In this document: positions 1-64,000 of the stretch, in pieces
Numbering within the stretch: the stretch's first letter is position 1
Layout: each line of letters begins with the position of its first letter
Assembly: GCA_003586005.1 (NCBI GenBank)
Contig: NSKI01000002.1
Span: 62,001 to 126,000, forward strand
Source of the DNA: Haloplasmatales bacterium 4B
Lineage (GTDB): Bacteria > Bacillota_I > Bacilli_A > Haloplasmatales > Haloplasmataceae
Direction: 5' to 3'
DNA: 64,000 nucleotides
Program-made: the position numbers and the translations under genes
Notes under the pieces: generated by a model
Database searches by the model: none
Seen by the model: only the letters and a program-made list of their open reading frames with translations
Told to the model about the DNA's origin: nothing

Positions 1-694
1 GGTAGCTACAATAACTAGCCAAATTGTTTGTGAAACAACTGGACTTTTACCAGATGACATAATTGTAGATGCACCTGATTCATTCCTTACCCCAGATTCA
101 GGAACTTCAACTGCATCTAGGCAGACTTTATTTACTGGTGAAGCTACAAAATTAGCCGCATTAAAACTTAAAGAACGCTTATTAAAAAATTCATTAGTAG
201 AACTTGAATCAATTGAATTTTATGGAGAGTATCAAGGGATTACTGACCCCATTAATTCAAGTAAAGACCACCCAATAAGTCATGTTGCTTATGGATATGC
301 AACACAATTAGTAATATTAGATAATGATGGAAAATTAGAAAAAGTAATAGCAGCGCATGATGTAGGAAACGCTATTAATCCAACAAATGTTGAGGGGCAA
401 ATTGAAGGTGGAGTTGTTATGGGATTAGGGTATGCCTTAACAGAAGATTATCCGCTTATTAATTCAGTTCCAAAGGCAAAATTTGGTACTTTAGGATTAT
501 TTAAATCAAAAGATATTCCAGAAATTAAAACGATAATAATTGAGAAAAATACTTCGGATTTAGCATACGGTGCAAAAGGAATTGGGGAGATTACTTCTAT
601 ACCTACAGCTCCTGCTGTTCAAGGAGCTTACTATAAGTTTGATGGTAAGTTTAGATTAAAGCTTCCACTTGAAGGAACGTTTTATCGTAAATAA
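1..694 (+). CDS. Molybdenum hydroxylase, molybdopterin-binding subunit, C-terminal part (5' end outside window)
   Basis: The reading frame is open from base 2 and ends at 694, so about 230 C-terminal residues are visible. They match the last third of the xanthine dehydrogenase/aldehyde oxidase Mo subunit. TPDSGTSTASRQT is the Mo-cofactor loop, AHDVGNAINP and GQIEGGVVMGLGYAL follow, and GAKGIGE near the C-terminus carries the expected catalytic glutamate. It is followed 21 bases later by guanine deaminase, so its substrate is probably a purine (xanthine or hypoxanthine). A second, separately encoded molybdenum hydroxylase lies at 3740-7250. Family is certain; substrate is inferred from the neighbours. 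Confidence 0.88.
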   Translation, partial: VATITSQIVCETTGLLPDDIIVDAPDSFLTPDSGTSTASRQTLFTGEATKLAALKLKERLLKNSLVELESIEFYGEYQGITDPINSSKDHPISHVAYGYATQLVILDNDGKLEKVIAAHDVGNAINPTNVEGQIEGGVVMGLGYALTEDYPLINSVPKAKFGTLGLFKSKDIPEIKTIIIEKNTSDLAYGAKGIGEITSIPTAPAVQGAYYKFDGKFRLKLPLEGTFYRK

Positions 695-715
695 TGCATT
701 GATTGGAGGGAATTT

Positions 716-2005
716 ATGCAAGAAATTTATGCTGTAAAGGGAAACATAATTTATACAAAAACTATTAGTGAGTATACGATATGTGAGAATGGATATGTTG
801 TTGTTTTAGGTAAAAAAGTAAAAGGTGTTTATGAGAAACTAGATGAAGAGTTAAGCAATATTAAAGTGCTTGACTATGGTGATGCAATTATTATTCCAGG
901 GTTTGTAGATCTTCATGTTCATGCACCACAATTTGCAAACATCGGTCTAGGTCTAGATAAGGAGCTAATGCCTTGGCTTGAGGCATATACCTTTCCAGAA
1001 GAAGGTAAATATAATGATGTAAATTATGCTAAAGAAGTGTATTCACATTTCGTGAGAGATCTCTGGAAATGTGGGACTACAAGGGCTAGTGTTTTTGGTA
1101 CTATTCACAAGGAAGCTACGAAGTTATTAATGGATTTATTTGCCGAAGCAGGTTTGGGAGCATATGTTGGTAAAGTCAATATGAACAGAAATTCACCAGA
1201 CTATTTAACAGAAGATACACAGGCTTCTATAACTGATACTTTAGAAATGTTGAATGAATATAAAAATAAATATGAACTTGTTAAACCGATTATAACGCCT
1301 AGATTTGTCCCAAGTTGTACTATCGAATTATTAAAGAGTCTTGGTGATTTAGCGAAACAAACTATTACGCCAGTACAATCACATTTAAGTGAAAATTTAG
1401 GCGAAATTAGTTTTGTCAAAGATTTACATCCAGATGCGAGAAATTATGCCAATATTTATGATGAAGCAGGATTATTTGGGGATGTTCCGACTATAATGGC
1501 TCATTGTGTATTAGTAAATGAAGAAGAAATCGAATTAATGGTTAGAAAAAGAGTGTTTGTTGCTCATAGTCCGAATTCTAATTGTAATTTATCAAGTGGT
1601 ATTGCACCAATACGAAGATTAGTTACAAGAGGCGTTCCGGTAGGACTTGGTAGTGATGTGTCAGGTGGGCATAATTTATCGATGATGAGTGTGATTGTAA
1701 GTAGTGCTCAAGTATCAAATATTAAATGGATTGAAAGTAACAGAGTTGATAAACCTTTTACTACTGCTGAGTTATTTTATTTAGCAACAAAAGGTGGCGG
1801 GAAATTCTTTGGAGAAGTAGGAAGTTTTGAAAGCGGATACGAATTTGATGCATTAATTATTGATGATAGCAATTTACCAACCTTTAGACCATTATCTATT
1901 GAAGAAAGACTACAAAAGTTTATTTATACTGGTGATGACAGAAATATTATTGACCGATTTGTTGCTGGAAAGAAAATAACAGAACCAAATTGTTATTTGA
2001 GGTGA
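716..2005 (+). CDS. guaD: Guanine deaminase
   Basis: Zinc amidohydrolase of 429 residues that would convert guanine to xanthine, feeding the molybdenum hydroxylases on either side. Visible metal and substrate motifs in order are GFVDLHVHAPQ (HxH), SHLSEN, MAHCV and GSDVSGGH, the usual order for bacterial GuaD. The start ATG has a GGAGGG ribosome site six bases upstream. The gene is eight bases before adenine deaminase and clearly in the same transcript. An SsnA/TrzN-type deaminase is the alternative, but the HVHAPQ motif and the length favour GuaD. Confidence 0.9.
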   Translation: MQEIYAVKGNIIYTKTISEYTICENGYVVVLGKKVKGVYEKLDEELSNIKVLDYGDAIIIPGFVDLHVHAPQFANIGLGLDKELMPWLEAYTFPEEGKYNDVNYAKEVYSHFVRDLWKCGTTRASVFGTIHKEATKLLMDLFAEAGLGAYVGKVNMNRNSPDYLTEDTQASITDTLEMLNEYKNKYELVKPIITPRFVPSCTIELLKSLGDLAKQTITPVQSHLSENLGEISFVKDLHPDARNYANIYDEAGLFGDVPTIMAHCVLVNEEEIELMVRKRVFVAHSPNSNCNLSSGIAPIRRLVTRGVPVGLGSDVSGGHNLSMMSVIVSSAQVSNIKWIESNRVDKPFTTAELFYLATKGGGKFFGEVGSFESGYEFDALIIDDSNLPTFRPLSIEERLQKFIYTGDDRNIIDRFVAGKKITEPNCYLR

Positions 2006-2012
2006 GTGTTTA

Positions 2013-3716
2013 ATGGACAAGTTAAAAAATAATATCGATGTAGCAATGGGTAAGTTAAAAGCAGATCTTGTTTTAAAGAATGCATCAATAATTAATGTAT
2101 TTACTCAGTCTATTGAAATCGCAGATGTAGCGATAAACAAAGACACAATTATTGGAATTGGTAATTATGAAGGAATAGATGAAATAGATTGTCACGGACA
2201 ATTTGTAGCACCAGGATTTATTGATAGTCATGTTCATATTGAGTCTTCTATGGTAACTCCAGAGGTTTTTTCTCATTTGGTAATTAAAAAAGGTGTAACG
2301 ACAATAATTGCTGATCCTCATGAGATAGCTAATGTTATGGGAGAAGAAGGGATTAGACTTATGCTTAATAGCAGTGAAAAAGGGGCTATAGATGCTTTTT
2401 ATATGTTACCAACTTGTGTTCCTGCTATTGATTTTGAAGATAGTGGCGCTGTTTTAAATGCCGATACTCTTTTAAATTTTATAAATGAAGAAAAAATACT
2501 TGGTCTTGCTGAAGTGATGGATGTAAATGCTGTTACATCAGGAAAACCCAAGATGCTTGAAAAAATAAATTTGGCAAGTGAAAATAATAAATTCATTGAT
2601 GGTCATTGTCCGAATTTAGAAGGTAAAGAACTAAGTGCTTATCGATGTGCGGGAATAAGTACGGATCATGAAAGTACAGACCCTCAAGAAGCGTTAACTA
2701 AAATAAAAATAGGAATGTATGTAATGCTTAGGGAAGGATCTGCAGCAAAAGATCTTATTAATTTATTACCAGCAGTAGATGATAAAAATTATCAACGCTT
2801 CTTATTTTGTACAGATGATAGACATATTGAAGATCTTATGGAAATAGGTAGTATTGATAATTGTATAAGGCTTGCTATAAAAGGTGGTCTAGAACCGCTA
2901 AAAGCATATACAATTGCTACATTAAATGCTGCTAATTGTTATAACCTTAAAGATAGGGGGGCCATAGCGCCGGGATTGAAAGCAGATCTTGTTATATTTT
3001 CAGATCTAGAAAAATTAGAAATAAAGAATATTATTAAAGACGGTAAATTTTATGATAATAATGTTGCGCCATCAAAAATTGAATCTAGGAAATCAATAAA
3101 TCTAAAATATGTAAATGAAGACACATTTCAAGTTAAGTTTTCGAAAGAATTTGTTAATGTAATTAGAGTTCATCCAGGTTCATTAAAAACTACAAAAGTT
3201 AAAAGAAGAGTTCAAATTAAAAATAATATTATTAACAATGTTATAGAAAAAGATAAAACAATAAATAAAATAGCAGTAATTGAAAGACATAAATTTAGTG
3301 GTAAGTATTTTACAGGGTTTATTGAAGGTTTAGGTTTAAGAAATGCTGCCATTGCTCAATCGATTGCTCATGATTCCCATAATATTATTGTGATTGGGGA
3401 TAATGATTTAGATATGATGATTGCTGTAAACAATCTAATTGATAAAGAAGGTGGTATTGTCATTGTTTCAAATGGCAAATTGCTTGAAGCAATTAGTTTG
3501 CCAATAGGGGGATTAATGACATCAGAAGAACCTGAAGTTGTTCTTAAAAAGATTAAGGCTTTGAACCAATTAGCTAGAGAACATGGTATTAATGCTGATA
3601 TTGATCCATTCGTCACTCTTAGTTTTATGGCATTACCTGTAATACCTGATTTAAAAATAACTGCAAGAGGCCTCTTTCATTATAGTAGTTTTAAGTTTAT
3701 TGATTTGTTAGCTTAA
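2013..3716 (+). CDS. ade: Adenine deaminase
   Basis: A 567-residue adenine deaminase of the YerA/Ade amidohydrolase type, which converts adenine to hypoxanthine. Motifs include GFIDSHVHIESSM (metal HxH), DPHEIANVMG, DGHCPNLEG, STDHES and FCTDDRH, plus the C-terminal signature SFMALPVIPDLKIT. Length is normal for the family. GAGGTGA overlaps the stop of guaD and serves as ribosome site. Together guaD and ade bring both adenine and guanine to oxypurines, which the Mo hydroxylases can oxidise to urate-level products. No uricase or xanthine permease is seen in the window. Confidence 0.93.
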   Translation: MDKLKNNIDVAMGKLKADLVLKNASIINVFTQSIEIADVAINKDTIIGIGNYEGIDEIDCHGQFVAPGFIDSHVHIESSMVTPEVFSHLVIKKGVTTIIADPHEIANVMGEEGIRLMLNSSEKGAIDAFYMLPTCVPAIDFEDSGAVLNADTLLNFINEEKILGLAEVMDVNAVTSGKPKMLEKINLASENNKFIDGHCPNLEGKELSAYRCAGISTDHESTDPQEALTKIKIGMYVMLREGSAAKDLINLLPAVDDKNYQRFLFCTDDRHIEDLMEIGSIDNCIRLAIKGGLEPLKAYTIATLNAANCYNLKDRGAIAPGLKADLVIFSDLEKLEIKNIIKDGKFYDNNVAPSKIESRKSINLKYVNEDTFQVKFSKEFVNVIRVHPGSLKTTKVKRRVQIKNNIINNVIEKDKTINKIAVIERHKFSGKYFTGFIEGLGLRNAAIAQSIAHDSHNIIVIGDNDLDMMIAVNNLIDKEGGIVIVSNGKLLEAISLPIGGLMTSEEPEVVLKKIKALNQLAREHGINADIDPFVTLSFMALPVIPDLKITARGLFHYSSFKFIDLLA

Positions 3717-3739
3717 ATTGAAAAAAGGGGGAGAAAAAA

Positions 3740-4597
3740 ATGAAACTATTGAGTTTTTTTCAACCAAATAATATTGATGAAGCAAAAGTTTTGCTTTCTA
3801 AATATGAAAATTCTAAATTATTAGCAGGTGGGACTGATTTACTACTTGACTTTAAAAAAGATATGAACGTTCCACAATATTTAATTGATTTGAGTAAGAT
3901 ATTGGAATTAAAAAGTATTGTTGAAAATGAATCAGATATAACGATTGGAAGTATGGTGACATTTACCCAAGTAAAGGGAAATAAGTTAATTAAGGATAAT
4001 TTCAATTCAATAATTCTATGTGCTAAAAGCATGGGGTCACCACAAATTAGAAACGTTGCTACAATAGGTGGTAATATTATTAATGGGGCTGTGGCAGCTG
4101 ATATAGTCCCTTGCGTGATAAGTCTTGATGGTATTTTAGTTTTTGAATCTATCGATACTTTAAGAGAAGTTCGTTGTGAAGATTACTTTAGAAATAACTC
4201 AATTGAAAAAATAAAAGGAAATGAAATTTTAACAAAAATAATTATTCCTAAAAGACCTTGGCTCAGTGGATATTATAAATTAGGGAAAAGGAACTCTCTA
4301 GCAATTGCTAGGGCTAACACTGCTTTAAGTCTTTCAATTGAAGAAAATATAATAAAAGATCTTCGGGTTTGCCTTGGAGCTGTTGGTAAATTTCCTTTTA
4401 GAGTAAATGAATTAGAAAGTCGTGCTGTTGGTAAAATTGTTGAATGGTTATTTGATGATGAAGCATTAAATATTCTTGAAAATACAGTGTATGAAAGTAT
4501 AAAGGAAAGAAAAACGATGCCATTTAAAAGAAATGCGATTAAAGGTGTTTTTAAAAATGCATTACTAAGCGCTGTTGAAAGTGGAGGGAACAAATGA
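3740..4597 (+). CDS. Molybdenum hydroxylase FAD-binding subunit
   Basis: A 285-residue CoxM/XdhB/NdhF-type FAD subunit. The flavin-binding signatures LLAGGTDLL (residues about 29-37) and SPQIRNVATIGGNI (about 99-112) are present, and the C-terminal CO dehydrogenase flavoprotein domain follows. It accepts electrons from the 2Fe-2S subunit encoded next, whose start overlaps this stop by four bases (ATGA). The order FAD, FeS, long Mo, short Mo is the same as ndhF-ndhS-ndhL-ndhM of Eubacterium barkeri nicotinate dehydrogenase. The purine operon context suggests a purine substrate here. Confidence 0.9.
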   Translation: MKLLSFFQPNNIDEAKVLLSKYENSKLLAGGTDLLLDFKKDMNVPQYLIDLSKILELKSIVENESDITIGSMVTFTQVKGNKLIKDNFNSIILCAKSMGSPQIRNVATIGGNIINGAVAADIVPCVISLDGILVFESIDTLREVRCEDYFRNNSIEKIKGNEILTKIIIPKRPWLSGYYKLGKRNSLAIARANTALSLSIEENIIKDLRVCLGAVGKFPFRVNELESRAVGKIVEWLFDDEALNILENTVYESIKERKTMPFKRNAIKGVFKNALLSAVESGGNK

Positions 4598-5076
4598 TAG
4601 AAGTAACTCTTAAAATTAATGGGAAGATGTATACTAGAAAAATTAATCCTATGCTTCGCTTAATTGACTTTATTAGAGATGAAATAAAGTTAAAGGGAAC
4701 AAAAGAAGGTTGCGGTGAAGGTGAATGTGGTGCATGCACAGTGATTATGAATGGGAAAACTGTTAACTCGTGTTTAGTACTTGCAGCAAGTGCCAATGGC
4801 GCTGAAATTACGACCATCGAAGGTTTGAGCAATGGAGATCATCTTCACCCTATACAGGAAGCTTTTATAGAAGTAGGTGCTGTTCAATGTGGCTATTGTA
4901 TTCCGGGTATGATTTTGAGTACTAAAGCTCTGCTTGATGAAAATCTAGATGCGACAGAAGCACAAATTAAAGAAGGTATTTCAGGAAATTTATGTAGATG
5001 TACTGGCTATACAAAAATTGTTGAAGGAGTAAAAATTGCTCAGAAAAAAATAATTAACAGTCAGGAGGGAGATTAG
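4594..5076 (+). CDS. Molybdenum hydroxylase [2Fe-2S] subunit
   Basis: A 160-residue iron-sulfur subunit with two clusters. The plant-ferredoxin-type site is CGEGECGACTV plus NSCLV. The helical-bundle site is QCGYCIPGM and GNLCRCTGY, with all eight cysteines present. It relays electrons from the Mo subunit to the FAD subunit. Its ATG overlaps the FAD subunit stop by four bases, and its TAG overlaps the next GTG start by one base. The genes are therefore translationally coupled and probably made in equal amounts. Confidence 0.94.
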   Translation: MIEVTLKINGKMYTRKINPMLRLIDFIRDEIKLKGTKEGCGEGECGACTVIMNGKTVNSCLVLAASANGAEITTIEGLSNGDHLHPIQEAFIEVGAVQCGYCIPGMILSTKALLDENLDATEAQIKEGISGNLCRCTGYTKIVEGVKIAQKKIINSQEGD

Positions 5077-6323
5077 TGCAAGCTGTTGGAGTAAATTATA
5101 CTAGACCTGATGTTTATGGTAAGATTTCAGGGAAGGCTGTTTACCCTGATGATATAGAATTTGAGGGGATGCTTTACGCAGGTGTTAAAAGAAGTACCAT
5201 TGCTTATGGTAAAGTTTTAAGTATTAATATCGATGAAATTAAACAACTCCCTGGTGTTGAATATGTTATTGATTATACTATGATTCCTGGAGCAATATCT
5301 CATGGTGTTATATTTAAGGATATTCCGATATTAGTTAAAGATATTGTTAAGAGAATTGGTGATTGTCTGATTCTTATTGTTACTAATGATAAAGAAAGCC
5401 TTAAAAATGCCTTAAAACAAGTAAAAGTAGAATATGAGGAATATGAGGGAGTTTTTACTGTTGATGATGCTTTAAAGGAGGATGCACCAATTATTGGTGA
5501 TGGAAGTAATATTTTGTATGATATTAAGATCAAGGCTGGTAACATTGATGAAGGTTTTAAAGAAGCTTTGCATATTACAGAAAACTTGTATTGCTCACAA
5601 ATGACAGAGCATGCTTTTTTGCAACCTGAAGCTGCTGTTGCTTGTTATGATGATGATGGGACTTTAAAAGTTTATGTTGCAACACAGTATCCCCATTATG
5701 ATCGTGAAGAAGTTGCAAGGTGTCTTAATGTTTCAGAAGATAAAGTAAAAATAATTAATACGACAATAGGTGGAGCGTTTGGGGCGAGAGAAGATATTAA
5801 TCCACAATGCCACGCCGCTATAGCAACCTATATTTCCAAAAAACCTGTAAAAGTATTATATACTAGAGAAGAATCAATTATTTCTCATAGTAAAAGACAT
5901 CCAATGAAAATGCATTATAAAACTGGTGTAACTAAAGATGGTAAATTATGCGCATTAAAGGCTAGGATATACGGCGATACAGGAGCTTATGCATCGTGGG
6001 GAATGAATGTCCTTAGAAAAGCTGCAGTGCATGCCACAGGCCCGTATGTTATTCCTAATGTGGATATCCAAGCCTTGGCTGTTTATACTAATAACCCTTA
6101 TAGCGGGGCAATGAGAGGTTTTGGAGCTACACAAGTTCCTTTAGCCTCAGAAAGTCAAATGGATATATTAGCAGAAAAACTAAATATGCATCCTTTAAAA
6201 TTTAGATATATAAATTCCTTTGAAGTTGGCAGTAATACAGCAACAGGACAAAAACTTGTTAGCAGTGTGGGAATCAAAAAATGTATTGAAAAAATAGCTG
6301 AAATAGCTGAAATCAAGCTGTAG
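5076..6323 (+). CDS. Molybdenum hydroxylase, large molybdopterin subunit (N-terminal half of a split Mo subunit)
   Basis: 415 residues covering the aldehyde oxidase a/b hammerhead domain and the first molybdopterin-binding domain: GGAFGAREDINPQ, YTREESI, and GAMRGFGATQ. It ends at a TAG just where a normal single-chain Mo subunit would continue. The next gene begins 12 bases on, with its own ribosome site, at the residues that should follow. The start is GTG at 5076, eight bases after AGGAGGGA. Size and break point match NdhL (about 425 residues) of Eubacterium barkeri nicotinate dehydrogenase, so I read this as a natural subunit split. Confidence 0.87.
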   Translation: MQAVGVNYTRPDVYGKISGKAVYPDDIEFEGMLYAGVKRSTIAYGKVLSINIDEIKQLPGVEYVIDYTMIPGAISHGVIFKDIPILVKDIVKRIGDCLILIVTNDKESLKNALKQVKVEYEEYEGVFTVDDALKEDAPIIGDGSNILYDIKIKAGNIDEGFKEALHITENLYCSQMTEHAFLQPEAAVACYDDDGTLKVYVATQYPHYDREEVARCLNVSEDKVKIINTTIGGAFGAREDINPQCHAAIATYISKKPVKVLYTREESIISHSKRHPMKMHYKTGVTKDGKLCALKARIYGDTGAYASWGMNVLRKAAVHATGPYVIPNVDIQALAVYTNNPYSGAMRGFGATQVPLASESQMDILAEKLNMHPLKFRYINSFEVGSNTATGQKLVSSVGIKKCIEKIAEIAEIKL

Positions 6324-6335
6324 GGAGGAGTATGT

Positions 6336-7250
6336 ATGAAAAAAAGAGGAGTAGGCTTTGCATCAATATTTTATGGTACGGGTTATGGAAATGGTTTTCC
6401 AGATGAATCAAGAGCTACAGCTGAAATTAAGGAAGATGGGTCGATAATTATCTATGTTGGTGTTTCAGATGTTGGTTCAGGTGGTCTAAGTATAATGTGG
6501 CAAATCGCTATCGAAACACTTGGTGTAAATAAAGAATTTGTGAAAATAAAACATAATAATACAAGCATGATGCATGATTCAGGAACAGCAGCCGCGAGTA
6601 GACAAACTTATAATACCGGGAATGCGGTCTTAGATGCATGTAGTAAACTTAAAAAAAATATGATGTTAGCTAGTGAAGAGGTAACCAATCTCAAAGTTCT
6701 ATATAAACAAATGGTAACTAAAAGGATTGAAACAAGAGTAGAAGGTTACTTTAAAGCTACAACAAAAGAAGTAAATTTGGAGACGGGACAAGGTAACCCA
6801 TACTGGCCTTACACTTTTGGAGCGCAAATGGTTACTGTTGAAGTTGATGATGAAACTGGAAAGGTTGATATACTTGATATTGTTTCTGTAAATGACGCCG
6901 GAAAGATCGTAAATCCAGTATTAGCAGCAGGTCAAGCAATAGGAGGCTGTGCGATGGGTATTGGCTATGCGATTATGGAAGAAGTTTTTGTTAATAAAGG
7001 TGAAATAAAAAATAGAAATTTCTCTAACTATATAATTCCTACTAGTAAAGATGTTCCAAATATAAAATCATATTTTGTTGAAGATATAGAAGGTACAGGA
7101 CCATATGGAGCAAAAGGACTTGGCGAACCAGTTATGATTCCAACTGCTCCAGCAATAATTAATGCCATTTATGATGCTGTTGGAGTTAGAATTTATGATC
7201 TTCCTGCTACATGTGATAAGGTACTTCTAGCAATTAAGAATAATGCATAA
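6336..7250 (+). CDS. Molybdenum hydroxylase, medium molybdopterin subunit (C-terminal half of a split Mo subunit)
   Basis: 304 residues with the second molybdopterin-binding domain. GVSDVGSGG lies near residue 50, DSGTAAASRQTYNTGNAV near residue 85, and GAKGLGEPVMIPTAPA contains the catalytic glutamate. The ATG has GGAGGAGT directly upstream. It corresponds to NdhM (about 330 residues) in the split nicotinate dehydrogenase. The gene closes the operon and is followed by a strong hairpin. Substrate could be xanthine, hypoxanthine, purine or nicotinate; purine-type is favoured by guaD and ade. Confidence 0.87.
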   Translation: MKKRGVGFASIFYGTGYGNGFPDESRATAEIKEDGSIIIYVGVSDVGSGGLSIMWQIAIETLGVNKEFVKIKHNNTSMMHDSGTAAASRQTYNTGNAVLDACSKLKKNMMLASEEVTNLKVLYKQMVTKRIETRVEGYFKATTKEVNLETGQGNPYWPYTFGAQMVTVEVDDETGKVDILDIVSVNDAGKIVNPVLAAGQAIGGCAMGIGYAIMEEVFVNKGEIKNRNFSNYIIPTSKDVPNIKSYFVEDIEGTGPYGAKGLGEPVMIPTAPAIINAIYDAVGVRIYDLPATCDKVLLAIKNNA

Positions 7251-7260
7251 GTTAAGTATA

Positions 7261-7292
7261 AACAATGGAGATATAAATTCGTCTCCATTGTT
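7261..7292 (+). terminator. Intrinsic terminator of the purine/molybdenum hydroxylase operon
   Basis: An 11-bp stem (AACAATGGAGA with TCTCCATTGTT) encloses a 10-base loop and runs into T-rich sequence 11 bases after the last operon stop codon. Confidence 0.85.
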
Positions 7293-7372
7293 TATGATTT
7301 ACTGTATATTTCCATCATGTCGGAAATCAACATAATATTTACTCAGTAAGGTTAATTTATATGATATTTCCC

Positions 7373-7401
7373 TTGAAAAGTTAATTGTGGGTTGCTATAA
7401 T
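7373..7401 (+). promoter_or_regulatory. SigA-type promoter for the SatD/DUF3307/YciI genes
   Basis: TTGAAA at 7373-7378 and TATAAT at 7396-7401 are separated by 17 bases, with an extended -10 TG at 7393-7394. The -10 lies 22 bases upstream of the SatD start codon. Because the promoter lies inside the possible longer reading frame beginning at a TTG at 7385, that upstream start is ruled out. Confidence 0.85.
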
Positions 7402-7423
7402 TAACTTGAAAGGTGGAATACGT

Positions 7424-8086
7424 ATGTATTATGCTATTATTGGCGATATAGTGAACTCTAAACAGATTTCTAATCGATCAGAGATTCAAGAAAAGTTAAA
7501 AATACATTTGGAAGAAATAAATAAGACTTATAATAAAGTAATTGCCGCGAATTTTGTTATTACATTAGGTGATGAATTTCAAGGTCTTTTAAAATCACCT
7601 CATTATTTATTTGAAATATTAAATAAGATAGAGAGTATCATGAGACCCTTAAAAATCAGGTTCGGAATAGGAATTGATGATATTACCACAAATATAGATA
7701 ATAAGATGTCAATTGGGTCTGATGGGCCAGCTTGGTGGAGAGCGCGTGATATGATTTATGAGTTAAAGAATAATGAAAAGGGTCTAAAGTTAATTTCTGA
7801 TGTAAAAGTATCAGGGGCCTTTGATAAATATATTTTGGATTTAGTTAATATTAATTTAAGCTTATGTTATTCCATAAAGAGTAATTGGACTAAAGATCAA
7901 AGAAAAGTTATTGATTATATCATCTTAAATTACGGGCTGATTGATAAGTTTATCCAAAAAAAGGTCGCTACAGAAATTGGTTTGAGTCCAGTAAATTTAA
8001 ATAAAAAATTAAAACTTTCACTTTATTATAACTTAGTATATGCTCAGGAAATAATTTCTAAAATATTAACAAGAAAGGAGGGGTAG
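7424..8086 (+). CDS. SatD family protein
   Basis: 220 residues, MYYAIIGDIVNSKQI onward, with LGDEFQGLL and a middle FGIGIDD segment typical of the SatD family. The C-terminal part looks like a winged helix-turn-helix (KKVATEIGLSPVNLNKKLK), so a nucleotide-responsive regulator is possible. The start at 7424 follows AAAGGTGG and lies downstream of the promoter. SatD was named for acid tolerance in Streptococcus mutans; the biochemical role is not established. A DUF3307 membrane protein follows after 5 bases, a pairing common in Bacillota. Confidence 0.8.
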   Translation: MYYAIIGDIVNSKQISNRSEIQEKLKIHLEEINKTYNKVIAANFVITLGDEFQGLLKSPHYLFEILNKIESIMRPLKIRFGIGIDDITTNIDNKMSIGSDGPAWWRARDMIYELKNNEKGLKLISDVKVSGAFDKYILDLVNINLSLCYSIKSNWTKDQRKVIDYIILNYGLIDKFIQKKVATEIGLSPVNLNKKLKLSLYYNLVYAQEIISKILTRKEG

Positions 8087-8091
8087 GTTAA

Positions 8092-8790
8092 ATGAACATT
8101 AATTTATTAGTATTATTTCTTATTGCTCATATTCTAGGAGATTTCTATTTTCAAAGGAACTATCTTTCAACTAGAAATAATAAGTTAAAAACTATTTTTA
8201 TTCATTCACTACTTTATCAATGCCTATTTTTATTACTGTTATTAACTATTGATTATGATATTAACTTATTGTTAGCGATAATTGTTATAGGAGCAAGTCA
8301 TTTTATTTTAGAGTTTGTATTCTTTCTAATCAAAAATAATAAATGGATTGAAAACAATGATTTTTATGTAAAACAAATAATTCATATTATTGTAATATAT
8401 TTTTGCTTAATAGATTTACAAAACATTGACTTTAATTTTTCAGTAAATTATCTTCCGTATATAATGGCTTTTTTATTAGTAGACAAACCAAGTAATATTA
8501 TGTTTAAAAAAATTTTTACTCGTTTTAAACCAAATGATACTAAGTTAAATTCTAATGAATCATACAAAAAAGCTGGTGCTACTATTGGTTCACTTGAAAG
8601 AACCTTAATCTTGATTTGCCTAATTAATGAATTATATTCATCTATTGGCCTAATTTTAACCGCTAAGTCAATAGCCCGCTATAATCGGATTAGTAATGAA
8701 CCAGAATTTTCAGAGTATTATTTATTAGGGACATTATCAAGTGTGTTTTTCACGATTATAATCTATTTCTTAAGTTTTAAATTATTTTAA
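8092..8790 (+). CDS. DUF3307 family membrane protein
   Basis: 232 residues with about six hydrophobic segments. The N-terminus LIAHILGDFYFQRN is the DUF3307 signature (AHxLGDFxxQ), and GASHFILEF begins the second conserved block. ribosome site GGAGGGG overlaps the end of satD. The function is unknown. The family is regularly paired with SatD, and the spacing here says they are translated together. Confidence 0.78.
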   Translation: MNINLLVLFLIAHILGDFYFQRNYLSTRNNKLKTIFIHSLLYQCLFLLLLLTIDYDINLLLAIIVIGASHFILEFVFFLIKNNKWIENNDFYVKQIIHIIVIYFCLIDLQNIDFNFSVNYLPYIMAFLLVDKPSNIMFKKIFTRFKPNDTKLNSNESYKKAGATIGSLERTLILICLINELYSSIGLILTAKSIARYNRISNEPEFSEYYLLGTLSSVFFTIIIYFLSFKLF

Positions 8791-8810
8791 TAAATATAGA
8801 GGTGTGAAAA

Positions 8811-9116
8811 ATGAAAGAAAAAATACAATTTGTTTATTTTTTAAAGTTAAAACCAGATTTTATTAATGATAAAAATTGGACGGCTAAGGAAAATGATATA
8901 GTTGAAAGACACTTTATAAAACTACAAGGGTTATTAAGTGATAATAAGCTAATTTTAGCAGGTAGGACTTTAACAACAGATCCATGTGGAATTGTGATTC
9001 TTGAGGTTGAAAATGAAGATGAAGCTAGGATCCTTATGGAAAATGATCCTGCAGTCAAAGAAGGTTTAATGACAGCGGAGCTTTTTCCATACCGTGTGGC
9101 TTTAGCTAAAAAATAA
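8811..9116 (+). CDS. YciI-like protein (YCII-related domain)
   Basis: 101 residues with a dimeric alpha+beta-barrel fold expected from ERHFIKLQGLLSDNKLILAG and the conserved ENDPAVKEGLMTAEL segment. The family includes small enzymes and uncharacterised proteins with an Asp-His pair; a histidine is present in VERHFIKL. It is preceded by GAGGTGTG and probably shares the promoter at 7373. The insertion sequence starts 25 bases after the stop, so any native terminator was displaced or lost. Confidence 0.78.
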   Translation: MKEKIQFVYFLKLKPDFINDKNWTAKENDIVERHFIKLQGLLSDNKLILAGRTLTTDPCGIVILEVENEDEARILMENDPAVKEGLMTAELFPYRVALAKK

Positions 9117-9211
9117 GTTTAAAAAAAACTGCAAACCCATTTGATATGATACTTTCAAAGTAGACAATGTAATTAATTAAAATTACATTATCTACTTTGG
9201 AGGTATTTTTT

Positions 9212-9916
9212 ATGGGAAGAAAACCTAAATTTAGCAACGAAATAAAAATTGAAGCATGCGAAAATTATAAAATGGGGAAAGGAAGTTATCAAGCCATCGC
9301 AAAAACTATAGGATGCAATGAAAGTGTTTTACGACGTTGGTACTCAACATATATAAATATTGGACCAAGCGCTTTTAACCATACAAAAAGAAATCGCTCA
9401 TATAGTATGGAATTTAAAGTATCGATTGTTAAATCATACTTGTCTGGAGAATATTCAACTCTTGAGTTATGTGGAAAATACAATCTTTCACATTCTATGG
9501 TTAACAGATGGATTAACAAGTATAATAGTGGTATAGAATTACAGAACTATGATCCAAAAGGAGAAGTCTATACCATGAAATCAAGAAAAACAACATTTAA
9601 AGAGCGAATAGAAATCGTTAAATGGGTAATAGAAAATGATATGAGTTACAAAGAAGCTGCTAATAATTTTGCCATAACATATGCTCTCGTGTATAAATGG
9701 ACCAAAGCATACTTGGCATATGGGTCAGAGGCACTTAAGTACAAAATAAGAGGGCCAAAGACTAAGAGCAAAATTAATGAACACCAATTAAGTGAAGTAG
9801 AAAAACTCAAATTAGAACTTGAACGAGAAAGAACTTTAAGAAAAAGAAAAGAGTTTGAACTAGAAGTTCTTAAAAAAAAAGAGGAATTCGAAAAGAAAAA
9901 TCGCTATCAAAAGTAA
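9212..9916 (+). CDS. IS3-family transposase OrfA (DNA-binding part)
   Basis: 234 residues, longer than the usual single-HTH OrfA. Three successive helix-turn-helix repeats are visible (KGSYQAIAKTIGCNESVLRR, STLELCGKYNLSHSMVNR, MSYKEAANNFAITYALVYK). A leucine-rich coiled coil follows (KLKLELERERTLRKRKEFEL). The ATG at 9212 has GGAGGT at 9199. Near its end the nine-A run followed by G at 9872-9881 fits an A_AAA_AAG slippery site giving a -1 shift into orfB. The frame is open and shows no decay. Confidence 0.9.
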   Translation: MGRKPKFSNEIKIEACENYKMGKGSYQAIAKTIGCNESVLRRWYSTYINIGPSAFNHTKRNRSYSMEFKVSIVKSYLSGEYSTLELCGKYNLSHSMVNRWINKYNSGIELQNYDPKGEVYTMKSRKTTFKERIEIVKWVIENDMSYKEAANNFAITYALVYKWTKAYLAYGSEALKYKIRGPKTKSKINEHQLSEVEKLKLELERERTLRKRKEFELEVLKKKEEFEKKNRYQK

Positions 9917-10794
9917 GACAAGAAGCTAGCTATCAAACTATTGATTATTATAAAGAACAAGGTCAACCAGTATCCTTGATATGTGAAGTGCTAGGTATCC
10001 CAAGGAGTTCTTATTATAAATTCAAAAATAGACCTAAGCCTAATAAAGAAAAACAAGATGAGCTATTATGTAATTTAATCAATGAATACAACGCTACATT
10101 TGATGGGATATTAGGGTATAGAAGAATGACTCTATTTATTAACAGATTAAACCAACAAACATATTCAGAAGGATACATTCATCGATTGATGAGGTACTTA
10201 GGGATTAAATCAAGGATTAGAAGAAAAAAAGTGAACAGAAGAAGAACTAAACCTGATTATGTTGCAGAGAATCTGCTAGCAAGAGATTTTATAGCCAAAA
10301 AAATCAACGAAAAGTGGTTAACAGATGTCACTGAATTTTCCATCCCAGGAGATTCTAGAAAACTTTATTTAAGTCCAATTATGGACCTTTATGATAATAA
10401 CATTATTGAATATGAATTATCGTATAGAAATAATAATCGATTAGTATTCAAAATGTTCGATAAGGCTGTCAAAAAATATCCTGATGCAAAACCTATTTTT
10501 CATAGTGATCGCGGGTTTCAGTACACATCAAAAGTCTTTAAAACAAAGGTAGAAGCTGCTAATATGAAAAAAAGTATGTCACGTGTTGGAAAATGTATTG
10601 ATAACGGACCAATGGAAGGATTTTTCGGAACATTAAAATCAGAGATGTTTCACGGAAAGTCTTTCTCTTCGTTAGAAGATCTGAAAGAAAAAGTAATTAT
10701 CTACATTAAGTTTTATAATAACCGAAGATTTCAAAAAAAATTAGGATGCTTGTCACCATTAGAGTATCGTAACCAAGCATCCTTAACTGCATAA
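9874..10794 (+). CDS. IS3-family transposase OrfB (catalytic part, expressed as OrfAB by -1 frameshift)
   Basis: The frame opens at 9874, just after the A run, and reads through to 10794. It has no good independent start before TTG at 9976, so expression is expected as an OrfAB fusion. The rve integrase core is complete: WLTDVTEF (first Asp), PIMDLYDN, FHSDRGFQYTS (second Asp) and DNGPMEGFFGTLKSE (Glu). The C-terminus FYNNRRFQKKLGCLSPLEYR is typical. The enzyme looks active. Confidence 0.9.
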   Translation, partial: KKRGIRKEKSLSKVRQEASYQTIDYYKEQGQPVSLICEVLGIPRSSYYKFKNRPKPNKEKQDELLCNLINEYNATFDGILGYRRMTLFINRLNQQTYSEGYIHRLMRYLGIKSRIRRKKVNRRRTKPDYVAENLLARDFIAKKINEKWLTDVTEFSIPGDSRKLYLSPIMDLYDNNIIEYELSYRNNNRLVFKMFDKAVKKYPDAKPIFHSDRGFQYTSKVFKTKVEAANMKKSMSRVGKCIDNGPMEGFFGTLKSEMFHGKSFSSLEDLKEKVIIYIKFYNNRRFQKKLGCLSPLEYRNQASLTA

Positions 10795-10837
10795 ATATTT
10801 AATTAATTAACTGTCTACTTGACATATATCAGTTCAA

Positions 10838-11030
10838 GGATCAATGTCTTTTGTTTTTTGTGATGCAGCTACAGGGGAACTAATTGATATTGTTGAAGAT
10901 CGACGCTTATCATCATTACACAAGTACTTTTCACGCTTTACTAGAGAAACCAGGCTTAAAGTAAAACGGATTGTCATTGATATGTATAAGCCTTATATTA
11001 AACTAATTAAGGCGTTATTCCCTCATGTTC
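10838..11030 (+). pseudogene. ISL3-family transposase fragment
   Basis: About 60 codons match the ISL3 DDE transposase core: MSFVFCDAATGELIDIVEDR, then LHKYFSRFTRETRLKVKRI and VIDMYKPYIKLIKALFP. The fragment begins exactly at the right end of the IS3 element and runs out after FPH, where it meets the minus-strand GNAT remnant. Both ends of the original ISL3 gene are missing. Confidence 0.8.
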
Positions 11031-11389
11031 AAGACTGCACCAGCATCTTTGAGTTTTTTGGCAGTAATGTACATTAAAATACTTCCGTAACCTTTTTTTT
11101 GGTAAATTTTATCCACATACAATGCATAAATATAACCTTCATTTTTGTTTTGAATATATCCACCACAAAACCCTATTATTTTATTATCAATTTCAATAAT
11201 ATATATAATATCATTTTATTGAATTTTTGTATACCATTGTTCTAATTTATTATAATGATTAATATTTTAAAAAAATTCTTTTGGATATATATTCAGATAA
11301 GTATCCATCCAAGATTTCATTTGAACTCCTGTAATGTCTTCAACATCTGTTTTTTTAGCATTTCTTATTATCACTTTGTTCAACCCCAT
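11029..11389 (-). pseudogene. GNAT acetyltransferase, broken by two in-frame stops and a truncated 3' end
   Basis: Reading leftward from ATG at 11389 the frame gives MGLNKVIIRNAKKTDVED and continues with two in-frame TAA codons, after YPKEFF and after WYTKIQ. It then gives IGFCGGYIQ and the acetyl-CoA loop YQKKGYGSILMYI. The end is cut at the ISL3 scrap near 11030. The start overlaps the end of the ABC fragment, showing the two once formed an operon. Loss of function is certain unless nonsense suppression occurs. Confidence 0.75.
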
Positions 11390-11677
11390 TTAAGACTAAC
11401 TTTTCATCCAATATTTCGTACATTTTTGAATCATGAGTAACTATAATAATAATACGATTTAGCTTAATTTCAGTTAAAATTTCTTTTAGTCTTAAAACGC
11501 TTTCACCATCAAGTGCAGTCGTAGGCTCATCTAATATAATTACATCAGTATCCCTATATAGAGTCCTAATTAAACTAATTTTTTGTTTTTCTCCTCCAGA
11601 TAAATTATTTTCATTAATTAGCTTATTTCCTATTACTTCTAGGCTTCTTTTTAGCCAGTACTCCTCGATAAATACAC
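11355..11677 (-). pseudogene. ABC transporter ATP-binding domain, C-terminal fragment
   Basis: About 100 codons on the minus strand keep the ABC signature NNLSGGEKQKISLIRTL, Walker B VIILDEPTTALDG and the H-loop IIIIVTHD, and end at TAA 11355. The Walker A half and any membrane domain are missing. An in-frame stop lies just upstream near 11685. The original was probably an exporter; the remnant alone cannot function. Confidence 0.75.
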
Positions 11678-11750
11678 TCTATCACAATTGTAAATTTTGT
11701 CCATGAGCTTAAAGCACGATATAGCCTAATTAGGTTCTCAAGAGTGTATT
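11671..11750. repeat. 80-bp unit bounded by a 10-bp inverted repeat
   Basis: AATACACTCT (11671-11680) and AGAGTGTATT (11741-11750) are perfect inverted repeats flanking 60 bases. The unit sits exactly at the truncated start of the ABC fragment. It may be a small non-autonomous element or the end of a lost transposon. No coding potential is visible. Confidence 0.4.
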
Positions 11751-11832
11751 GCGTTTTAGTTTGTTTTAATCAATCGTAACTGCTTTTCATGTGTTATATA
11801 AGAAGTCACAGATATTATTTCAGTCGAAAGAA

Positions 11833-12057
11833 TTATTTTTTGTATTTTTCAAAAAATAAACCGACTATACCTGAAATCAATATGATTATTCCAAAATAAA
11901 GTATACTTTTCCCAAATAAATCTAGAATTATTGGTTCATTAACATTTCTGTTGTTACTATAGACTACTGCCCATTCTGTTGAGCTAAAGATAAAATATCC
12001 TCCTATAGTTATCAACAAAAAGTAGATTATAATATATATTTTACTATTTGTTTTCAT
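11833..12057 (-). CDS. Small membrane protein with two transmembrane helices
   Basis: 74 residues with hydrophobic segments at about residues 7-25 and 50-67, ending in a basic tail FFEKYKK. The ATG has AAAGGAGATG upstream, a strong ribosome site, and lies 20 bases after the stop of the secreted protein on the same strand. No family is recognised. Because it is tied to an exported beta-rich protein, roles such as self-protection or export help are conceivable but unproven. Confidence 0.65.
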   Translation of the reverse strand: MKTNSKIYIIIYFLLITIGGYFIFSSTEWAVVYSNNRNVNEPIILDLFGKSILYFGIIILISGIVGLFFEKYKK

Positions 12058-12076
12058 AGTTCATCTCCTTTGCACT

Positions 12077-13304
12077 TTATATTATAACATCTAATAAAAT
12101 AATTTCCTCGACGTATTGGTTTTCATACTTGTCTGATAATGGCCAAATTCTATCGTATTTTGTCCTAAAATGTATATTTACATGATACTCCCCATTATAT
12201 CTCATTGCATATGGAGTCGCTGGAACAGTTTCAAAAAGCATCCCTGGATACACTGTTACTGCTTTATCAGGCGAATGAGAGAAACCAGTAAATTCCCATG
12301 CTGCTCCTTCGGTTTGACTAAGCCACAAAGCATTCATATTTGGTACAGAAACTGTTCTAGTTTCTTGATAGAAGTATCCTAAACCTAAACTAGAAGAAAA
12401 CTCAGAACCAGCACTTATTCCAAATCCTGTCTCGCTTGCACTTACACTTGTCGAGTCAGTTCTACCTAATGTTAGATTTATATTATATCCAGATGTAATC
12501 GTTCTGTATGTTGGTTCATTTATAGGGAAGTAATCTAGTTTCTTTGGTTGAGCAGAATACCAAGTACCATATCCATACACAACGTATTTGAATAACTCAC
12601 CTGTAATTTTACCATAATTACTTTGATAGTTGTCATTGTATCCAGATTCAACAGCAGCATCGCCAGAAGTGAACTGAACTTTACTTTCAACCCTGAATAT
12701 ATAATTAGTGCCCACATTACATCTATATACTAAATGTTCATGGACTATATAAGAATAATCACCATGTATATCAGTTCCACCTAATGATAATTTAGGAAAA
12801 CCAAAATCACAAGTTGTTGTTGTAGTTGCTAGCAATACTGGTGCAATTGTTTCTTCAACACTACTTAAAACATTTAATGTTTTTTTGCTTTTTCTTCCTT
12901 ATACTTTTCATAATTAATCTCAAGATGTTTCTTTAATTCAATTTTCTTTGAATTTTGTGATAAGTTATCACCAGAGATTCTCATTCTTACTAATGTACCT
13001 GTAGCATTATAATAGTACAAATATCCAAATGTATTATCATACTCTTGATCGTATAGCAAATCTTTTACATCTCTTTCAAGACTATAAATAAAAACTATGC
13101 GTTCTGGTGATATCAATTCTTTTGACATTTTAACTAAATTAGAATCATTTATATTTGCAAAAGTTACAACATCCTCATCTATAGAATAATAATTCTCTAC
13201 TTCTGTAATTTTAATTTTACTTAAACTCGATGCATCCACACTAATAATCCCTGCAAATGCTAAATTTGCAATGATTAGCAGCGAAAATATAGCAATTTTT
13301 TCAT
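12077..13304 (-). pseudogene. Predicted secreted beta-rich protein, interrupted by two single-base A-tract frameshifts
   Basis: Start ATG at 13304 follows GGAG, but the frame stops after nine codons. Adding one A to the A6 run just after the ATG gives a clean signal peptide (MKKIAIFSLLIIANLAFA) leading into the open stretch 13239-12874. That stretch ends at a TAA after an A7 run; one extra A there continues into the open stretch to 12077. The restored product would be about 408 residues. Its second half alternates Ser/Thr with hydrophobics (TSVSASETGFGISAGSEF) and has GLGYFYQETRTVSVP, suggesting beta-hairpins. No family is recognised. Confidence 0.6.
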
Positions 13305-13331
13305 TTTTTTCTCCTCTTAATGTATTTTATT

Positions 13332-13562
13332 TTATAAATCTTTTAGTAACTCAAAACTCCTCAAATGTGCTTCTTTCCCAAGTGTATATTCACTTTCCTT
13401 AATCCGCTCAATCTCACTTTCATACCATTGATAAAGACGTTTAATAAGAATCAAGAAAATCTCCTTATCTTCTTGATATGAAGTATTTCTCAATTGTTTT
13501 GCATAACTAATAATGTAATTATCGTTACTATATTGAATAATCGTTTCAGACACCCCTGCCAT
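13332..13562 (-). CDS. Small hypothetical protein
   Basis: 76 residues, mostly helical and charged (KRLYQWYESEIERIKESEY). The ATG at 13562 has only a weak ribosome site. A better site, CAGGAGATG, lies about 40 bases upstream before ATGs in other frames, so the original start may have been upstream and lost by a small indel. It lies 28 bases upstream of the frameshifted secreted protein and may be co-transcribed. No function is recognised. Confidence 0.45.
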   Translation of the reverse strand: MAGVSETIIQYSNDNYIISYAKQLRNTSYQEDKEIFLILIKRLYQWYESEIERIKESEYTLGKEAHLRSFELLKDL

Positions 13563-13653
13563 TTCAATCCTATCATTTGTTCGGTACTCATTGTTTCATC
13601 TCCTGAAAATGTGGATATAAATCTACCATTTTTATTATACATATAGAAACAAT

Positions 13654-14520
13654 TCATTTCAAGACTTTCGACATAAACTTACATATTTTATATATAAATT
13701 CTTTTGAGTATCGATATGTTAGTAGAGTCAATTCAATAGTAGCATTTATCATTTTTTTGCTAATATGTAATTTTAAATTTGGATGATAGTTGTCAATTCC
13801 TAATCGTATATAATCAAGTGAATCAGCATCCTTTAATATACTTGAAATTAACATACACAAATGCTTATTATTTTCTGGACATCTATATCGGTTAAGTAAT
13901 TTTTCAGTATCTAAATCCTGAGCAGAATGCAAAGCAATAGCTGTCATTGCAATTTGCTTATCTAAAATTGAATATTCCTTAAATATGTTACTAAAAATAA
14001 CTGCTCCAATTATACCGTGTAAACATTGATTAGCACCGAATTTACGGCTAATATCGTGATATAATGTAATATCTGTCAATAATGATAATTGTTTTGGTGA
14101 AAGAGAGTTATTTACCCCAATAAATAAAGAAAATATTCTTGTGCGAATACTGTGTGATTTTCTTTGTATTGGGTTGTTTTCTACCATATCATTTCGAAAA
14201 CTTTCTATTTTATTCTTTAAAATCTCCATACAACCTGAATCTTTAATTAAAATTAAAATATCCTCTATCGATAATTGATTTTTGTTATTAGTATATTTGG
14301 AGATGAAAGTATTTGCATTAGTGACAGCATCTGATAATAATCGAACATGTTCCATAAGATGTTCAACACTAGATTGAACATAATAGGTTTTATATTTACC
14401 AATATGTTCATCGCTCCATATCTGCACTTCAATATAAATTTCAATATCATAATGACAAGCGGGATTCCAATCCTGCGGGTAGCCATAACGATTTATAATC
14501 GGATATAATTCATCATACAT
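13654..14520 (-). CDS. HD-domain protein (predicted phosphohydrolase)
   Basis: 288 residues. The second half carries an HD-like metal site: LYHDISRKFGANQCLHG near residue 155, AIALHSAQD near 195 and ILKDADSLDYIR near 228. This is the H...HD...H...D pattern of small HD hydrolases. The N-terminal 130 residues are unrecognised and begin MYDELYPIINRYGYPQDWN. The start has only a weak ribosome site. The locus lies in an accessory region between two related insertion sequences, so horizontal origin is likely. Substrate unknown. Confidence 0.65.
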   Translation of the reverse strand: MYDELYPIINRYGYPQDWNPACHYDIEIYIEVQIWSDEHIGKYKTYYVQSSVEHLMEHVRLLSDAVTNANTFISKYTNNKNQLSIEDILILIKDSGCMEILKNKIESFRNDMVENNPIQRKSHSIRTRIFSLFIGVNNSLSPKQLSLLTDITLYHDISRKFGANQCLHGIIGAVIFSNIFKEYSILDKQIAMTAIALHSAQDLDTEKLLNRYRCPENNKHLCMLISSILKDADSLDYIRLGIDNYHPNLKLHISKKMINATIELTLLTYRYSKEFIYKICKFMSKVLK

Positions 14521-15077
14521 ATATAATTGATTTCTATATTCCTGGTTTTTTTATACGAGTTATTAAAAATTGGAATTGAATCACCATAATCATTTTTAAT
14601 TAATTATATTAATAAAAAATAAATTATTCAATACTTTCTTCACAAAAAGAGATTTATATATTAAGGCAACCACATACTTATATTGAAAAATAATCGATTA
14701 GAATCATCATTACAGACTTATTATCTCCTATATATTTTAAGGGGGTCGTTTTCAATAAAAAACCTATACTTTTACGCAAAAATGTATTTTTAACCCTACT
14801 TGTGCAACCCCCATAATAAAAAATCCCCCAAACCTTACTGTTTGAGGGAACATATTTATATCTTCATATTGTCGTCTTATATTTAAATCTCCTTATATAT
14901 AACACTATTTCCTTACTAGCAAAACCACACTCTCGACGTGTGTTTAGACTGTAGTATTGCTAGTTTTACGCGAAAATAAGTGTTTTGAGTAAAGTTAGAC
15001 CCCCGGAGGTCGCTTTAATAAGAAAATAAACTCAAAATAGAAATAATGTACTTTTTAACTCAATTAAATTGTCCTGA
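14521..15077. other. Non-coding, hairpin-rich interval
   Basis: No convincing gene is seen. The interval has two runs of GGGGGTC/ACCCCC character (near 14740 and 15000), each near a TTTTACGC motif (14769 and 14960). A nested inverted repeat, ACTAGCAA...TTGCTAGT with inner CACAC...GTGTG, lies at about 14917-14965. A terminator-like hairpin lies at 14820-14850. It may be IS debris or hold an untranslated RNA. Confidence 0.5.
14820..14850 (-). terminator. Terminator-like hairpin read leftward
   Basis: On the minus strand CCCTCAAAC and GTTTGGGGG pair around a short loop and run into ATTTTTTATT. No minus-strand gene is visible immediately upstream, so it may be a relic or serve an unannotated RNA. 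Confidence 0.5.
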
Positions 15078-15235
15078 AAAGTTAATCAAGAGATCGAAGA
15101 ATATATTAATTTTTACAAATATAAAAGATTACAAGAAAAATTAAAAGACTTGACCCCGAAAGAATATGAAATCAAGCCTTAGAAAGCTAATAAATTTTAT
15201 TTTTTTACACTGTCCACTTGACAGGGAGCAGTTCA
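15078..15235 (+). mobile_element. Remnant of a second IS3-family element: OrfB C-terminus plus right inverted repeat
   Basis: Codons 15078-15182 read KVNQEIEEYINFYKYKRLQE then KLKDLTPKEYEIKP, the C-terminal end of an IS150-type OrfB. The right end at 15211-15235 matches that of the intact IS at 10812-10836 in 20 of 25 positions (TGTCCACTTGACA...CAGTTCA). The remnant has the same orientation as the intact copy and marks the right edge of the accessory block. Confidence 0.8.
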
Positions 15236-15250
15236 GTTTACAGTCTTTTT

Positions 15251-17776
15251 TTAATATCTATTTACTATACTTAATTCTTCTAGTTTTCCATCTTCAATTA
15301 ATGAAACAAACGTATCTACTAAAATTGGATCGAACTGTTTTCCTTTGTTCTCCTTTAGTTCAGATAAAGCTTTTTCAATCTTTAGTGCTTTTCGATAAGG
15401 TCTATCTGTCATCATTGCATCAAAAGCATCAACAATACATAAACACCTACCTTCAATCGGTATATGTTCTCCTCTTATACCACGAGGATAACCTAATCCG
15501 TCATATCTTTCGTGATGACACATTATAGTCGGAATGACTTCTATTAGGTTTGGAACATGCTTTATAATTGTGATGGCAATATCAACATGATTTTTCATAA
15601 CTTGGTATTCATCATCAGTTAGTTTATCTCTTTTAGTTAAGATTGTTTCGGGTATCCCTATTTTTCCTACATCATGGAGTAAACCCGCATTTTTGACAAT
15701 CGAAATTTGTTTTTCACTAAAGCCAGAATTTTCTGCTAATAGAACAGCCAGCTTTGAGACATTTTCTGAATGACCATATGTATAACGGTCCTTAGCATCA
15801 ATAGTTGCTGCTAAGGCATAAATTGAAGATAAATAAGCGGATTTAATGCTATTTTGTAATTCATGTAAATTCAGTTGTTCATCGTTGTTATTTACATCAT
15901 CATCTATATCAGAAAATAATATTACTTTATTACGTCCAGATTGTTTAGCGGCATACATAGCTTGATCAGCGTGCTCTAAAAGAGATTCTACTGTTTTTCC
16001 ATCTTGAGGATAATTAGCTACTCCAGCACTAATTGTAATGAATTCACTAAATGTTCCTACGCGATTAAAACTATTTTCGACTGCTTTACGTACTTTTTCA
16101 ATAGCTTTATATGAATTCTGACCATGGATTATTGGTAAAATTATAGCGAATTCTTCGCCACCATATCTAACTACAATATCATTTTCACGGGTATTTTCTT
16201 TTAATACCTTAGATATTTTAACTAAAGCTTTATCTCCTGCTGAATGTCCATATAAATCATTATAAAATTTAAATAGATCAATATCTATCATTGCTACAGA
16301 AAATACGCCATAACGATTGTTATTAATAAGTTCATTTAATAATTCATGAAAATAACGATGATTGTATAATTTAGTTAATCCATCTGTAATCGCTTGTTGT
16401 TTAGCTATTTCATACATTTTCGCATTTTCAACAACGACTGCCGTATTATTAACTAATGTTTGAATTAAATCGATTTCATCACTTGAGTAAGCCTCATCCG
16501 AATGTTTTTCTGATAAAATGAGCAAACCCGAAATTTTCTCTCTGTGTCTAACCGGGATTATCAATTCAGCTTTTAAATCATGTATCAATTGTTTTTCTTC
16601 AGCCCATAAACCAGTAAAAGTAGGTGAGTTTTCGATTATACCTAAAGTTAAAAGCGTTTCACCTTTTTTAAACCACTTTATGATTGGATTATCGTGTTTT
16701 AATTGAATCTTTTTTACCGGGTTATTTAATTTAAGGTTATTATAAAAATAAAAATAATCATTTTCTTGCTCTATTAATATATATACAGCTTTAGGTTGAA
16801 TGCTTGTATTTATTGTTTTGATTAAAGCTTCCGTTAAATCTTTTAAATCTAGTATGTGGTTGATTACTTGACTAAAATCCTTTAAAGTCTTTTTATGATT
16901 TAAGGTTTCACGGTAAAATAGCTTATCAATAAAACCCTGAATATATTTGATGAATGGTTGAAATAAAAGCACAATTATTAATGCTACAATTAAGGTAGGT
17001 GTTATACCTTCATAACCAATTTTTCTTATAACTAGTTGTTGAAAGCCAATAATGGCAAAGATATAAACACTAGATAATATTAAAGTATATAGTGAATAAG
17101 ACAAACCTCTCTTAACAATATATCTAATTTCTAAAAATTTATAGCGATAAATAGAATATACGATAAAGATTGCATTAAAAGTGTTTATAATGATATCAAA
17201 TGGATACTGACCTATGGTAGGAATAATATTTAGTAATCCACCTAAAAACATTAATGTTATACCAAAAATAATCCACTTAACTCTATGATAAGGAATTTCA
17301 TTCGTATAAACCTTCTTTAAAATATTAGATAAGGCTAAAATAGAATAGTAAATACTGTAAATAGCTAATACTGGTGCTAATGCCCCAATTTCATAGTAGA
17401 ATCGGTCATTTACCATATAGGCATCAGTTGTTATTAAGCCAAGAAAATTTCCAGCTAATAAACCTAATGTAAATAAATATCCCAAATTTCTAACGTGTTT
17501 GCGATTAGTTAATCCTGTTAGAACTAATGTAAAATGATAAAACAAAGCTGGAACACTAATCATACCAACGCATAAAATTCTATTCCAAAACAAAGAATGG
17601 TTTAAATCAATCTTCATTAAAAATGAACCGAGACTCCAAATAATCATCGCAATAATGTAATATATATACGATCTAGCTAATTTGTTATTTCGTGAGCCTA
17701 GTAATATTAATAATAAAACAAAATAACATATTGCAGATATTAATGGTATGAATATCAGAAAAGAAAGGATTCCCAT
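15251..17776 (-). CDS. Membrane c-di-GMP signalling protein: 7TM sensor, GAF, GGDEF and HD-GYP domains
   Basis: 841 residues. Order: about seven N-terminal transmembrane helices (to about residue 270, 7TM histidine-kinase-type sensor), a GAF-like domain (about 300-440), a GGDEF domain with YGGEEF, and an HD-GYP domain with HDVGKIGIP and HHERYDGLGYPRG. An inhibitory I-site RxxD (REND) lies five residues before GGEEF. It could both make and degrade c-di-GMP. It is nine bases downstream of the GH3 gene on the same strand, so it is probably in one operon with it. Confidence 0.9.
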   Translation of the reverse strand: MGILSFLIFIPLISAICYFVLLLILLGSRNNKLARSYIYYIIAMIIWSLGSFLMKIDLNHSLFWNRILCVGMISVPALFYHFTLVLTGLTNRKHVRNLGYLFTLGLLAGNFLGLITTDAYMVNDRFYYEIGALAPVLAIYSIYYSILALSNILKKVYTNEIPYHRVKWIIFGITLMFLGGLLNIIPTIGQYPFDIIINTFNAIFIVYSIYRYKFLEIRYIVKRGLSYSLYTLILSSVYIFAIIGFQQLVIRKIGYEGITPTLIVALIIVLLFQPFIKYIQGFIDKLFYRETLNHKKTLKDFSQVINHILDLKDLTEALIKTINTSIQPKAVYILIEQENDYFYFYNNLKLNNPVKKIQLKHDNPIIKWFKKGETLLTLGIIENSPTFTGLWAEEKQLIHDLKAELIIPVRHREKISGLLILSEKHSDEAYSSDEIDLIQTLVNNTAVVVENAKMYEIAKQQAITDGLTKLYNHRYFHELLNELINNNRYGVFSVAMIDIDLFKFYNDLYGHSAGDKALVKISKVLKENTRENDIVVRYGGEEFAIILPIIHGQNSYKAIEKVRKAVENSFNRVGTFSEFITISAGVANYPQDGKTVESLLEHADQAMYAAKQSGRNKVILFSDIDDDVNNNDEQLNLHELQNSIKSAYLSSIYALAATIDAKDRYTYGHSENVSKLAVLLAENSGFSEKQISIVKNAGLLHDVGKIGIPETILTKRDKLTDDEYQVMKNHVDIAITIIKHVPNLIEVIPTIMCHHERYDGLGYPRGIRGEHIPIEGRCLCIVDAFDAMMTDRPYRKALKIEKALSELKENKGKQFDPILVDTFVSLIEDGKLEELSIVNRY

Positions 17777-17784
17777 AACTACAC

Positions 17785-19359
17785 CTACCTACTTGAAGCT
17801 AATATGCCGCGAATGGTCTCTCTACTAGGGTTAATTTTAACATATAATGAATTACTTGAAAATAAATAATTTTCAAAAGAACCTAATTTTAACAAAGTTA
17901 TTTTTAATAAATCTCTACCTAACAGCTGCTCTATATTAAGATAATCTGAATCTAGCTGTTTTAAGTGCTCATGAATTTTTTGTTTGATTGTTAATTCATT
18001 TAAATTTCCTCTTGCTTCTAAATAAATATGGAGTTTAGGTTCGTTTTTATCATACTCTTTACACGCAACCCAATTAACTACATCTATTTGACTTAGTTTT
18101 AAGGCTTGTTCGATTGTAGTTTCGGTGATTCGGGTAAAACCAGCTAAATCAATAATATTCGATATTCGATCAATATAGCGTATTTGAGGTAATTTAATAT
18201 TATATACTTTGTCTTCTAGAGAAACACATTCAATCATGTCTCCTACTCGATATCTGACAAAGACTCCACCCCTAAATTTTGTAGTTACTAACTCATATTT
18301 TTGATTAGCTTCTAATTCATTAAATAAAAGGGTTTTAGGGATAAAATTTTTATCTCGGATACTTCTTATTGAATCTTTTTCTGGAATAAATTCTAAAAAA
18401 TTAACATCAGGAAAAAAAGTGAGACCACTATGTCCCCAAGTTTCAACGGCGGCTGTAGTAATTTCTGTGCCTCCATAAATTTCTAATGGTCGTTTTCCAA
18501 AATAGTAATCAATCTTGTCTCTAAATGCTAATGAATCAGTTCCGGCGCAGATAATTCCTTTAAAGTTAAATAAATCTTTAGGTAATATAGGCTGCTTTTT
18601 AATGTATTTTTTTATAAAGGCCTTAGCCAACTTCATTTTCATTTTAAATGTTTTTGGTTTAATAATTTTCTTTTCCCGGGTACTATTACGAGAGATGAAT
18701 TCTTCGCCAATTTTAACAAGAACACTAGATAAGCCAAAGAATAAATCTACGCCTTTGTTTAAAGCCAGTTCAAAGCCTACTTTATTTCTCTCTCTAAATC
18801 CAAGGCTCTCAGCATCTTTAATCGGTGGCATGTATTCAAACTCAATTTCATTTTTTAAAACATAAGGAGCAAGTCCAGTTAAATATGGTAGAGGGGCCAT
18901 TCCATATAGAAATTTATCTTTTGCCCGTAATGAGAACTCTCCCTTTTTCTTACTAGTCGCTAAAATAAGAGTAGCAATAAATGATTTTGTATGCTCATCA
19001 ATCATGTTTTGCGAATAAGGTGCTTGTTTCATATCATCTTGTGTACCACCTTTCCATGTTGTTTTAATCCAATAAACAGTTTTGCATGGTAAGGCATCCT
19101 CTTTTTGATTTAATAAAACATCAGCATAATCTTCATAGGTTGTTAATGGAACCCGATTCCTAAAATCACTAAGAGTTGTAGGTTTTATTTCTCCCATAAT
19201 TTTTTTTCCAATTTTACTTTTGTAAAGGATATCAATTTGTTCAATTAATAACCTTTCTTGTATTTGCATGAACTCATCGATATTTAAATCAAGGAAACCA
19301 CAATATTTTTCCCAAATTTTATCATAATCTTCTTTTCTCAACATCTCTTGTAAATTCAT
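17785..19359 (-). CDS. GH3-family acyl-adenylating enzyme
   Basis: 524 residues related to plant and bacterial GH3 acyl acid-amido synthetases. It has the N-terminal PLTTYEDYADVL, WIKTTWKGGTQDD at the ATP site, EIYGGTEITTAA and a C-terminal FVRYRVGDMIE, in the usual order. GH3 enzymes adenylate a carboxylic acid and couple it to an amine or amino acid. The bacterial substrates are largely unknown. Its ATG overlaps the stop of the methyltransferase-like gene upstream by four bases, so the two are translationally coupled. Confidence 0.82.
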   Translation of the reverse strand: MNLQEMLRKEDYDKIWEKYCGFLDLNIDEFMQIQERLLIEQIDILYKSKIGKKIMGEIKPTTLSDFRNRVPLTTYEDYADVLLNQKEDALPCKTVYWIKTTWKGGTQDDMKQAPYSQNMIDEHTKSFIATLILATSKKKGEFSLRAKDKFLYGMAPLPYLTGLAPYVLKNEIEFEYMPPIKDAESLGFRERNKVGFELALNKGVDLFFGLSSVLVKIGEEFISRNSTREKKIIKPKTFKMKMKLAKAFIKKYIKKQPILPKDLFNFKGIICAGTDSLAFRDKIDYYFGKRPLEIYGGTEITTAAVETWGHSGLTFFPDVNFLEFIPEKDSIRSIRDKNFIPKTLLFNELEANQKYELVTTKFRGGVFVRYRVGDMIECVSLEDKVYNIKLPQIRYIDRISNIIDLAGFTRITETTIEQALKLSQIDVVNWVACKEYDKNEPKLHIYLEARGNLNELTIKQKIHEHLKQLDSDYLNIEQLLGRDLLKITLLKLGSFENYLFSSNSLYVKINPSRETIRGILASSR

Positions 19360-19922
19360 TTTCTTCCCCCATATTCAATCATTTTTTTAATACTATCTAT
19401 AGTAGGCAATAACATTGGCGTTGATTTTTGATAAAGATGATAATTAATAAATTGTTTTTTAAAAATATATTTTTCTTGTATAAGAACATAACAGATATCG
19501 ATAAATGTCCAGGTAATACCAGCTATTAAAACGAGTTTTGCACCAGTTAGTAAAAATATATTTATAAACATCATAAAAAACCACAATACACCTGGATGAC
19601 GGCACAGTGCGTATGTTCCAGAGTCTATTAAAGTATTATTTGGATCCTTAAATTTATATGTTTTTGTAAACGGAATTTCTAAAAACAGTGAGTAAATTAA
19701 TAAACCAAAAAACACAAAGAAAAAAAATCCCGCTGGAATTCTTACTGCATTGTTATAAAATTTGTAATCTGCATTTAACAGTAAATTAATAAGTGAAAAG
19801 ATAAATAAAACTAATCCGCTTATACCAAATAATAGTTTTAGAAAGTGCTGCTTTTTTAGAGTGAAAACATCAAATAACAACATTAACACAAATGAAATAC
19901 TTCCAGAAATAATGTAATACAT
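19356..19922 (-). CDS. Isoprenylcysteine-carboxyl-methyltransferase-like membrane protein
   Basis: 188 residues with four to five transmembrane helices. The signature DSGTYALCRHPGVLWFF, with RHP before a hydrophobic helix, is typical of ICMT/NnrU/phospholipid methyltransferase-like families, which use S-adenosylmethionine at the membrane. It is first in the operon with GH3 and the GGDEF/HD-GYP protein, about 37 bases downstream of a good promoter. A lipid-linked acid, adenylated by GH3, is an attractive joint substrate but is only an inference. Confidence 0.72.
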   Translation of the reverse strand: MYYIISGSISFVLMLLFDVFTLKKQHFLKLLFGISGLVLFIFSLINLLLNADYKFYNNAVRIPAGFFFFVFFGLLIYSLFLEIPFTKTYKFKDPNNTLIDSGTYALCRHPGVLWFFMMFINIFLLTGAKLVLIAGITWTFIDICYVLIQEKYIFKKQFINYHLYQKSTPMLLPTIDSIKKMIEYGGRK

Positions 19923-19958
19923 TCTCTCATATTCCCTTTCCTAATATTTATAATCTAA

Positions 19959-19987
19959 TTATAACAGAATAGTATATAATATCCAAA
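19959..19987 (-). promoter_or_regulatory. Promoter for the methyltransferase-GH3-GGDEF operon
   Basis: On the minus strand TTGGAT (19982-19987) and TATAAT (19959-19964) are 17 bases apart, 37 bases before the first start codon. Confidence 0.75.
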
Positions 19988-20124
19988 AATTACCTTTAAT
20001 AAATTGAAAAAAATATAATTAAAATTTAGATAAATTGTTTAGCCTTAATAAAATTAGAATTATTCCTTAGAATCTAAGGTTATTTTAACGGGAAAAACAG
20101 GAAAAGATTAATCATATTAGAAAA

Positions 20125-20153
20125 TTGACTTATTTAAATTTATCAGTTATTAT
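20125..20153 (+). promoter_or_regulatory. Promoter for glpX
   Basis: TTGACT (20125-20130) and TATTAT (20148-20153) with a 17-base spacer. It is divergent from the promoter at 19959 and 35 bases upstream of the glpX ATG, which excludes any longer glpX N-terminus. Confidence 0.7.
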
Positions 20154-20187
20154 AAATTTGATAATAGATGAGTTAGGAGAAAATAAA

Positions 20188-21201
20188 ATGTTAAGAATGA
20201 GAAACATTGTTTTTGAATTTTCACGTATTACCGAACAAGGTGCACTTGCAGCTTATAAATATATTGGCAGGTATGATAAAAATGCTGCTGATGGTGCAGC
20301 TGTAAAGGCCATGAGGTATATGATGAATATCTTGGATTTTAACGGGGAAATAGTGATTGGAGAAGGGGAAATGGATGAAGCACCAATGCTTTATATTGGT
20401 GAAAAAGTTGGGAAAGGGGGAATGAATCTTGATATCGCTGTTGATCCGATTGATGGTACTAAATTAGTATCTGAAGGCAAAAACAATTCTGTATGTGTCT
20501 TAGCAGCGGCAGAAAAAGGCTTGATTCTAAAAGCTCCTGATATGTATATGGAAAAATTGGCGGTTAATGAAACAGCTAAAGACGCCATTGATTTAGACCT
20601 GCCCTTAAAAGATAATTTACTAAATATTGCAACTGCACTTAACAAAGAAATTTCAGATTTAACAGTTGCGATACTAGATAGGGAACGTCATGAAGAAACA
20701 ATAAACATGATGAAATCATTAAATATTAAAATATATACCTTTAGTGATGGCGATATTGTTACAGGTTTATTAACTTGTATGCCATTTAGTGATGTTGATG
20801 TATTATATGGAATAGGAGGAGCACCTGAGGGTGTGCTATTAGCAACAGCAGTAAGGGCTTTGGGCGGAAACATGCAAGGAAAATTGATTCCGTATTCAAA
20901 AGTGTACCCAAATGATAGTAATTGTAAAGAATTAGCTAAAATAGAAAAAGAGCGATGTGCTGAAATTGGTGTAAAAATTGGTAAAAAATTGGAATTAGAT
21001 GATTTAGTAAGGGGAGACGATTTCATCTTTTCTTTAACTGGTATTACTAATGGTGATTTAGTACAAGGTGTTCACAGAGTTAATAATATGGCTACAACTG
21101 AAACACTACTAATTCGAGGAAAATCACAAACAATTCGGATAATTAAGTCGACACACTTATTAGATAAAAAAGATGACTACTTATTAGACCTATTATTATA
21201 A
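20188..21201 (+). CDS. glpX: Class II fructose-1,6-bisphosphatase (GlpX type)
   Basis: 337 residues. FBPase II converts fructose-1,6-bisphosphate to fructose-6-phosphate in gluconeogenesis. Motifs are GEGEMDEAPMLYIGE, the metal-binding DIAVDPIDGTKLVSEG and GIGGAPEGVLLATAVRALGG. The start at 20188 is chosen because AGGAG lies nine bases upstream and the promoter lies between 20125 and 20153. The gene stands alone with its own promoter, next to but divergent from the signalling operon. Confidence 0.93.
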   Translation: MLRMRNIVFEFSRITEQGALAAYKYIGRYDKNAADGAAVKAMRYMMNILDFNGEIVIGEGEMDEAPMLYIGEKVGKGGMNLDIAVDPIDGTKLVSEGKNNSVCVLAAAEKGLILKAPDMYMEKLAVNETAKDAIDLDLPLKDNLLNIATALNKEISDLTVAILDRERHEETINMMKSLNIKIYTFSDGDIVTGLLTCMPFSDVDVLYGIGGAPEGVLLATAVRALGGNMQGKLIPYSKVYPNDSNCKELAKIEKERCAEIGVKIGKKLELDDLVRGDDFIFSLTGITNGDLVQGVHRVNNMATTETLLIRGKSQTIRIIKSTHLLDKKDDYLLDLLL

Positions 21202-21286
21202 TTTTAGTGAAATTAATGATAAATAGTTAATATTTATTAATTTTAATTCATATTATTTACTGATAGCTTTTGCAAGGAGTGATGAT

Positions 21287-21946
21287 ATGAATAAAGATAT
21301 TAATAATATAATTAAAAAAAATAAGTATCGTTCAAAATTTTATCAGCAGTATAGCAAAGGGAGTAAAGCTAAAAAACATGTTTCAAAACAAACTGGATCA
21401 TATCGATTTAACTCAATAACAAATAAAATCTTAGTATGTGTCATATTATTTTTAGTATTATTAATTAGCAAAAATAGTGAGAAACTAGGGTTTATTTATA
21501 ATACTACATTTAAAAATATGAACTTTATGCAAGTTAAAGCTTTTGTTGACCAAAATTTAAATGGTATTTTCCCAAAAACAGATGATGAAAATAAATATGT
21601 AGATGCTGTTGTGATTGAATTAGATTCCACTTCAACTTATCGTGATGGGTTAATCATTGAAACAGATTTTTCTTCTCCAGTTCAATCATGTGTAGATGGG
21701 ATTGTTATAAGAATATATAAAGATGATGATTTAGGGAAATTAATTGTAATTCAAGACGAGAATGGTTATGAATATCATTATGGATATTTAGATAATATTG
21801 ATATTGGGTTATATCAATCTGTTTCCTATGGTGAGGTTATAGGAGTAGGTAGAAATAATGAGTTAATGCAAGGTGAGTATTATTTAGCTATTAAAGATGG
21901 ACTAAAATTTCTAGATGCATTGCAAGTGATAAATAATGAAAATTAA
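21287..21946 (+). CDS. spoIVFA: SpoIVFA-like protein (single TM, degenerate M23/LytM domain)
   Basis: 219 residues with a basic N-terminus, one transmembrane helix (about 46-63, ILVCVILFLVLLI) and a C-terminal LytM-like domain. The latter (SSPVQSCVDGIVIRIYKDDD, then HYGYLDNIDIG) lacks a clear HxxxD zinc site. In Bacillus, SpoIVFA holds the SpoIVFB protease in the forespore membrane. Here the gene overlaps the spoIVFB-like gene by 11 bases and precedes rplU, as in B. subtilis. That synteny is the main argument for the name. Confidence 0.75.
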   Translation: MNKDINNIIKKNKYRSKFYQQYSKGSKAKKHVSKQTGSYRFNSITNKILVCVILFLVLLISKNSEKLGFIYNTTFKNMNFMQVKAFVDQNLNGIFPKTDDENKYVDAVVIELDSTSTYRDGLIIETDFSSPVQSCVDGIVIRIYKDDDLGKLIVIQDENGYEYHYGYLDNIDIGLYQSVSYGEVIGVGRNNELMQGEYYLAIKDGLKFLDALQVINNEN

Positions 21947-22670
21947 AATTTATACAATCACAGAGATTTATATATTTGTTTGTTTAATTTCGGGTTATTT
22001 TTATGAAGTAATGACAATGTATTTTTGCCTTATATTTCATGAATTAGGACATCTTTTAATGATTAAGGTATTAAAGAAAAATATTGTTTTATTAGAAATA
22101 TCACCAATAGGTGGTATTTTGCATATTGATAAGTGTCAAAATGATCATAATTATAAAGAGTTTTTAATTTACATCAGTGGACCTCTAGCGAGTTTAGGAT
22201 TATTATTGTTCCTCAATTATCTAAATGTCTTTGTAATATTAAAGCAAAGTGCTTTTTATGTATTTATTTTAAATTTACTCCCAATACTTCCTTTAGATGG
22301 TGCTAAAATTTTAATGAGTTTAAAACAATATCTATTGCCATTTAGAAAAGTCTTAAAACTTATTACGGCTTTTTCAATTGGTATTTGTTTATTTCTTATT
22401 ATATATTTTATTAATAATTATAATTTTGTAATAATTTTAACGTTTTTTCTGTATATAAATTTAATGAGATATAAAAACATTCCTTATGAATACTACGAAT
22501 TTTTATGTTATAAACATTTTCATCATAATAGAAATTTAAAAGATAAAATATCTATAGCTAACAAAAAAATATATGATTTATTTTATAAAGGTTATCATAA
22601 TATCTTTTTTATTAATAATCAATTCAGTGATGAAGAAGAGGTTCTAAGGAATATTATCATAAAAAAATAA
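21936..22670 (+). CDS. spoIVFB: SpoIVFB-like site-2 protease (M50 metalloprotease)
   Basis: 244 residues, polytopic. HELGH at residues 35-39 is the zinc motif and LPILPLDGAKIL near residue 115 is the second conserved motif (LDG supplies the third ligand). GGILHID follows the first motif as in the family. In sporulating Bacilli this enzyme cleaves pro-sigma-K. The overlap with the spoIVFA-like gene and the position before rplU support the same role; a general S2P is the alternative. Confidence 0.82.
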   Translation: MKIKIYTITEIYIFVCLISGYFYEVMTMYFCLIFHELGHLLMIKVLKKNIVLLEISPIGGILHIDKCQNDHNYKEFLIYISGPLASLGLLLFLNYLNVFVILKQSAFYVFILNLLPILPLDGAKILMSLKQYLLPFRKVLKLITAFSIGICLFLIIYFINNYNFVIILTFFLYINLMRYKNIPYEYYEFLCYKHFHHNRNLKDKISIANKKIYDLFYKGYHNIFFINNQFSDEEEVLRNIIIKK

Positions 22671-22679
22671 TTATATTTT

Positions 22680-22711
22680 ATCAGTTGTTTTTACAGCTGA
22701 TTTTATTTTTG
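22680..22711 (+). terminator. Terminator after spoIVFB
   Basis: ATCAGTTG pairs with CAGCTGAT (one G-T pair) around TTTTTA, followed by a T-rich tract. Confidence 0.6.
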
Positions 22712-22874
22712 AACAAAATTGTACTATTGTCCAAATTTCGACAAAGCAAGCCATTTGTCTAGTGATATAATCTTATTAATCTTTACTTTGGTAAAGTGAA
22801 GATGTGTTGTGTGGTTATATAATCTAACTTAATTGATAGTTTATATAAAAATAAAAAATTGGAGGGTGATATTT

Positions 22875-24011
22875 TTGAAAAATATCAAAATTATGTGTAG
22901 TTTTTTGACTATTGCTTTCTTTATTGTGTTTTTCACATCTTTTAACTTAGAAGCTTCTGCTGAGTCAACAAGTAAGGTAATAGTAGTATTGGATAGCAAT
23001 GTTTCAATTGATACAGTTGATTTTAGTACTGAATATGACTTGGATGGCGTTAAAAAGTTAAAAGGAATTAATGGACTAAGTTTTACTATTCCTGATCGTA
23101 ATCTAAGAGCCCTAGCAAATGATCCAAAAATTAAATTTGTTGCAAAAGATGACATTGTGACAGCATTAAAAACTACAGAGTCAATTCAAGCTGAAACACT
23201 ACCATGGGGAATTGACATCGTTGAAGCCGACCAAGTATGGGGTACGTATACAGGTGCTGGAATTAACGTAGCTGTACTTGATACAGGTATTGATATGGAC
23301 CACCCAGATTTAGCTGTAAATATTAAAGGTGGTATTAACATTATTAGTACTCGTAAAACATTTGATGATGATAACGGACATGGCACACATGTTTCGGGCA
23401 CAATTGCGGCAGTTAGTAATGACATTGGTGTAGTTGGTGTTGCGCCTGAAGCTAATTTATATGGCGTTAAAGTTCTTAATAGAAGAGGTAGTGGGTATAC
23501 TTCTGACATAATTGCTGGTATTGAATGGTCAGTTGATAACAATATGGATATAATAAGTATGAGCCTAAGTTCAGCTTATTACAATGAAGCATTAGAAGTT
23601 GCTATTAATTATGCTTATAATAATGGTGTAATTATAGTTGCTGCTAGTGGAAATGAAAGTACATCTGTAAGTTATCCTGCTGCTTATGATAATGTTATCG
23701 GAGTATCAGCAATAGATCAAAATTATGATTTAGCTTATTTCTCTAATTTTGGTCCGGAAATTGATGTCACTGCTCCTGGTGTAGGTATAATTTCTACTTA
23801 TTATAAAGGAGGATATGCTATTATGGATGGAACATCAATGGCTACTCCACATGTAACTGGTGTTATTGCTTTAATGCTAGAATCAGGAACTGCTAATACA
23901 TATGAAGATGTGTTGGCAAGATTTGCTTCAGGCTGTGTAGATTTGGGTGAACCTGGAAAAGATATCTATTTTGGATTTGGACTAGTAGATGCATCGGTAT
24001 TAATTAATTAA
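22875..24011 (+). CDS. Secreted subtilisin-like serine protease (S8) with I9 propeptide
   Basis: 378 residues from TTG 22875, chosen because GGAGGGTGAT precedes it and a clean signal peptide follows (cleavage after EASA). The I9 inhibitor propeptide covers about residues 30-95. The mature protease has D136 (VLDTGID), H169 (NGHGTHVSG), oxyanion N260 (ASGNES) and S321 (GTSMATPH), so it should be active. Length and order resemble Bacillus alkaline proteases. It sits between spoIVFB and rplU, a place occupied by nothing in B. subtilis, with its own terminators on both sides. Confidence 0.92.
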   Translation: MKNIKIMCSFLTIAFFIVFFTSFNLEASAESTSKVIVVLDSNVSIDTVDFSTEYDLDGVKKLKGINGLSFTIPDRNLRALANDPKIKFVAKDDIVTALKTTESIQAETLPWGIDIVEADQVWGTYTGAGINVAVLDTGIDMDHPDLAVNIKGGINIISTRKTFDDDNGHGTHVSGTIAAVSNDIGVVGVAPEANLYGVKVLNRRGSGYTSDIIAGIEWSVDNNMDIISMSLSSAYYNEALEVAINYAYNNGVIIVAASGNESTSVSYPAAYDNVIGVSAIDQNYDLAYFSNFGPEIDVTAPGVGIISTYYKGGYAIMDGTSMATPHVTGVIALMLESGTANTYEDVLARFASGCVDLGEPGKDIYFGFGLVDASVLIN

Positions 24012-24026
24012 AATATTATAAAATTG

Positions 24027-24060
24027 GTGGAAGGTTATTATTTAACCTTCCACCTTTTTT
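24027..24060 (+). terminator. Strong intrinsic terminator after the subtilisin gene
   Basis: Perfect 12-bp stem GGTGGAAGGTTA/TAACCTTCCACC with a 5-base loop and T6 tail. Confidence 0.93.
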
Positions 24061-24158
24061 CCTTTTAGATTTATGGATAAAATCATTTTAAAACGTTACA
24101 ATAAATTATGAATAGGAGAATGTAGGGAAATCATAACATTTTTTTAATAAAAAAATTA

Positions 24159-24187
24159 TTGACTAATATATTAATGTTTGATATACT
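24159..24187 (+). promoter_or_regulatory. Promoter of the rplU-prp-rpmA operon
   Basis: TTGACT (24159-24164) and TATACT (24182-24187) with a 17-base spacer; transcription would begin near 24194, about 105 bases before rplU. Confidence 0.8.
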
Positions 24188-24193
24188 TGTTAT

Positions 24194-24285
24194 GTTGTAT
24201 GCGCCTATGTTGCTACAACCGCTCCGAACAGGTCTTAAAAACAGATATTTGTTACCTGCAAGGCGAGTCTTAGTTATAATTAAAA
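24194..24285 (+). promoter_or_regulatory. Ribosomal protein L21 leader RNA
   Basis: The leader between promoter and rplU contains complementary pairs GTTGTA/TACAAC, CGCCT/AGGCG and CAGGT/ACCTG. The single-stranded CCGCTCCGAACAGGTC block resembles the known Bacillota L21 leader that mediates autoregulation of the operon. No covariance search was possible, so the assignment rests on position and this pairing pattern. Confidence 0.68.
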
Positions 24286-24298
24286 GGAGGTGCGTTTC

Positions 24299-24607
24299 AT
24301 GTACGCTATTATTAAAACTGGTGGGAAACAATTACGCGTTGAAGAAGGACAAACTATTTGGGTTGAAAAATTAGATGCTCAAGAAGGTGACGTTGTTGTA
24401 TTTGATGAAGTATTGTTAGTAGGTGGAAAAGATACTAAAGTTGGGTCTCCACTTGTTAACGGTGCAACTGTTACTGCTAAAATTGATAAACAAGGTAAGA
24501 GTAAAAAAATCATCGTTTTCAAATATAAACCTAAAAAACACACTAAGAAAAAACAAGGACACCGTCAACCATATACGCGTTTAATAATTGAAAAAATTAA
24601 TGCTTAA
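24299..24607 (+). CDS. rplU: 50S ribosomal protein L21
   Basis: 102 residues, [20 protein letters not shown], ending with [18 protein letters not shown], which binds 23S rRNA. The ATG at 24299 follows AAAAGGAGGTG; an in-frame GTG at 24290 is part of that ribosome site and is rejected. First gene of the L21-Prp-L27 operon. Confidence 0.97.
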
Positions 24608-24618
24608 TAAGTGATATT

Positions 24619-24930
24619 ATGACAAATGTTATAATTATTTACAAAAATGATTTTATTTCAAATATTGAAATAAGAGGTCATGCTTTAAGTGCTCAATATG
24701 GTAGAGATACTATTTGTGCCGGGATTTCGACAGTAGTATTTGGAATTTGTAATGCGTTAGAGGAGTTAACGGATTATGATGAAAGTCAAATAAAATTTGA
24801 AGAAGAATTAATTGTCATCCCAAATATATCAAACAACAAAGAAATTCAATTAATTTGTGAAGTTTTGATTGTACAATTAAAAACAATTGAACAATCTTAT
24901 CCAAAATATATAGAAATATCTTTTCATTAG
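24619..24930 (+). CDS. prp: Ribosomal-processing cysteine protease Prp
   Basis: 103 residues (YsxB family). Catalytic His21 in RGHALSAQYGRD and Cys33 in TICAGIS are present. Prp removes the N-terminal extension of L27 in Bacillota. It lies between rplU and rpmA as usual, and the L27 encoded next has the matching cleavage sequence, so enzyme and substrate are both present. Confidence 0.93.
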   Translation: MTNVIIIYKNDFISNIEIRGHALSAQYGRDTICAGISTVVFGICNALEELTDYDESQIKFEEELIVIPNISNNKEIQLICEVLIVQLKTIEQSYPKYIEISFH

Positions 24931-24942
24931 GAGGTGTAACCT

Positions 24943-25227
24943 ATGAAGTTCATATTAGATATCCAATATTTCGCTTCTAAAAAAGGGGTTGGATCTACAC
25001 GTAATGGTCGTGATTCAGAATCTAAACGTTTAGGGGCTAAAAAATCTGACGGACAATTTGCAACTGCTGGTTCAATTTTATATCGTCAACGTGGAACTAA
25101 AATCCATCCAGGAACAAATGTAGGTAGAGGTGGAGACGACACTTTATTTGCTTTAATTGATGGTGTAGTTAAATTCGAAAGAATCAATAAAGAACGTAAA
25201 TGTGTTTCTGTTTATCCTGCAGAATAA
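24943..25227 (+). CDS. rpmA: 50S ribosomal protein L27 (with Prp-cleaved N-terminal extension)
   Basis: 94 residues. The N-terminus [15 protein letters not shown] has the extension and cleavage site typical of Bacillota and fits the Prp target (L-x-Q-x-FA then SKKG). The mature end reaches the peptidyl-transferase centre. [14 protein letters not shown]-type L27 core is intact. RBS AGGAGGTG. Confidence 0.96.
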
Positions 25228-25237
25228 TTGATTATAG

Positions 25238-25260
25238 AGCCCTACGGGGCTTTATTTTTT
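25238..25260 (+). terminator. Terminator after rpmA
   Basis: AGCCC-TACG-GGGCT hairpin, a very stable C(UACG)G tetraloop, followed by a T-rich tail. Confidence 0.88.
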
Positions 25261-25310
25261 TGTAAGTTGTATATAATAAAACAAATGACATTTTTGTTTG
25301 AGGTGAAATA

Positions 25311-26594
25311 ATGTTTATAGATGAGGTCAAAATAAAAGTAAAAGCCGGTGATGGTGGAGATGGAATAGTCACTTGGCGACATGAATACAAGGTTGAAAGA
25401 GGCGGACCATTTGGTGGAAATGGTGGACATGGCGGAAGTATCATTTTTAAAGTTGACAGTGGTTTATCGACTTTGATGGATTTTCGCTATAACAAACACA
25501 TTAAAGCCAAGAATGGTGAAAAAGGTAAGACTAAAACACAGCATGGAAAAAATTCGGAAAATTTGTATATAAAAGTTCCTCAAGGAAGTACTATTTATGA
25601 TGTTAAAACTGGGTTGATTATAGCTGATCTAACAGAGGTTGGACAAGTTGCAGTTATCGCAAAAGGTGGTCGAGGTGGAAGAGGGAATGCTGCTTTTGCT
25701 ACTTCTCGTAATGTTGCACCAGAGTTTTGTGAGTTAGGAGCACCGGGACAATCGCGCGAAATCAAAATTGTCTTAAAAGTTTTAGCTGATGTAGGTCTAG
25801 TAGGTTTTCCATCTGTAGGAAAATCAACTATTATCGCCTCAGTAACAAGTGCTAGACCTAAAATTGCTGCTTATCACTTTACAACTTTAATTCCCAATTT
25901 GGGAGTAGTTTCAGTCCCTGATGGACGTTCTTTTGTTATGGCAGATTTACCAGGTTTAATTGAAGGAGCTTCGAGTGGAGCTGGTCTTGGAATTCAATTT
26001 TTAAAACATATAGAACGAACAAGAGTTATTATTCATGTTGTAGATATGTCTGGCAGCGATGAACAAGATCCGTATGAAAATTACTTGAAAATTAATAAAG
26101 AATTATCAAGTTATAAAATGAACTTGTTAAAAAGACCACAAATAGTTATCGCTAATAAAATGGATTTGCCCGAGGCTAAAAATAATCTTGAACTTTTTAA
26201 TAAACGAATTAAAGAAGATATTCAAGTAATTCCAATTTCAGCATTGACACATCAAAATTTAAATGAGATGTTGTATAAAATTGCTGATTTATTAGAAACA
26301 GCTGAATACTTCCCTGTCTATGAAGATGAAGAATTTCAAGAATATCAGGTTTTTGAAATTGATGAAGATAAACCAAAATTCGAGATTAATTTGGCATCAG
26401 ATAATATTTACGTCGTTACTGGCGAGTTAATTGAAAGAATATTTAAAATGACTAATTTTACACAACATGAATCTGTCCGCCGATTTTCAAAAATGTTGAG
26501 AAAATATGGCGTAGATAATGCTTTAAGAGAAAAAGGTGTGAAAAATGGCGATATAGTCAGAATTTTTGATTACGAATTTGAATTTATAGATTAA
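25311..26594 (+). CDS. obg: Obg GTPase (ribosome assembly, stress)
   Basis: 427 residues. It has the glycine-rich Obg fold (GGPFGGNGGHGGS, GGRGGRGNAAFATS), the G domain with GFPSVGKST, DLPGLIEGA and NKMD, and a C-terminal OCT domain (FTQHESVRRFSKMLRKYGVD). Obg acts in 50S assembly and links to the stress and sporulation response in Bacillus. It follows rpmA as in B. subtilis, but spo0B, normally between them, is absent here. A TATAAT at 25272 may give it its own promoter. Confidence 0.96.
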   Translation: MFIDEVKIKVKAGDGGDGIVTWRHEYKVERGGPFGGNGGHGGSIIFKVDSGLSTLMDFRYNKHIKAKNGEKGKTKTQHGKNSENLYIKVPQGSTIYDVKTGLIIADLTEVGQVAVIAKGGRGGRGNAAFATSRNVAPEFCELGAPGQSREIKIVLKVLADVGLVGFPSVGKSTIIASVTSARPKIAAYHFTTLIPNLGVVSVPDGRSFVMADLPGLIEGASSGAGLGIQFLKHIERTRVIIHVVDMSGSDEQDPYENYLKINKELSSYKMNLLKRPQIVIANKMDLPEAKNNLELFNKRIKEDIQVIPISALTHQNLNEMLYKIADLLETAEYFPVYEDEEFQEYQVFEIDEDKPKFEINLASDNIYVVTGELIERIFKMTNFTQHESVRRFSKMLRKYGVDNALREKGVKNGDIVRIFDYEFEFID

Positions 26595-26600
26595 TAAAAT

Positions 26601-26640
26601 AACTTCCTTCTTAATAAGATTATATGAAGGGAGTTTTTTT
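26601..26640 (+). terminator. Terminator after obg whose 3' arm is also the ribosome site of the next gene
   Basis: AACTTCCTTC (26601-26610) pairs with GAAGGGAGTT (26626-26635), followed by T7 directly touching the ATG at 26641. GAAGGGAG is the only ribosome-binding sequence for that ATG. Confidence 0.75.
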
Positions 26641-27747
26641 ATGCAATGTAAAAAGTTTTTAGTTAATTGTTTATTTATTATGGGAATGCTCACTTTAATA
26701 GTTTTGTTAAATAAAAAAGAATCAATTGTAAATGCTGAAGAAATAAATTATTTAAAAAATAATGCTGTTTCTAGTATACAAATTACTGAAAAAGATTTAA
26801 TTGAAAAAAAGGCATTTATTGTTTCAGAAAATCATGGTATCGAAGATAATACAATTATGAAGTATCAATTTATTACTTATTTAAATCAAGTTAAAAATCT
26901 TCGTTATATTTTATATGAGATATCTTATAGTAGTGGTTATTTGCTTAATGAATATTTACAAACAGGTAATGAATCAATATTAAAACAAGTTTTTTCATTT
27001 TATAAAGGTAGTACCTTTTATACTAAAGATGAATACACTTTTTTTCAAAAACTTTATAATTACAATCAAAGCTTAAGTTTTGATAAAAAACTTATCCTTA
27101 TTGGTGTAGACATTGAACATTCATTAAAAAGCGCAAAAACTTTATATAATTATTATACTGGAGAAGAAATTAATGATATTAACGAAATTTTAGATTTAAA
27201 ATTTACAGACTTATTACTACAATTTTTACAAAAAAATGTTGCTAACTTTCATCGTTTTTATGAAAATATAGTTTGGCAAGAAAGAGAAAAAATGATGTTA
27301 GAAAATTATTTGTGTTTAAAAGCAATATACAAATTTGAAACTTTTTATGCTCAGTTAGGGGCTAGGCATTGCTTAAGAGATATAGCTTCTGATAATTATC
27401 AATCGTTTACCTATTTATTAAATACTGATGAATTAGTAAATTTAACTGGGAAAATAGTTGTTTTTAACGTTTTTTATAAAGATAGTAAAATTCTTGAACC
27501 TTATCAATTCAATAATAAATTTTATTATCGTAGTAATCTTATTAGTTCAACATATCAAACTAATAATTTAGATGAATTCTCGGAGCGCTTCTTATTATTT
27601 AATCTAAATTCAGAATCCTCACCATTTAATAAGCGACTAGTTTGGTATAACTTGTTTAAAAATAATGAGTTAAAAGTAACAACGGATTATTATGATTATA
27701 TAATCTTAATAAATAATTCAAATGCTCAAGTTCCACTTGAAATATGA
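26641..27747 (+). CDS. Exported protein resembling the erythromycin esterase/ChaN-like fold
   Basis: 368 residues with an N-terminal membrane segment (about 8-24, perhaps an uncleaved signal). Motifs recall the EreA/TIKI/ChaN superfamily: AFIVSENHGIEDN (E and H), LYEISYSSGYLLNEYL, ILIGVDIEHS and YAQLGARHC. Members hydrolyse esters or peptides, or bind metal; most are uncharacterised. It starts eight bases after the only ribosome site, which lies inside the obg terminator. Its place between obg and the LysM gene has no counterpart in B. subtilis. Confidence 0.5.
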   Translation: MQCKKFLVNCLFIMGMLTLIVLLNKKESIVNAEEINYLKNNAVSSIQITEKDLIEKKAFIVSENHGIEDNTIMKYQFITYLNQVKNLRYILYEISYSSGYLLNEYLQTGNESILKQVFSFYKGSTFYTKDEYTFFQKLYNYNQSLSFDKKLILIGVDIEHSLKSAKTLYNYYTGEEINDINEILDLKFTDLLLQFLQKNVANFHRFYENIVWQEREKMMLENYLCLKAIYKFETFYAQLGARHCLRDIASDNYQSFTYLLNTDELVNLTGKIVVFNVFYKDSKILEPYQFNNKFYYRSNLISSTYQTNNLDEFSERFLLFNLNSESSPFNKRLVWYNLFKNNELKVTTDYYDYIILINNSNAQVPLEI

Positions 27748-27753
27748 GGTAAA

Positions 27754-27782
27754 AAAGATATCTTTAAAAAGATATTTTTTTT
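27754..27782 (+). terminator. Short terminator
   Basis: ATATCTT/AAGATAT stem with TAAA loop and a T8 run. Confidence 0.55.
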
Positions 27783-27840
27783 AATTATGTAATAAAATAG
27801 TGACATACTATTAAGGAATTAAATGTTTGAGGTGAGATTT

Positions 27841-28896
27841 ATGAAAAAATTAGTTCTTTCGTTTTTTTATATTGTTGTTTTAATCACGATAATTAGTTGC
27901 AGTAAAAATCAAAAAGAAATTGATATTAGTGACGTTAAAGCTAACTATTCAATTTATTCATTGTTGCCTGAAAGTATTAAAAATAATATAGTAAATAACT
28001 CTGTAGAAGAAATAAACGTTAATACATTCATCAATCACTCTGAAATTTACAAGAAATTATTAATGTCTTATTATTATGTTGATGAATTATTTATTGTATT
28101 TAATAAAGTAATGGAAAATGCGATTGACCTTGAAAAAGTGGTTGTACAAGAACGTTATAAATATAAAGAATATGAATTTTATGCTTTGAATTATCAAAAT
28201 GATTTTCTTACTATTGAAATTCTTAATGCATCTACAAGTAGGAAATTGACTGTAAATGTTGAAACACTAGAGAATTCTGACAAAAAATATACAGGTAGTC
28301 ACGAAATTAATGATGATATATTCACATATGAAATTGTAAATGACAAGCATATGCAAATCAATTATAAAAATAGCTCTATTAACGCATTTGCGGATATAGT
28401 GAAAGAAGATAATTTTGTCAAAACTCATATTCGATATAGAAAAGGAATTAGTAGGTATCAAATTTATTCAATCGCAGGTGATGACTATGTAGCGATTTAT
28501 TATGAATTTAAAGATAGCATAAATGATAAAAGTTTTGAAGTTTTTGATAAATTCGGAAATTTAGTATATCAATCATTTAGTCTTGATGATGGTATTTATG
28601 AAGCAACAGGCTGGCACATGCAATCATTAAATGTCGAAAACATAGATAAAATAAAAGATAACACGTATTTAATAAATGGAATTAAATTTGAAAATAAACC
28701 TGGTGAAGTAAATTTTTACCATATCAATTGTAAATATATCGATAAAGATTATTATTTATTTGGACAATTATCATTTAATGAAAATATCGCAAATATTATT
28801 TCTGTAAGAAAGCCGCTAGAAACAGATAAATTTGAGATAGTATTAGATTATGCTTTGAAAACCCAAGAATTTTATGTGCAAGTAAATGATAAATAA
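27841..28896 (+). CDS. Lipoprotein of unknown function
   Basis: 351 residues with a lipoprotein signal MKKLVLSFFYIVVLITIISC, Cys20 being the acylation site. Start ATG 27841 follows GAGGTGAG; an upstream in-frame ATG at 27823 is rejected because it lies within this site and would bury the signal. The rest is Tyr/Lys/Asn-rich, probably beta-rich, with no recognised domain. It has its own transcription context between two terminator-like sequences. Confidence 0.75.
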   Translation: MKKLVLSFFYIVVLITIISCSKNQKEIDISDVKANYSIYSLLPESIKNNIVNNSVEEINVNTFINHSEIYKKLLMSYYYVDELFIVFNKVMENAIDLEKVVVQERYKYKEYEFYALNYQNDFLTIEILNASTSRKLTVNVETLENSDKKYTGSHEINDDIFTYEIVNDKHMQINYKNSSINAFADIVKEDNFVKTHIRYRKGISRYQIYSIAGDDYVAIYYEFKDSINDKSFEVFDKFGNLVYQSFSLDDGIYEATGWHMQSLNVENIDKIKDNTYLINGIKFENKPGEVNFYHINCKYIDKDYYLFGQLSFNENIANIISVRKPLETDKFEIVLDYALKTQEFYVQVNDK

Positions 28897-28959
28897 GTTA
28901 ACATTTGTCATAAATATTCATATAATTTAATAGTATAAATTATATGAGAGGTGAAATTA

Positions 28960-29790
28960 ATGAAATTTCATATTGTTCAAGTAAGCGAGAGAATTGATGA
29001 CATTTCTAGGAAGTACAATGTCGCAAAAGAAGAAATCATTAAATTGAACAGACATATTAATAATATCGATTCGATTGTTCCTGGAATGAAAATTCGGTTG
29101 CCAATATTGTCAGATGAAGTTAGTGATCAAATGAAAGGAAGCTTTCTCGATATTGAAAAATATTATCCAAAAGTCGATGATTTTAAAGAAGTAAAGATTG
29201 AAAAGAAAAATAATGAAGAATTTGTTGATAGTGTTGAAATTGAAACAAATCTGGAAAATATACCTGATAAGGCTGAAATAAATACAAATTTACATCCGAT
29301 TTACCAACAACAGATATATCCAGGGTATCAAACTTATCCGCAGCAGTTTGTACCACAAAATTATCCAATTAATCAATATCAACAAACTTTTTATCCACAA
29401 TATGTACCACAATATTATATGCCGCAACAAACACATCAACAACAATTTCAAAAATATCCTGAAAATAATGCAAGAATAAAGCAAGTTCCACAAACGAATT
29501 TTAGCCACAGTGAGATGAATAGATTTGAAGATTCTAAATTTTTCGATAAACCAGCTTTTTGTGATCCCGTTTTATTAGAAGGTAAGAGTCACTTTAAGTC
29601 TTCAACTAATAATATTGAATCTAAACTATTTCAAAAACCTTTATTTAATCCACCATATCCATCAGGTGAAGAAATAGAAAATGATAATCAATTTGATGAA
29701 GACGTAAAAGAAATTAAAATTGATCTTCGTGATTTTGTCAAAAAACATACAAAAATTAAAAAGAAGAAAGATTCACTTAATCTTTTATAG
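28960..29790 (+). CDS. safA: SafA-like LysM protein (spore coat assembly candidate)
   Basis: 276 residues. An N-terminal LysM domain (residues 1-45: FHIVQVSERIDDISRKYNV, PGMKIRLP) is followed by a linker. Then comes a Tyr/Gln/Pro-rich stretch (about 115-180, for example PQQFVPQNYPINQYQQ) and a charged C-terminus. This LysM plus Q/Y/P-rich layout and the place before ruvA-ruvB are those of B. subtilis safA, which builds the spore coat-cortex interface. The start at 28960 follows GAGAGGTGA. A non-sporulation LysM protein is the alternative. Confidence 0.65.
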   Translation: MKFHIVQVSERIDDISRKYNVAKEEIIKLNRHINNIDSIVPGMKIRLPILSDEVSDQMKGSFLDIEKYYPKVDDFKEVKIEKKNNEEFVDSVEIETNLENIPDKAEINTNLHPIYQQQIYPGYQTYPQQFVPQNYPINQYQQTFYPQYVPQYYMPQQTHQQQFQKYPENNARIKQVPQTNFSHSEMNRFEDSKFFDKPAFCDPVLLEGKSHFKSSTNNIESKLFQKPLFNPPYPSGEEIENDNQFDEDVKEIKIDLRDFVKKHTKIKKKKDSLNLL

Positions 29791-29892
29791 TAAATTGAAG
29801 TGTTATTAAGTTTAATATTTAGTAGCACTTTTAAATTTATAAATAGAGAAAAATCTTGATTTAATCATAAATAATAATATAATTATGTTTTT

Positions 29893-29916
29893 CAAAAAGG
29901 TTATTTATGGTATAAT
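29893..29916 (+). promoter_or_regulatory. Extended -10 promoter for ruvA
   Basis: TATAAT at 29911-29916 with TG at 29908-29909; the -35 region is poor (TTTTTC). It lies 27 bases before the ruvA ATG. Confidence 0.55.
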
Positions 29917-29942
29917 GTATTAGTTAGATAGGTGGTTTTATT

Positions 29943-30500
29943 ATGTATGCATATATAAAAGGGAAAATCAAAAAAATAAGTACTGATTATATTGTTTTAG
30001 AAAATAATAATATTGGTTATAAAATAATCACTCCTAATCCTTATCAATTTGTATTAGATGAGGAACTTTTAGTTTACGTTTATTTTTATATTCGTGAAGA
30101 TGCTCATGATTTATATGGTTTTAAAAATGAAGAAGAAAAAGATCTATTTATAAAATTGATTAGTGTGACGGGAATTGGTCCAAAGTCAGCGTGTGCTATT
30201 TTAGCTCCAAGTGATGTTTCAAATGTGATTAATGCGATTGAAACAGGCGATGTTAATTATTTAACTAAATTTCCTAAAGTAGGTCCTAAAACTGCTCAAC
30301 AAATAATCCTAGATTTAAAGGGCAAATTAGGACAAATGAAATCAATCGTTTTAAATCAAGAACTTGAAGAAGCGCACGAGGCACTTGTGGCTTTAGGATA
30401 TAAAGATAAGGAAATAGAAAGTGTTTTTAAGCAAATTGGTAATCAAAAATTATCAACTCAAGCATATATTACAAAAGCTTTACAACTTATGTTGAAGTAA
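29943..30500 (+). CDS. ruvA: Holliday junction DNA-binding protein RuvA
   Basis: 185 residues: N-terminal OB domain ([13 protein letters not shown]), tandem helix-hairpin-helix motifs ([31 protein letters not shown]) and the C-terminal RuvB-contacting domain ([14 protein letters not shown]). It acts with RuvB, encoded 10 bases downstream, in branch migration. RBS AGGTGG. Confidence 0.96.
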
Positions 30501-30510
30501 GGAGAATAAC

Positions 30511-31503
30511 ATGGAAGATGAACGAATTATTTCAGCTGTTAAAATGAATGAGGATGAAATCGAATTATCACTTCGTCCCCAAAGTTTAAATCAATATATT
30601 GGACAAACTAAAATAAAAGAGAACTTAAATATCTTTATTGAAGCAGCAAAAATGCGAAATGAAGCTCTAGATCATTGTTTATTATATGGTCCGCCAGGGC
30701 TCGGAAAAACGACATTAGCTAGTATTATTGCCAATGAAATGAAAGTCAATATAAAACATACATCAGGTCCTACGATTGAACGTGGCGGAGATTTAGCGGC
30801 CATTTTAACTACGTTAGAACCAGGAGATGTATTATTCATTGATGAAATACATCGCTTGCCAAGAAATATTGAAGAAATTTTATATCCAGCTATGGAAGAT
30901 TACGTCCTTGATATTGTTGTTGGAAAAGACTCTACAGCTCGTTCTATTAGAATTGACTTACCGCCTTTCACTTTAGTTGGCGCTACAACACGTGCAGGTG
31001 ATTTGTCTGCACCTTTGCGTGACCGTTTTGGAGTTATTAGTCATTTAGAATATTATAATGAAGTTGACTTAGAAAAAATTATCTTAAGAACAGCTAGTAT
31101 TTTTAACTTTCCGATTGATTATGAAGCTGCTAGAGAATTAGCTAAACGGTCAAGAGGTACACCAAGGGTTGCTAATCGTCTATTTAGAAGGGTAAGGGAT
31201 TTTGCACAAGTATTAGGTGGGGGTGTAATTTCATTAAATATATGTAAAGAATCTTTAGATAAAATGAATGTAGATGATGCTGGTCTTGATTATACTGACC
31301 ATAAATATTTACTGGGTATAATTGAACGTTTTAATGGCGGTCCTGTAGGTGTTGATGCTCTTGCAGCCTCAATTGGCGAAGAAGTGCAGACATTAGAGGA
31401 TGTTTATGAACCTTTCCTATTACAAGGAGGATTTATTAAACGTACCGCAAGAGGCAGAATTGCAACTGAAAAAGCATATCGTCATTTAAATCTATATGAA
31501 TAG
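30511..31503 (+). CDS. ruvB: Holliday junction ATPase RuvB
   Basis: 330 residues. Walker [10 protein letters not shown], Walker [10 protein letters not shown], sensor [18 protein letters not shown] and the C-terminal winged helix with [15 protein letters not shown] are all present. Hexameric branch-migration motor. Translationally close to ruvA and queA. Confidence 0.97.
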
Positions 31504-31517
31504 AAAGAGGAATACTA

Positions 31518-32546
31518 ATGCGTGTAGAAGACTTTGATTTTTATTTACCTAAAGAATTAATTGCACAAACTCCACTCGCAAGTCGTGATGCGTCAAGACT
31601 TTTAGTTTTAGACAAAAAAACTGGAGACACTTCTCATAAACATTTTTATGATATTATAAATTTATTAAGCGTTGGTGATACTTTGGTTTTGAATGATACT
31701 AGGGTAATGCCTGCTAGATTATTTGGAGTTAAAGAAGATACTTCTGCTCATATTGAGGTACTTCTTTTGCATCAATTTGAAAATAATTGTTGGGAAACCT
31801 TATGTAAACCTGCGAAACGTGTTAAAATAGGAACTGTTATAACCTTTGGTCATGGACTCCTTAAGGCAACTTGTATAGAATGTTTAGATGAAGGAATTAG
31901 AGTGTTTTCTTTTAGTTATAAAGGTATATTTTATGAAGTATTAGATAAACTAGGGGAAATGCCACTTCCTCCATATATTACTGAACACTTAAATGAAAAA
32001 GAAAGGTATCAAACCGTTTTTTCAAAAGTTGTTGGATCAGCCGCAGCTCCCACAGCTGGTTTGCATTTTACTAAAGAATTATTAAAAAAAATTTCTGAAA
32101 AAGGTGTTAATATTTGTTATTTAACTTTGCATGTTGGTTTAGGGACATTTAGACCTGTTGCGGTAAGTGATGTCGAGAATCATAAAATGCATAGTGAATT
32201 CTACCAGTTAAGCGAAGATTCAGCAAAGATTTTAAATGAAACGAAAAAAAATAATAAAAGAATTATAACTGTTGGGACTACTTCAACAAGAACTCTTGAA
32301 ACAATAGCGAATAAATTTAATGGCTCATTTAAAGAAGACAGGGGATTTACTGATATCTTTATCTATCCAGGATATGAATTTAAAGCTATCGATGCCTTAA
32401 TTACCAACTTCCATTTACCAAAATCAACACTTATTATGTTGGTGTCAGCTTTTTCTAATAAGAGTCTGATAATGAAAGCATATCATGAAGCTATTGAAAA
32501 TAAATATCGTTTCTTTAGTTTTGGTGATGCTATGATGATAAAATAA
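31518..32546 (+). CDS. queA: S-adenosylmethionine:tRNA ribosyltransferase-isomerase
   Basis: 342 residues. QueA adds the epoxycyclopentanediol group to preQ1 in tRNA. Signatures are [16 protein letters not shown] at the start, [30 protein letters not shown] and [17 protein letters not shown]. It is 14 bases after ruvB and 17 bases before tgt. The two queuosine genes are therefore together. Confidence 0.97.
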
Positions 32547-32554
32547 AAATGTAG

Positions 32555-33706
<1,152 letters not shown>

Positions 33707-33726
33707 AAAATGAAGGAGTGACACTT

Positions 33727-34005
33727 ATGACACAAGATCAAATTCAATCTATCGCGGGGTTTGTTATACCTCTACTATTATTTTTTGTAGTAATTTATTT
33801 CTTTATAATGAGACCAGAAAAAAAGCGTCAACGCGCTGCTTATGAAATGATTTCTGCCATTCAAAAAAATGATAGAATCGTAACTATTGGTGGTATACAC
33901 GGAATTATCGAAGACATAAATGAAAATGTTGTAACCATCACGTTAGTTAGTGGGGCAAAAATGAAAGTTGAAAAAACAGCTATTAAAAGAGTTATAACTG
34001 AATAA
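33727..34005 (+). CDS. yajC: Preprotein translocase subunit YajC
   Basis: 92 residues with one N-terminal transmembrane helix (about 8-26), FIMRPEKKRQ and the YajC core DRIVTIGGIHGIIEDIN. Start ATG 33727 follows GAAGGAG. Ends the safA-ruvAB-queA-tgt-yajC block, which is followed in Bacillus by yrzE; here 15 kb of other genes intervene. Confidence 0.93.
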   Translation: MTQDQIQSIAGFVIPLLLFFVVIYFFIMRPEKKRQRAAYEMISAIQKNDRIVTIGGIHGIIEDINENVVTITLVSGAKMKVEKTAIKRVITE

Positions 34006-34015
34006 TTAGACAGAA

Positions 34016-34067
34016 GGGGCTGTAAAGAAAGAAAATCTTCAACAAGATTTTAAGTTTTTACAGCCCC
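34016..34067 (+). terminator. Long hairpin after yajC
   Basis: GGGGCTGTAAA (34016-34026) pairs perfectly with TTTACAGCCCC (34057-34067), and an inner AAAATCTT/AAGATTTT stem sits on top. No T-run follows on the plus strand, so it may block rather than strictly terminate transcription. Confidence 0.7.
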
Positions 34068-34100
34068 AATTTCATTAACGAGTAAACTATATAAAATACT

Positions 34101-34153
34101 ATTGACTAATGCTATTTGTAATGGTGTCCAATGGACGTAACAGGGAATTGAGT
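34101..34153 (+). repeat. Partial duplicate of the cobalamin riboswitch 5' region
   Basis: Positions 34114-34153 are identical over 40 bases to 35630-35669, the 5' part of the cobalamin riboswitch including ACGTAACAGGGAATTGAGT. The 25 bases before it (34101-34125) match 35586-35610 with one change. All downstream riboswitch elements (GCTGTCCCAGCAACCG, AGCCACTG) are missing, so it cannot bind cobalamin. Confidence 0.85.
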
Positions 34154-34251
34154 AATTACAATTAGGCAACGTTTTTTTACATCACATAAAAAAGTATGTG
34201 AAAAAAGACAACTACGGAATACAACCAGATATTTGGTACATTTTGTTAAGT

Positions 34252-34284
34252 AATATCGAAAGATATTGCTTTTTTTGTTATAAT
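34252..34284 (+). terminator. Terminator followed directly by a -10 element
   Basis: AATATC-GAAA-GATATT hairpin with GCTTTTTTTG tail (34252-34277), then TATAAT at 34279-34284, which may drive the broken gene at 34423. Confidence 0.6.
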
Positions 34285-34422
34285 AAAAACAAAATAAGTA
34301 AATGAGGTGCGTTGGGACAAGTAAAGTACTTTATTCTCAAAAATAATCATATTTGATAATCTTGTTTAATTATATAAAAAAGCTTTATAGAGATTAAATG
34401 AGAATAATAAGGAGGTTTAAGT

Positions 34423-35384
34423 ATGAGTTTTATAGAAAAACATGGTAAATTGGTCCGCGAATTATATGATATTTCAAATCCTATCATAAAATATAATATT
34501 GATAAAGAGTGGTATCGAAAAGAAGGTATTTCTATCGAACACTATATTTCATTTGAAGAAGAACCATTAAATTATTGGTTAAATGTCTATAATCTAAAAA
34601 AAATCCATGGGAGAAAAGATTGTACGTATGAGAATTCAATTGCGAAGTTATTAGATTTTGGATTAACTAGAGAAAATAATGTGTTTGATAAATTATATAG
34701 TTATTTACTTGAGGATAAACATTGGCACCAAGATTTTTCATTTGATGGAATATTGATGAAAACAGTCAAATACCCGTTTTTAATTCGAGCAGGTTATTGG
34801 AATAATAAAAATGTAAATTCATTTTTCATGAATAGACTCGAAAAAATCGAAAAAACAATTAAAAAATATGGATATGTTTTTGAAGGTTCTAGAAAGTATA
34901 AAGACCAATTTGTATTTGAATTTGTCAATCAATTGGAATCTTTGCCCACCATTTATGACTTATATGCATATGCTTATTATCCCAAAAATGATACTAATAT
35001 TACAAATAGAATTGAAAAAATAATTGAATATATTTTAGACGAGAAATATCAGCAAATTCCTAAAAAAGCATATATATATGATTCAAACAAGAAAAGATAT
35101 TATGCAGTGGGTAATGTATACCATGCATGTATGATTGAAGGAAGAAAATTGTTATACCTTTATCTACTATCCCACTTCAAGGCAATAGCTATAAGGGGGT
35201 TGATGGGTTTTATAAATTTAATAAATCATTAATTTATGAAAAGAAAGATAGTTATTATATCTATTCTGGAAATCATATGGGGTTAGGGGAAAAACGAACA
35301 AATAAAAATTGGTCTAAAATCGAATCTACTTTGTGGATGTTAAAAATAATATATAATTTAGAAAGTAATAACATTTTTATTTAA
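34423..35384 (+). pseudogene. Unknown protein interrupted by a frameshift in a G run
   Basis: The first frame runs from ATG 34423 (good AGGAGG site) to a stop at 35232. At the G5 run near 35198 one extra G would switch to a frame that continues to TAA 35384 (GVDGFYKFNKSLIYEKKDSY onward). The restored protein would be about 320 residues. It is Tyr/Lys-rich and begins MSFIEKHGKLVRELYDISNP; no domain is recognised. It lies between the two copies of the riboswitch sequence, suggesting it arrived by insertion or duplication there. Confidence 0.55.
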
Positions 35385-35586
35385 GTTTAACAAAAATTTC
35401 TCCAATTAATATAATTATATAAATAATTATATGGGAGAATCTATAGTGAGTGACCGAAATGAAGTATATGGAAAAAAGTTAATGAATGTAAAGAAAAGCG
35501 AATTTATATATAAAAAATTATAAAAATAAAATTAGTCAAGATCTAATTGAAATAAATGTAGCAGATTGAATTAATTAAAATTGTTA

Positions 35587-35615
35587 TTGACTAATACTAT
35601 TTGTAATGGTAACAT
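35587..35615 (+). promoter_or_regulatory. Candidate promoter of the cobalamin operon
   Basis: TTGACT (35587-35592) and TAACAT (35610-35615) with a 17-base spacer. The -10 is imperfect. In the upstream partial copy the corresponding -10 position reads TGTCCA and is not promoter-like. Confidence 0.45.
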
Positions 35616-35629
35616 TTAAACAACTGAAT

Positions 35630-35790
35630 ATTTGTAATGGTGTCCAATGGACGTAACAGGGAATTGAGTTTAAAGCTCAAGCTGTCCCAGCAACCGTGAT
35701 ACAGACGAAATGCAATTAGCCACTGAGAAATCGGGAAGGCGCAAAGTAGGAAGAAGTTAAGCCGGTAGACCTACCTTTACAATAAGTTTT
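35630..35790 (+). promoter_or_regulatory. Cobalamin riboswitch
   Basis: Characteristic blocks in order are AACAGGGAA, GCTGTCCCAGCAACCGTGA, AGCCACTG, GGGAAGGCGC, AAGCCGGTAGACCTACC. It precedes a corrinoid transport and cobalamin assembly operon. The expression platform includes the terminator at 35857-35887. High adenosylcobalamin should end transcription before btuF. Confidence 0.93.
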
Positions 35791-35856
35791 CTCCTGGGTA
35801 ATGAGATTCATGCTTTGTTAAACAAGTATTTTTTTTGCTTGATAACTTTAGTTTGT

Positions 35857-35887
35857 AAAGTCATATCCATAGGGTATGACTTTTTTT
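35857..35887 (+). terminator. Riboswitch-controlled terminator
   Basis: AAAGTCATA...CC/GG...TATGACTTT hairpin and T7 run, 45 bases before btuF. A weaker TTTGTT/ACAAG hairpin with T8 lies just upstream at about 35814-35838. Confidence 0.82.
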
Positions 35888-35931
35888 AATGGGGAAATTC
35901 AGTTAGTAAAAAATAAAAAGGGAGAATATAC

Positions 35932-36840
35932 ATGAAGAAAATTATTACATTAGTCGCCGGTTTTGCTTTACTTTTTACATTAGTTGGATGTATTCAATCA
36001 AAAGAAGTAGAGATAACAGATAGAGAAGGAAATATAGTTACAATTCCTACATCTATCGAAAGAATCGTTTCAACAGCACCTTCAAACACAGAAATATTAG
36101 TAGGACTAGGATTAGCTGACAAAATTATAGCTGTAGATAACTACTCACCAACAGAAGGGTTAAATGATTCTGTTGAAATAATCAATTTTAGAGAACCAGA
36201 TGTTGAATTATTAATATCATTGTTACCAGATGTCATCATTGCTTCTGGGCATAACTTAGTTGGAGATGAAGATCCGTTTTTCCAATTGAAAGAAGCGGGA
36301 ATTGCTGTTGTTTATATTCCTAGTGCTATTTCAATTGATGGGGTTTATGAAGACATCAACTTTATTGGCAAAACAGTAAACAAAGTAAAAGAAGCAGAAG
36401 AAATGATCAGAATTTTAAGAGATGAAGTTGAAGCTATCAAAGAAACTTCTAAATTAATTACTAACAGAAAAGATGTATATTTTGAAATTGGTGATTACAG
36501 TGGCGTTTTATACACTTTTGGTAATAACACATTTCTTGATGAAATCATTACTTTGGTTGGTGCTAACAACATTTATAATGATAAAGAATCATGGATATCT
36601 GTATCTGCTGAAGATATAGTGAATATTAACCCTGATGTAATTGTTACTAATCAAAACTATGTAGAGGGTATTATTGAAACAATAAAATCAAGAATAGGAT
36701 TTGACACTACAAACGCTGTTATCAATGACTTAGTTTTTGTAGTAGATGGGAACTATACATCAAGAGGATCACAAAAGATAATTGAGGGAATAAAACAAAT
36801 AGCTGAAGCTATCTATCCAGACGTTTATGATTTTGAGTAA
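35932..36840 (+). CDS. btuF: Corrinoid ABC transporter substrate-binding lipoprotein
   Basis: 302 residues with a lipoprotein signal (FTLVGC, Cys20). The periplasmic-binding type III fold follows: RIVSTAPSNTEILVGLGLADKI and LLPDVIIASGHN. It is first gene after a cobalamin riboswitch and followed by BtuC/BtuD homologues, so corrinoid is the likely ligand although siderophore-type binding proteins look similar. RBS AAGGGAGA. Confidence 0.88.
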   Translation: MKKIITLVAGFALLFTLVGCIQSKEVEITDREGNIVTIPTSIERIVSTAPSNTEILVGLGLADKIIAVDNYSPTEGLNDSVEIINFREPDVELLISLLPDVIIASGHNLVGDEDPFFQLKEAGIAVVYIPSAISIDGVYEDINFIGKTVNKVKEAEEMIRILRDEVEAIKETSKLITNRKDVYFEIGDYSGVLYTFGNNTFLDEIITLVGANNIYNDKESWISVSAEDIVNINPDVIVTNQNYVEGIIETIKSRIGFDTTNAVINDLVFVVDGNYTSRGSQKIIEGIKQIAEAIYPDVYDFE

Positions 36841-37846
36841 AATAAAATGTATCATTCCACTATTGATATTATTATTAGCGCTACTCTTAGGTATATCAAT
36901 TGGTAGTGTTTATATTTCACCATTGAAAATTATCAATATATTTGGAAACAGAGTATTTAATATGCCACTTTTTCATAATGTTAAAAATAGTGATGTAGCA
37001 ATAATTTATTACATAAGGCTACCAAGAATATTACTTGCATTAACTGTTGGTGGTGCTCTAGCTGTCAGTGGCGCTTCAATCCAATCACTTTTAAGAAATC
37101 CCTTAGCTTCACCATATACACTTGGGGTTTCAAGTGGTGCTAGTTTAGGAGTTGCTTTAGTAATTATGTTTAATATAAGTTCGGGGATTCTATTAAATAT
37201 GTTTTTGCCTTTTGTAGGATTTGTATCAAGTTTAGTTACAGTGTTTTTGATATTATCTTTAGCAAGAAAAATTGATAAAAATTATAGCACAAATACTATA
37301 ATATTAACCGGTATTGTATCTAGTTTATTTGTCAATGGTTTACTAACATTAATAATAGCTTTATCAGGTGATGAATTAAAAAGGATTATTTTTTGGCAAA
37401 TGGGTTCTTTATCGTTAAAAGGTTACCAACATTTATTAGGAATTTTACCACTGATTATTTTTGGATTACTAGGTATATATAGATATCACAAAGAACTTGA
37501 TGCTTTATCATTTGGTGAAGATAGTGCTAAAAATATTGGAATCGATACAGAAAAAATAAAAAAAAGAATAATTGTTTTATCTTCAATTTTAACAGGGAGT
37601 GCAATTGCTGTATCTGGTATTATAGGTTTTATCGGGTTAGTTGCGCCACATATTGTAAGAAGAATATGGGGTTATAAACACAGTAAATTATTGCCCTTGT
37701 CTTATGTTTTTGGAGGGGTATTCCTTTTACTTGCAGACTTAATAGCTAGAACTATAGTTAGTCCTTCAGAATTACCAGTGGGAGCAATCACAGCATTAAT
37801 AGGGGCACCATTCTTTGCTTTTACATTCTTTTATAAGAAGAGGTGA
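36827..37846 (+). CDS. btuC: Corrinoid ABC transporter permease
   Basis: 339 residues, FecCD family with about ten transmembrane helices. Signatures are YIRLPRILLALTVGGALAVS, LRNPLASPYTLGVSSGAS and IGFIGLVAPHIVRR (coupling region). The ATG overlaps the end of btuF by 14 bases, implying translational coupling. Confidence 0.91.
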   Translation: MILSKIKCIIPLLILLLALLLGISIGSVYISPLKIINIFGNRVFNMPLFHNVKNSDVAIIYYIRLPRILLALTVGGALAVSGASIQSLLRNPLASPYTLGVSSGASLGVALVIMFNISSGILLNMFLPFVGFVSSLVTVFLILSLARKIDKNYSTNTIILTGIVSSLFVNGLLTLIIALSGDELKRIIFWQMGSLSLKGYQHLLGILPLIIFGLLGIYRYHKELDALSFGEDSAKNIGIDTEKIKKRIIVLSSILTGSAIAVSGIIGFIGLVAPHIVRRIWGYKHSKLLPLSYVFGGVFLLLADLIARTIVSPSELPVGAITALIGAPFFAFTFFYKKR

Positions 37847-37851
37847 TTAAT

Positions 37852-38610
37852 ATGTTAAGTGTTAAAGATGTTTCTTACTCATACGATAATAAAAAGGAAA
37901 TTATAAAATCAATTTCTTTTAATCTAAACAAGGGAGAATTTATGTGTATTGTCGGACCAAATGGTAGTGGGAAAACGACGTTATTAAAATCAATTGGAAA
38001 AATTCTCCAATCAAAAGGACAAATTAAAATTGATGATATAGATTTGAAAAACCTACCTAGAAAGGAAATATCAAGAAAAATAGCTTATTTCTCACAACTT
38101 ACTAACTACATAAATGATATCGCAATCTTTGATACAGTGATGCTAGGTAGATACCCCTATTTAAAAGGATTATTTTCACAAGCATCAGTTGAAGATATTA
38201 TAAAAGTAGAAGATGCTTTACACAAAACGGGATTATATGATGTAAGATATACAAGCATAAATAAGCTTAGTGGTGGGCAACTTCAAAGAGTGTTTTTAGC
38301 ACAAATCATTGCCCAAGATACCCAAGTGATACTACTAGATGAACCGACAAACCATTTGGACATTAAATACCAAGTTGAACTGTTGGATTATATTAAATCA
38401 TATATGGAAACAACTAACAAAATTGTAATTGGTGTTTTTCATGATTTAAATGCAGCTAGAAAATATGCGGATAAAATTTTACTTCTTAACGATGGTAAAA
38501 TTGAGTTATTCGGAGATAAAAAACTAGTTTTAGATAGTAATGAAATTAACAAAATATATGATTTGAATATTAAAAAACATATGATATCAAGTTTAGAGGA
38601 GTGGCTTTAA
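37852..38610 (+). CDS. btuD: Corrinoid ABC transporter ATP-binding protein
   Basis: 252 residues: Walker A GPNGSGKTT, Q-loop, signature LSGGQLQRVFLAQ, Walker B VILLDEPTNHLD, H-loop FHDL. ATG 37852 follows AAGAGGTGAT, which rules out the in-frame GTG at 37843. Ends one base into cbiP. Confidence 0.92.
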   Translation: MLSVKDVSYSYDNKKEIIKSISFNLNKGEFMCIVGPNGSGKTTLLKSIGKILQSKGQIKIDDIDLKNLPRKEISRKIAYFSQLTNYINDIAIFDTVMLGRYPYLKGLFSQASVEDIIKVEDALHKTGLYDVRYTSINKLSGGQLQRVFLAQIIAQDTQVILLDEPTNHLDIKYQVELLDYIKSYMETTNKIVIGVFHDLNAARKYADKILLLNDGKIELFGDKKLVLDSNEINKIYDLNIKKHMISSLEEWL

Positions 38611-40076
38611 TGAAAGGAATAATGATTCAAGGAACAGCAAGTGATGTTGGAAAAAGTTATATAACTACTGCAATATGTCGAATCCTCTCAAATCAATTTA
38701 AAAACGTAGCGCCCTTTAAAAGCCAAAATATGTCTAACAATTCTTATGTAACTATCAATGGATTGGAGATGGGAAGGGCACAAGGGGTTCAAGCAGAAGC
38801 TGCTAGAGTCTTTCCCGATGTTTATATGAATCCAATATTATTAAAACCAAAAATGGATACCAATTGTGAAGTAATCCTAAATGGGAAAATATATAATTCT
38901 ATGGATGGCTTCAAATACACAAAAGAGTTTACCTTAACTAAAGGAATTGAAGAAATAAAAAAAGCTTTAATTAAACATGGAAAGCTTCATGACTATATTG
39001 TAATCGAAGGCGCAGGGAGTCCTGCTGAAGTAAACTTAAATGATCGTGAAATAGTTAATATGAGGGTTGCTGAACTAGCTGATGTCGATGTTGTGCTTGT
39101 TGTCGACATTGACCGCGGTGGTAGTTTCGCATCAATTATTGGCACATTAGAATTAGTTTTTGAACATCGCCGCCGTATCAAAGGACTGATCTTTAATAAA
39201 TTTAGAGGTGATATTGAATTATTAGCAGATGGTTTAAAATGGATAGAAGAATATTCTAAAGTTAAAGTGCTTGGCGTAATTCCTTACATGAAAGATATTT
39301 ATATTGAAACAGAAGACGCTCAATCAGAAATCTTATTTTCCAGAATACCTGATGCTCTTGATATCGGTGTTATAAAAATGGAGAGAGTATCTAATAACAC
39401 TGATATTGAACCATTCATCCATGAAGATGATGTGAACATAAGAATTATTGATAGCGAAAGTAACTTTTTTAATCCTGACGCTTTAATTATTCCTGGTACA
39501 AAGTCAACAATACTAGACTTTGAAGAGCTTAAAAAAAGAAATTTGGATATTTTGATTAAAACTTATATTAAAAATGGTGGAATAGTAATCGGTATTTGTG
39601 GTGGATTTCAAATGCTAGGTAGAAACATTATTGACAAGGAAAGTGTTGATAATGATACTATTAAAACAGTTGAATCACTTGGAATATTCGATATTGACAC
39701 TGTCTTTACAAAAACAAAAAATGTTCGTCAGGTTTTAGCAAAAGAAATAAAAACTAACAATAAATTAATAGGTTATGAAATACATCTTGGAGAAACAATC
39801 TATTTTAATCAAGAACCATTCACAATTTTAGAAGACAATAAAAAAGATGGGGCTGTATTTAATGATTATCAAGTAATAGGAACATACTTGCATAATATCT
39901 TTAATAATGACAATTTCCGAAACGACTGGCTCAATAAAGTAAGAAGAACAAAAGGACGTAAAGAAAAAAAGATAGTAAATACAAATAATTACAAAGAAGA
40001 ATCATTCGAAAAATTAGCGAGAGTTTTCAAAGAGAATATTGATATGAACTATTTAATGAAATTAATAGAAAATTGA
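38610..40076 (+). CDS. cbiP: Cobyric acid synthase
   Basis: 488 residues. N-terminal dethiobiotin-synthetase-like ATPase (IQGTASDVGKSYITTAICRI, PFKSQNMSNNSYVT) and C-terminal glutamine amidotransferase with nucleophile Cys in GICGGFQMLG and His in GTYLHNIF. It amidates adenosylcobyrinic acid a,c-diamide to cobyric acid. ATG 38610 follows GAGGAG and shares one base with the btuD stop. Its presence means partly assembled corrinoids can be used. Confidence 0.94.
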   Translation: MKGIMIQGTASDVGKSYITTAICRILSNQFKNVAPFKSQNMSNNSYVTINGLEMGRAQGVQAEAARVFPDVYMNPILLKPKMDTNCEVILNGKIYNSMDGFKYTKEFTLTKGIEEIKKALIKHGKLHDYIVIEGAGSPAEVNLNDREIVNMRVAELADVDVVLVVDIDRGGSFASIIGTLELVFEHRRRIKGLIFNKFRGDIELLADGLKWIEEYSKVKVLGVIPYMKDIYIETEDAQSEILFSRIPDALDIGVIKMERVSNNTDIEPFIHEDDVNIRIIDSESNFFNPDALIIPGTKSTILDFEELKKRNLDILIKTYIKNGGIVIGICGGFQMLGRNIIDKESVDNDTIKTVESLGIFDIDTVFTKTKNVRQVLAKEIKTNNKLIGYEIHLGETIYFNQEPFTILEDNKKDGAVFNDYQVIGTYLHNIFNNDNFRNDWLNKVRRTKGRKEKKIVNTNNYKEESFEKLARVFKENIDMNYLMKLIEN

Positions 40077-40996
40077 TAATAATATATTCATTTATTATTG
40101 ATTTACTTATCGGAGATCCTTTTCGTTTTCACCCAGTAATAGTTATAGGGAACACCATAAATAAAATAGAAAAGATAATCTATAAAGATTCAAAATTAAG
40201 AGGATTAATCCTAACAGTCTCTACCTTGATAATATTCTTAGTACCAACATATTTATTAAGAAATCTATTGCCCAACAATATCTCAATTATTATTGAACTA
40301 TATCTTATATACAGTCTATTAGCTACTAAATCTTTATATGTAGAAACAGCTAAAGTAAAGCGTGCACTAAAAGATAATGATATCAAAAAGGCGCGAAAGG
40401 AGCTTTCATATCTAGTTTCAAGAGATACTTTTGAACTAGACGAAATGGAAATTAAAAAAGCATTACTAGAAACGATATCCGAAAATATAATCGATGGAAT
40501 TATATCACCTTTGTTTTACGCAATGATAGGTTATTTTTTTAATCTTCACTTGGAATTTATCATTACGTACAAAATCGTAAATACACTTGACTCGATGGTT
40601 GGATACACTAACGATAGATATAATAACTTTGGTTTTTTTAGTGCTAAATTTGACGATTTGCTTAATTTTTTCCCAGCTAGATTTGGAAGTATTTTAATGC
40701 TTATTACTGGAATGTTTGTTGGGAATATCAGGTCCGGAGTAAAAATTTTTCTTCGAGACAGAAAAAAAAGTGTATCAATAAATGCAGCACATAGTGAAAG
40801 TGTTGTTGCGGGACTTTTTGAAGTTGAACTACTAGGTCCAGCAAAATATTTTGGCAATGTAATTGAAAAATCAAGAATTGGTGTTAACAAAAACGCGATT
40901 TCAGAGATAATCATTAATAAAACCTACATAATATTATTTACGTCGCCATTAGTACTAGTATTTATTTTCTTAGGAGCATTATATGGAATTAAATAA
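40073..40996 (+). CDS. cbiB: Adenosylcobinamide-phosphate synthase
   Basis: 307 residues, polytopic. DLLIGDPFRFHPVIVIGNTI at the N-terminus and NTLDSMVGYTNDRY in the middle are CbiB signatures. It joins cobyric acid with aminopropanol phosphate. The TTG start at 40073 overlaps the cbiP stop and has no obvious ribosome site, so it depends on coupling. No closer ATG keeps the N-terminal motif. Confidence 0.9.
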   Translation: MIIIYSFIIDLLIGDPFRFHPVIVIGNTINKIEKIIYKDSKLRGLILTVSTLIIFLVPTYLLRNLLPNNISIIIELYLIYSLLATKSLYVETAKVKRALKDNDIKKARKELSYLVSRDTFELDEMEIKKALLETISENIIDGIISPLFYAMIGYFFNLHLEFIITYKIVNTLDSMVGYTNDRYNNFGFFSAKFDDLLNFFPARFGSILMLITGMFVGNIRSGVKIFLRDRKKSVSINAAHSESVVAGLFEVELLGPAKYFGNVIEKSRIGVNKNAISEIIINKTYIILFTSPLVLVFIFLGALYGIK

Positions 40997-41987
40997 CCAT
41001 GGAGCTAATCCATTAAAAACGTATCAATTACATCTTATAGAACCACCGAAAAAAATTATTGATTTTTCCACAAACACTAACGTTTGCGGTAAGAAAATAC
41101 TGTTAAGAGTTAATAAACTCGCAAAAACATATCCTGATTTTGAAGCACTTGATGTGAGAAATTTATTAAAAAATAAGCATCAACTGCGTATTGGCAATTT
41201 TATTGTTTCAAATGGCATTAATGAAATTATATATTTATTAGCAGTGTTATTTAAGGATAAAAATGTAGCAATCTTAAAAGACGATTATTCAGAATATGCT
41301 AGAGCTTTTATGCTTTATTCAAATGTTGCTTTCTATGATAAATTAGGTGATATAAATCATGCCGACTTAGTTATTTTTAGTAATCCAAATAATCCAACTG
41401 GTAAACTTAATAATTATGATAGTGAAATAATGAGGCTAAGAAAAGAAGCTCTTGTAGTCATTGATGAGTCATATATGGAATTTATTAAAGATAAACAAAT
41501 TGTGATAGATAATAATGTTATTGTATTAAGAAGCCTAACAAAAATATATCATTTATCAGGATTAAGAATTGGCTATGCAGTAGCGAAAGAAGAATTAATA
41601 AACACCTTAAAAAAACATCAGCCAACTTGGAGTGTAAATAGTGTAGCTTTATCGGCAGCAAAAAAATATTTAAATGATCGAAAATTTCTTGAAAGAACTA
41701 GGCAATTCTATAAAAGTGAAACTAAGTATTTAAAAAAAACAATTGAAAAGCTGGGGTATGAGATTAATGATTCAGATGCTAATTTCTTTTTAATAAAAAC
41801 ATTTGCTGATATAGCGCTTATTGAATTTTTGCTCAGGAAAGGCGTAGTAGTACGTCATACTAGAAACTATGCCAATTTAAAAGGTAAATACATTAGAGTT
41901 AGTGTAAAAAAAAGAAGAGATAACAAAATACTTATTAAAGCATTGAAGGAGTTCAACAATGAAAATATATCTAATTCGGCATGCTAA
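40983..41987 (+). CDS. cobD: Threonine-phosphate decarboxylase
   Basis: 334 residues, class I aminotransferase fold. FSTNTNVCG and FSNPNNPTG bind cofactor; the PLP lysine lies in RSLTKIYHLSGLRIGYAV. It makes (R)-1-amino-2-propanol phosphate for CbiB. RBS TAGGAG; overlaps cbiB by 14 bases. Histidinol-phosphate aminotransferase is the close alternative, rejected because of operon context. Confidence 0.88.
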   Translation: MELNNHGANPLKTYQLHLIEPPKKIIDFSTNTNVCGKKILLRVNKLAKTYPDFEALDVRNLLKNKHQLRIGNFIVSNGINEIIYLLAVLFKDKNVAILKDDYSEYARAFMLYSNVAFYDKLGDINHADLVIFSNPNNPTGKLNNYDSEIMRLRKEALVVIDESYMEFIKDKQIVIDNNVIVLRSLTKIYHLSGLRIGYAVAKEELINTLKKHQPTWSVNSVALSAAKKYLNDRKFLERTRQFYKSETKYLKKTIEKLGYEINDSDANFFLIKTFADIALIEFLLRKGVVVRHTRNYANLKGKYIRVSVKKRRDNKILIKALKEFNNENISNSAC

Positions 41988-42534
41988 AACAAAGTCTAAT
42001 GAAGAAAGAAGATATACCGGTATAAAAGATATCGATTTATCAGTTAATGGAATTTCAGAAATTTTAGAAACAAAGAAACACACTAAATATCCCGAAAACA
42101 TTGATTATTATACTTCTTCATTAAAAAGAACTAAACAAACACTAGAAGTTATTTATGGGAAAAATGTAAAAATTATGGGGATGTTACCTTTTCTAAACGA
42201 AACCAACTTTGGTGATTTTGAAGGACTAACTTATCAAAATCTTTATCAAGACCAAAGCTACTTAGCTTGGATAAACGATCCTTATAATGAGATTCCCAAA
42301 AATGGTGAGAGTTATAAAGTTTTTAAGGAAAGGGTCATTAAAAACTTTATTAAATTCATAAAAAATTTAACGAATGATTCATTGTTTATGGTTCATGGAG
42401 GTGTAATTAGAGTAATTATGTCAACACTTCTTGATGAATCCAAAAACTTCTTTGAATGGGATATACCAAATGGTTTAGGGTATGTCTTGGAATATGAAAA
42501 CGATAAATTTATTAGCTATGAGGTATTTAAGTAA
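41959..42534 (+). CDS. cobC: Alpha-ribazole phosphatase-like histidine phosphatase
   Basis: 191 residues, phosphoglycerate-mutase-like. IRHAKTKSNEE carries the catalytic RHA histidine; FGDFEGLTYQNL and FMVHGGVIRVIM the remaining site. In this operon it probably dephosphorylates alpha-ribazole phosphate or adenosylcobalamin phosphate. RBS AAGGAG; overlaps cobD by 29 bases. Confidence 0.85.
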   Translation: MKIYLIRHAKTKSNEERRYTGIKDIDLSVNGISEILETKKHTKYPENIDYYTSSLKRTKQTLEVIYGKNVKIMGMLPFLNETNFGDFEGLTYQNLYQDQSYLAWINDPYNEIPKNGESYKVFKERVIKNFIKFIKNLTNDSLFMVHGGVIRVIMSTLLDESKNFFEWDIPNGLGYVLEYENDKFISYEVFK

Positions 42535-42544
42535 AGTCAATCTT

Positions 42545-42596
42545 ACTGCTATTCTAATTTAAAAAGATAACAGCAGCATTTTCAAAACTGCTATGA
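42545..42596 (+). promoter_or_regulatory. Mutually exclusive small hairpins before cblT
   Basis: CAGCAG at about 42570 can pair either with CTGCTAT upstream (42545-42552) or with CTGCTAT downstream (42588-42594), next to the cblT ribosome site. This is the only gap of more than 50 bases within the operon. Confidence 0.3.
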
Positions 42597-42607
42597 TGGA
42601 GGAAATT

Positions 42608-43084
42608 ATGAATAATAAAACAAATAAAATTACTATTATTGCTGTACTTGTTGCTTTAAGTGTACCTTTATCTATGGTAAAACTACCACTTGGAGTTACA
42701 ACAGCAGCGTTTGATGCTGTACCAGGTTATTTTGCAGCTGTATTCTTCATGCCATTTATTGGTGGAATTATTGGATTTTTTGGTCATTTAGCTACAGCTT
42801 ATACTACAGGATTTCCGTTTGGGATTCTAATCCATTTTATTATTGCTCAATCGATGTTTGGAAGTTGTTTTGTCTTTGGGTTCATTTATAAGCGAAATAA
42901 GATATTCGGATTTATTGTAGGAGTTATATTAAACACATTCCTTGCAGCTCCATTATTACTATTACTGTTACCACCACAAGTAGTTTTAGGAACATTTATT
43001 CCAATTTCAATAGCAAGTTTTATAAACATTCTTGTTGCTATACTTGCTTATGAAAGAATTAAAGACATCAACTTCAGATTATAA
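42608..43084 (+). CDS. cblT: ECF transporter S component, probable alpha-ribazole transporter
   Basis: 158 residues with five to six transmembrane helices, S-component-like (ALSVPLSMVKLPLGVTTAAF near the N-terminus). In Geobacillus and Listeria CblT imports alpha-ribazole and is paired with the kinase CblS; a CblS homologue ends this operon. ATG 42608 follows GATGGAGGA. No ECF energising module is in the window, so it presumably shares one encoded elsewhere. Confidence 0.78.
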   Translation: MNNKTNKITIIAVLVALSVPLSMVKLPLGVTTAAFDAVPGYFAAVFFMPFIGGIIGFFGHLATAYTTGFPFGILIHFIIAQSMFGSCFVFGFIYKRNKIFGFIVGVILNTFLAAPLLLLLLPPQVVLGTFIPISIASFINILVAILAYERIKDINFRL

Positions 43085-43087
43085 ACT

Positions 43088-43606
43088 ATGCTATATTTAA
43101 TATCTGGAGGAGTAAGAAGCAATAAGTCATCTTTCGCAGAAGGTATTATAGGAAAATATAATGAGAAACATTATATTGCTACACTTTACTATAAAGATAA
43201 GGAAATGATAGAAAGAATCAAAAAGCACCAAGAACGAAGAGATGGTTCCTGGTTTACTCATGAAATACCCTATAATCTCAAAGCAGATAAAATATTTAAA
43301 GATAAGCATATTTTATTAGACTGCCTCACCAATTTAGTAACAAATGAAATTATAAAATATGATTTACCTGTTAGTGAAATAATCACTAAAATTTTTAATG
43401 AACTCAAAGATCTGTGTTATCTATCACAAAACCTAGTAATAGTAACAAATAATTGTTTCGAAGAAATAGATAACTATTCACCTTTAACAATAAAATATTT
43501 AAAAATTCTAGGTAAATTAAATTTGCTTTTAGCTAAAGAAGCAAATTATGTTTATGAATGCACAAGTGGTATTTGTCAGCTGATCAAGGAGGAAAGAAAT
43601 GAATAA
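43088..43606 (+). CDS. cobU: Adenosylcobinamide kinase/guanylyltransferase, N-terminal motifs intact
   Basis: 172 residues. P-loop GGVRSNKSS and the segment KKHQERRDGSWFTHEIP containing the histidine expected to be guanylylated are present. The C-terminal half is altered: the usual G-VP-----R motif is replaced by VTNNCFEEIDNYSPLTIKYL. A second CobU-like gene at 44350 has this motif but a poor P-loop. The product activates adenosylcobinamide for CobS. Confidence 0.8.
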   Translation: MLYLISGGVRSNKSSFAEGIIGKYNEKHYIATLYYKDKEMIERIKKHQERRDGSWFTHEIPYNLKADKIFKDKHILLDCLTNLVTNEIIKYDLPVSEIITKIFNELKDLCYLSQNLVIVTNNCFEEIDNYSPLTIKYLKILGKLNLLLAKEANYVYECTSGICQLIKEERNE

Positions 43607-44372
43607 AATATTTAAGAGATTTATAATGACAATTGGCTTTTTTACAACATTAAGAGTTCCTTTTATTGAATGGAATGAAGAGGACAATAAGTACATCCCA
43701 GTTTTTATTCCTCTAATTGGTGTAGTTATATCAATATTTTTATATGGTGTTATTTGGTTAATAGGAAATTTATATTTTTCACCTCTATTTAGTTCAATGG
43801 TCATTGTAGTATACTTCATATTTATTACTGGAGGACTACATTTAGACGCCTTCATGGATACATGTGATGCTCATTTTAGTAGAAGAGATATACCTAAAAA
43901 ACTAATAATCATGAAAGATTCAAATATTGGCGCTTTTGCAGCTGTATTTTTGTTTGTCTTACTTGCTAGTAAACTAGTAATAATAAACGAAATAATAATT
44001 CAAAATAAACTAACTAATTTGATTCTATTAATTCCGATTATATCAAGAATATTTCAATCTATTTTACTATTGAATACAAAATTTGCTAAGGAAGATACTT
44101 TAGCTTCAATGTATGGAAAACTTAGTAAAAAATATCAAATATTTTTTATCTTATACTTAATTTTAGTCGTTGCTTTTGGGGTCTTAATAAGCGAGTTATA
44201 TAATACAATATTTATGATATTAATTGCTACTATATATTTATTAATCTATCGGAAGGTTGCTTTAAAACAGTTTGGTGGAATCACAGGTGATATAATTGGA
44301 GCTTACATTGAAATTACTGAAGTATTATTATTTATAGGGGTGTTATTTAATGATTTTTTACTTTGGTGGTAA
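43599..44372 (+). CDS. cobS: Adenosylcobinamide-GDP ribazoletransferase (cobalamin synthase)
   Basis: 257 residues, polytopic. Signatures TTLRVPFIEW at the start, GGLHLDAFMDTCDA and MKDSNIGAFA (the D-D-D metal region) and QFGGITGDIIGAYIEITE at the end. It joins alpha-ribazole (phosphate) to adenosylcobinamide-GDP. Overlaps cobU by 8 bases; RBS AAGGAGGAAAG. Confidence 0.93.
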   Translation: MNKIFKRFIMTIGFFTTLRVPFIEWNEEDNKYIPVFIPLIGVVISIFLYGVIWLIGNLYFSPLFSSMVIVVYFIFITGGLHLDAFMDTCDAHFSRRDIPKKLIIMKDSNIGAFAAVFLFVLLASKLVIINEIIIQNKLTNLILLIPIISRIFQSILLLNTKFAKEDTLASMYGKLSKKYQIFFILYLILVVAFGVLISELYNTIFMILIATIYLLIYRKVALKQFGGITGDIIGAYIEITEVLLFIGVLFNDFLLWW

Positions 44373-44724
44373 GTATAACGGAAAACTTGATCTGGTATTA
44401 AAAAAATACAACAAATCATTATATTTTGATATTAAAAAAAATAATCTTAGTAATCTATTTAATTTTGAAATTATCAATAACATAGATGAAATTGTTAATT
44501 ATTTGTTAATAAATAAAATAGATCCAATATCATTTATCAGTAACAACTTAGAAAAGATAAAAAATAAAGTAATTATTGGAAATATTATCACTAATGGAGT
44601 AGTTCCGATTGAAAAACATTTAAGACTACTAAGGGATAATGTTGGTAGTGTATTCAAACTTATAACAAGCCATAGTGAAGAAGTATTTCAAGTATACTAC
44701 GGAATTGAAGTGAAGATAAAATAA
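44350..44724 (+). CDS. Short CobU-like protein
   Basis: 124 residues. The N-terminus FYFGGKYNGK is a weak P-loop. The C-terminal half, IIGNIITNGVVPIEKHLRLL and RDNVGSVFKLITSHSEEVFQ, matches the CobU C-terminal substrate region (VVP...R...R). It therefore keeps what the 43088 cobU lacks. The pair could form a heteromeric enzyme, or this could be a regulatory paralogue. Overlaps cobS by 23 bases. Confidence 0.65.
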   Translation: MIFYFGGKYNGKLDLVLKKYNKSLYFDIKKNNLSNLFNFEIINNIDEIVNYLLINKIDPISFISNNLEKIKNKVIIGNIITNGVVPIEKHLRLLRDNVGSVFKLITSHSEEVFQVYYGIEVKIK

Positions 44725-45386
44725 AAGATTTTTTAGAACTAAAGAATACAAATAATTTAATAGTAACCGTAGATAACGCGGGTAGTATAGGTGAAAAAAA
44801 CCACGATCAAGTAAATGCACCTTATGAAATTTTAGCATATTATACAGTTAGAAATGCAGTAATGGAAAATATGAGTCAGAATACAAAACTTAAGGCTTTA
44901 GTATTTACTAATTTCTGTGGTGATGAATTTCACTACAAATTAGTTAATGGAATAAATAAAGTATTAGAAGAACTTGAAATTAATATTCCATACATTAGTA
45001 GTAGTGAAACTAATTTTACAATGATTGAATCTGCATTTAGTGTCACAGTTATCGGTGAAAAACTGGATAATGAAAGACCAAAGTACAAGAATTATGCAGT
45101 CGTGGGATTTCCTCTAGTCGGAAATGAAATAATTGATAACCCTAATCAAGTGATTACCTTAAAAGAATTTATTCAACTCGTTAACAACTTCAATATTTCT
45201 AAAGTTGTTTGTGTTGGTTCAAAGGGAATAAATGAAAAATTAAAAAGAATATTTAATAAATCATTTACCTCAGATAAAATTGATTTATATAAAAGTTCAG
45301 GTCCATCAACTTGCGTTTTGATCGAATATAATAAATATGAGCAATTACCTAAAAATTTATTACATAAGATTACTATTTTAAATTAG
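44721..45386 (+). CDS. cblS: Probable alpha-ribazole kinase with an ATA codon at the expected start
   Basis: About 221 residues when read from 44721. It is an AIR-synthase/ThiL-like protein: NLIVTVDNAGSIGEKNHDQV, then a middle ALVFTNFCGDEFHYKLVNGI and SSSETNFTMIESAFSVTVIG. These fit CblS, which phosphorylates alpha-ribazole. The first ATG in frame is 44862, which would drop the conserved N-terminal metal/nucleotide segment. At 44721 the bases ATAA overlap the previous stop where an ATGA would be expected, suggesting a G-to-A change at the start codon. Confidence 0.65.
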   Translation: MKDFLELKNTNNLIVTVDNAGSIGEKNHDQVNAPYEILAYYTVRNAVMENMSQNTKLKALVFTNFCGDEFHYKLVNGINKVLEELEINIPYISSSETNFTMIESAFSVTVIGEKLDNERPKYKNYAVVGFPLVGNEIIDNPNQVITLKEFIQLVNNFNISKVVCVGSKGINEKLKRIFNKSFTSDKIDLYKSSGPSTCVLIEYNKYEQLPKNLLHKITILN

Positions 45387-45400
45387 AATGTACGCTGATA

Positions 45401-45438
45401 GAATAAAAAAAATTCCGGTATTGGAATTTTTTTTATTC
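45401..45438. terminator. Bidirectional terminator between the cobalamin and MMPL operons
   Basis: Perfect 16-bp stem from GAATAAAAAAAATTCC and its complement, with a 6-base loop; A and T runs serve both strands. It overlaps the last codons of the minus-strand gene. Confidence 0.88.
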
Positions 45439-46038
45439 TCTTTTCTTTGTCAAGATCATTAATTTCAATTCTTTAACTAATTTTAAAATAAGGTACGGAG
45501 TAAATAGGATGATGTAAACAAATAAATTAGGTGTTTTGGCAACTAAGATTAGGTGGATGAAAATCAAGATATAGGCTAAATATGCCCATTTTTGAATGTT
45601 TTTCCATGCGTTATGACTTAATTTTTTTCTTATTATTATAAATGAGGTAATAAATAAGGGTAACATAATGAGGTAAGGTATTACTCCAAACCATTCAAAC
45701 GGTATTGAACCATTTAGGAATTTAAAAAAGTATTTTAATGCATGAGGAGTTATTAGAATAAATCCGATTATCGAATATTCTCTTCTTACTCCCATTATCT
45801 TAACTCTTAGTTTTGATTTGTTGTTTAGTGCTCCAATAAACATAACAATATATAAGTTGCTTAGTCCAATGTAGCCTTGTGTAAAAGGTTCAGTAAACGG
45901 AACCTTGTTTCTAAAAAAAAATGATAAGATGGCAAGTATTGTGGAAATAATATAGAGTTTTGTATTGTGTTTTCTAATGAACTTACTTTTATAATATCCA
46001 AACAAAGTTAGGACAATTACTAATGGGATTACAATCAT
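45433..46038 (-). CDS. Ferric-reductase-like transmembrane protein
   Basis: 201 residues with about six transmembrane helices. RREYSIIGFILITPHALKYF and KWAYLAYILIFIHLILVAKT resemble ferric reductase-like/MsrQ-type cytochrome b domains, with histidines at helix positions suitable for heme. Starts directly after the TetR stop codon. Its role alongside an MMPL exporter is unknown. Confidence 0.6.
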   Translation of the reverse strand: MIVIPLVIVLTLFGYYKSKFIRKHNTKLYIISTILAILSFFFRNKVPFTEPFTQGYIGLSNLYIVMFIGALNNKSKLRVKIMGVRREYSIIGFILITPHALKYFFKFLNGSIPFEWFGVIPYLIMLPLFITSFIIIRKKLSHNAWKNIQKWAYLAYILIFIHLILVAKTPNLFVYIILFTPYLILKLVKELKLMILTKKRE

Positions 46039-46665
46039 TTAACTTCCCCTCTTTCTTGTTCCATATTCTAAAATATTAATTCGTTTATTGAACAAAGATA
46101 TGACTTCTTCTTTATTAAGTTTTTCTGATTCTGATTTAAGAAAAGTGTTTATAATTATCAGTAAAGTCATCTCGACTAAATCAACAAATTCGCTTTCATC
46201 TATCTCATATTTTTCATAATCAAAGATATCGCTAACTTCATGCTTTTCTTTCGTAAAGTCATATTTCATGAATTGTATAATTGTTTCTTTTAAAGAAACG
46301 TTTTTACTCGTTTGAATATAATGGATATAGTTTCGGAATAAAGAGTATCTATTTTTTTGAGAAAAGGCATCATAATCATAAACAAATAACTTCTTGATAA
46401 AGATAAAATAATCGCCATTTGCTTCCTTGATTAGGTCTTTGGCATAGTAGGATCTTTCTTCTCTTATTTTTGAAAAAATGAAATTGAATAGTTCTTCTAG
46501 ATTTTCAAAGTATGTGTAGAAAGAACCTCTTGAAATTTTTGCTCTTTTAATTATTGAATTGACGCTAACTTGCTCAAAAGATTTTGAAGTGAATTCTTCT
46601 ACTGCAGCATTAATAATCATCTCCCTTTTTTCTTGGGAAATATTAAAAAACATCTCTTTAGGCAT
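46039..46665 (-). CDS. TetR-family transcriptional regulator
   Basis: 208 residues. N-terminal HTH: REMIINAAVEEFTSKSFEQV then NSIIKRAKISRGSFYTYF, a textbook TetR DNA-binding domain. The C-terminal ligand domain is unassigned. It is second in the operon headed by the MMPL transporter. The promoter of that operon carries a TTGACA/TGTCAA palindrome in its spacer, so autoregulation is likely. Confidence 0.9.
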   Translation of the reverse strand: MPKEMFFNISQEKREMIINAAVEEFTSKSFEQVSVNSIIKRAKISRGSFYTYFENLEELFNFIFSKIREERSYYAKDLIKEANGDYFIFIKKLFVYDYDAFSQKNRYSLFRNYIHYIQTSKNVSLKETIIQFMKYDFTKEKHEVSDIFDYEKYEIDESEFVDLVEMTLLIIINTFLKSESEKLNKEEVISLFNKRINILEYGTRKRGS

Positions 46666-46671
46666 TTTTAA

Positions 46672-48831
46672 TCACTTCCTATTTCTGTTTTTTGAAAAAA
46701 TAAAAGGCAATAATGTTAATGTTATTAGAACGCTAATAGTCATACTTATCCACATAAGAACAGAGACATTAAAATGAATGGTTAAAGGAGATAACATTAA
46801 TATACTTAGACCTAATGAAATACCTAGTGCGTTTGTTATAATCGGACGCGAAGTATTTTTGTAAGCTTTTTCAATAGCTAAATGATTGTCATAGTTTTCT
46901 GCTAAATAGTATTTGTAGACACTGCTAAAATGAACTGCATAATCTATTCCAACCCCTATTGTAATACTGAATATGATGACAGTAGTAATATTTAATGGTA
47001 TTGAAGTTATTCCTAAGAATCCATACAATGATATAATGGTAATGATAATAGGTAATAGACTGACTAAAGCTATTTTGAAACTTCTTAGAGTTATGATTAA
47101 CAGTACTAAAACAATAAATAATGCTATAAAAATACTTTTTAACTGCATTTCAGAAATGTTTACATTTAAGTCTTTCATAAGGTATTGGACTCCAGTTACA
47201 GAAGCATTACTAGAGTTATCATTGACAGTTCTTTCAATAATGTCTAGTGTTTCATTATTAAGGTCTTTTGAAAATACAAGTAATCTTGCAATGTTGTTAT
47301 CAATAGCTAGTAAATCATTTATGGTACTATTCTCATCTTTTGAGATATTATTGTATATTGTTTTAAGTACGATTTCATTGGGAATGTCACCTACAGCATT
47401 GATGTTATAGATAATATTCAATAGCTCATAGGGATTTACTACTTTATTTACTTCATCTATTGAATTTAATTTAGTTGCTAATGCATTAACTTTGTTTAGA
47501 GATGCCATTGATGTAGGAGATTCTTCAAGGCTTATCGTCACAAATATCGGAATACTACCACCATTAACTTCGGATATTTTTTCTGAGTTAATTGATACAA
47601 CAGTATTTTTTTTGTAAACCATCAACATATTAAATTCATTGTTTATATTTTTATAGGTAAAAGCGGAAATGGTTACGATGATGATAATAATAACTAAACA
47701 AGGTATCCCCCAAAGTTTTTTAACGAATATTGATGGGTCAAATGTTGTAATGTGTTTGTTTTTGCGTAAAACAGCTATATTATGTGATAAGAGAAGAGGT
47801 AAAACATACCATGTGGCAATTCCTGCAAGAGCTATTCCAACGGTTGAATAAATTGCTAAATCTTTAATACTCTCAGTATTCATTGACAGCAAAGACATGA
47901 AGCCCGCCAAAGAGGTTAGTGTTGTTACAATCATTGGTTTACCAACAATTCGCAATGTTTCATTTAAGGATGTTTTATTATCAAATCCTTCAGTTGTTAA
48001 ATCTTGAAAATGAGACATAAAATGGAGGCCATCAGCACTACCAATAACAATGATGAAAATGGGGACTATTGCCGTTAGTATAGAAATTTCATTACTTAGC
48101 CATCCAATTATTCCAAAAGTCCACAAAGAGCCAATTCCCGCAGGTAATACACTCATTAATGTTGGTTTGATAGCACCCATTTGCCATCTAAACACAAGTA
48201 GGATGACTAGTAATGCGAGAGGTGGTAAAATTAATAGGATTTTAATAATGTAGTCACTAACTTTTAATTGATTATAAGAATCTCCTGAAATATAAGATTG
48301 GTAATTAAATTCTCCAAGAATATTTTCAATAGATCTAATACCATCTTTTGAAAAATTATCATTGATAAAGATGGTATAGGTGATATAATTGGTATTGTTT
48401 TTAACTTTAATAGGTGAAAAATCTTTAAAATTACGATAGTAATTCATAATTGTATCAGTTGATAAATCTTCAAAAGGCACCTCTGTTCCATTGATAAATA
48501 GATTAACAGGTGCCATCCCTTGTACAAATTCAATGTTTTCAAGTTGTTCAAGTTTAGATTGGATATATCTAATATTTGTGAGTGAAGTATGATTGATATT
48601 TTCTACTTCAACTACTACTACTAATTGATTAAGTTCACCAAATATATTTTCTAGTTCATCAAGTCTTTCTTCATAGACTGATTCATTTTGCGAAAACATT
48701 GAGAAGTCAGTATTTAACTTAATTTTAAATATCCCAATGACTGCGATGACATTGATAATTAGGAAGAATAACCCTAAAATCTTTTTGTTTTTATATATAA
48801 AATTTGTGTACTTATTCATAAATTTCTCCAT
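46672..48831 (-). CDS. MMPL/RND-family transporter
   Basis: 719 residues, two repeats of one TM helix, an exported loop and five TM helices. Each repeat has the MMPL/sterol-sensing-like core (ILTAIVPIFIIVIGSADGLH and VIIFSITIGVGIDYAVHF, with the proton-relay Asp in GSADG/GVGIDY). Likely exports lipids or hydrophobic drugs. First gene in the operon with TetR and the ferric-reductase-like protein. Confidence 0.88.
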   Translation of the reverse strand: MEKFMNKYTNFIYKNKKILGLFFLIINVIAVIGIFKIKLNTDFSMFSQNESVYEERLDELENIFGELNQLVVVVEVENINHTSLTNIRYIQSKLEQLENIEFVQGMAPVNLFINGTEVPFEDLSTDTIMNYYRNFKDFSPIKVKNNTNYITYTIFINDNFSKDGIRSIENILGEFNYQSYISGDSYNQLKVSDYIIKILLILPPLALLVILLVFRWQMGAIKPTLMSVLPAGIGSLWTFGIIGWLSNEISILTAIVPIFIIVIGSADGLHFMSHFQDLTTEGFDNKTSLNETLRIVGKPMIVTTLTSLAGFMSLLSMNTESIKDLAIYSTVGIALAGIATWYVLPLLLSHNIAVLRKNKHITTFDPSIFVKKLWGIPCLVIIIIIVTISAFTYKNINNEFNMLMVYKKNTVVSINSEKISEVNGGSIPIFVTISLEESPTSMASLNKVNALATKLNSIDEVNKVVNPYELLNIIYNINAVGDIPNEIVLKTIYNNISKDENSTINDLLAIDNNIARLLVFSKDLNNETLDIIERTVNDNSSNASVTGVQYLMKDLNVNISEMQLKSIFIALFIVLVLLIITLRSFKIALVSLLPIIITIISLYGFLGITSIPLNITTVIIFSITIGVGIDYAVHFSSVYKYYLAENYDNHLAIEKAYKNTSRPIITNALGISLGLSILMLSPLTIHFNVSVLMWISMTISVLITLTLLPFIFSKNRNRK

Positions 48832-48870
48832 TTCTAGTTTATTGCATTAAATTTAGATACTATAATATTC

Positions 48871-48900
48871 ATTATAGTTGACACCCTGTCAATATGTCAA
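48871..48900 (-). promoter_or_regulatory. Promoter of the MMPL-TetR operon with an operator in its spacer
   Basis: On the minus strand TTGACA (48895-48900) and TATAAT (48871-48876) are 18 bases apart. A perfect 15-base palindrome, TTGACAgggTGTCAA, at 48878-48892 fills the spacer. A repressor bound there would exclude RNA polymerase. Confidence 0.82.
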
Positions 48901-48954
48901 TGTTTATATAAAATTGAGTATATAGATAAGTTTTTTGTGCAAACAAAAGAGAAT

Positions 48955-48992
48955 AAAAAAATTAGAAATTTAAAGATAATTTCTAATTTTTT
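48955..48992. terminator. Bidirectional terminator after the YrzE-like gene
   Basis: AAATTAGAAATT/AATTTCTAATTT 12-bp stem, 7-base loop, A/T runs on both sides. Confidence 0.8.
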
Positions 48993-49016
48993 AATTTGCA
49001 TTTAAATTATATTTAT

Positions 49017-49388
49017 TTAATTTACCATCGGTTTAAAGTTTACTCCAAGTATACCACCAAGTCCTCCTGTAAGTAAAAATATTACATATTTAGTAAAAAT
49101 ACTAAGACTAAATTTTGTTTCGAAGCCTAAAAATTGGATAAGTAATAAAATAATTAAAATAAATACTGAAAATGTGATTCCACTATGTAACCCTTTATTC
49201 CCTTTAATATTTCCACTTAAAAAACCTAGTAATAAAAAAACGATGAGGCCACATAAAAATATGTATAAAGAATTAGGTGTTACATTTATGAGTTTAAAAT
49301 AAACTAAAATAGCTGAAATTGAAATTATAATTAAGCATAATATAAGCCATATTAATAATATCATAATATTTTTTTTGAAATTAGCCAT
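49017..49388 (-). CDS. TIGR04086/YrzE-like membrane protein
   Basis: 123 residues, four transmembrane helices. LLGFLSGNIKGNKGLHSGI and GGLGGILGVN are typical of the TIGR04086 (YrzE) family of unknown function. In B. subtilis yrzE lies between yajC and yrbG; here it lies next to the DUF421 (yrbG-like) gene but is separated from yajC by 15 kb. Confidence 0.78.
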   Translation of the reverse strand: MANFKKNIMILLIWLILCLIIISISAILVYFKLINVTPNSLYIFLCGLIVFLLLGFLSGNIKGNKGLHSGITFSVFILIILLLIQFLGFETKFSLSIFTKYVIFLLTGGLGGILGVNFKPMVN

Positions 49389-49458
49389 AATTAACCCTAC
49401 CTTTCTATTTAAGTATATGAAGATAATTTAATCTTTAGAATATTAATGAGGTGAAAAA

Positions 49459-50103
49459 ATGTTTGAATTAATTTATATAATGATTCGTGTGGTTTTAATA
49501 TATGGAGTTATTTTTTTAACTTTCCGAATAATGGGAAAAAGAGAGATTGGTGAACTAAGCATAATAGACTTAATTGTCTTTATAATGATTGCTGAAATTT
49601 CTGCTTTATCAATAGAAGAAGTTGATAAGCCATTTATAAATACATTGTTTATTATTGGAATGTTAATTGTACTACAAAAGACATTAAGTTATATTAATTT
49701 AAAGAATACAAAAGTTAGAGATAAAATTGAGGGGACACCATCTGTTATAATTGCTAATGGAGAAATAAATTATAAAGAAATGAGAAAGCAAAAATATACT
49801 TTTGATGACTTAATGAATCAACTTCGAGATAAAGATATTCGTTCAATTTCGGAAGTTGATTTCGCTATACTAGAGGTTGGCGGAACTTTATCAGTTTTTA
49901 AGAAAAATGAAACAAAAATATCACCTCTACCAGTTATTATTTCTGGTGAAATTATAAAAGATAATTTTAAGTACTTAGATATTGATGAAGAAAGGGTAAG
50001 AGAACTATTAAAAGCACAAGGCTATGATGATTTCAAAAAAATATTGTATGCTAATTATGAAAATGATGAATTATATATTATTAAGTTGGATGCTAGTGAT
50101 TAA
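49459..50103 (+). CDS. DUF421 (YetF/YrbG-type) membrane protein
   Basis: 214 residues: about three N-terminal TM helices, FRIMGKREIGELSIIDLIVF, then a cytosolic alpha/beta domain with KYTFDDLMNQLRDKDIRSI and EVDFAILEVGGTLSVFKK. Function uncertain; some homologues act in spore germination or phosphatidylserine-linked processes. It converges with spoVB and overlaps it by 11 bases with no terminator between. Confidence 0.85.
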   Translation: MFELIYIMIRVVLIYGVIFLTFRIMGKREIGELSIIDLIVFIMIAEISALSIEEVDKPFINTLFIIGMLIVLQKTLSYINLKNTKVRDKIEGTPSVIIANGEINYKEMRKQKYTFDDLMNQLRDKDIRSISEVDFAILEVGGTLSVFKKNETKISPLPVIISGEIIKDNFKYLDIDEERVRELLKAQGYDDFKKILYANYENDELYIIKLDASD

Positions 50104-51619
50104 ATAATTGACTTTTGATTTTTCTAATATCTCCAATATTAGACAAATAGACAATTATAACATAAAACATAAAAATAACTAAAATATTTAAAAACGAACT
50201 TGAAATTATAGACGTGTTTTTTAAAATATTGCCAAAGAAAAAAGTTGTGATTAGTAGAGAAATCGAAGTAAGAATTGTATAGATATTGTAATGCATTTTT
50301 ATTGTTTTTCTTAGTACCCAAAAATTAGCGATTGTAACAAAAATTGAATTAAAAATTATTGCTGTTGTTAAACCATGAACATGTATATTAGGATTGCTTA
50401 CTAAGATGTAAATTAAAAATACCTTTAATACGGCTCCTATTAAAGTATTGATCATCGCGCTTTTTGTTTTATTAACTACGTGAAGGGTTGTTGTTATTGG
50501 CAATTGAAAGTAATAGACTAAAAACATTGGTGCCATATATGATAAGAAGATTACGCCTTCATTTGTATTAAAAAAAAGTTGCATTAATTCTTTTGGGAAA
50601 AGGGTTAAGATTATAGTGAATATACAACCTGATAAAAATGATAAGAAAATTGAGAGGTTAAAATAATGAGAAATTTTATTATAATTTCTATTCGCATAAG
50701 CTTCAGATATTATTGGTATAAGTGGTATTGAAACTGCGATACAAAAAAATGATGGAACTAATAGTAAAGAAAGTGTATAACCGGTAATTTGACCATATAT
50801 TTTAGTAACTGTGCCACTGCTAATTCCAATTGAAATCATCGCAAATGAAAAGATGATTGGTTCAAAAAAGTGAGAAACAGATCCAATTAGCCGTGAACCT
50901 GTTGCTGGTATGGAAATAGCTAAGATGGATTTTGTGATCGTTTTTTCATCAGTTGTTTTTTCAGTCTGCTTATTTAGAATTTGATTCCAAGAACGTTTAT
51001 TTTTAATTTTGTAAATCATATAGATTAATGAAACCGCCTCGCCTATAGATAGTGAGATAATTGCACCACATACTGCTAATTCAATACTATAAGGAATAAG
51101 AATTGTTACGAGGGTAATACTAGTTACTATTCTTATAACTTGTTCATATAATTGGCTATATGATGGCACGCTTATTATCTTATAACCGTGCAAATAACCC
51201 TTTATAATACTTGAAAAAGAGACTAAGGGAATAAAAAAGACAAGCATCAAGATTGGATAATAGGTTCTTTTGTCGTTTAAAAGATTAAAGGATAAAAATT
51301 TTGCAGAAAGTAATAATAGAATCATTAAAATACTGCTATTAATTAAACTTATTTTAAAAGCCTTCATGACAATTGTTTTATTAGACAATTGTTTTTTTAT
51401 ATTATTTTCAGACACTAATTTACTTATCGCAATTGGAAATCCTAGCTGAGCTAAGGCTATTAACAAAGTAAACGTTGGCATAACCATCATGTATATACCA
51501 ATACCTTCTGATGTTAATAATCGAGCTATCATCATGCGATTTATTAATCCGAAAACTTTAACAACCATTCCAACTATCACTAATATGATGGTTCCTTGAA
51601 TAAATGTTTGTTTTTTCAT
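50093..51619 (-). CDS. spoVB: SpoVB-like MOP-superfamily flippase
   Basis: 508 residues with about 14 TM helices; N-terminal GMVVKVFGLINRMMIARLLT is typical of the polysaccharide biosynthesis/SpoVB group. ATG 51619 follows AAAGGTGA; the GTG at 51628 is inside that site. SpoVB acts in spore cortex synthesis. The B. subtilis neighbours (yrbG, yrzE) are next to it here too, which supports the name over other lipid II or polysaccharide flippases. Confidence 0.82.
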   Translation of the reverse strand: MKKQTFIQGTIILVIVGMVVKVFGLINRMMIARLLTSEGIGIYMMVMPTFTLLIALAQLGFPIAISKLVSENNIKKQLSNKTIVMKAFKISLINSSILMILLLLSAKFLSFNLLNDKRTYYPILMLVFFIPLVSFSSIIKGYLHGYKIISVPSYSQLYEQVIRIVTSITLVTILIPYSIELAVCGAIISLSIGEAVSLIYMIYKIKNKRSWNQILNKQTEKTTDEKTITKSILAISIPATGSRLIGSVSHFFEPIIFSFAMISIGISSGTVTKIYGQITGYTLSLLLVPSFFCIAVSIPLIPIISEAYANRNYNKISHYFNLSIFLSFLSGCIFTIILTLFPKELMQLFFNTNEGVIFLSYMAPMFLVYYFQLPITTTLHVVNKTKSAMINTLIGAVLKVFLIYILVSNPNIHVHGLTTAIIFNSIFVTIANFWVLRKTIKMHYNIYTILTSISLLITTFFFGNILKNTSIISSSFLNILVIFMFYVIIVYLSNIGDIRKIKSQLFNH

Positions 51620-51702
51620 CAATTTCACCTTTTCAAAATTAATATTTTCTTATACAATTATAATTATACTAATTAAGTTTTATGAATAAAAAGGTGATTA
51701 TC

Positions 51703-53946
51703 ATGATTAAATCTAAATTTAGATGGAATATGTTATGTGATAAGGAAATAAACGATATTAAAAAATTAAATAATACCTTACTAAATAATCGGGGAATTAT
51801 AACTGAATTTGATAAACAACAATTTTTTAGCGAAAATTATGAGTTTAATGACCCCTTTTTATTTAGAGATATGAAAAAAGTTGTAAATAGACTAAAAGAA
51901 GCAATCGATAAACACGAAAAGATCATGATTTATGGTGATTATGATGTGGATGGTATTTCAGGGACTACTATTTTATATAAAACCTTAAAAAAAATGCATG
52001 CAAATGTGTTCTATTATATACCCAATCGTTTTACAGAGGGGTATGGTCCTAACATGGAAGCCTTTAAAAGATTTGTAGAACAGGGGTTTAGGATAATCGT
52101 AACTGTTGATAATGGCATTACTGGTACCTTAGAATCAGAGTATTTGAAAAATGTAAATGTAGATTTTATCATTACTGATCATCATGAAGAGAAAAAAACT
52201 TTGCCAAACGCATTTGCGATTATTCATCCTAGTCTGAATGGAGAAACTTATCCCTTCAAGGAATTATCTGGTTGCGGTGTAGCATTTAAGCTAGCTCACG
52301 CACTTTTGGGATATGTTCCCTTAGAATATATCGATTTAGCTTGTTTAGGGACATACGCTGATATGGTAAGTTTAAAAGCAGAAAATCGTTTGCTCGTTAA
52401 ATTAGGCTTAAAGCAAATCGCAAATACTAGTCATATTGGTTTAAGGCTCTTAACGCAAATAGCTAAAATTAAAGTTATCGATGAATTCGCATTAGGTTTT
52501 ATTTATGGACCTAGGTTAAATGCTCCAGGTAGAATGGACAGTGGAAATATCGCTGTAAGGCTTTTGGTTACTGATGATTTAGAAGAAGCAAATAGTCTTG
52601 TTGTGGACATTGAAAATTTAAATAATGATCGAAAAGAAAAAATAAATCTAATTTTAGAAGAGGCACAAAATATCATCGAAAATGGTGATTATGAAGAAAA
52701 CGTAATAATTGTATGTAAAGAAGGATGGCATGAAGGGGTTTTAGGAATTATCGCAAATAGGCTAGTTGATATGTATCATAAACCAGCTATTGTTTTAACA
52801 GAGGTAGAGGGGGTTCTAAAAGGATCTGCTAGAACTTTAGAAGATTTTCCACTTTTTGAAAATTTAACTTTATGTGATGATATCCTTGATCAATTTGGTG
52901 GTCATAAGATGGCTGCTGGGTTGAAATTATCAAAAGATAAGTTACCCTTATTAAGAGAAAGGCTCCATAATTTAGCGGGAAGTGAATTATCTAATAATTT
53001 AGCAATTGATTGTGAAGTAAATTCTAATTTAATTAATATTGAATTGACTAAGAGTCTAGAAATATTCAGACCTTTTGGAATGGATAATCAAAAACCATTG
53101 TTTTTGTTAAAAGATTATGAAATTATTAATATTTTTCAGTTAGGCAAAGATAAATTACATTTAAAATTTAATTTACGGAAAAATAATAAGAATATAAGCG
53201 CAATTGCTTTTAACAAGGGTGATTTATTTTATAATATTAATATTAATGATGTAATAGATATCGTAGGCAATTTTGAAATAAATGAATATAATAATAAGAT
53301 TACTAATCAATTCATTATTGTTGACTTCAAGATAAATCATAAGCAAGTATTTGATTACCGAAGTAAAATGATTTTAGAAGATTATATTAATAATATTGAT
53401 TTACAATATTTATATTTTACAAATAACTACAAATACCCAAATGCAAAGTTATATTCAAATCAATTAATTTTGAAAGAGAATGTTGTTTTAATTGATATAC
53501 CAAATAGCCTTTCGGAATTAGAACAGATTTTACATAATAGTAATACAAAAAACTTTTATTTGTTATTTAAATGTGATGATGTTTTCTCTGATGAAAGTTT
53601 TTTGACAAGGAAAAAATTAGGCGAAATATACAAGATATATAAGAGGAAACAACGTTTTAAAATGAATGATCCCAATATTGAATCAGAGCTAAGTAAATTA
53701 GGTTTTAATAAAAAAATACAAATACTATCAATTAACGTGTTTTTTGAGTTGAATTTTGTTATAATAGAGGATAACATTATAAAATTTATTGCTAGTCCTG
53801 AAAAGAGGCAACTTACAGAATCAAAGACTTTTCGACAATTAGTAGAGCAAGTTGAATTGAAGGAAAAATTAGTATTATCAACTAGTTTAGAATTGAAAGA
53901 AATGATCAATAATTTAATAAATTTGGAGGCTGAAAATGAAAATTGA
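51703..53946 (+). CDS. recJ: Single-stranded-DNA exonuclease RecJ
   Basis: 747 residues. DHH-family metal motifs: [29 protein letters not shown] and [14 protein letters not shown]1 with [11 protein letters not shown] fold and a C-terminal extension found in Bacillota RecJ. ATG 51703 follows AAAAAGGTGAT, excluding the in-frame ATG at 51682. It overlaps apt by 11 bases. Confidence 0.94.
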
Positions 53947-54448
53947 ACAATTTATTGCAGATGTCCCTAATTTTCCTAAGGAAGGAATTTTGTTTAAAGA
54001 TATAACTCCATTAATGCAAAATGGTGAAGCTCTTAGATACACTATGGAACAATTATCAAATTATGTTACGAGTAAAAATGCAAGTTTAATTGTTGGACCT
54101 GAAGCGAGAGGCTTCTTATTTGGAACACCAGTAGCAGCTATGATGGGAATTGGATTTGTTCCTGTTAGAAAACCAGGTAAATTACCAAGAGAATCTATCG
54201 AGTATGAATATGACTTAGAATATGGTTCAAATAAACTATGTATTCATAAAGATGCGATAAAAAAAGGGCAAAAAGTTGTTATTATAGATGATTTACTAGC
54301 AACTGGAGGTACTGTTGAAGCAGCAATTAAGCTAATTGAACAATTAGGTGGAGAAGTTGTTGGGTGCGCCTTCTTGATTGAATTAACAGAATTAAATGGA
54401 AGAAAAAAATTAGATGGATATGAAATACATTCATTAGTTAGATATTAA
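53936..54448 (+). CDS. apt: Adenine phosphoribosyltransferase
   Basis: 170 residues: [14 protein letters not shown] at the N-terminus, [21 protein letters not shown] and the PRPP loop [13 protein letters not shown]. Salvages adenine to AMP and so competes for substrate with the adenine deaminase at 2013. Order recJ-apt-relA is that of B. subtilis. Confidence 0.97.
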
Positions 54449-54478
54449 AATTTAATTCAAGCAAAGGTGGTGAGTCGT

Positions 54479-56671
54479 ATGTCTGAAATATCTATGAAAT
54501 ATGAACAACTTATAGAAGCAGCTAGAGTTTATATATCAATGCCTAAAAGCGTTAGAATAATTGAAAAAGCATTTAAATATGCTGAAGAAATGCATCATAA
54601 TCAGTTTCGTAAATCTGGAGAACCATATATTATTCATCCTCTAGAAGTTGCGCTTATTTTGACAACATTTAATGCAGGACCTACAACAATAGCTGCCGGT
54701 CTTCTTCATGATGTTTTAGAAGATACGGGCGTCACGCCACTTGAAATGAAAAATGAATTTGGTGAAGAAATTACCTCTTTAGTTGATGGAGTATCTAAGT
54801 TAGGGCAATTAAAATTTGTTTCTAAAGAACAAGCCTTAGCACAAAATCATCAGAAGATGTTTTTAGCTATGGCTAAGGATATTCGGGTTATAATTATTAA
54901 ATTGGCTGATAGATTACATAATATGCGAACTTTAAAATATATGCCTAAAGATAAGCAAGTGGCTATAAGCAAAGAAACATTGGAAATATTTGTACCAATA
55001 GCTCACCGTTTAGGGATGTATCGCTTAAAATCTGAATTAGAAGACAGATGTTTAAGATATATTGATGTTGATGAATATTATTATATAGCTAGTTTAATTA
55101 ATGATAAACAAAAAGAACGAGAACAAGATATAACGAACATGGTTAAAGAGCTTTCATCACTTTTAGATGAATATAATGTAGAATATGAGATTAAAGGAAG
55201 AATCAAAAATATCTATAGTGTTCATAAAAAAATGCGAGAAAAATATAAAGAATTTTCAGAAATATTTGACCTATTAGCACTAAGATTAATTGTTAATGAT
55301 GAAGCTGATTGTTATCATGTATTAGGGATTATTCATGCTAATTGGAAACCAATACCTAAACGATTTAAAGATTATATAGCTATGCCAAAACCAAATATGT
55401 ATCAATCACTTCATACAACAGTTATTGGTCCAAACGGGAAAATCTTTGAAGTGCAAATAAGAACTAAAGAAATGGATAATGTAGCTGAATTTGGGGTTGC
55501 TGCTCACTGGGCATATAAAGAAAACCTTGGTAATACTGCAGAACAAGAACAAATTGAGATTCAGAAAAAATTAAAATGGTATAAAGATATGGTTGAGTAT
55601 TCAGAAAATGATGAGGCTGATGATATTGTCGATATTATGAAAGACGATATCTTTTCTGCTAATGTTTACGTATTCACACCAACAGGTGATGTACTTGATT
55701 TTCCAGCTGGGTCAACTCCATTAGATTTTGCGTATCGCATTCATAGTGAAATTGGTAATAAAACTGTTGGTTCAATAGTAAATGGGAAAATAGTACCTTT
55801 AACTTATGAATTACAAACTGGCGATGTTGTTGAAATCAAAACATCAAAACAATCTTTTGGGCCTAGTGAAGGGTGGACTAAAATTGTTAAGACACAACAT
55901 GCTAAAGGTAAAATCAAACAGTTTTTTAATAAACAAAATCGTAATTTGATAATAGAACAAGGAAAAGATTTAGTTTTAAAAGCATTAGAAGGTAAAGTAA
56001 GTAGTGTTACGGAATTTATTAATAATGAAAAGTTTATTAAAAAATTCCAAAAGCAGGGAATTAATAATTCTGAAGACCTTTTATATGCGATTGGGAAAAA
56101 ACAGATTTCAATTCAAAGTGTTTTACAAAGAGTAGAAAATGAAAATGTTGGTTTTGACATTAAATCAATTTTAGAACATTTTAATGAAGATAAATTTTAT
56201 GAAAAAGAAAAAAAGAATAAGTCTAGCGTTACAGGTATTATCGTTGAGGGATTAGATAATCCCCATGTTAAAATATCAAAATGTTGTAGCCCTATTCCTG
56301 GTGATGAAATTATCGGTTATGTCACAAAAGGAAAGGGAATAACAATTCATCGATCTGACTGCAGGAATGTAACAGATTCAGAGAAAGAAAGAGTAATTAA
56401 TGTTTATTGGTCTGATAAATTAGAAGGACATAAATATGAAGTAGATTTAATGATTACTAGCTTTAATAGAAATACAATGCTTACTGATATAATAAATACT
56501 ATAAACACAGTTGGAGTTAACTTAGTTGCTATTTCAGCAAATGTATTTAAAGATAGTACCACTACAGTAAAAATAAAAGTTTTAGTTGAAGATGCTAATC
56601 GTTTAAATAACCTTGTCCTTAACTTAAAAAAAATAAAAGATATTTATTGTGTAGAAAGACTAAATAAATGA
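54479..56671 (+). CDS. relA: Bifunctional (p)ppGpp synthetase/hydrolase
   Basis: 730 residues. HD domain with AGLLHDVLEDTGV and RLADRLHNMRTL (hydrolase intact), synthetase domain with RIKNIYSVHKKMREKY and YQSLHTTVIGP, TGS (VFTPTGDVLDFPAGSTPLDF), and a C-terminal ACT domain. ATG 54479 follows AAAGGTGG. Both activities look complete, as in Bacillota Rel. Confidence 0.96.
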   Translation: MSEISMKYEQLIEAARVYISMPKSVRIIEKAFKYAEEMHHNQFRKSGEPYIIHPLEVALILTTFNAGPTTIAAGLLHDVLEDTGVTPLEMKNEFGEEITSLVDGVSKLGQLKFVSKEQALAQNHQKMFLAMAKDIRVIIIKLADRLHNMRTLKYMPKDKQVAISKETLEIFVPIAHRLGMYRLKSELEDRCLRYIDVDEYYYIASLINDKQKEREQDITNMVKELSSLLDEYNVEYEIKGRIKNIYSVHKKMREKYKEFSEIFDLLALRLIVNDEADCYHVLGIIHANWKPIPKRFKDYIAMPKPNMYQSLHTTVIGPNGKIFEVQIRTKEMDNVAEFGVAAHWAYKENLGNTAEQEQIEIQKKLKWYKDMVEYSENDEADDIVDIMKDDIFSANVYVFTPTGDVLDFPAGSTPLDFAYRIHSEIGNKTVGSIVNGKIVPLTYELQTGDVVEIKTSKQSFGPSEGWTKIVKTQHAKGKIKQFFNKQNRNLIIEQGKDLVLKALEGKVSSVTEFINNEKFIKKFQKQGINNSEDLLYAIGKKQISIQSVLQRVENENVGFDIKSILEHFNEDKFYEKEKKNKSSVTGIIVEGLDNPHVKISKCCSPIPGDEIIGYVTKGKGITIHRSDCRNVTDSEKERVINVYWSDKLEGHKYEVDLMITSFNRNTMLTDIINTINTVGVNLVAISANVFKDSTTTVKIKVLVEDANRLNNLVLNLKKIKDIYCVERLNK

Positions 56672-56759
56672 ATTGTACAAACAGTAAAAGAAGCGTATGT
56701 TAAAGTAAATCATAATATTATTGAACTAATTATTATATTTACTAAAGTTTACGATATAT

Positions 56760-56788
56760 TTGATTTAACGTTAAAAAATAAATATAAT
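56760..56788 (+). promoter_or_regulatory. Promoter of the truncated dtd copy
   Basis: TTGATT (56760-56765) and TATAAT (56783-56788) with a 17-base spacer; initiation would fall near 56795, inside the hairpin that ends the relA transcript. Confidence 0.75.
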
Positions 56789-56792
56789 AAAT

Positions 56793-56819
56793 CTATGGAA
56801 AGGTTCCATAGTTTTTTTT
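56793..56819 (+). terminator. relA terminator overlapping the dtd transcription start
   Basis: CTATGGAA-AGG-TTCCATAG with T8. Transcripts from relA contain the whole stem; those starting near 56795 would lack part of the 5' arm. Confidence 0.85.
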
Positions 56820-56834
56820 CAATTAGGAGGTTTT

Positions 56835-57113
56835 ATGAAAATAGTTATACAAAGAGTAAGTAACGCAAATGTTAAAGTTGATGATAAAGTAGTTGGAGAA
56901 ATAAATAGCGGTTTATTGCTACTAGTTGGCATAACACATAATGATACATCAGAAGATGTAGATTATTTAGTAAAGAAAATAATAAACATGAGAATTTTTG
57001 AAGACGAAAATGGTAAAATGAATATTTCATTACTACAAAAAGGTTATGATATATTATCAATAAGTCAATTTACGAGGTGTGTTGCCTTAGGGCCAGAATT
57101 AGTATATAATTAA
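56835..57113 (+). pseudogene. dtd: D-aminoacyl-tRNA deacylase, truncated by insertion after about codon 80
   Basis: Starts as a normal Dtd ([20 protein letters not shown]...) with AGGAGG upstream and stays intact to QFT (to 57073). It then reads [12 protein letters not shown] and stops, losing the catalytic SQFTL(F)A and C-terminal GAMM..V.NDGPVT segments. Its position after relA is the ancestral one in Bacilli. The first 80 residues are about 82% identical to the complete copy at 59508. It cannot be a functional deacylase. Confidence 0.88.
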
Positions 57114-57145
57114 GCTATGGAAAATATATCCATAGCTTAATTTTT
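57108..57145 (+). terminator. Strong terminator ending the truncated dtd transcript
   Basis: Perfect 13-bp stem AATTAAGCTATGG/CCATAGCTTAATT, 9-base loop, T tail; 18 bases before the nSTAND gene. It isolates that gene from upstream transcription. Confidence 0.88.
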
Positions 57146-57162
57146 ATGAAAGGGGATTGTAT

Positions 57163-59487
57163 ATGTTTAATTATAGTAATTTAAGTTCAAAAGATTTTGA
57201 GAATATATGCAAAGATATTCTTGAAAAACAATTAGACATAAAATTAAGAACATTTGCTAATGGACCAGATGGAGGAATAGATATTAAAGGATTCATATCT
57301 AATGACATTATAGGTCAAGGTAAATTATATTTAAATCAAAGTACAACACAAGCTGTAGATAATGTTAAGAAAGAACTAGTGAAAATAAAAAAGATAGATC
57401 CGAAAAAATATTTTATATTTGTTGGACGTGAATTGACCCCCAAAAATATAACTGATATATATAATCATTTTATTGATTATATGGAAAATGAATCATTTGT
57501 TTGGGATTTAAATATGATTGATGACTTTTTAAAGAATAACAAAGATGTATTATTAAAACATCATAAACTTTGGATGGAATCAGCAGATGTATTAACAAGT
57601 TTGCTAACATCTACAATTGATTTTCAAACTCAGATTAAAATTAAAGATTATTTAGATCAATCAAAATTTTTTGTAAAAACAAAATTTTATCATGAAGCTA
57701 TAAATTTATTAGAAAAATTTAATGTAGTTTTACTACATGGTGATGCAGGAGTCGGAAAAACTACCCTATCAGAAATGATTCTTAATCTATTTCAAATAAA
57801 AGGTTATGAAATATTATATCAATCTAATGATGATTATTCTAAATTGTTTGAAAAATTATCATCATCGGAAGATGTTAAACAAATAATTTTATTAGATGAT
57901 TTCTTGGGACAACGTTACTCTGAACTTAAAGAAAAAAAGGTGACTCCTATTTTACATTTAATTAATTATGTATTAACAAATCCTAATAAAAAGTTAATTT
58001 TAAATAGTAGAATAACGGTTCTTAATGATGCCAAATCTCAATATGAGAATTTTAATAGTAGAATTAATCATAGTAGGATACAAAAATATGAACTTAATAT
58101 GAATAATCTAACTGATACAGAAAAAGGATTAATTTTTTTAAATAATATGCGAAGATTTAATGTTAGTGATGAACATTATGAAGATATAAGGAAATATAAA
58201 AGATATAAAGTAATAGTTAGACACAAAAATTATAATCCACGAGCAATAGAATATGTTTCTCAAAACTTTAAAATGATACCTGCTGACCACTACTACGCTT
58301 TTATTATAGAAACTTTAAAAGATTCATTTAAAGTATGGGAAAATGAATATGATTATAAAATTGAGGAAATCGATCGAATTTTAATACAAACAATTTATAC
58401 TTTAGGAAATAAAGACGTTCCCGAACATATAGTTATTGAATGTTTTAATCAATTATTATCTAAGTTGAGAATATCTGGAGGATATCAGCAATGTTTTAGA
58501 AGATTAGAAAAATCATTTATTACCCTTACAATGATTGATACTAACCGTTTTTTAAAATTAAAAAATCCATCAATATATGATTTTTTAGATAAAAAGTCTA
58601 GTTCTGATTATTCAAATTTAATTACAATACTTGATAATAGTTTATACCTGGAGCAAGTTAATACTATCTTTTGGATAATGAAAAAGAATAACATACCTGT
58701 TAAGGATAATTTTGATAAATTATTCTTATTGAAGAGATTTGACAATAATTCACAATTAAATCCTTTAATAATAATGAAGGTATTCACTATAAAGCATAAG
58801 GTATATAAAAAATATCTAGAAAATATAAAAAGCAATATTGAAACAGACCCTTGGTCAACTTCATATATGAGTTTGTGTCTTAATAAGGAGTTAATTGATT
58901 ATTATGAAATAGATATATATGACACTTATAATGATTTTTCAAGAGTTTTTCTTTATGCAGACCTAAATGATTATTTAAAAGGTTTGATGATTTTTAATGA
59001 AAGAAACAACAAAGAGATATTCAATCATGAATTAACTTCTGAAATTTATAAAGAGATAAATTATAGAATTGATGATTACTACGATGATAACTTCGACTCC
59101 TTATTTAATGAATTTTTTGATAAAGAAAAATTATATTTTCCAGAGGAAATTGAGTATAGCATAGATAATGGTAATTATTCTATTGATTATATACCATCTG
59201 ATGTAATAGATGATTTATTAGAAGATTTTACACAACATCTTATCAAATCTTTAGTAGAATATATATCAATAGATTTTAAAAATCTCAGAACGGAATGGGT
59301 TAAATGTATTGATAGTTATCAATTTAGTGAATTATGTAATAAAATTAGTTTAGAAGATATATCGCAAAAATTTATCGAAGTAATTCAATATGGAGAGTAT
59401 ATGGATTATATGGCAGATGAATATAGAGAGATGTCTAGGGATGATTCATTAGAATCGATATTTGAAGATACTTATAATAACAAATAA
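57163..59487 (+). CDS. Restriction-endonuclease-like/nSTAND3 NTPase (candidate anti-phage protein)
   Basis: 774 residues from ATG 57163 (AAAGGGG seven bases upstream). Residues 1-100 look like a PD-(D/E)xK nuclease: [21 protein letters not shown] (D40), GQGK (Q52, K54) and LTPKNI. Residues about 165-370 are an nSTAND3-type ATPase: [20 protein letters not shown], Walker [10 protein letters not shown] (193-201), Walker [10 protein letters not shown] (about 242-250) and [10 protein letters not shown]. The C-terminal 400 residues are helical with an acidic tail and are probably the sensor. Similar nuclease-STAND fusions defend bacteria against phages. It lacks any partner gene. Confidence 0.75.
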
Positions 59488-59507
59488 TCTATATAAAGGA
59501 GGAAACT

Positions 59508-59954
59508 ATGAAAATAATAATACAAAGAGTCATCAATGCTAATGTTATTGTTGATAAAAAAATAGTTGGAGAAATAAATAATGGTCTTTTATTATTAGTT
59601 GGTGTAACACACGATGATACGTTAGAAGATGTAAATTATTTAGTTAGAAAAATTATCAACATGCGAATATTTGATGATGAAAATGGAAAAATGAATATTT
59701 CCTTAATACAAAAAGGTTACGATATACTTAGTGTTTCCCAATTTACATTGTTTGCACAAACCGAACGAGGGAATAGACCTGGATTTTCTGAAGCAGCTAA
59801 ACCTACATTAGCCAAACAATTATATGAAGAGTTTAATAAAAAGTTAAGAGAAAATAAAGTTAGAGTTGAGACGGGAATATTTGGAGCAATGATGGAAGTT
59901 TCTTTGGTAAACGATGGACCCGTAACAATAATTATTGACTCTAAAAACAGGTGA
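59508..59954 (+). CDS. dtd: D-aminoacyl-tRNA deacylase (complete copy)
   Basis: 148 residues, full length. [20 protein letters not shown] and the C-terminal [16 protein letters not shown] carry the catalytic and cross-subunit Gly-Pro-type motifs. It recycles D-aminoacyl-tRNA. RBS AAAGGAGG. It lies 20 bases after the nSTAND gene and overlaps the serine recombinase start region by four bases (to the GTG) while the preferred recombinase ATG is nine bases past the stop. Its 5' 239 bases duplicate the truncated copy at 56835. Confidence 0.93.
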
Positions 59955-59962
59955 TTAAGATT

Positions 59963-61798
59963 ATGGAAAATTCAAACAATCAAGCTCTTAAAAATTTAAA
60001 CGAGTACATCAAAAAAAGAAAAAAGAAATTTCTTAATAGTTCTGAAAAAATTATTGTTTATGTTAGGGTAAGTTCATTTGCTTCTGTTGAAAAAGATAAT
60101 TCAATTCCTAAACAAAAGGAATTAATAAAAGATTTTATTAGTAACGATAATGATTTATCTAAGTTCATAGTTAATGGAGAATACACAAGAGATGTAATCA
60201 TGGTTGAAGACCCAGCAGAATCAGGACTTAAATTTGATGATCGTCCAGGTTTAGTAAAGATAAGAAAACATATTAAAGAGGATAATGTATCTCATCTACT
60301 TGTATTTAAAGTTGATAGACTAGGTAGATCAATAGGACAAAATGCAAAAATAAGTGAAGAATTAGAAAAAAACGGTGTGCATCTAATATCTGTAACTGAA
60401 TCATTTATAGACACTAGAAAAAATAAGAGTGAATTTTACTTTACTTTATTATCAATGTTTGCTCAAATGGAAATTCAGAATATAAAAGAACGTACACAGT
60501 TAGCGATGATGAATAGAATGAGTCAAGGTTATGCTCCACCAGGAACGACTCCTTACGGTTTCAAAAGACATAAATCAGAAGAATTAAATGGAACAATATT
60601 TATACCTGCACCATATGAAGAAGATATTATAAGAAAAATTTTTGAGTTAGCTGCATTAAATACTAGTAATGCTGATATAAGTAAAATTATATATGGTATG
60701 GATAATGATTTATTATTTTCGACATCACAAATAATGAGAATGATTCGGAATCCTATATATAAAGGAATAGTTCGTTATAATAATGAAAGTAGAAATAAAC
60801 GCAAAGGAAAAGGTAAAGAAATCCTTGTAAAAGCATTATTTGATGGCCTAGTAAGTGAAAAATTATGGCAAAAGGCAAATGATACAAGAAAATCCTATAC
60901 ACGAGATAAGGATAAATATTTGAGAAAAAGTCTGTTCCCTGATAAAATTACTTGTCCTTACTGTGGGGATATATTACAAACCAAAAATAGTAAGTCTAAG
61001 TTGAACGGGGAAGAGGTTTATTATACTTATTATGTTTGTAGATCTAGTAGATCTGATAATGATATAAATAATACGTGTAGTTTGAATAAATTACCAATGG
61101 AGCTATTAGAAGCATATATAATTTGTGAACTGATTAAACAAGTAGAAGAAAATAATAATTACAATAATATTAAAGAATTTCACTCCTTAGTTTTTGGACA
61201 AATGAAATATTATTATAGTTTACTTAAAAATATTGATGTAGAAGCTAAAAAGGCTCAACTAACAAAGAAAATTGAAAATGAAGATAAAAAATTAGAAATA
61301 TTAAGAGACGAGTTCTATAATAACGAAATTAGTGAAAAAGAATACATTGATAGAAAAAAATTAGTAGTATCTTATAAAAAAGATTATCAAGATCAAATAA
61401 ATGAACTTAGTGATAATTCTAGTGATAGTAAGATAAAGTACACCATAGCAAAACATCACAAAAAAGAGTTAAAAGAATTAATTAAATTTATGACTATTGG
61501 ATATAAAATTCATTTTGAAAATGAAAAACAAAGACCTTATTTTTCATTATCATTTTCTAATTTAATAGAGTCAATTCATTTAATAAAAAAGAATGATAAT
61601 GATAAATTAAACATTCAGGAAAGATATTCTGTTAAATTCAAATTTACAAATAAAATGATTAAATTTGATAATGTCGGATATGGTTCTATATTAAATAATC
61701 ATGAAAGACTTAAAAGTTATAAAGATATTTCGATGAATAATGTAAGAAATTTTGAAAATTATGAAGTTGATAATATTAATGAATTATTGAAACATTAA
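59963..61798 (+). CDS. Large serine recombinase (site-specific integrase)
   Basis: 611 residues. Resolvase domain: YVRVSSFASVEKDNSIPKQK (catalytic Ser37), FKVDRLGRS and LLSMFAQMEIQNIKERTQ; recombinase domain with PPGTTPYGFKR; zinc ribbon CPYCGDIL plus two later cysteines; then a coiled coil (about 400-480). ATG 59963 follows AGGTGA, which overlaps the dtd stop. Serine integrases usually lie beside their attachment site, which fits integration in dtd. Confidence 0.93.
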   Translation: MENSNNQALKNLNEYIKKRKKKFLNSSEKIIVYVRVSSFASVEKDNSIPKQKELIKDFISNDNDLSKFIVNGEYTRDVIMVEDPAESGLKFDDRPGLVKIRKHIKEDNVSHLLVFKVDRLGRSIGQNAKISEELEKNGVHLISVTESFIDTRKNKSEFYFTLLSMFAQMEIQNIKERTQLAMMNRMSQGYAPPGTTPYGFKRHKSEELNGTIFIPAPYEEDIIRKIFELAALNTSNADISKIIYGMDNDLLFSTSQIMRMIRNPIYKGIVRYNNESRNKRKGKGKEILVKALFDGLVSEKLWQKANDTRKSYTRDKDKYLRKSLFPDKITCPYCGDILQTKNSKSKLNGEEVYYTYYVCRSSRSDNDINNTCSLNKLPMELLEAYIICELIKQVEENNNYNNIKEFHSLVFGQMKYYYSLLKNIDVEAKKAQLTKKIENEDKKLEILRDEFYNNEISEKEYIDRKKLVVSYKKDYQDQINELSDNSSDSKIKYTIAKHHKKELKELIKFMTIGYKIHFENEKQRPYFSLSFSNLIESIHLIKKNDNDKLNIQERYSVKFKFTNKMIKFDNVGYGSILNNHERLKSYKDISMNNVRNFENYEVDNINELLKH

Positions 61799-61934
61799 GT
61801 ATAAATGAACAACCTTTTCCTTAAATTCATTAGTATATTTGCTATATTTCATTTAATCCTCCCAAAAGAAAAAAACTATGATAATTAATTTTAACTTAGT
61901 TTCTTATTATAGATAGTAGAAATAAATAGTTAAA

Positions 61935-61967
61935 GAGGAAATGACTTTAAATCTGTCAATTCCTCTC
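61935..61967. terminator. Hairpin between the recombinase and the next minus-strand gene
   Basis: AGAGGAAATGAC pairs with GTCAATTCCTCT with one mismatch; moderately T-rich flanks on both strands. Serves as the end of two convergent genes. Confidence 0.55.
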
Positions 61968-62034
61968 TTAAGTTTTTAGGCATAAGTAATGCTAGTTTTA
62001 AATAAACGTGAACAATACGAAATCTAAAACAAAA

Positions 62035-62304
62035 TTACAAATCTTCAATATTTAAAACTTCATCATTGAAGTAAAAATTTTTATCCTCATAAATATCTTG
62101 GTAACAATCATAATGATATTTTACCAAGTAATCTTCTAGGGTGCTTTTATTTAAAATTCGTTTTAGTTCATAAAATGAGTTAAAATCATTCATATACTCA
62201 AAAACATTTCTACTACTATCGTATATCCTGTAACCATAATCTATAACCTTATCGCTTCCATCATTATTTAGATTTATGAATTTTGTGTACTTAATATTAT
62301 ACAT
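62035..62304 (-). CDS. Small hypothetical protein
   Basis: 89 residues, acidic and Tyr/Asn-rich, start ATG after a good AAAGGTGAT site. No domain recognised; the C-terminus DEVLNIEDL is acidic. Oriented against the recombinase and within the putative island, so it may be cargo. Confidence 0.6.
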   Translation of the reverse strand: MYNIKYTKFINLNNDGSDKVIDYGYRIYDSSRNVFEYMNDFNSFYELKRILNKSTLEDYLVKYHYDCYQDIYEDKNFYFNDEVLNIEDL

Positions 62305-62682
62305 GAATCGATCACCTTTTTAATTTATTACTATATTTTATGATATATTATAATATGTATGTTATTATCAAAGAATTTTATTGTCATACAAAAACAATCA
62401 AAGAAAAGGATAAACTAATTTGATAAACTAATTTTTAGTGGCAAAAACAGGGCATATAGAAACAATTAATTAAAATAAGAATATCTTAATGTAATTATGC
62501 AGTTGATAATGAAATTTCAGTATCATTATCAATTCAACATATATTTTAAGGTGGAAACTTTTCAAATGATCACCTGGCAAGTATTAGATTACCATATATA
62601 ATATAACTAACTGACTATTAATTGTTTAACGTTATCAATAATTATGTTATAATATCTCTAGAAAAATGATGGAGGAATTTAT
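62305..62682. other. AT-rich intergenic interval with a 9-bp inverted repeat
   Basis: Contains TTGATAATG (62503-62511) and CATTATCAA (62524-62532), an inverted repeat fit for an operator or attachment half-sites, and TATAAT at 62648-62653 just before the gene at 62683. No gene is seen. Confidence 0.45.
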
Positions 62683-63114
62683 ATGAGTTGGGAAAAAGTA
62701 AATTTTAATAATTTTTCTTGGTATTACCATACAAAAGAATCAAACCTAGAACTATTTAAAAAATTTATTATTGAAAATGATATAGTTTCATTTAGAAAAA
62801 GTAAAACATATACATCTTTTAAACGATTTTTAGAAACTGGTAGAGATGCAGGTAAATATCCTGTAAATGATATGCTAGAATATCCTTATAAAGACCACGA
62901 TTACTATTTTAAAACAAAACATGGTAAAGTAATCTATATATCACAGCCTTATTCTGATTATGAATCAACTAAAAAGGAATATGATAATTTCTCTAATAAT
63001 TTAGATATAAAGTGTGTTGTTTATGATTCAAACTTTAGTTGGTACAGTCCTGGTCATTCATTATTAGTGATTGTAACTTTAAATGATATAAATGTAAAAG
63101 TATTTAAAGGTTAG
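62683..63114 (+). CDS. Hypothetical protein
   Basis: 143 residues, GATGGAGGA ribosome site. Aromatic-rich (NFNNFSWYYHT, HDYYFKTKHGKVIYISQPYSD, SNFSWYSPGHSLLVIV). The tail NDINVKVFKG is beta-like. It is not recognised; the H-K-H-G...P-Y-S pattern might be a small enzyme but this is speculative. Probable island cargo. Confidence 0.6.
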   Translation: MSWEKVNFNNFSWYYHTKESNLELFKKFIIENDIVSFRKSKTYTSFKRFLETGRDAGKYPVNDMLEYPYKDHDYYFKTKHGKVIYISQPYSDYESTKKEYDNFSNNLDIKCVVYDSNFSWYSPGHSLLVIVTLNDINVKVFKG

Positions 63115-63170
63115 CTGGTTTGTCAAATAATGTTTGGCAATAATGCACCAAAAAAATTTAGATTGAAATG

Positions 63171-63199
63171 ATTAAGTAATATTACTTAATTATTTTTAT
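63171..63199 (+). terminator. Terminator-like palindrome
   Basis: ATTAAGTAATATTACTTAAT, a perfect 20-base palindrome, followed by TATTTTTATT. Confidence 0.5.
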
Positions 63200-63227
63200 T
63201 ATTCAATTACTGATTATTATAGAGTGA

Positions 63228-63401
63228 CTGTTTGTTGATCTACTCTTAGAGTTGAGATATTTAACTGATTTTATAAATTATGTACTATGGGGAAAAGGTA
63301 AACATGTTTCAATTTTGACTGTTGCTAAAGCATTCGAATCTCTAATCTTTGTAATAGATATGTATGATGGTTCAACAGGTATATTGGTATTCTATTATTA
63401 A
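63228..63401 (+). pseudogene. Remnant or start-less small reading frame
   Basis: An open frame gives LFVDLLLELRYLTDFINYVL, then WGKGKHVSILTVAKAFESLI and FVIDMYDGSTG to a stop. It has no ATG, TTG or GTG at its head and no ribosome site. The composition looks protein-like. Probably the end of a decayed gene. Confidence 0.35.
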
Positions 63402-63478
63402 TTTTTGTCTTTATGATTGATACTTAAACTTTAAAACAACAAAGTGTGTTTGTTAGGGGACGAAAATATGATATAATG

Positions 63479-63510
63479 ATACTATATTTTGTCAAAATAT
63501 AGTATTTTTT
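63479..63510 (+). terminator. Strong terminator
   Basis: ATACTATATTTT-GTC-AAAATATAGTAT, 12-bp perfect stem with T6 tail, six bases after a TATAAT (63471-63476). Confidence 0.8.
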
Positions 63511-63533
63511 ATTTGAATATTAAATAAAAAATA

Positions 63534-63644
63534 AGACATTTAGAATTTGCTGCAAAACCGCTATTACAATTACTTAAGACTGAAAATGCTGACATCGAAC
63601 CTGGAGATATTCCTACCAATATAAAATTTAAAATTATAGAATAA
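63534..63644 (+). pseudogene. C-terminal remnant of an unknown protein
   Basis: 37 codons (EFAAKPLLQLLKTENADIEP, then GDIPTNIKFKIIE) with no start, directly after a stop and a terminator. Composition is protein-like; family unknown. Confidence 0.35.
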
Positions 63645-63773
63645 GTTAAATATAAAGGAAAAAGCTGAAGTCAAAATTTGTACTTGATATATTTGTAAAT
63701 AAGATTTATTTATGAAAAGAATTGGCTACTTGAGAAATTTAGTAAACAATATGGGTAAATTGGAGAGATATAG

Positions 63774-64000
63774 ATGAAAAAGGATTTTAAATATTACAAA
63801 GCGAAATTTAAAGATAACGAAAATGCATTATATATAATAAAAAAATTATTAAAGAGAGGAGAAGATTTATCAAGATTCGATGAGAATATTTTTGATTCTA
63901 GACAACTCTATCATATTTTTAGAGGATTATATCATAAAGTTGATATATCAATTTATGCACTCCCTAAATATAATGCATGTCAAATGGATATTATTTTAAC
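63774..64000 (+). CDS. Repeat-containing protein, 5' part (runs off the window)
   Basis: About 75 residues visible from ATG 63774 (GGAGAG upstream). The segment LYHIFRGLYHKVDISIYALP continuing YNACQMDIIL resembles the repeating GL-x-x-x-VDxSxYA...QM unit found in uncharacterised proteins on mobile elements of Clostridia and relatives. The rest lies beyond the window. Confidence 0.6.
   Translation, partial: MKKDFKYYKAKFKDNENALYIIKKLLKRGEDLSRFDENIFDSRQLYHIFRGLYHKVDISIYALPKYNACQMDIIL

What the first reader, a model, noticed from the sequence alone, without database searches (positions are those of the whole stretch)
59508..61798. Large serine recombinase coupled to dtd, possibly a reusable defence-cassette landing site
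The recombinase ribosome site overlaps the dtd stop, so the two are translated as one unit. If the cassette ends at 59746, the recombinase sits outside it, fixed beside the attachment site. This would be a stationary integrase that accepts cassettes into dtd, each bringing its own dtd 5' part. That would be an integron-like logic using a serine recombinase. If the element instead runs past 64000, it is an ordinary island with dtd as cargo.
Basis: inference. Interest (0 to 1): 0.7.

Follow-up and report, generated by a model that had tools for sequence, protein, structure and literature searches.

The report
Cassette arrays stacked in gene dtd
In one little-known bacterial family, mobile DNA repeatedly inserts at one conserved spot inside the housekeeping gene dtd, usually rebuilding the gene and leaving its old tail behind as a scar (up to 12 scars in a row); the recombinase flagged in this window lies inside such an element and is not a fixed integrase beside it.

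Summary
In detail: an intact large serine recombinase (59951/59963-61798) has its ribosome site (AGGTGA, 59949-59954) on the stop codon of a complete dtd. The 'stationary integrase' reading is probably wrong here. A dtd 3' half lies on another contig (C20:21699-21905), preceded by the arm TTGTCCCTAAAAAAACACACTTCAC. The inverted counterpart of that arm follows the dtd 5' remnant at 57072-57096, and the two native halves rejoin in frame (148 codons). So the recombinase sits inside an element, or tandem of elements, running from 57073 past 64000. The wider idea, dtd as a reusable landing site, is supported in relatives. The arm occurs in 6 of 8 family genomes (19 sites, 17 followed by dtd 3' sequence from codon ~79; reversed control 0) and in 3 of 387 other class genomes. 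One genome has an intact dtd followed by 12 dtd 3' scars in 25 kb, separating short cargo cassettes, with no recombinase found. Cassettes rebuild the 3' half, not the 5' half. Two genomes' elements carry recombinases resembling staphylococcal CcrC/CcrB. Closest known: SCC composite islands and CIME accretion. New are the mid-gene target, the large gene-repair module and the array length. Excision and trans-mobilisation were not tested.

The parts
54467..56671 (+). relA, chromosomal gene upstream of dtd (left flank)
   Evidence: Pfam RelA_SpoT, TGS, HD_4; relA-dtd order shared by G001, G002, G004, G005, G006, G007
56835..57073 (+). native dtd 5' half (codons 1-79), left part of attL
   Evidence: 82% nt identity to the full copy; joins in frame with the C20 3' half
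57066..57073 (+). att core CAATTTAC (dtd codons Q78-F79-T80)
   Evidence: last common bases of remnant and full copy; relatives' scars begin here
57072..57096 (-). inverted arm (P'), right part of attL; start of the inserted element
   Evidence: weight matrix built from 15 attR arms: third of about 78,000 positions on that strand
57108..57142 (.). hairpin just inside the left end
   Evidence: DNA fold -12.2 kcal/mol, z -5.5
57157..59487 (+). STAND NTPase defence candidate (PDC-S73)
   Evidence: nSTAND3 2.5e-33; PADLOC PDC-S73 6.4e-103
59508..59954 (+). complete, element-borne dtd
   Evidence: Pfam 1.2e-58; SQFTL and GPVT motifs present
59739..59746 (+). uninterrupted att core CAATTTAC in the complete dtd (potential attB)
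   Evidence: sequence
59949..59954 (+). ribosome site AGGTGA overlapping the dtd stop
   Evidence: sequence
59951..61798 (+). large serine recombinase (probable start ATG 59963), catalytic motif YVRVSS intact
   Evidence: Pfam; NCBIfam XisF 7.9e-27, CcrC 7.3e-23, both below cut-off
62035..62304 (-). small ORF, no Pfam family
62683..63114 (+). small ORF, no Pfam family
63403..63435 (+). possible decayed right-end arm of the first element
   Evidence: gapped alignment, 0.8% of random windows score as well; weak
63439..63463 (-). second inverted arm, probable left end of a second, tandem element
   Evidence: 17.8 bits against at most 7.5 in shuffles; best hit on that strand, 20.4 bits
63479..63505 (.). 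hairpin just inside the second left end
   Evidence: DNA fold -7.4 kcal/mol, z -3.7

Best explanation
In this bacterial family dtd holds an attachment site (attB) for serine-recombinase elements, in the codons of the SQFTL motif. SHOWN by sequence: in this genome dtd was cut at CAATTTAC, leaving attL (dtd 5' half plus inverted arm) at 57073 and attR (arm plus dtd 3' half) on contig C20. SHOWN in relatives: insertions at the same codon left 3'-half scars behind the same arm, downstream of an intact dtd. INFERRED: the recombinase and the complete substitute dtd of the window lie between the two ends, that is, inside the element. INFERRED: most incoming cassettes carry attP as [arm][core][dtd 3' half], so integration rebuilds dtd and pushes the old 3' half to the far end; attB is regenerated, the next cassette enters at the same place, and an array grows. 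INFERRED: the window's element uses the other solution, a symmetric attP that breaks dtd, made good by carrying a whole dtd in one transcript with the recombinase. INFERRED: 57073-63438 is one element of about 6.4 kb in tandem with a larger one that ends on C20. Cassettes without a recombinase are either decayed elements or are moved in trans; the data do not decide.
For: dtd 3' half on C20 behind the arm. Inverted arm at 57072. Native halves join to an intact 148-aa ORF. Arm found at 19 sites in 6 of 8 family genomes, one strand per genome, reversed control 0; 17 of the 19 are followed by dtd sequence starting at codon ~79. Outside the family 3 of 387 class genomes match, each with 3 mismatches. 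G004: intact dtd plus 12 scars in 25 kb. G005: rebuilt and displaced 3' halves are 99% identical and the identity ends at the stop codon. dtd of G000 is mosaic with the break at the crossover codon (p 0.0012 and 0.0002). Similar cargo behind dtd scars in different genera. Recombinases of G005 and C20 resemble CcrC/CcrB.
Against: C26 and C20 are separate contigs; their order is inferred. The 57072 arm is the weaker of two inverted arms. Only this genome shows the gene-breaking form of attL. G004 has scars but no recombinase found (its assembly is 85% complete). The Ccr-like genes on C20 and in G005 have interrupted reading frames. Which enzyme acts on the arm is unknown. Scar decay shows no order with distance.
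Confidence: 0.75

Rival explanations
1. One reading: the STAND gene is a separate 2.7-kb cassette (57073 to about 59739) that brought its own dtd 5' half and inserted in front of an older recombinase element that stays beside dtd.
For: Two dtd 5' halves, 82% identical, both end at the same core. Removing 57073-59739 would leave relA-dtd-recombinase, the layout of G005. The STAND gene stops only 20 bases before dtd.
Against: No arm at 59739. The other scars found in the family are 3' halves; no second 5' scar was found. A second left-end arm lies at 63439, beyond the recombinase, which fits a 57073-63438 unit better.
Confidence: 0.15
2. Plain decay: the arrays are remnants of many ordinary elements, each once with its own recombinase, that entered one after another and lost the recombinase (CIME accretion). 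No capture in trans takes place.
For: G005 cassette 1 and C20 still hold recombinases, and G005 cassette 2 holds a piece of one. Tandem CIME formation is described (PMC5704250). Several scars and arms are decayed.
Against: G004 cassettes are 1-5 kb with intact cargo genes and no recombinase trace by two searches; this does not exclude loss.
Confidence: 0.55
3. The scars are segmental duplications of dtd by homologous recombination or misassembly, not site-specific insertion.
For: Scars within G004 are alike (mostly 80-88%), as local duplication would give.
Against: Start at one codon, behind the same arm, in separately assembled genomes of five genera, each with different cargo; one of these contigs is 3.2 Mb long (G006).
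Confidence: 0.03

Closest known systems
Staphylococcal cassette chromosome (SCC), its composite islands and pseudo-elements, and the Enterococcus cassette chromosome (ECC)
   Same: Large serine recombinases related to CcrC/CcrB; one conserved housekeeping target; direct repeats from the target gene at element ends plus inverted arms; tandem composites; members without recombinase.
   Different: Target is dtd, not rlmH; the crossover is in mid-gene, so cassettes need a 3' half of about 215 bp to rebuild it, not only the gene's last bases; up to 12 scars in a row; recombinases score far below the Ccr cut-offs; different bacterial family.
CIME/IME site-specific accretion
   Same: Repeated insertion at one att site, elements without integrase kept between att sites.
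   Different: Much longer array of much smaller units; each unit is marked by a coding-gene fragment.
Integrons
   Same: Small cassettes without integrase, one entry site, cargo mostly in one direction (93% of coding length in G004).
   Different: Serine, not tyrosine, recombinase at the locus; scars are gene fragments behind an att arm; no stationary recombinase shown.
Serine-recombinase elements that target one conserved gene (survey PMC10083194)
   Same: Site-specific insertion into a conserved coding gene.
   Different: dtd is not mentioned in the main text of that survey; its supplements were not searched.

Membership tests
SCC element | cassette chromosome recombinase (ccrAB or ccrC) | tested here: inconclusive
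   G005 recombinase: CcrC 1.4e-58, 199 bits against a cut-off of 900; window recombinase 7.3e-23, 81 bits; CcrC/CcrB are the best families for G005, XisF for the window copy
SCC element | insertion in rlmH/orfX | tested here: not met
   insertion is in dtd
SCC element | flanking direct repeats with inverted arms | tested here: met
   dtd 3' halves as repeats; arm at attR, inverted arm at attL in G000
SCC element | excision as a circle by its own recombinase | not testable with these tools
   needs PCR, reads or an assay
Integron | IntI-type tyrosine integrase beside attI | not tested
   no dedicated search was made; the recombinases found beside dtd are serine recombinases
Integron | attC sites recombined as folded single strands | not tested
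   the shared boundary found is an arm plus dtd fragment
CIME accretion | elements lacking recombinase kept between att sites at one target | tested here: met
   G004 array: scars and arms, no recombinase found
CIME accretion | mobilised by a related active element | not testable with these tools
   needs excision or transfer assays

The most novel reading that the evidence does not exclude
dtd arrays are a serine-recombinase counterpart of integrons: recombinase-free cassettes marked by [arm + dtd 3' half] are captured in trans at one self-regenerating site inside a housekeeping gene and are exchanged between genera.
Probability: 0.3. Interest if true: 0.85.

Novelty: new variant of a known kind. 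Interest (0 to 1): 0.62.

Why it matters
It adds a cassette-accretion hotspot apart from the rlmH-linked SCC/ECC elements, with a target in the most conserved motif of a tRNA quality-control gene and a built-in repair module. The scars make insertion history countable, and the layout makes capture of cassettes in trans by a serine recombinase directly testable. I found no earlier report: two literature searches gave none on dtd as an insertion site, and a large survey of such recombinases does not mention dtd in its main text. Subscription papers and supplements were not searchable.

Tried and rejected
1) A recoded, integrase-immune attB in the element's dtd: the codons before QFT vary as much among the relatives' intact genes, so not supported. 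2) Stratigraphy (scars more broken further from dtd): no trend in G004 (rho 0.08, p 0.81). 3) Relatives of the window recombinase: none in viral contigs, one 23% match in genome contigs, none at E<=1e-35 in 395 class genomes except its own, only distant ones (24-28% in the rows listed) in plasmids and phages. The G005 recombinase also has none in viral contigs. 4) Extra dtd copies outside the family: of the genomes listed in a sample of 392 of the phylum, all with a match have one except two with two (the listing of matches is truncated). 5) A second att junction at 59739: no arm found. 6) The reading-frame interruption motif of the Ccr-like genes in viral contigs: 15 exact hits, none in a recombinase.

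Full report
OBSERVATION. The window is G000:C26:62001-126000; C26 is 140,147 bases long. A complete dtd (59508-59954) and a large serine recombinase (59951/59963-61798) overlap as described; AGGTGA at 59949-59954 spans the dtd stop. Pfam confirms both. A dtd 5' piece (56835-57073) follows relA, is 82% identical to the complete gene and ends at CAATTTAC.

THE OTHER END. None is on the remaining 14 kb of C26, but contig C20 holds one (C20:21699-21905, minus strand). It starts at the same codon, after TTGTCCCTAAAAAAACACACTTCAC. Read inverted, a related arm follows the 5' remnant: GAGGTGTGTTGCCTTAGGGCC. Together they form the kind of dyad that serine-integrase attP sites have (established knowledge). 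A weight matrix built from 15 attR arms, the 57072 site not among them, puts 57072-57096 third of about 78,000 positions on that strand. Joined, the native halves give an intact 148-aa DTD. So these look like attL and attR of an insertion that broke dtd, with the recombinase and the complete dtd inside.

A COMPOSITE. The best inverted arm on C26 is not at 57072 but at 63439-63463 (17.8 and 20.4 bits with two pseudocount settings; shuffles reach at most 7.5). Both left ends are followed by TATAAT and a hairpin, and their 100-base stretches are more alike than chance (0.3% of random windows score as well). A decayed right-end arm may precede 63439 (0.8% of random windows). I therefore favour two tandem elements: 57073-63438 (STAND defence candidate, dtd, recombinase, two small ORFs), and a larger one with type I restriction genes and a nucleotidyltransferase ending on C20, where two Ccr-like recombinases, radC, an SSB gene and a PDC-M49A defence candidate lie. 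This division is inference.

RELATIVES. tblastn with dtd in 60 related genomes found extra dtd pieces only in this family; in a wider sample of the phylum, all but two of the other genomes listed with a match have one. G004 contig C161 reads relA, intact dtd (5506-5955), then 12 dtd 3' remnants up to 31354, then a tcdA-like gene; more pieces are on C66 and C113. G005 has three displaced pieces or more, G006 four or five, G001 one, G003 one. G002 and G007 have an intact dtd and no pieces. Most pieces that are not truncated begin at residues 77-80, and the arm TTRTCCCWTAANAAACACACTTCAC precedes them: 19 sites within 3 mismatches, 17 with dtd sequence after it, one strand per genome, 0 in the reversed control. 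Outside the family 3 of 387 class genomes match, each with 3 mismatches, about what chance gives.

HOW THE GENE IS REBUILT. In G005 the 3' half of the intact dtd and the displaced one are 99% identical, and the identity stops at the stop codon. This is what a cassette built as [arm][core][dtd 3' half], from a closely related strain, would leave. Both dtd genes of G000 are mosaic: up to codon 79 they side with G006, after it with G001 (16:5 against 4:14, Fisher p 0.0012; 15:4 against 5:19, p 0.0002). The codon was fixed beforehand by the crossover point; several reference pairs were tried and all point the same way (p 0.0002 to 0.04).

CARGO. G004 cassettes hold one to a few genes: Band_7, TetR, MerR, a methyltransferase, an ABC transporter, a sigma factor, TspO, an acyltransferase, so not mainly defence. 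G005's first cassette has AbiH. Cargo mostly points in dtd's direction (93% of coding length in G004, 81% in G005, 66% in G006). Similar cargo sits beside dtd scars in different genera: a Band_7 gene in G004 and G006 (66%), an RNase H gene plus neighbour in G005 and G003 (70%, 65%), the Ccr-like gene plus neighbour in G005 and G000 (61%, 71%).

RECOMBINASES. The G005 gene resembles CcrC/CcrB (1.4e-58) but scores far below the family cut-off; the two on C20 are its relatives. G004 has an array and no such gene by protein or Pfam search, on an 85% complete assembly. Which enzyme recognises the arm is not shown.

KNOWN RELATIVES. SCC elements use Ccr recombinases at rlmH and form composites and pseudo-elements (PMC7029136; ECC: PMC6222049). 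CIME accretion is the general description (PMC5704250). This is a variant of that kind at a new, mid-gene target. That it works like an integron remains possible and is not shown.

LIMITS. Eight genomes of one family, none named, several fragmented; no experiment; no strain-level comparison.

Noticed in passing
G000 C20 (reverse-complement coordinates 3141 and 4777, in L009/L008) and G005 C3 (rc 4443 and 11320, in L045): The Ccr-like recombinase genes are interrupted at the same place in the catalytic motif YLR|VST: TTRCG[ATAACG]TGTTTC (in-frame TAA) twice in G000, TTACG[CTGAG]TGTTTC (frameshift, TGA) twice in G005. The 80 codons after it are under strong purifying selection (synonymous differences 66-77%, nonsynonymous 12-16%), so this may be recoding, a recurrent scar, or recent loss. 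Unexplained.
   Followed up: partly
window 63439-63463: Second inverted arm with TATAAT and a hairpin behind it: probable left end of a second element.
   Followed up: partly
dtd of G001 (L049) and G006 (L047): Two genomes of one genus have similar relA but only 57% (5' half) and 60% (3' half) identical DTD proteins, as if the whole gene had been exchanged.
   Followed up: no
G004:C161:13253 and G001:C55:9477: Arm sequences without dtd sequence after them: deletions, or a second kind of att site.
   Followed up: no
L006:10450-11820: SMODS-type nucleotidyltransferase (Pfam 1.3e-6; PADLOC cyclase 1.8e-11) next to type I restriction genes: possible CBASS gene.
   Followed up: no
G003:C81 (L048, reverse complement 3809-5575): A 588-aa gene on the other strand sits between relA and dtd in this relative, and the contig ends inside dtd at codon 87.
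   Followed up: no
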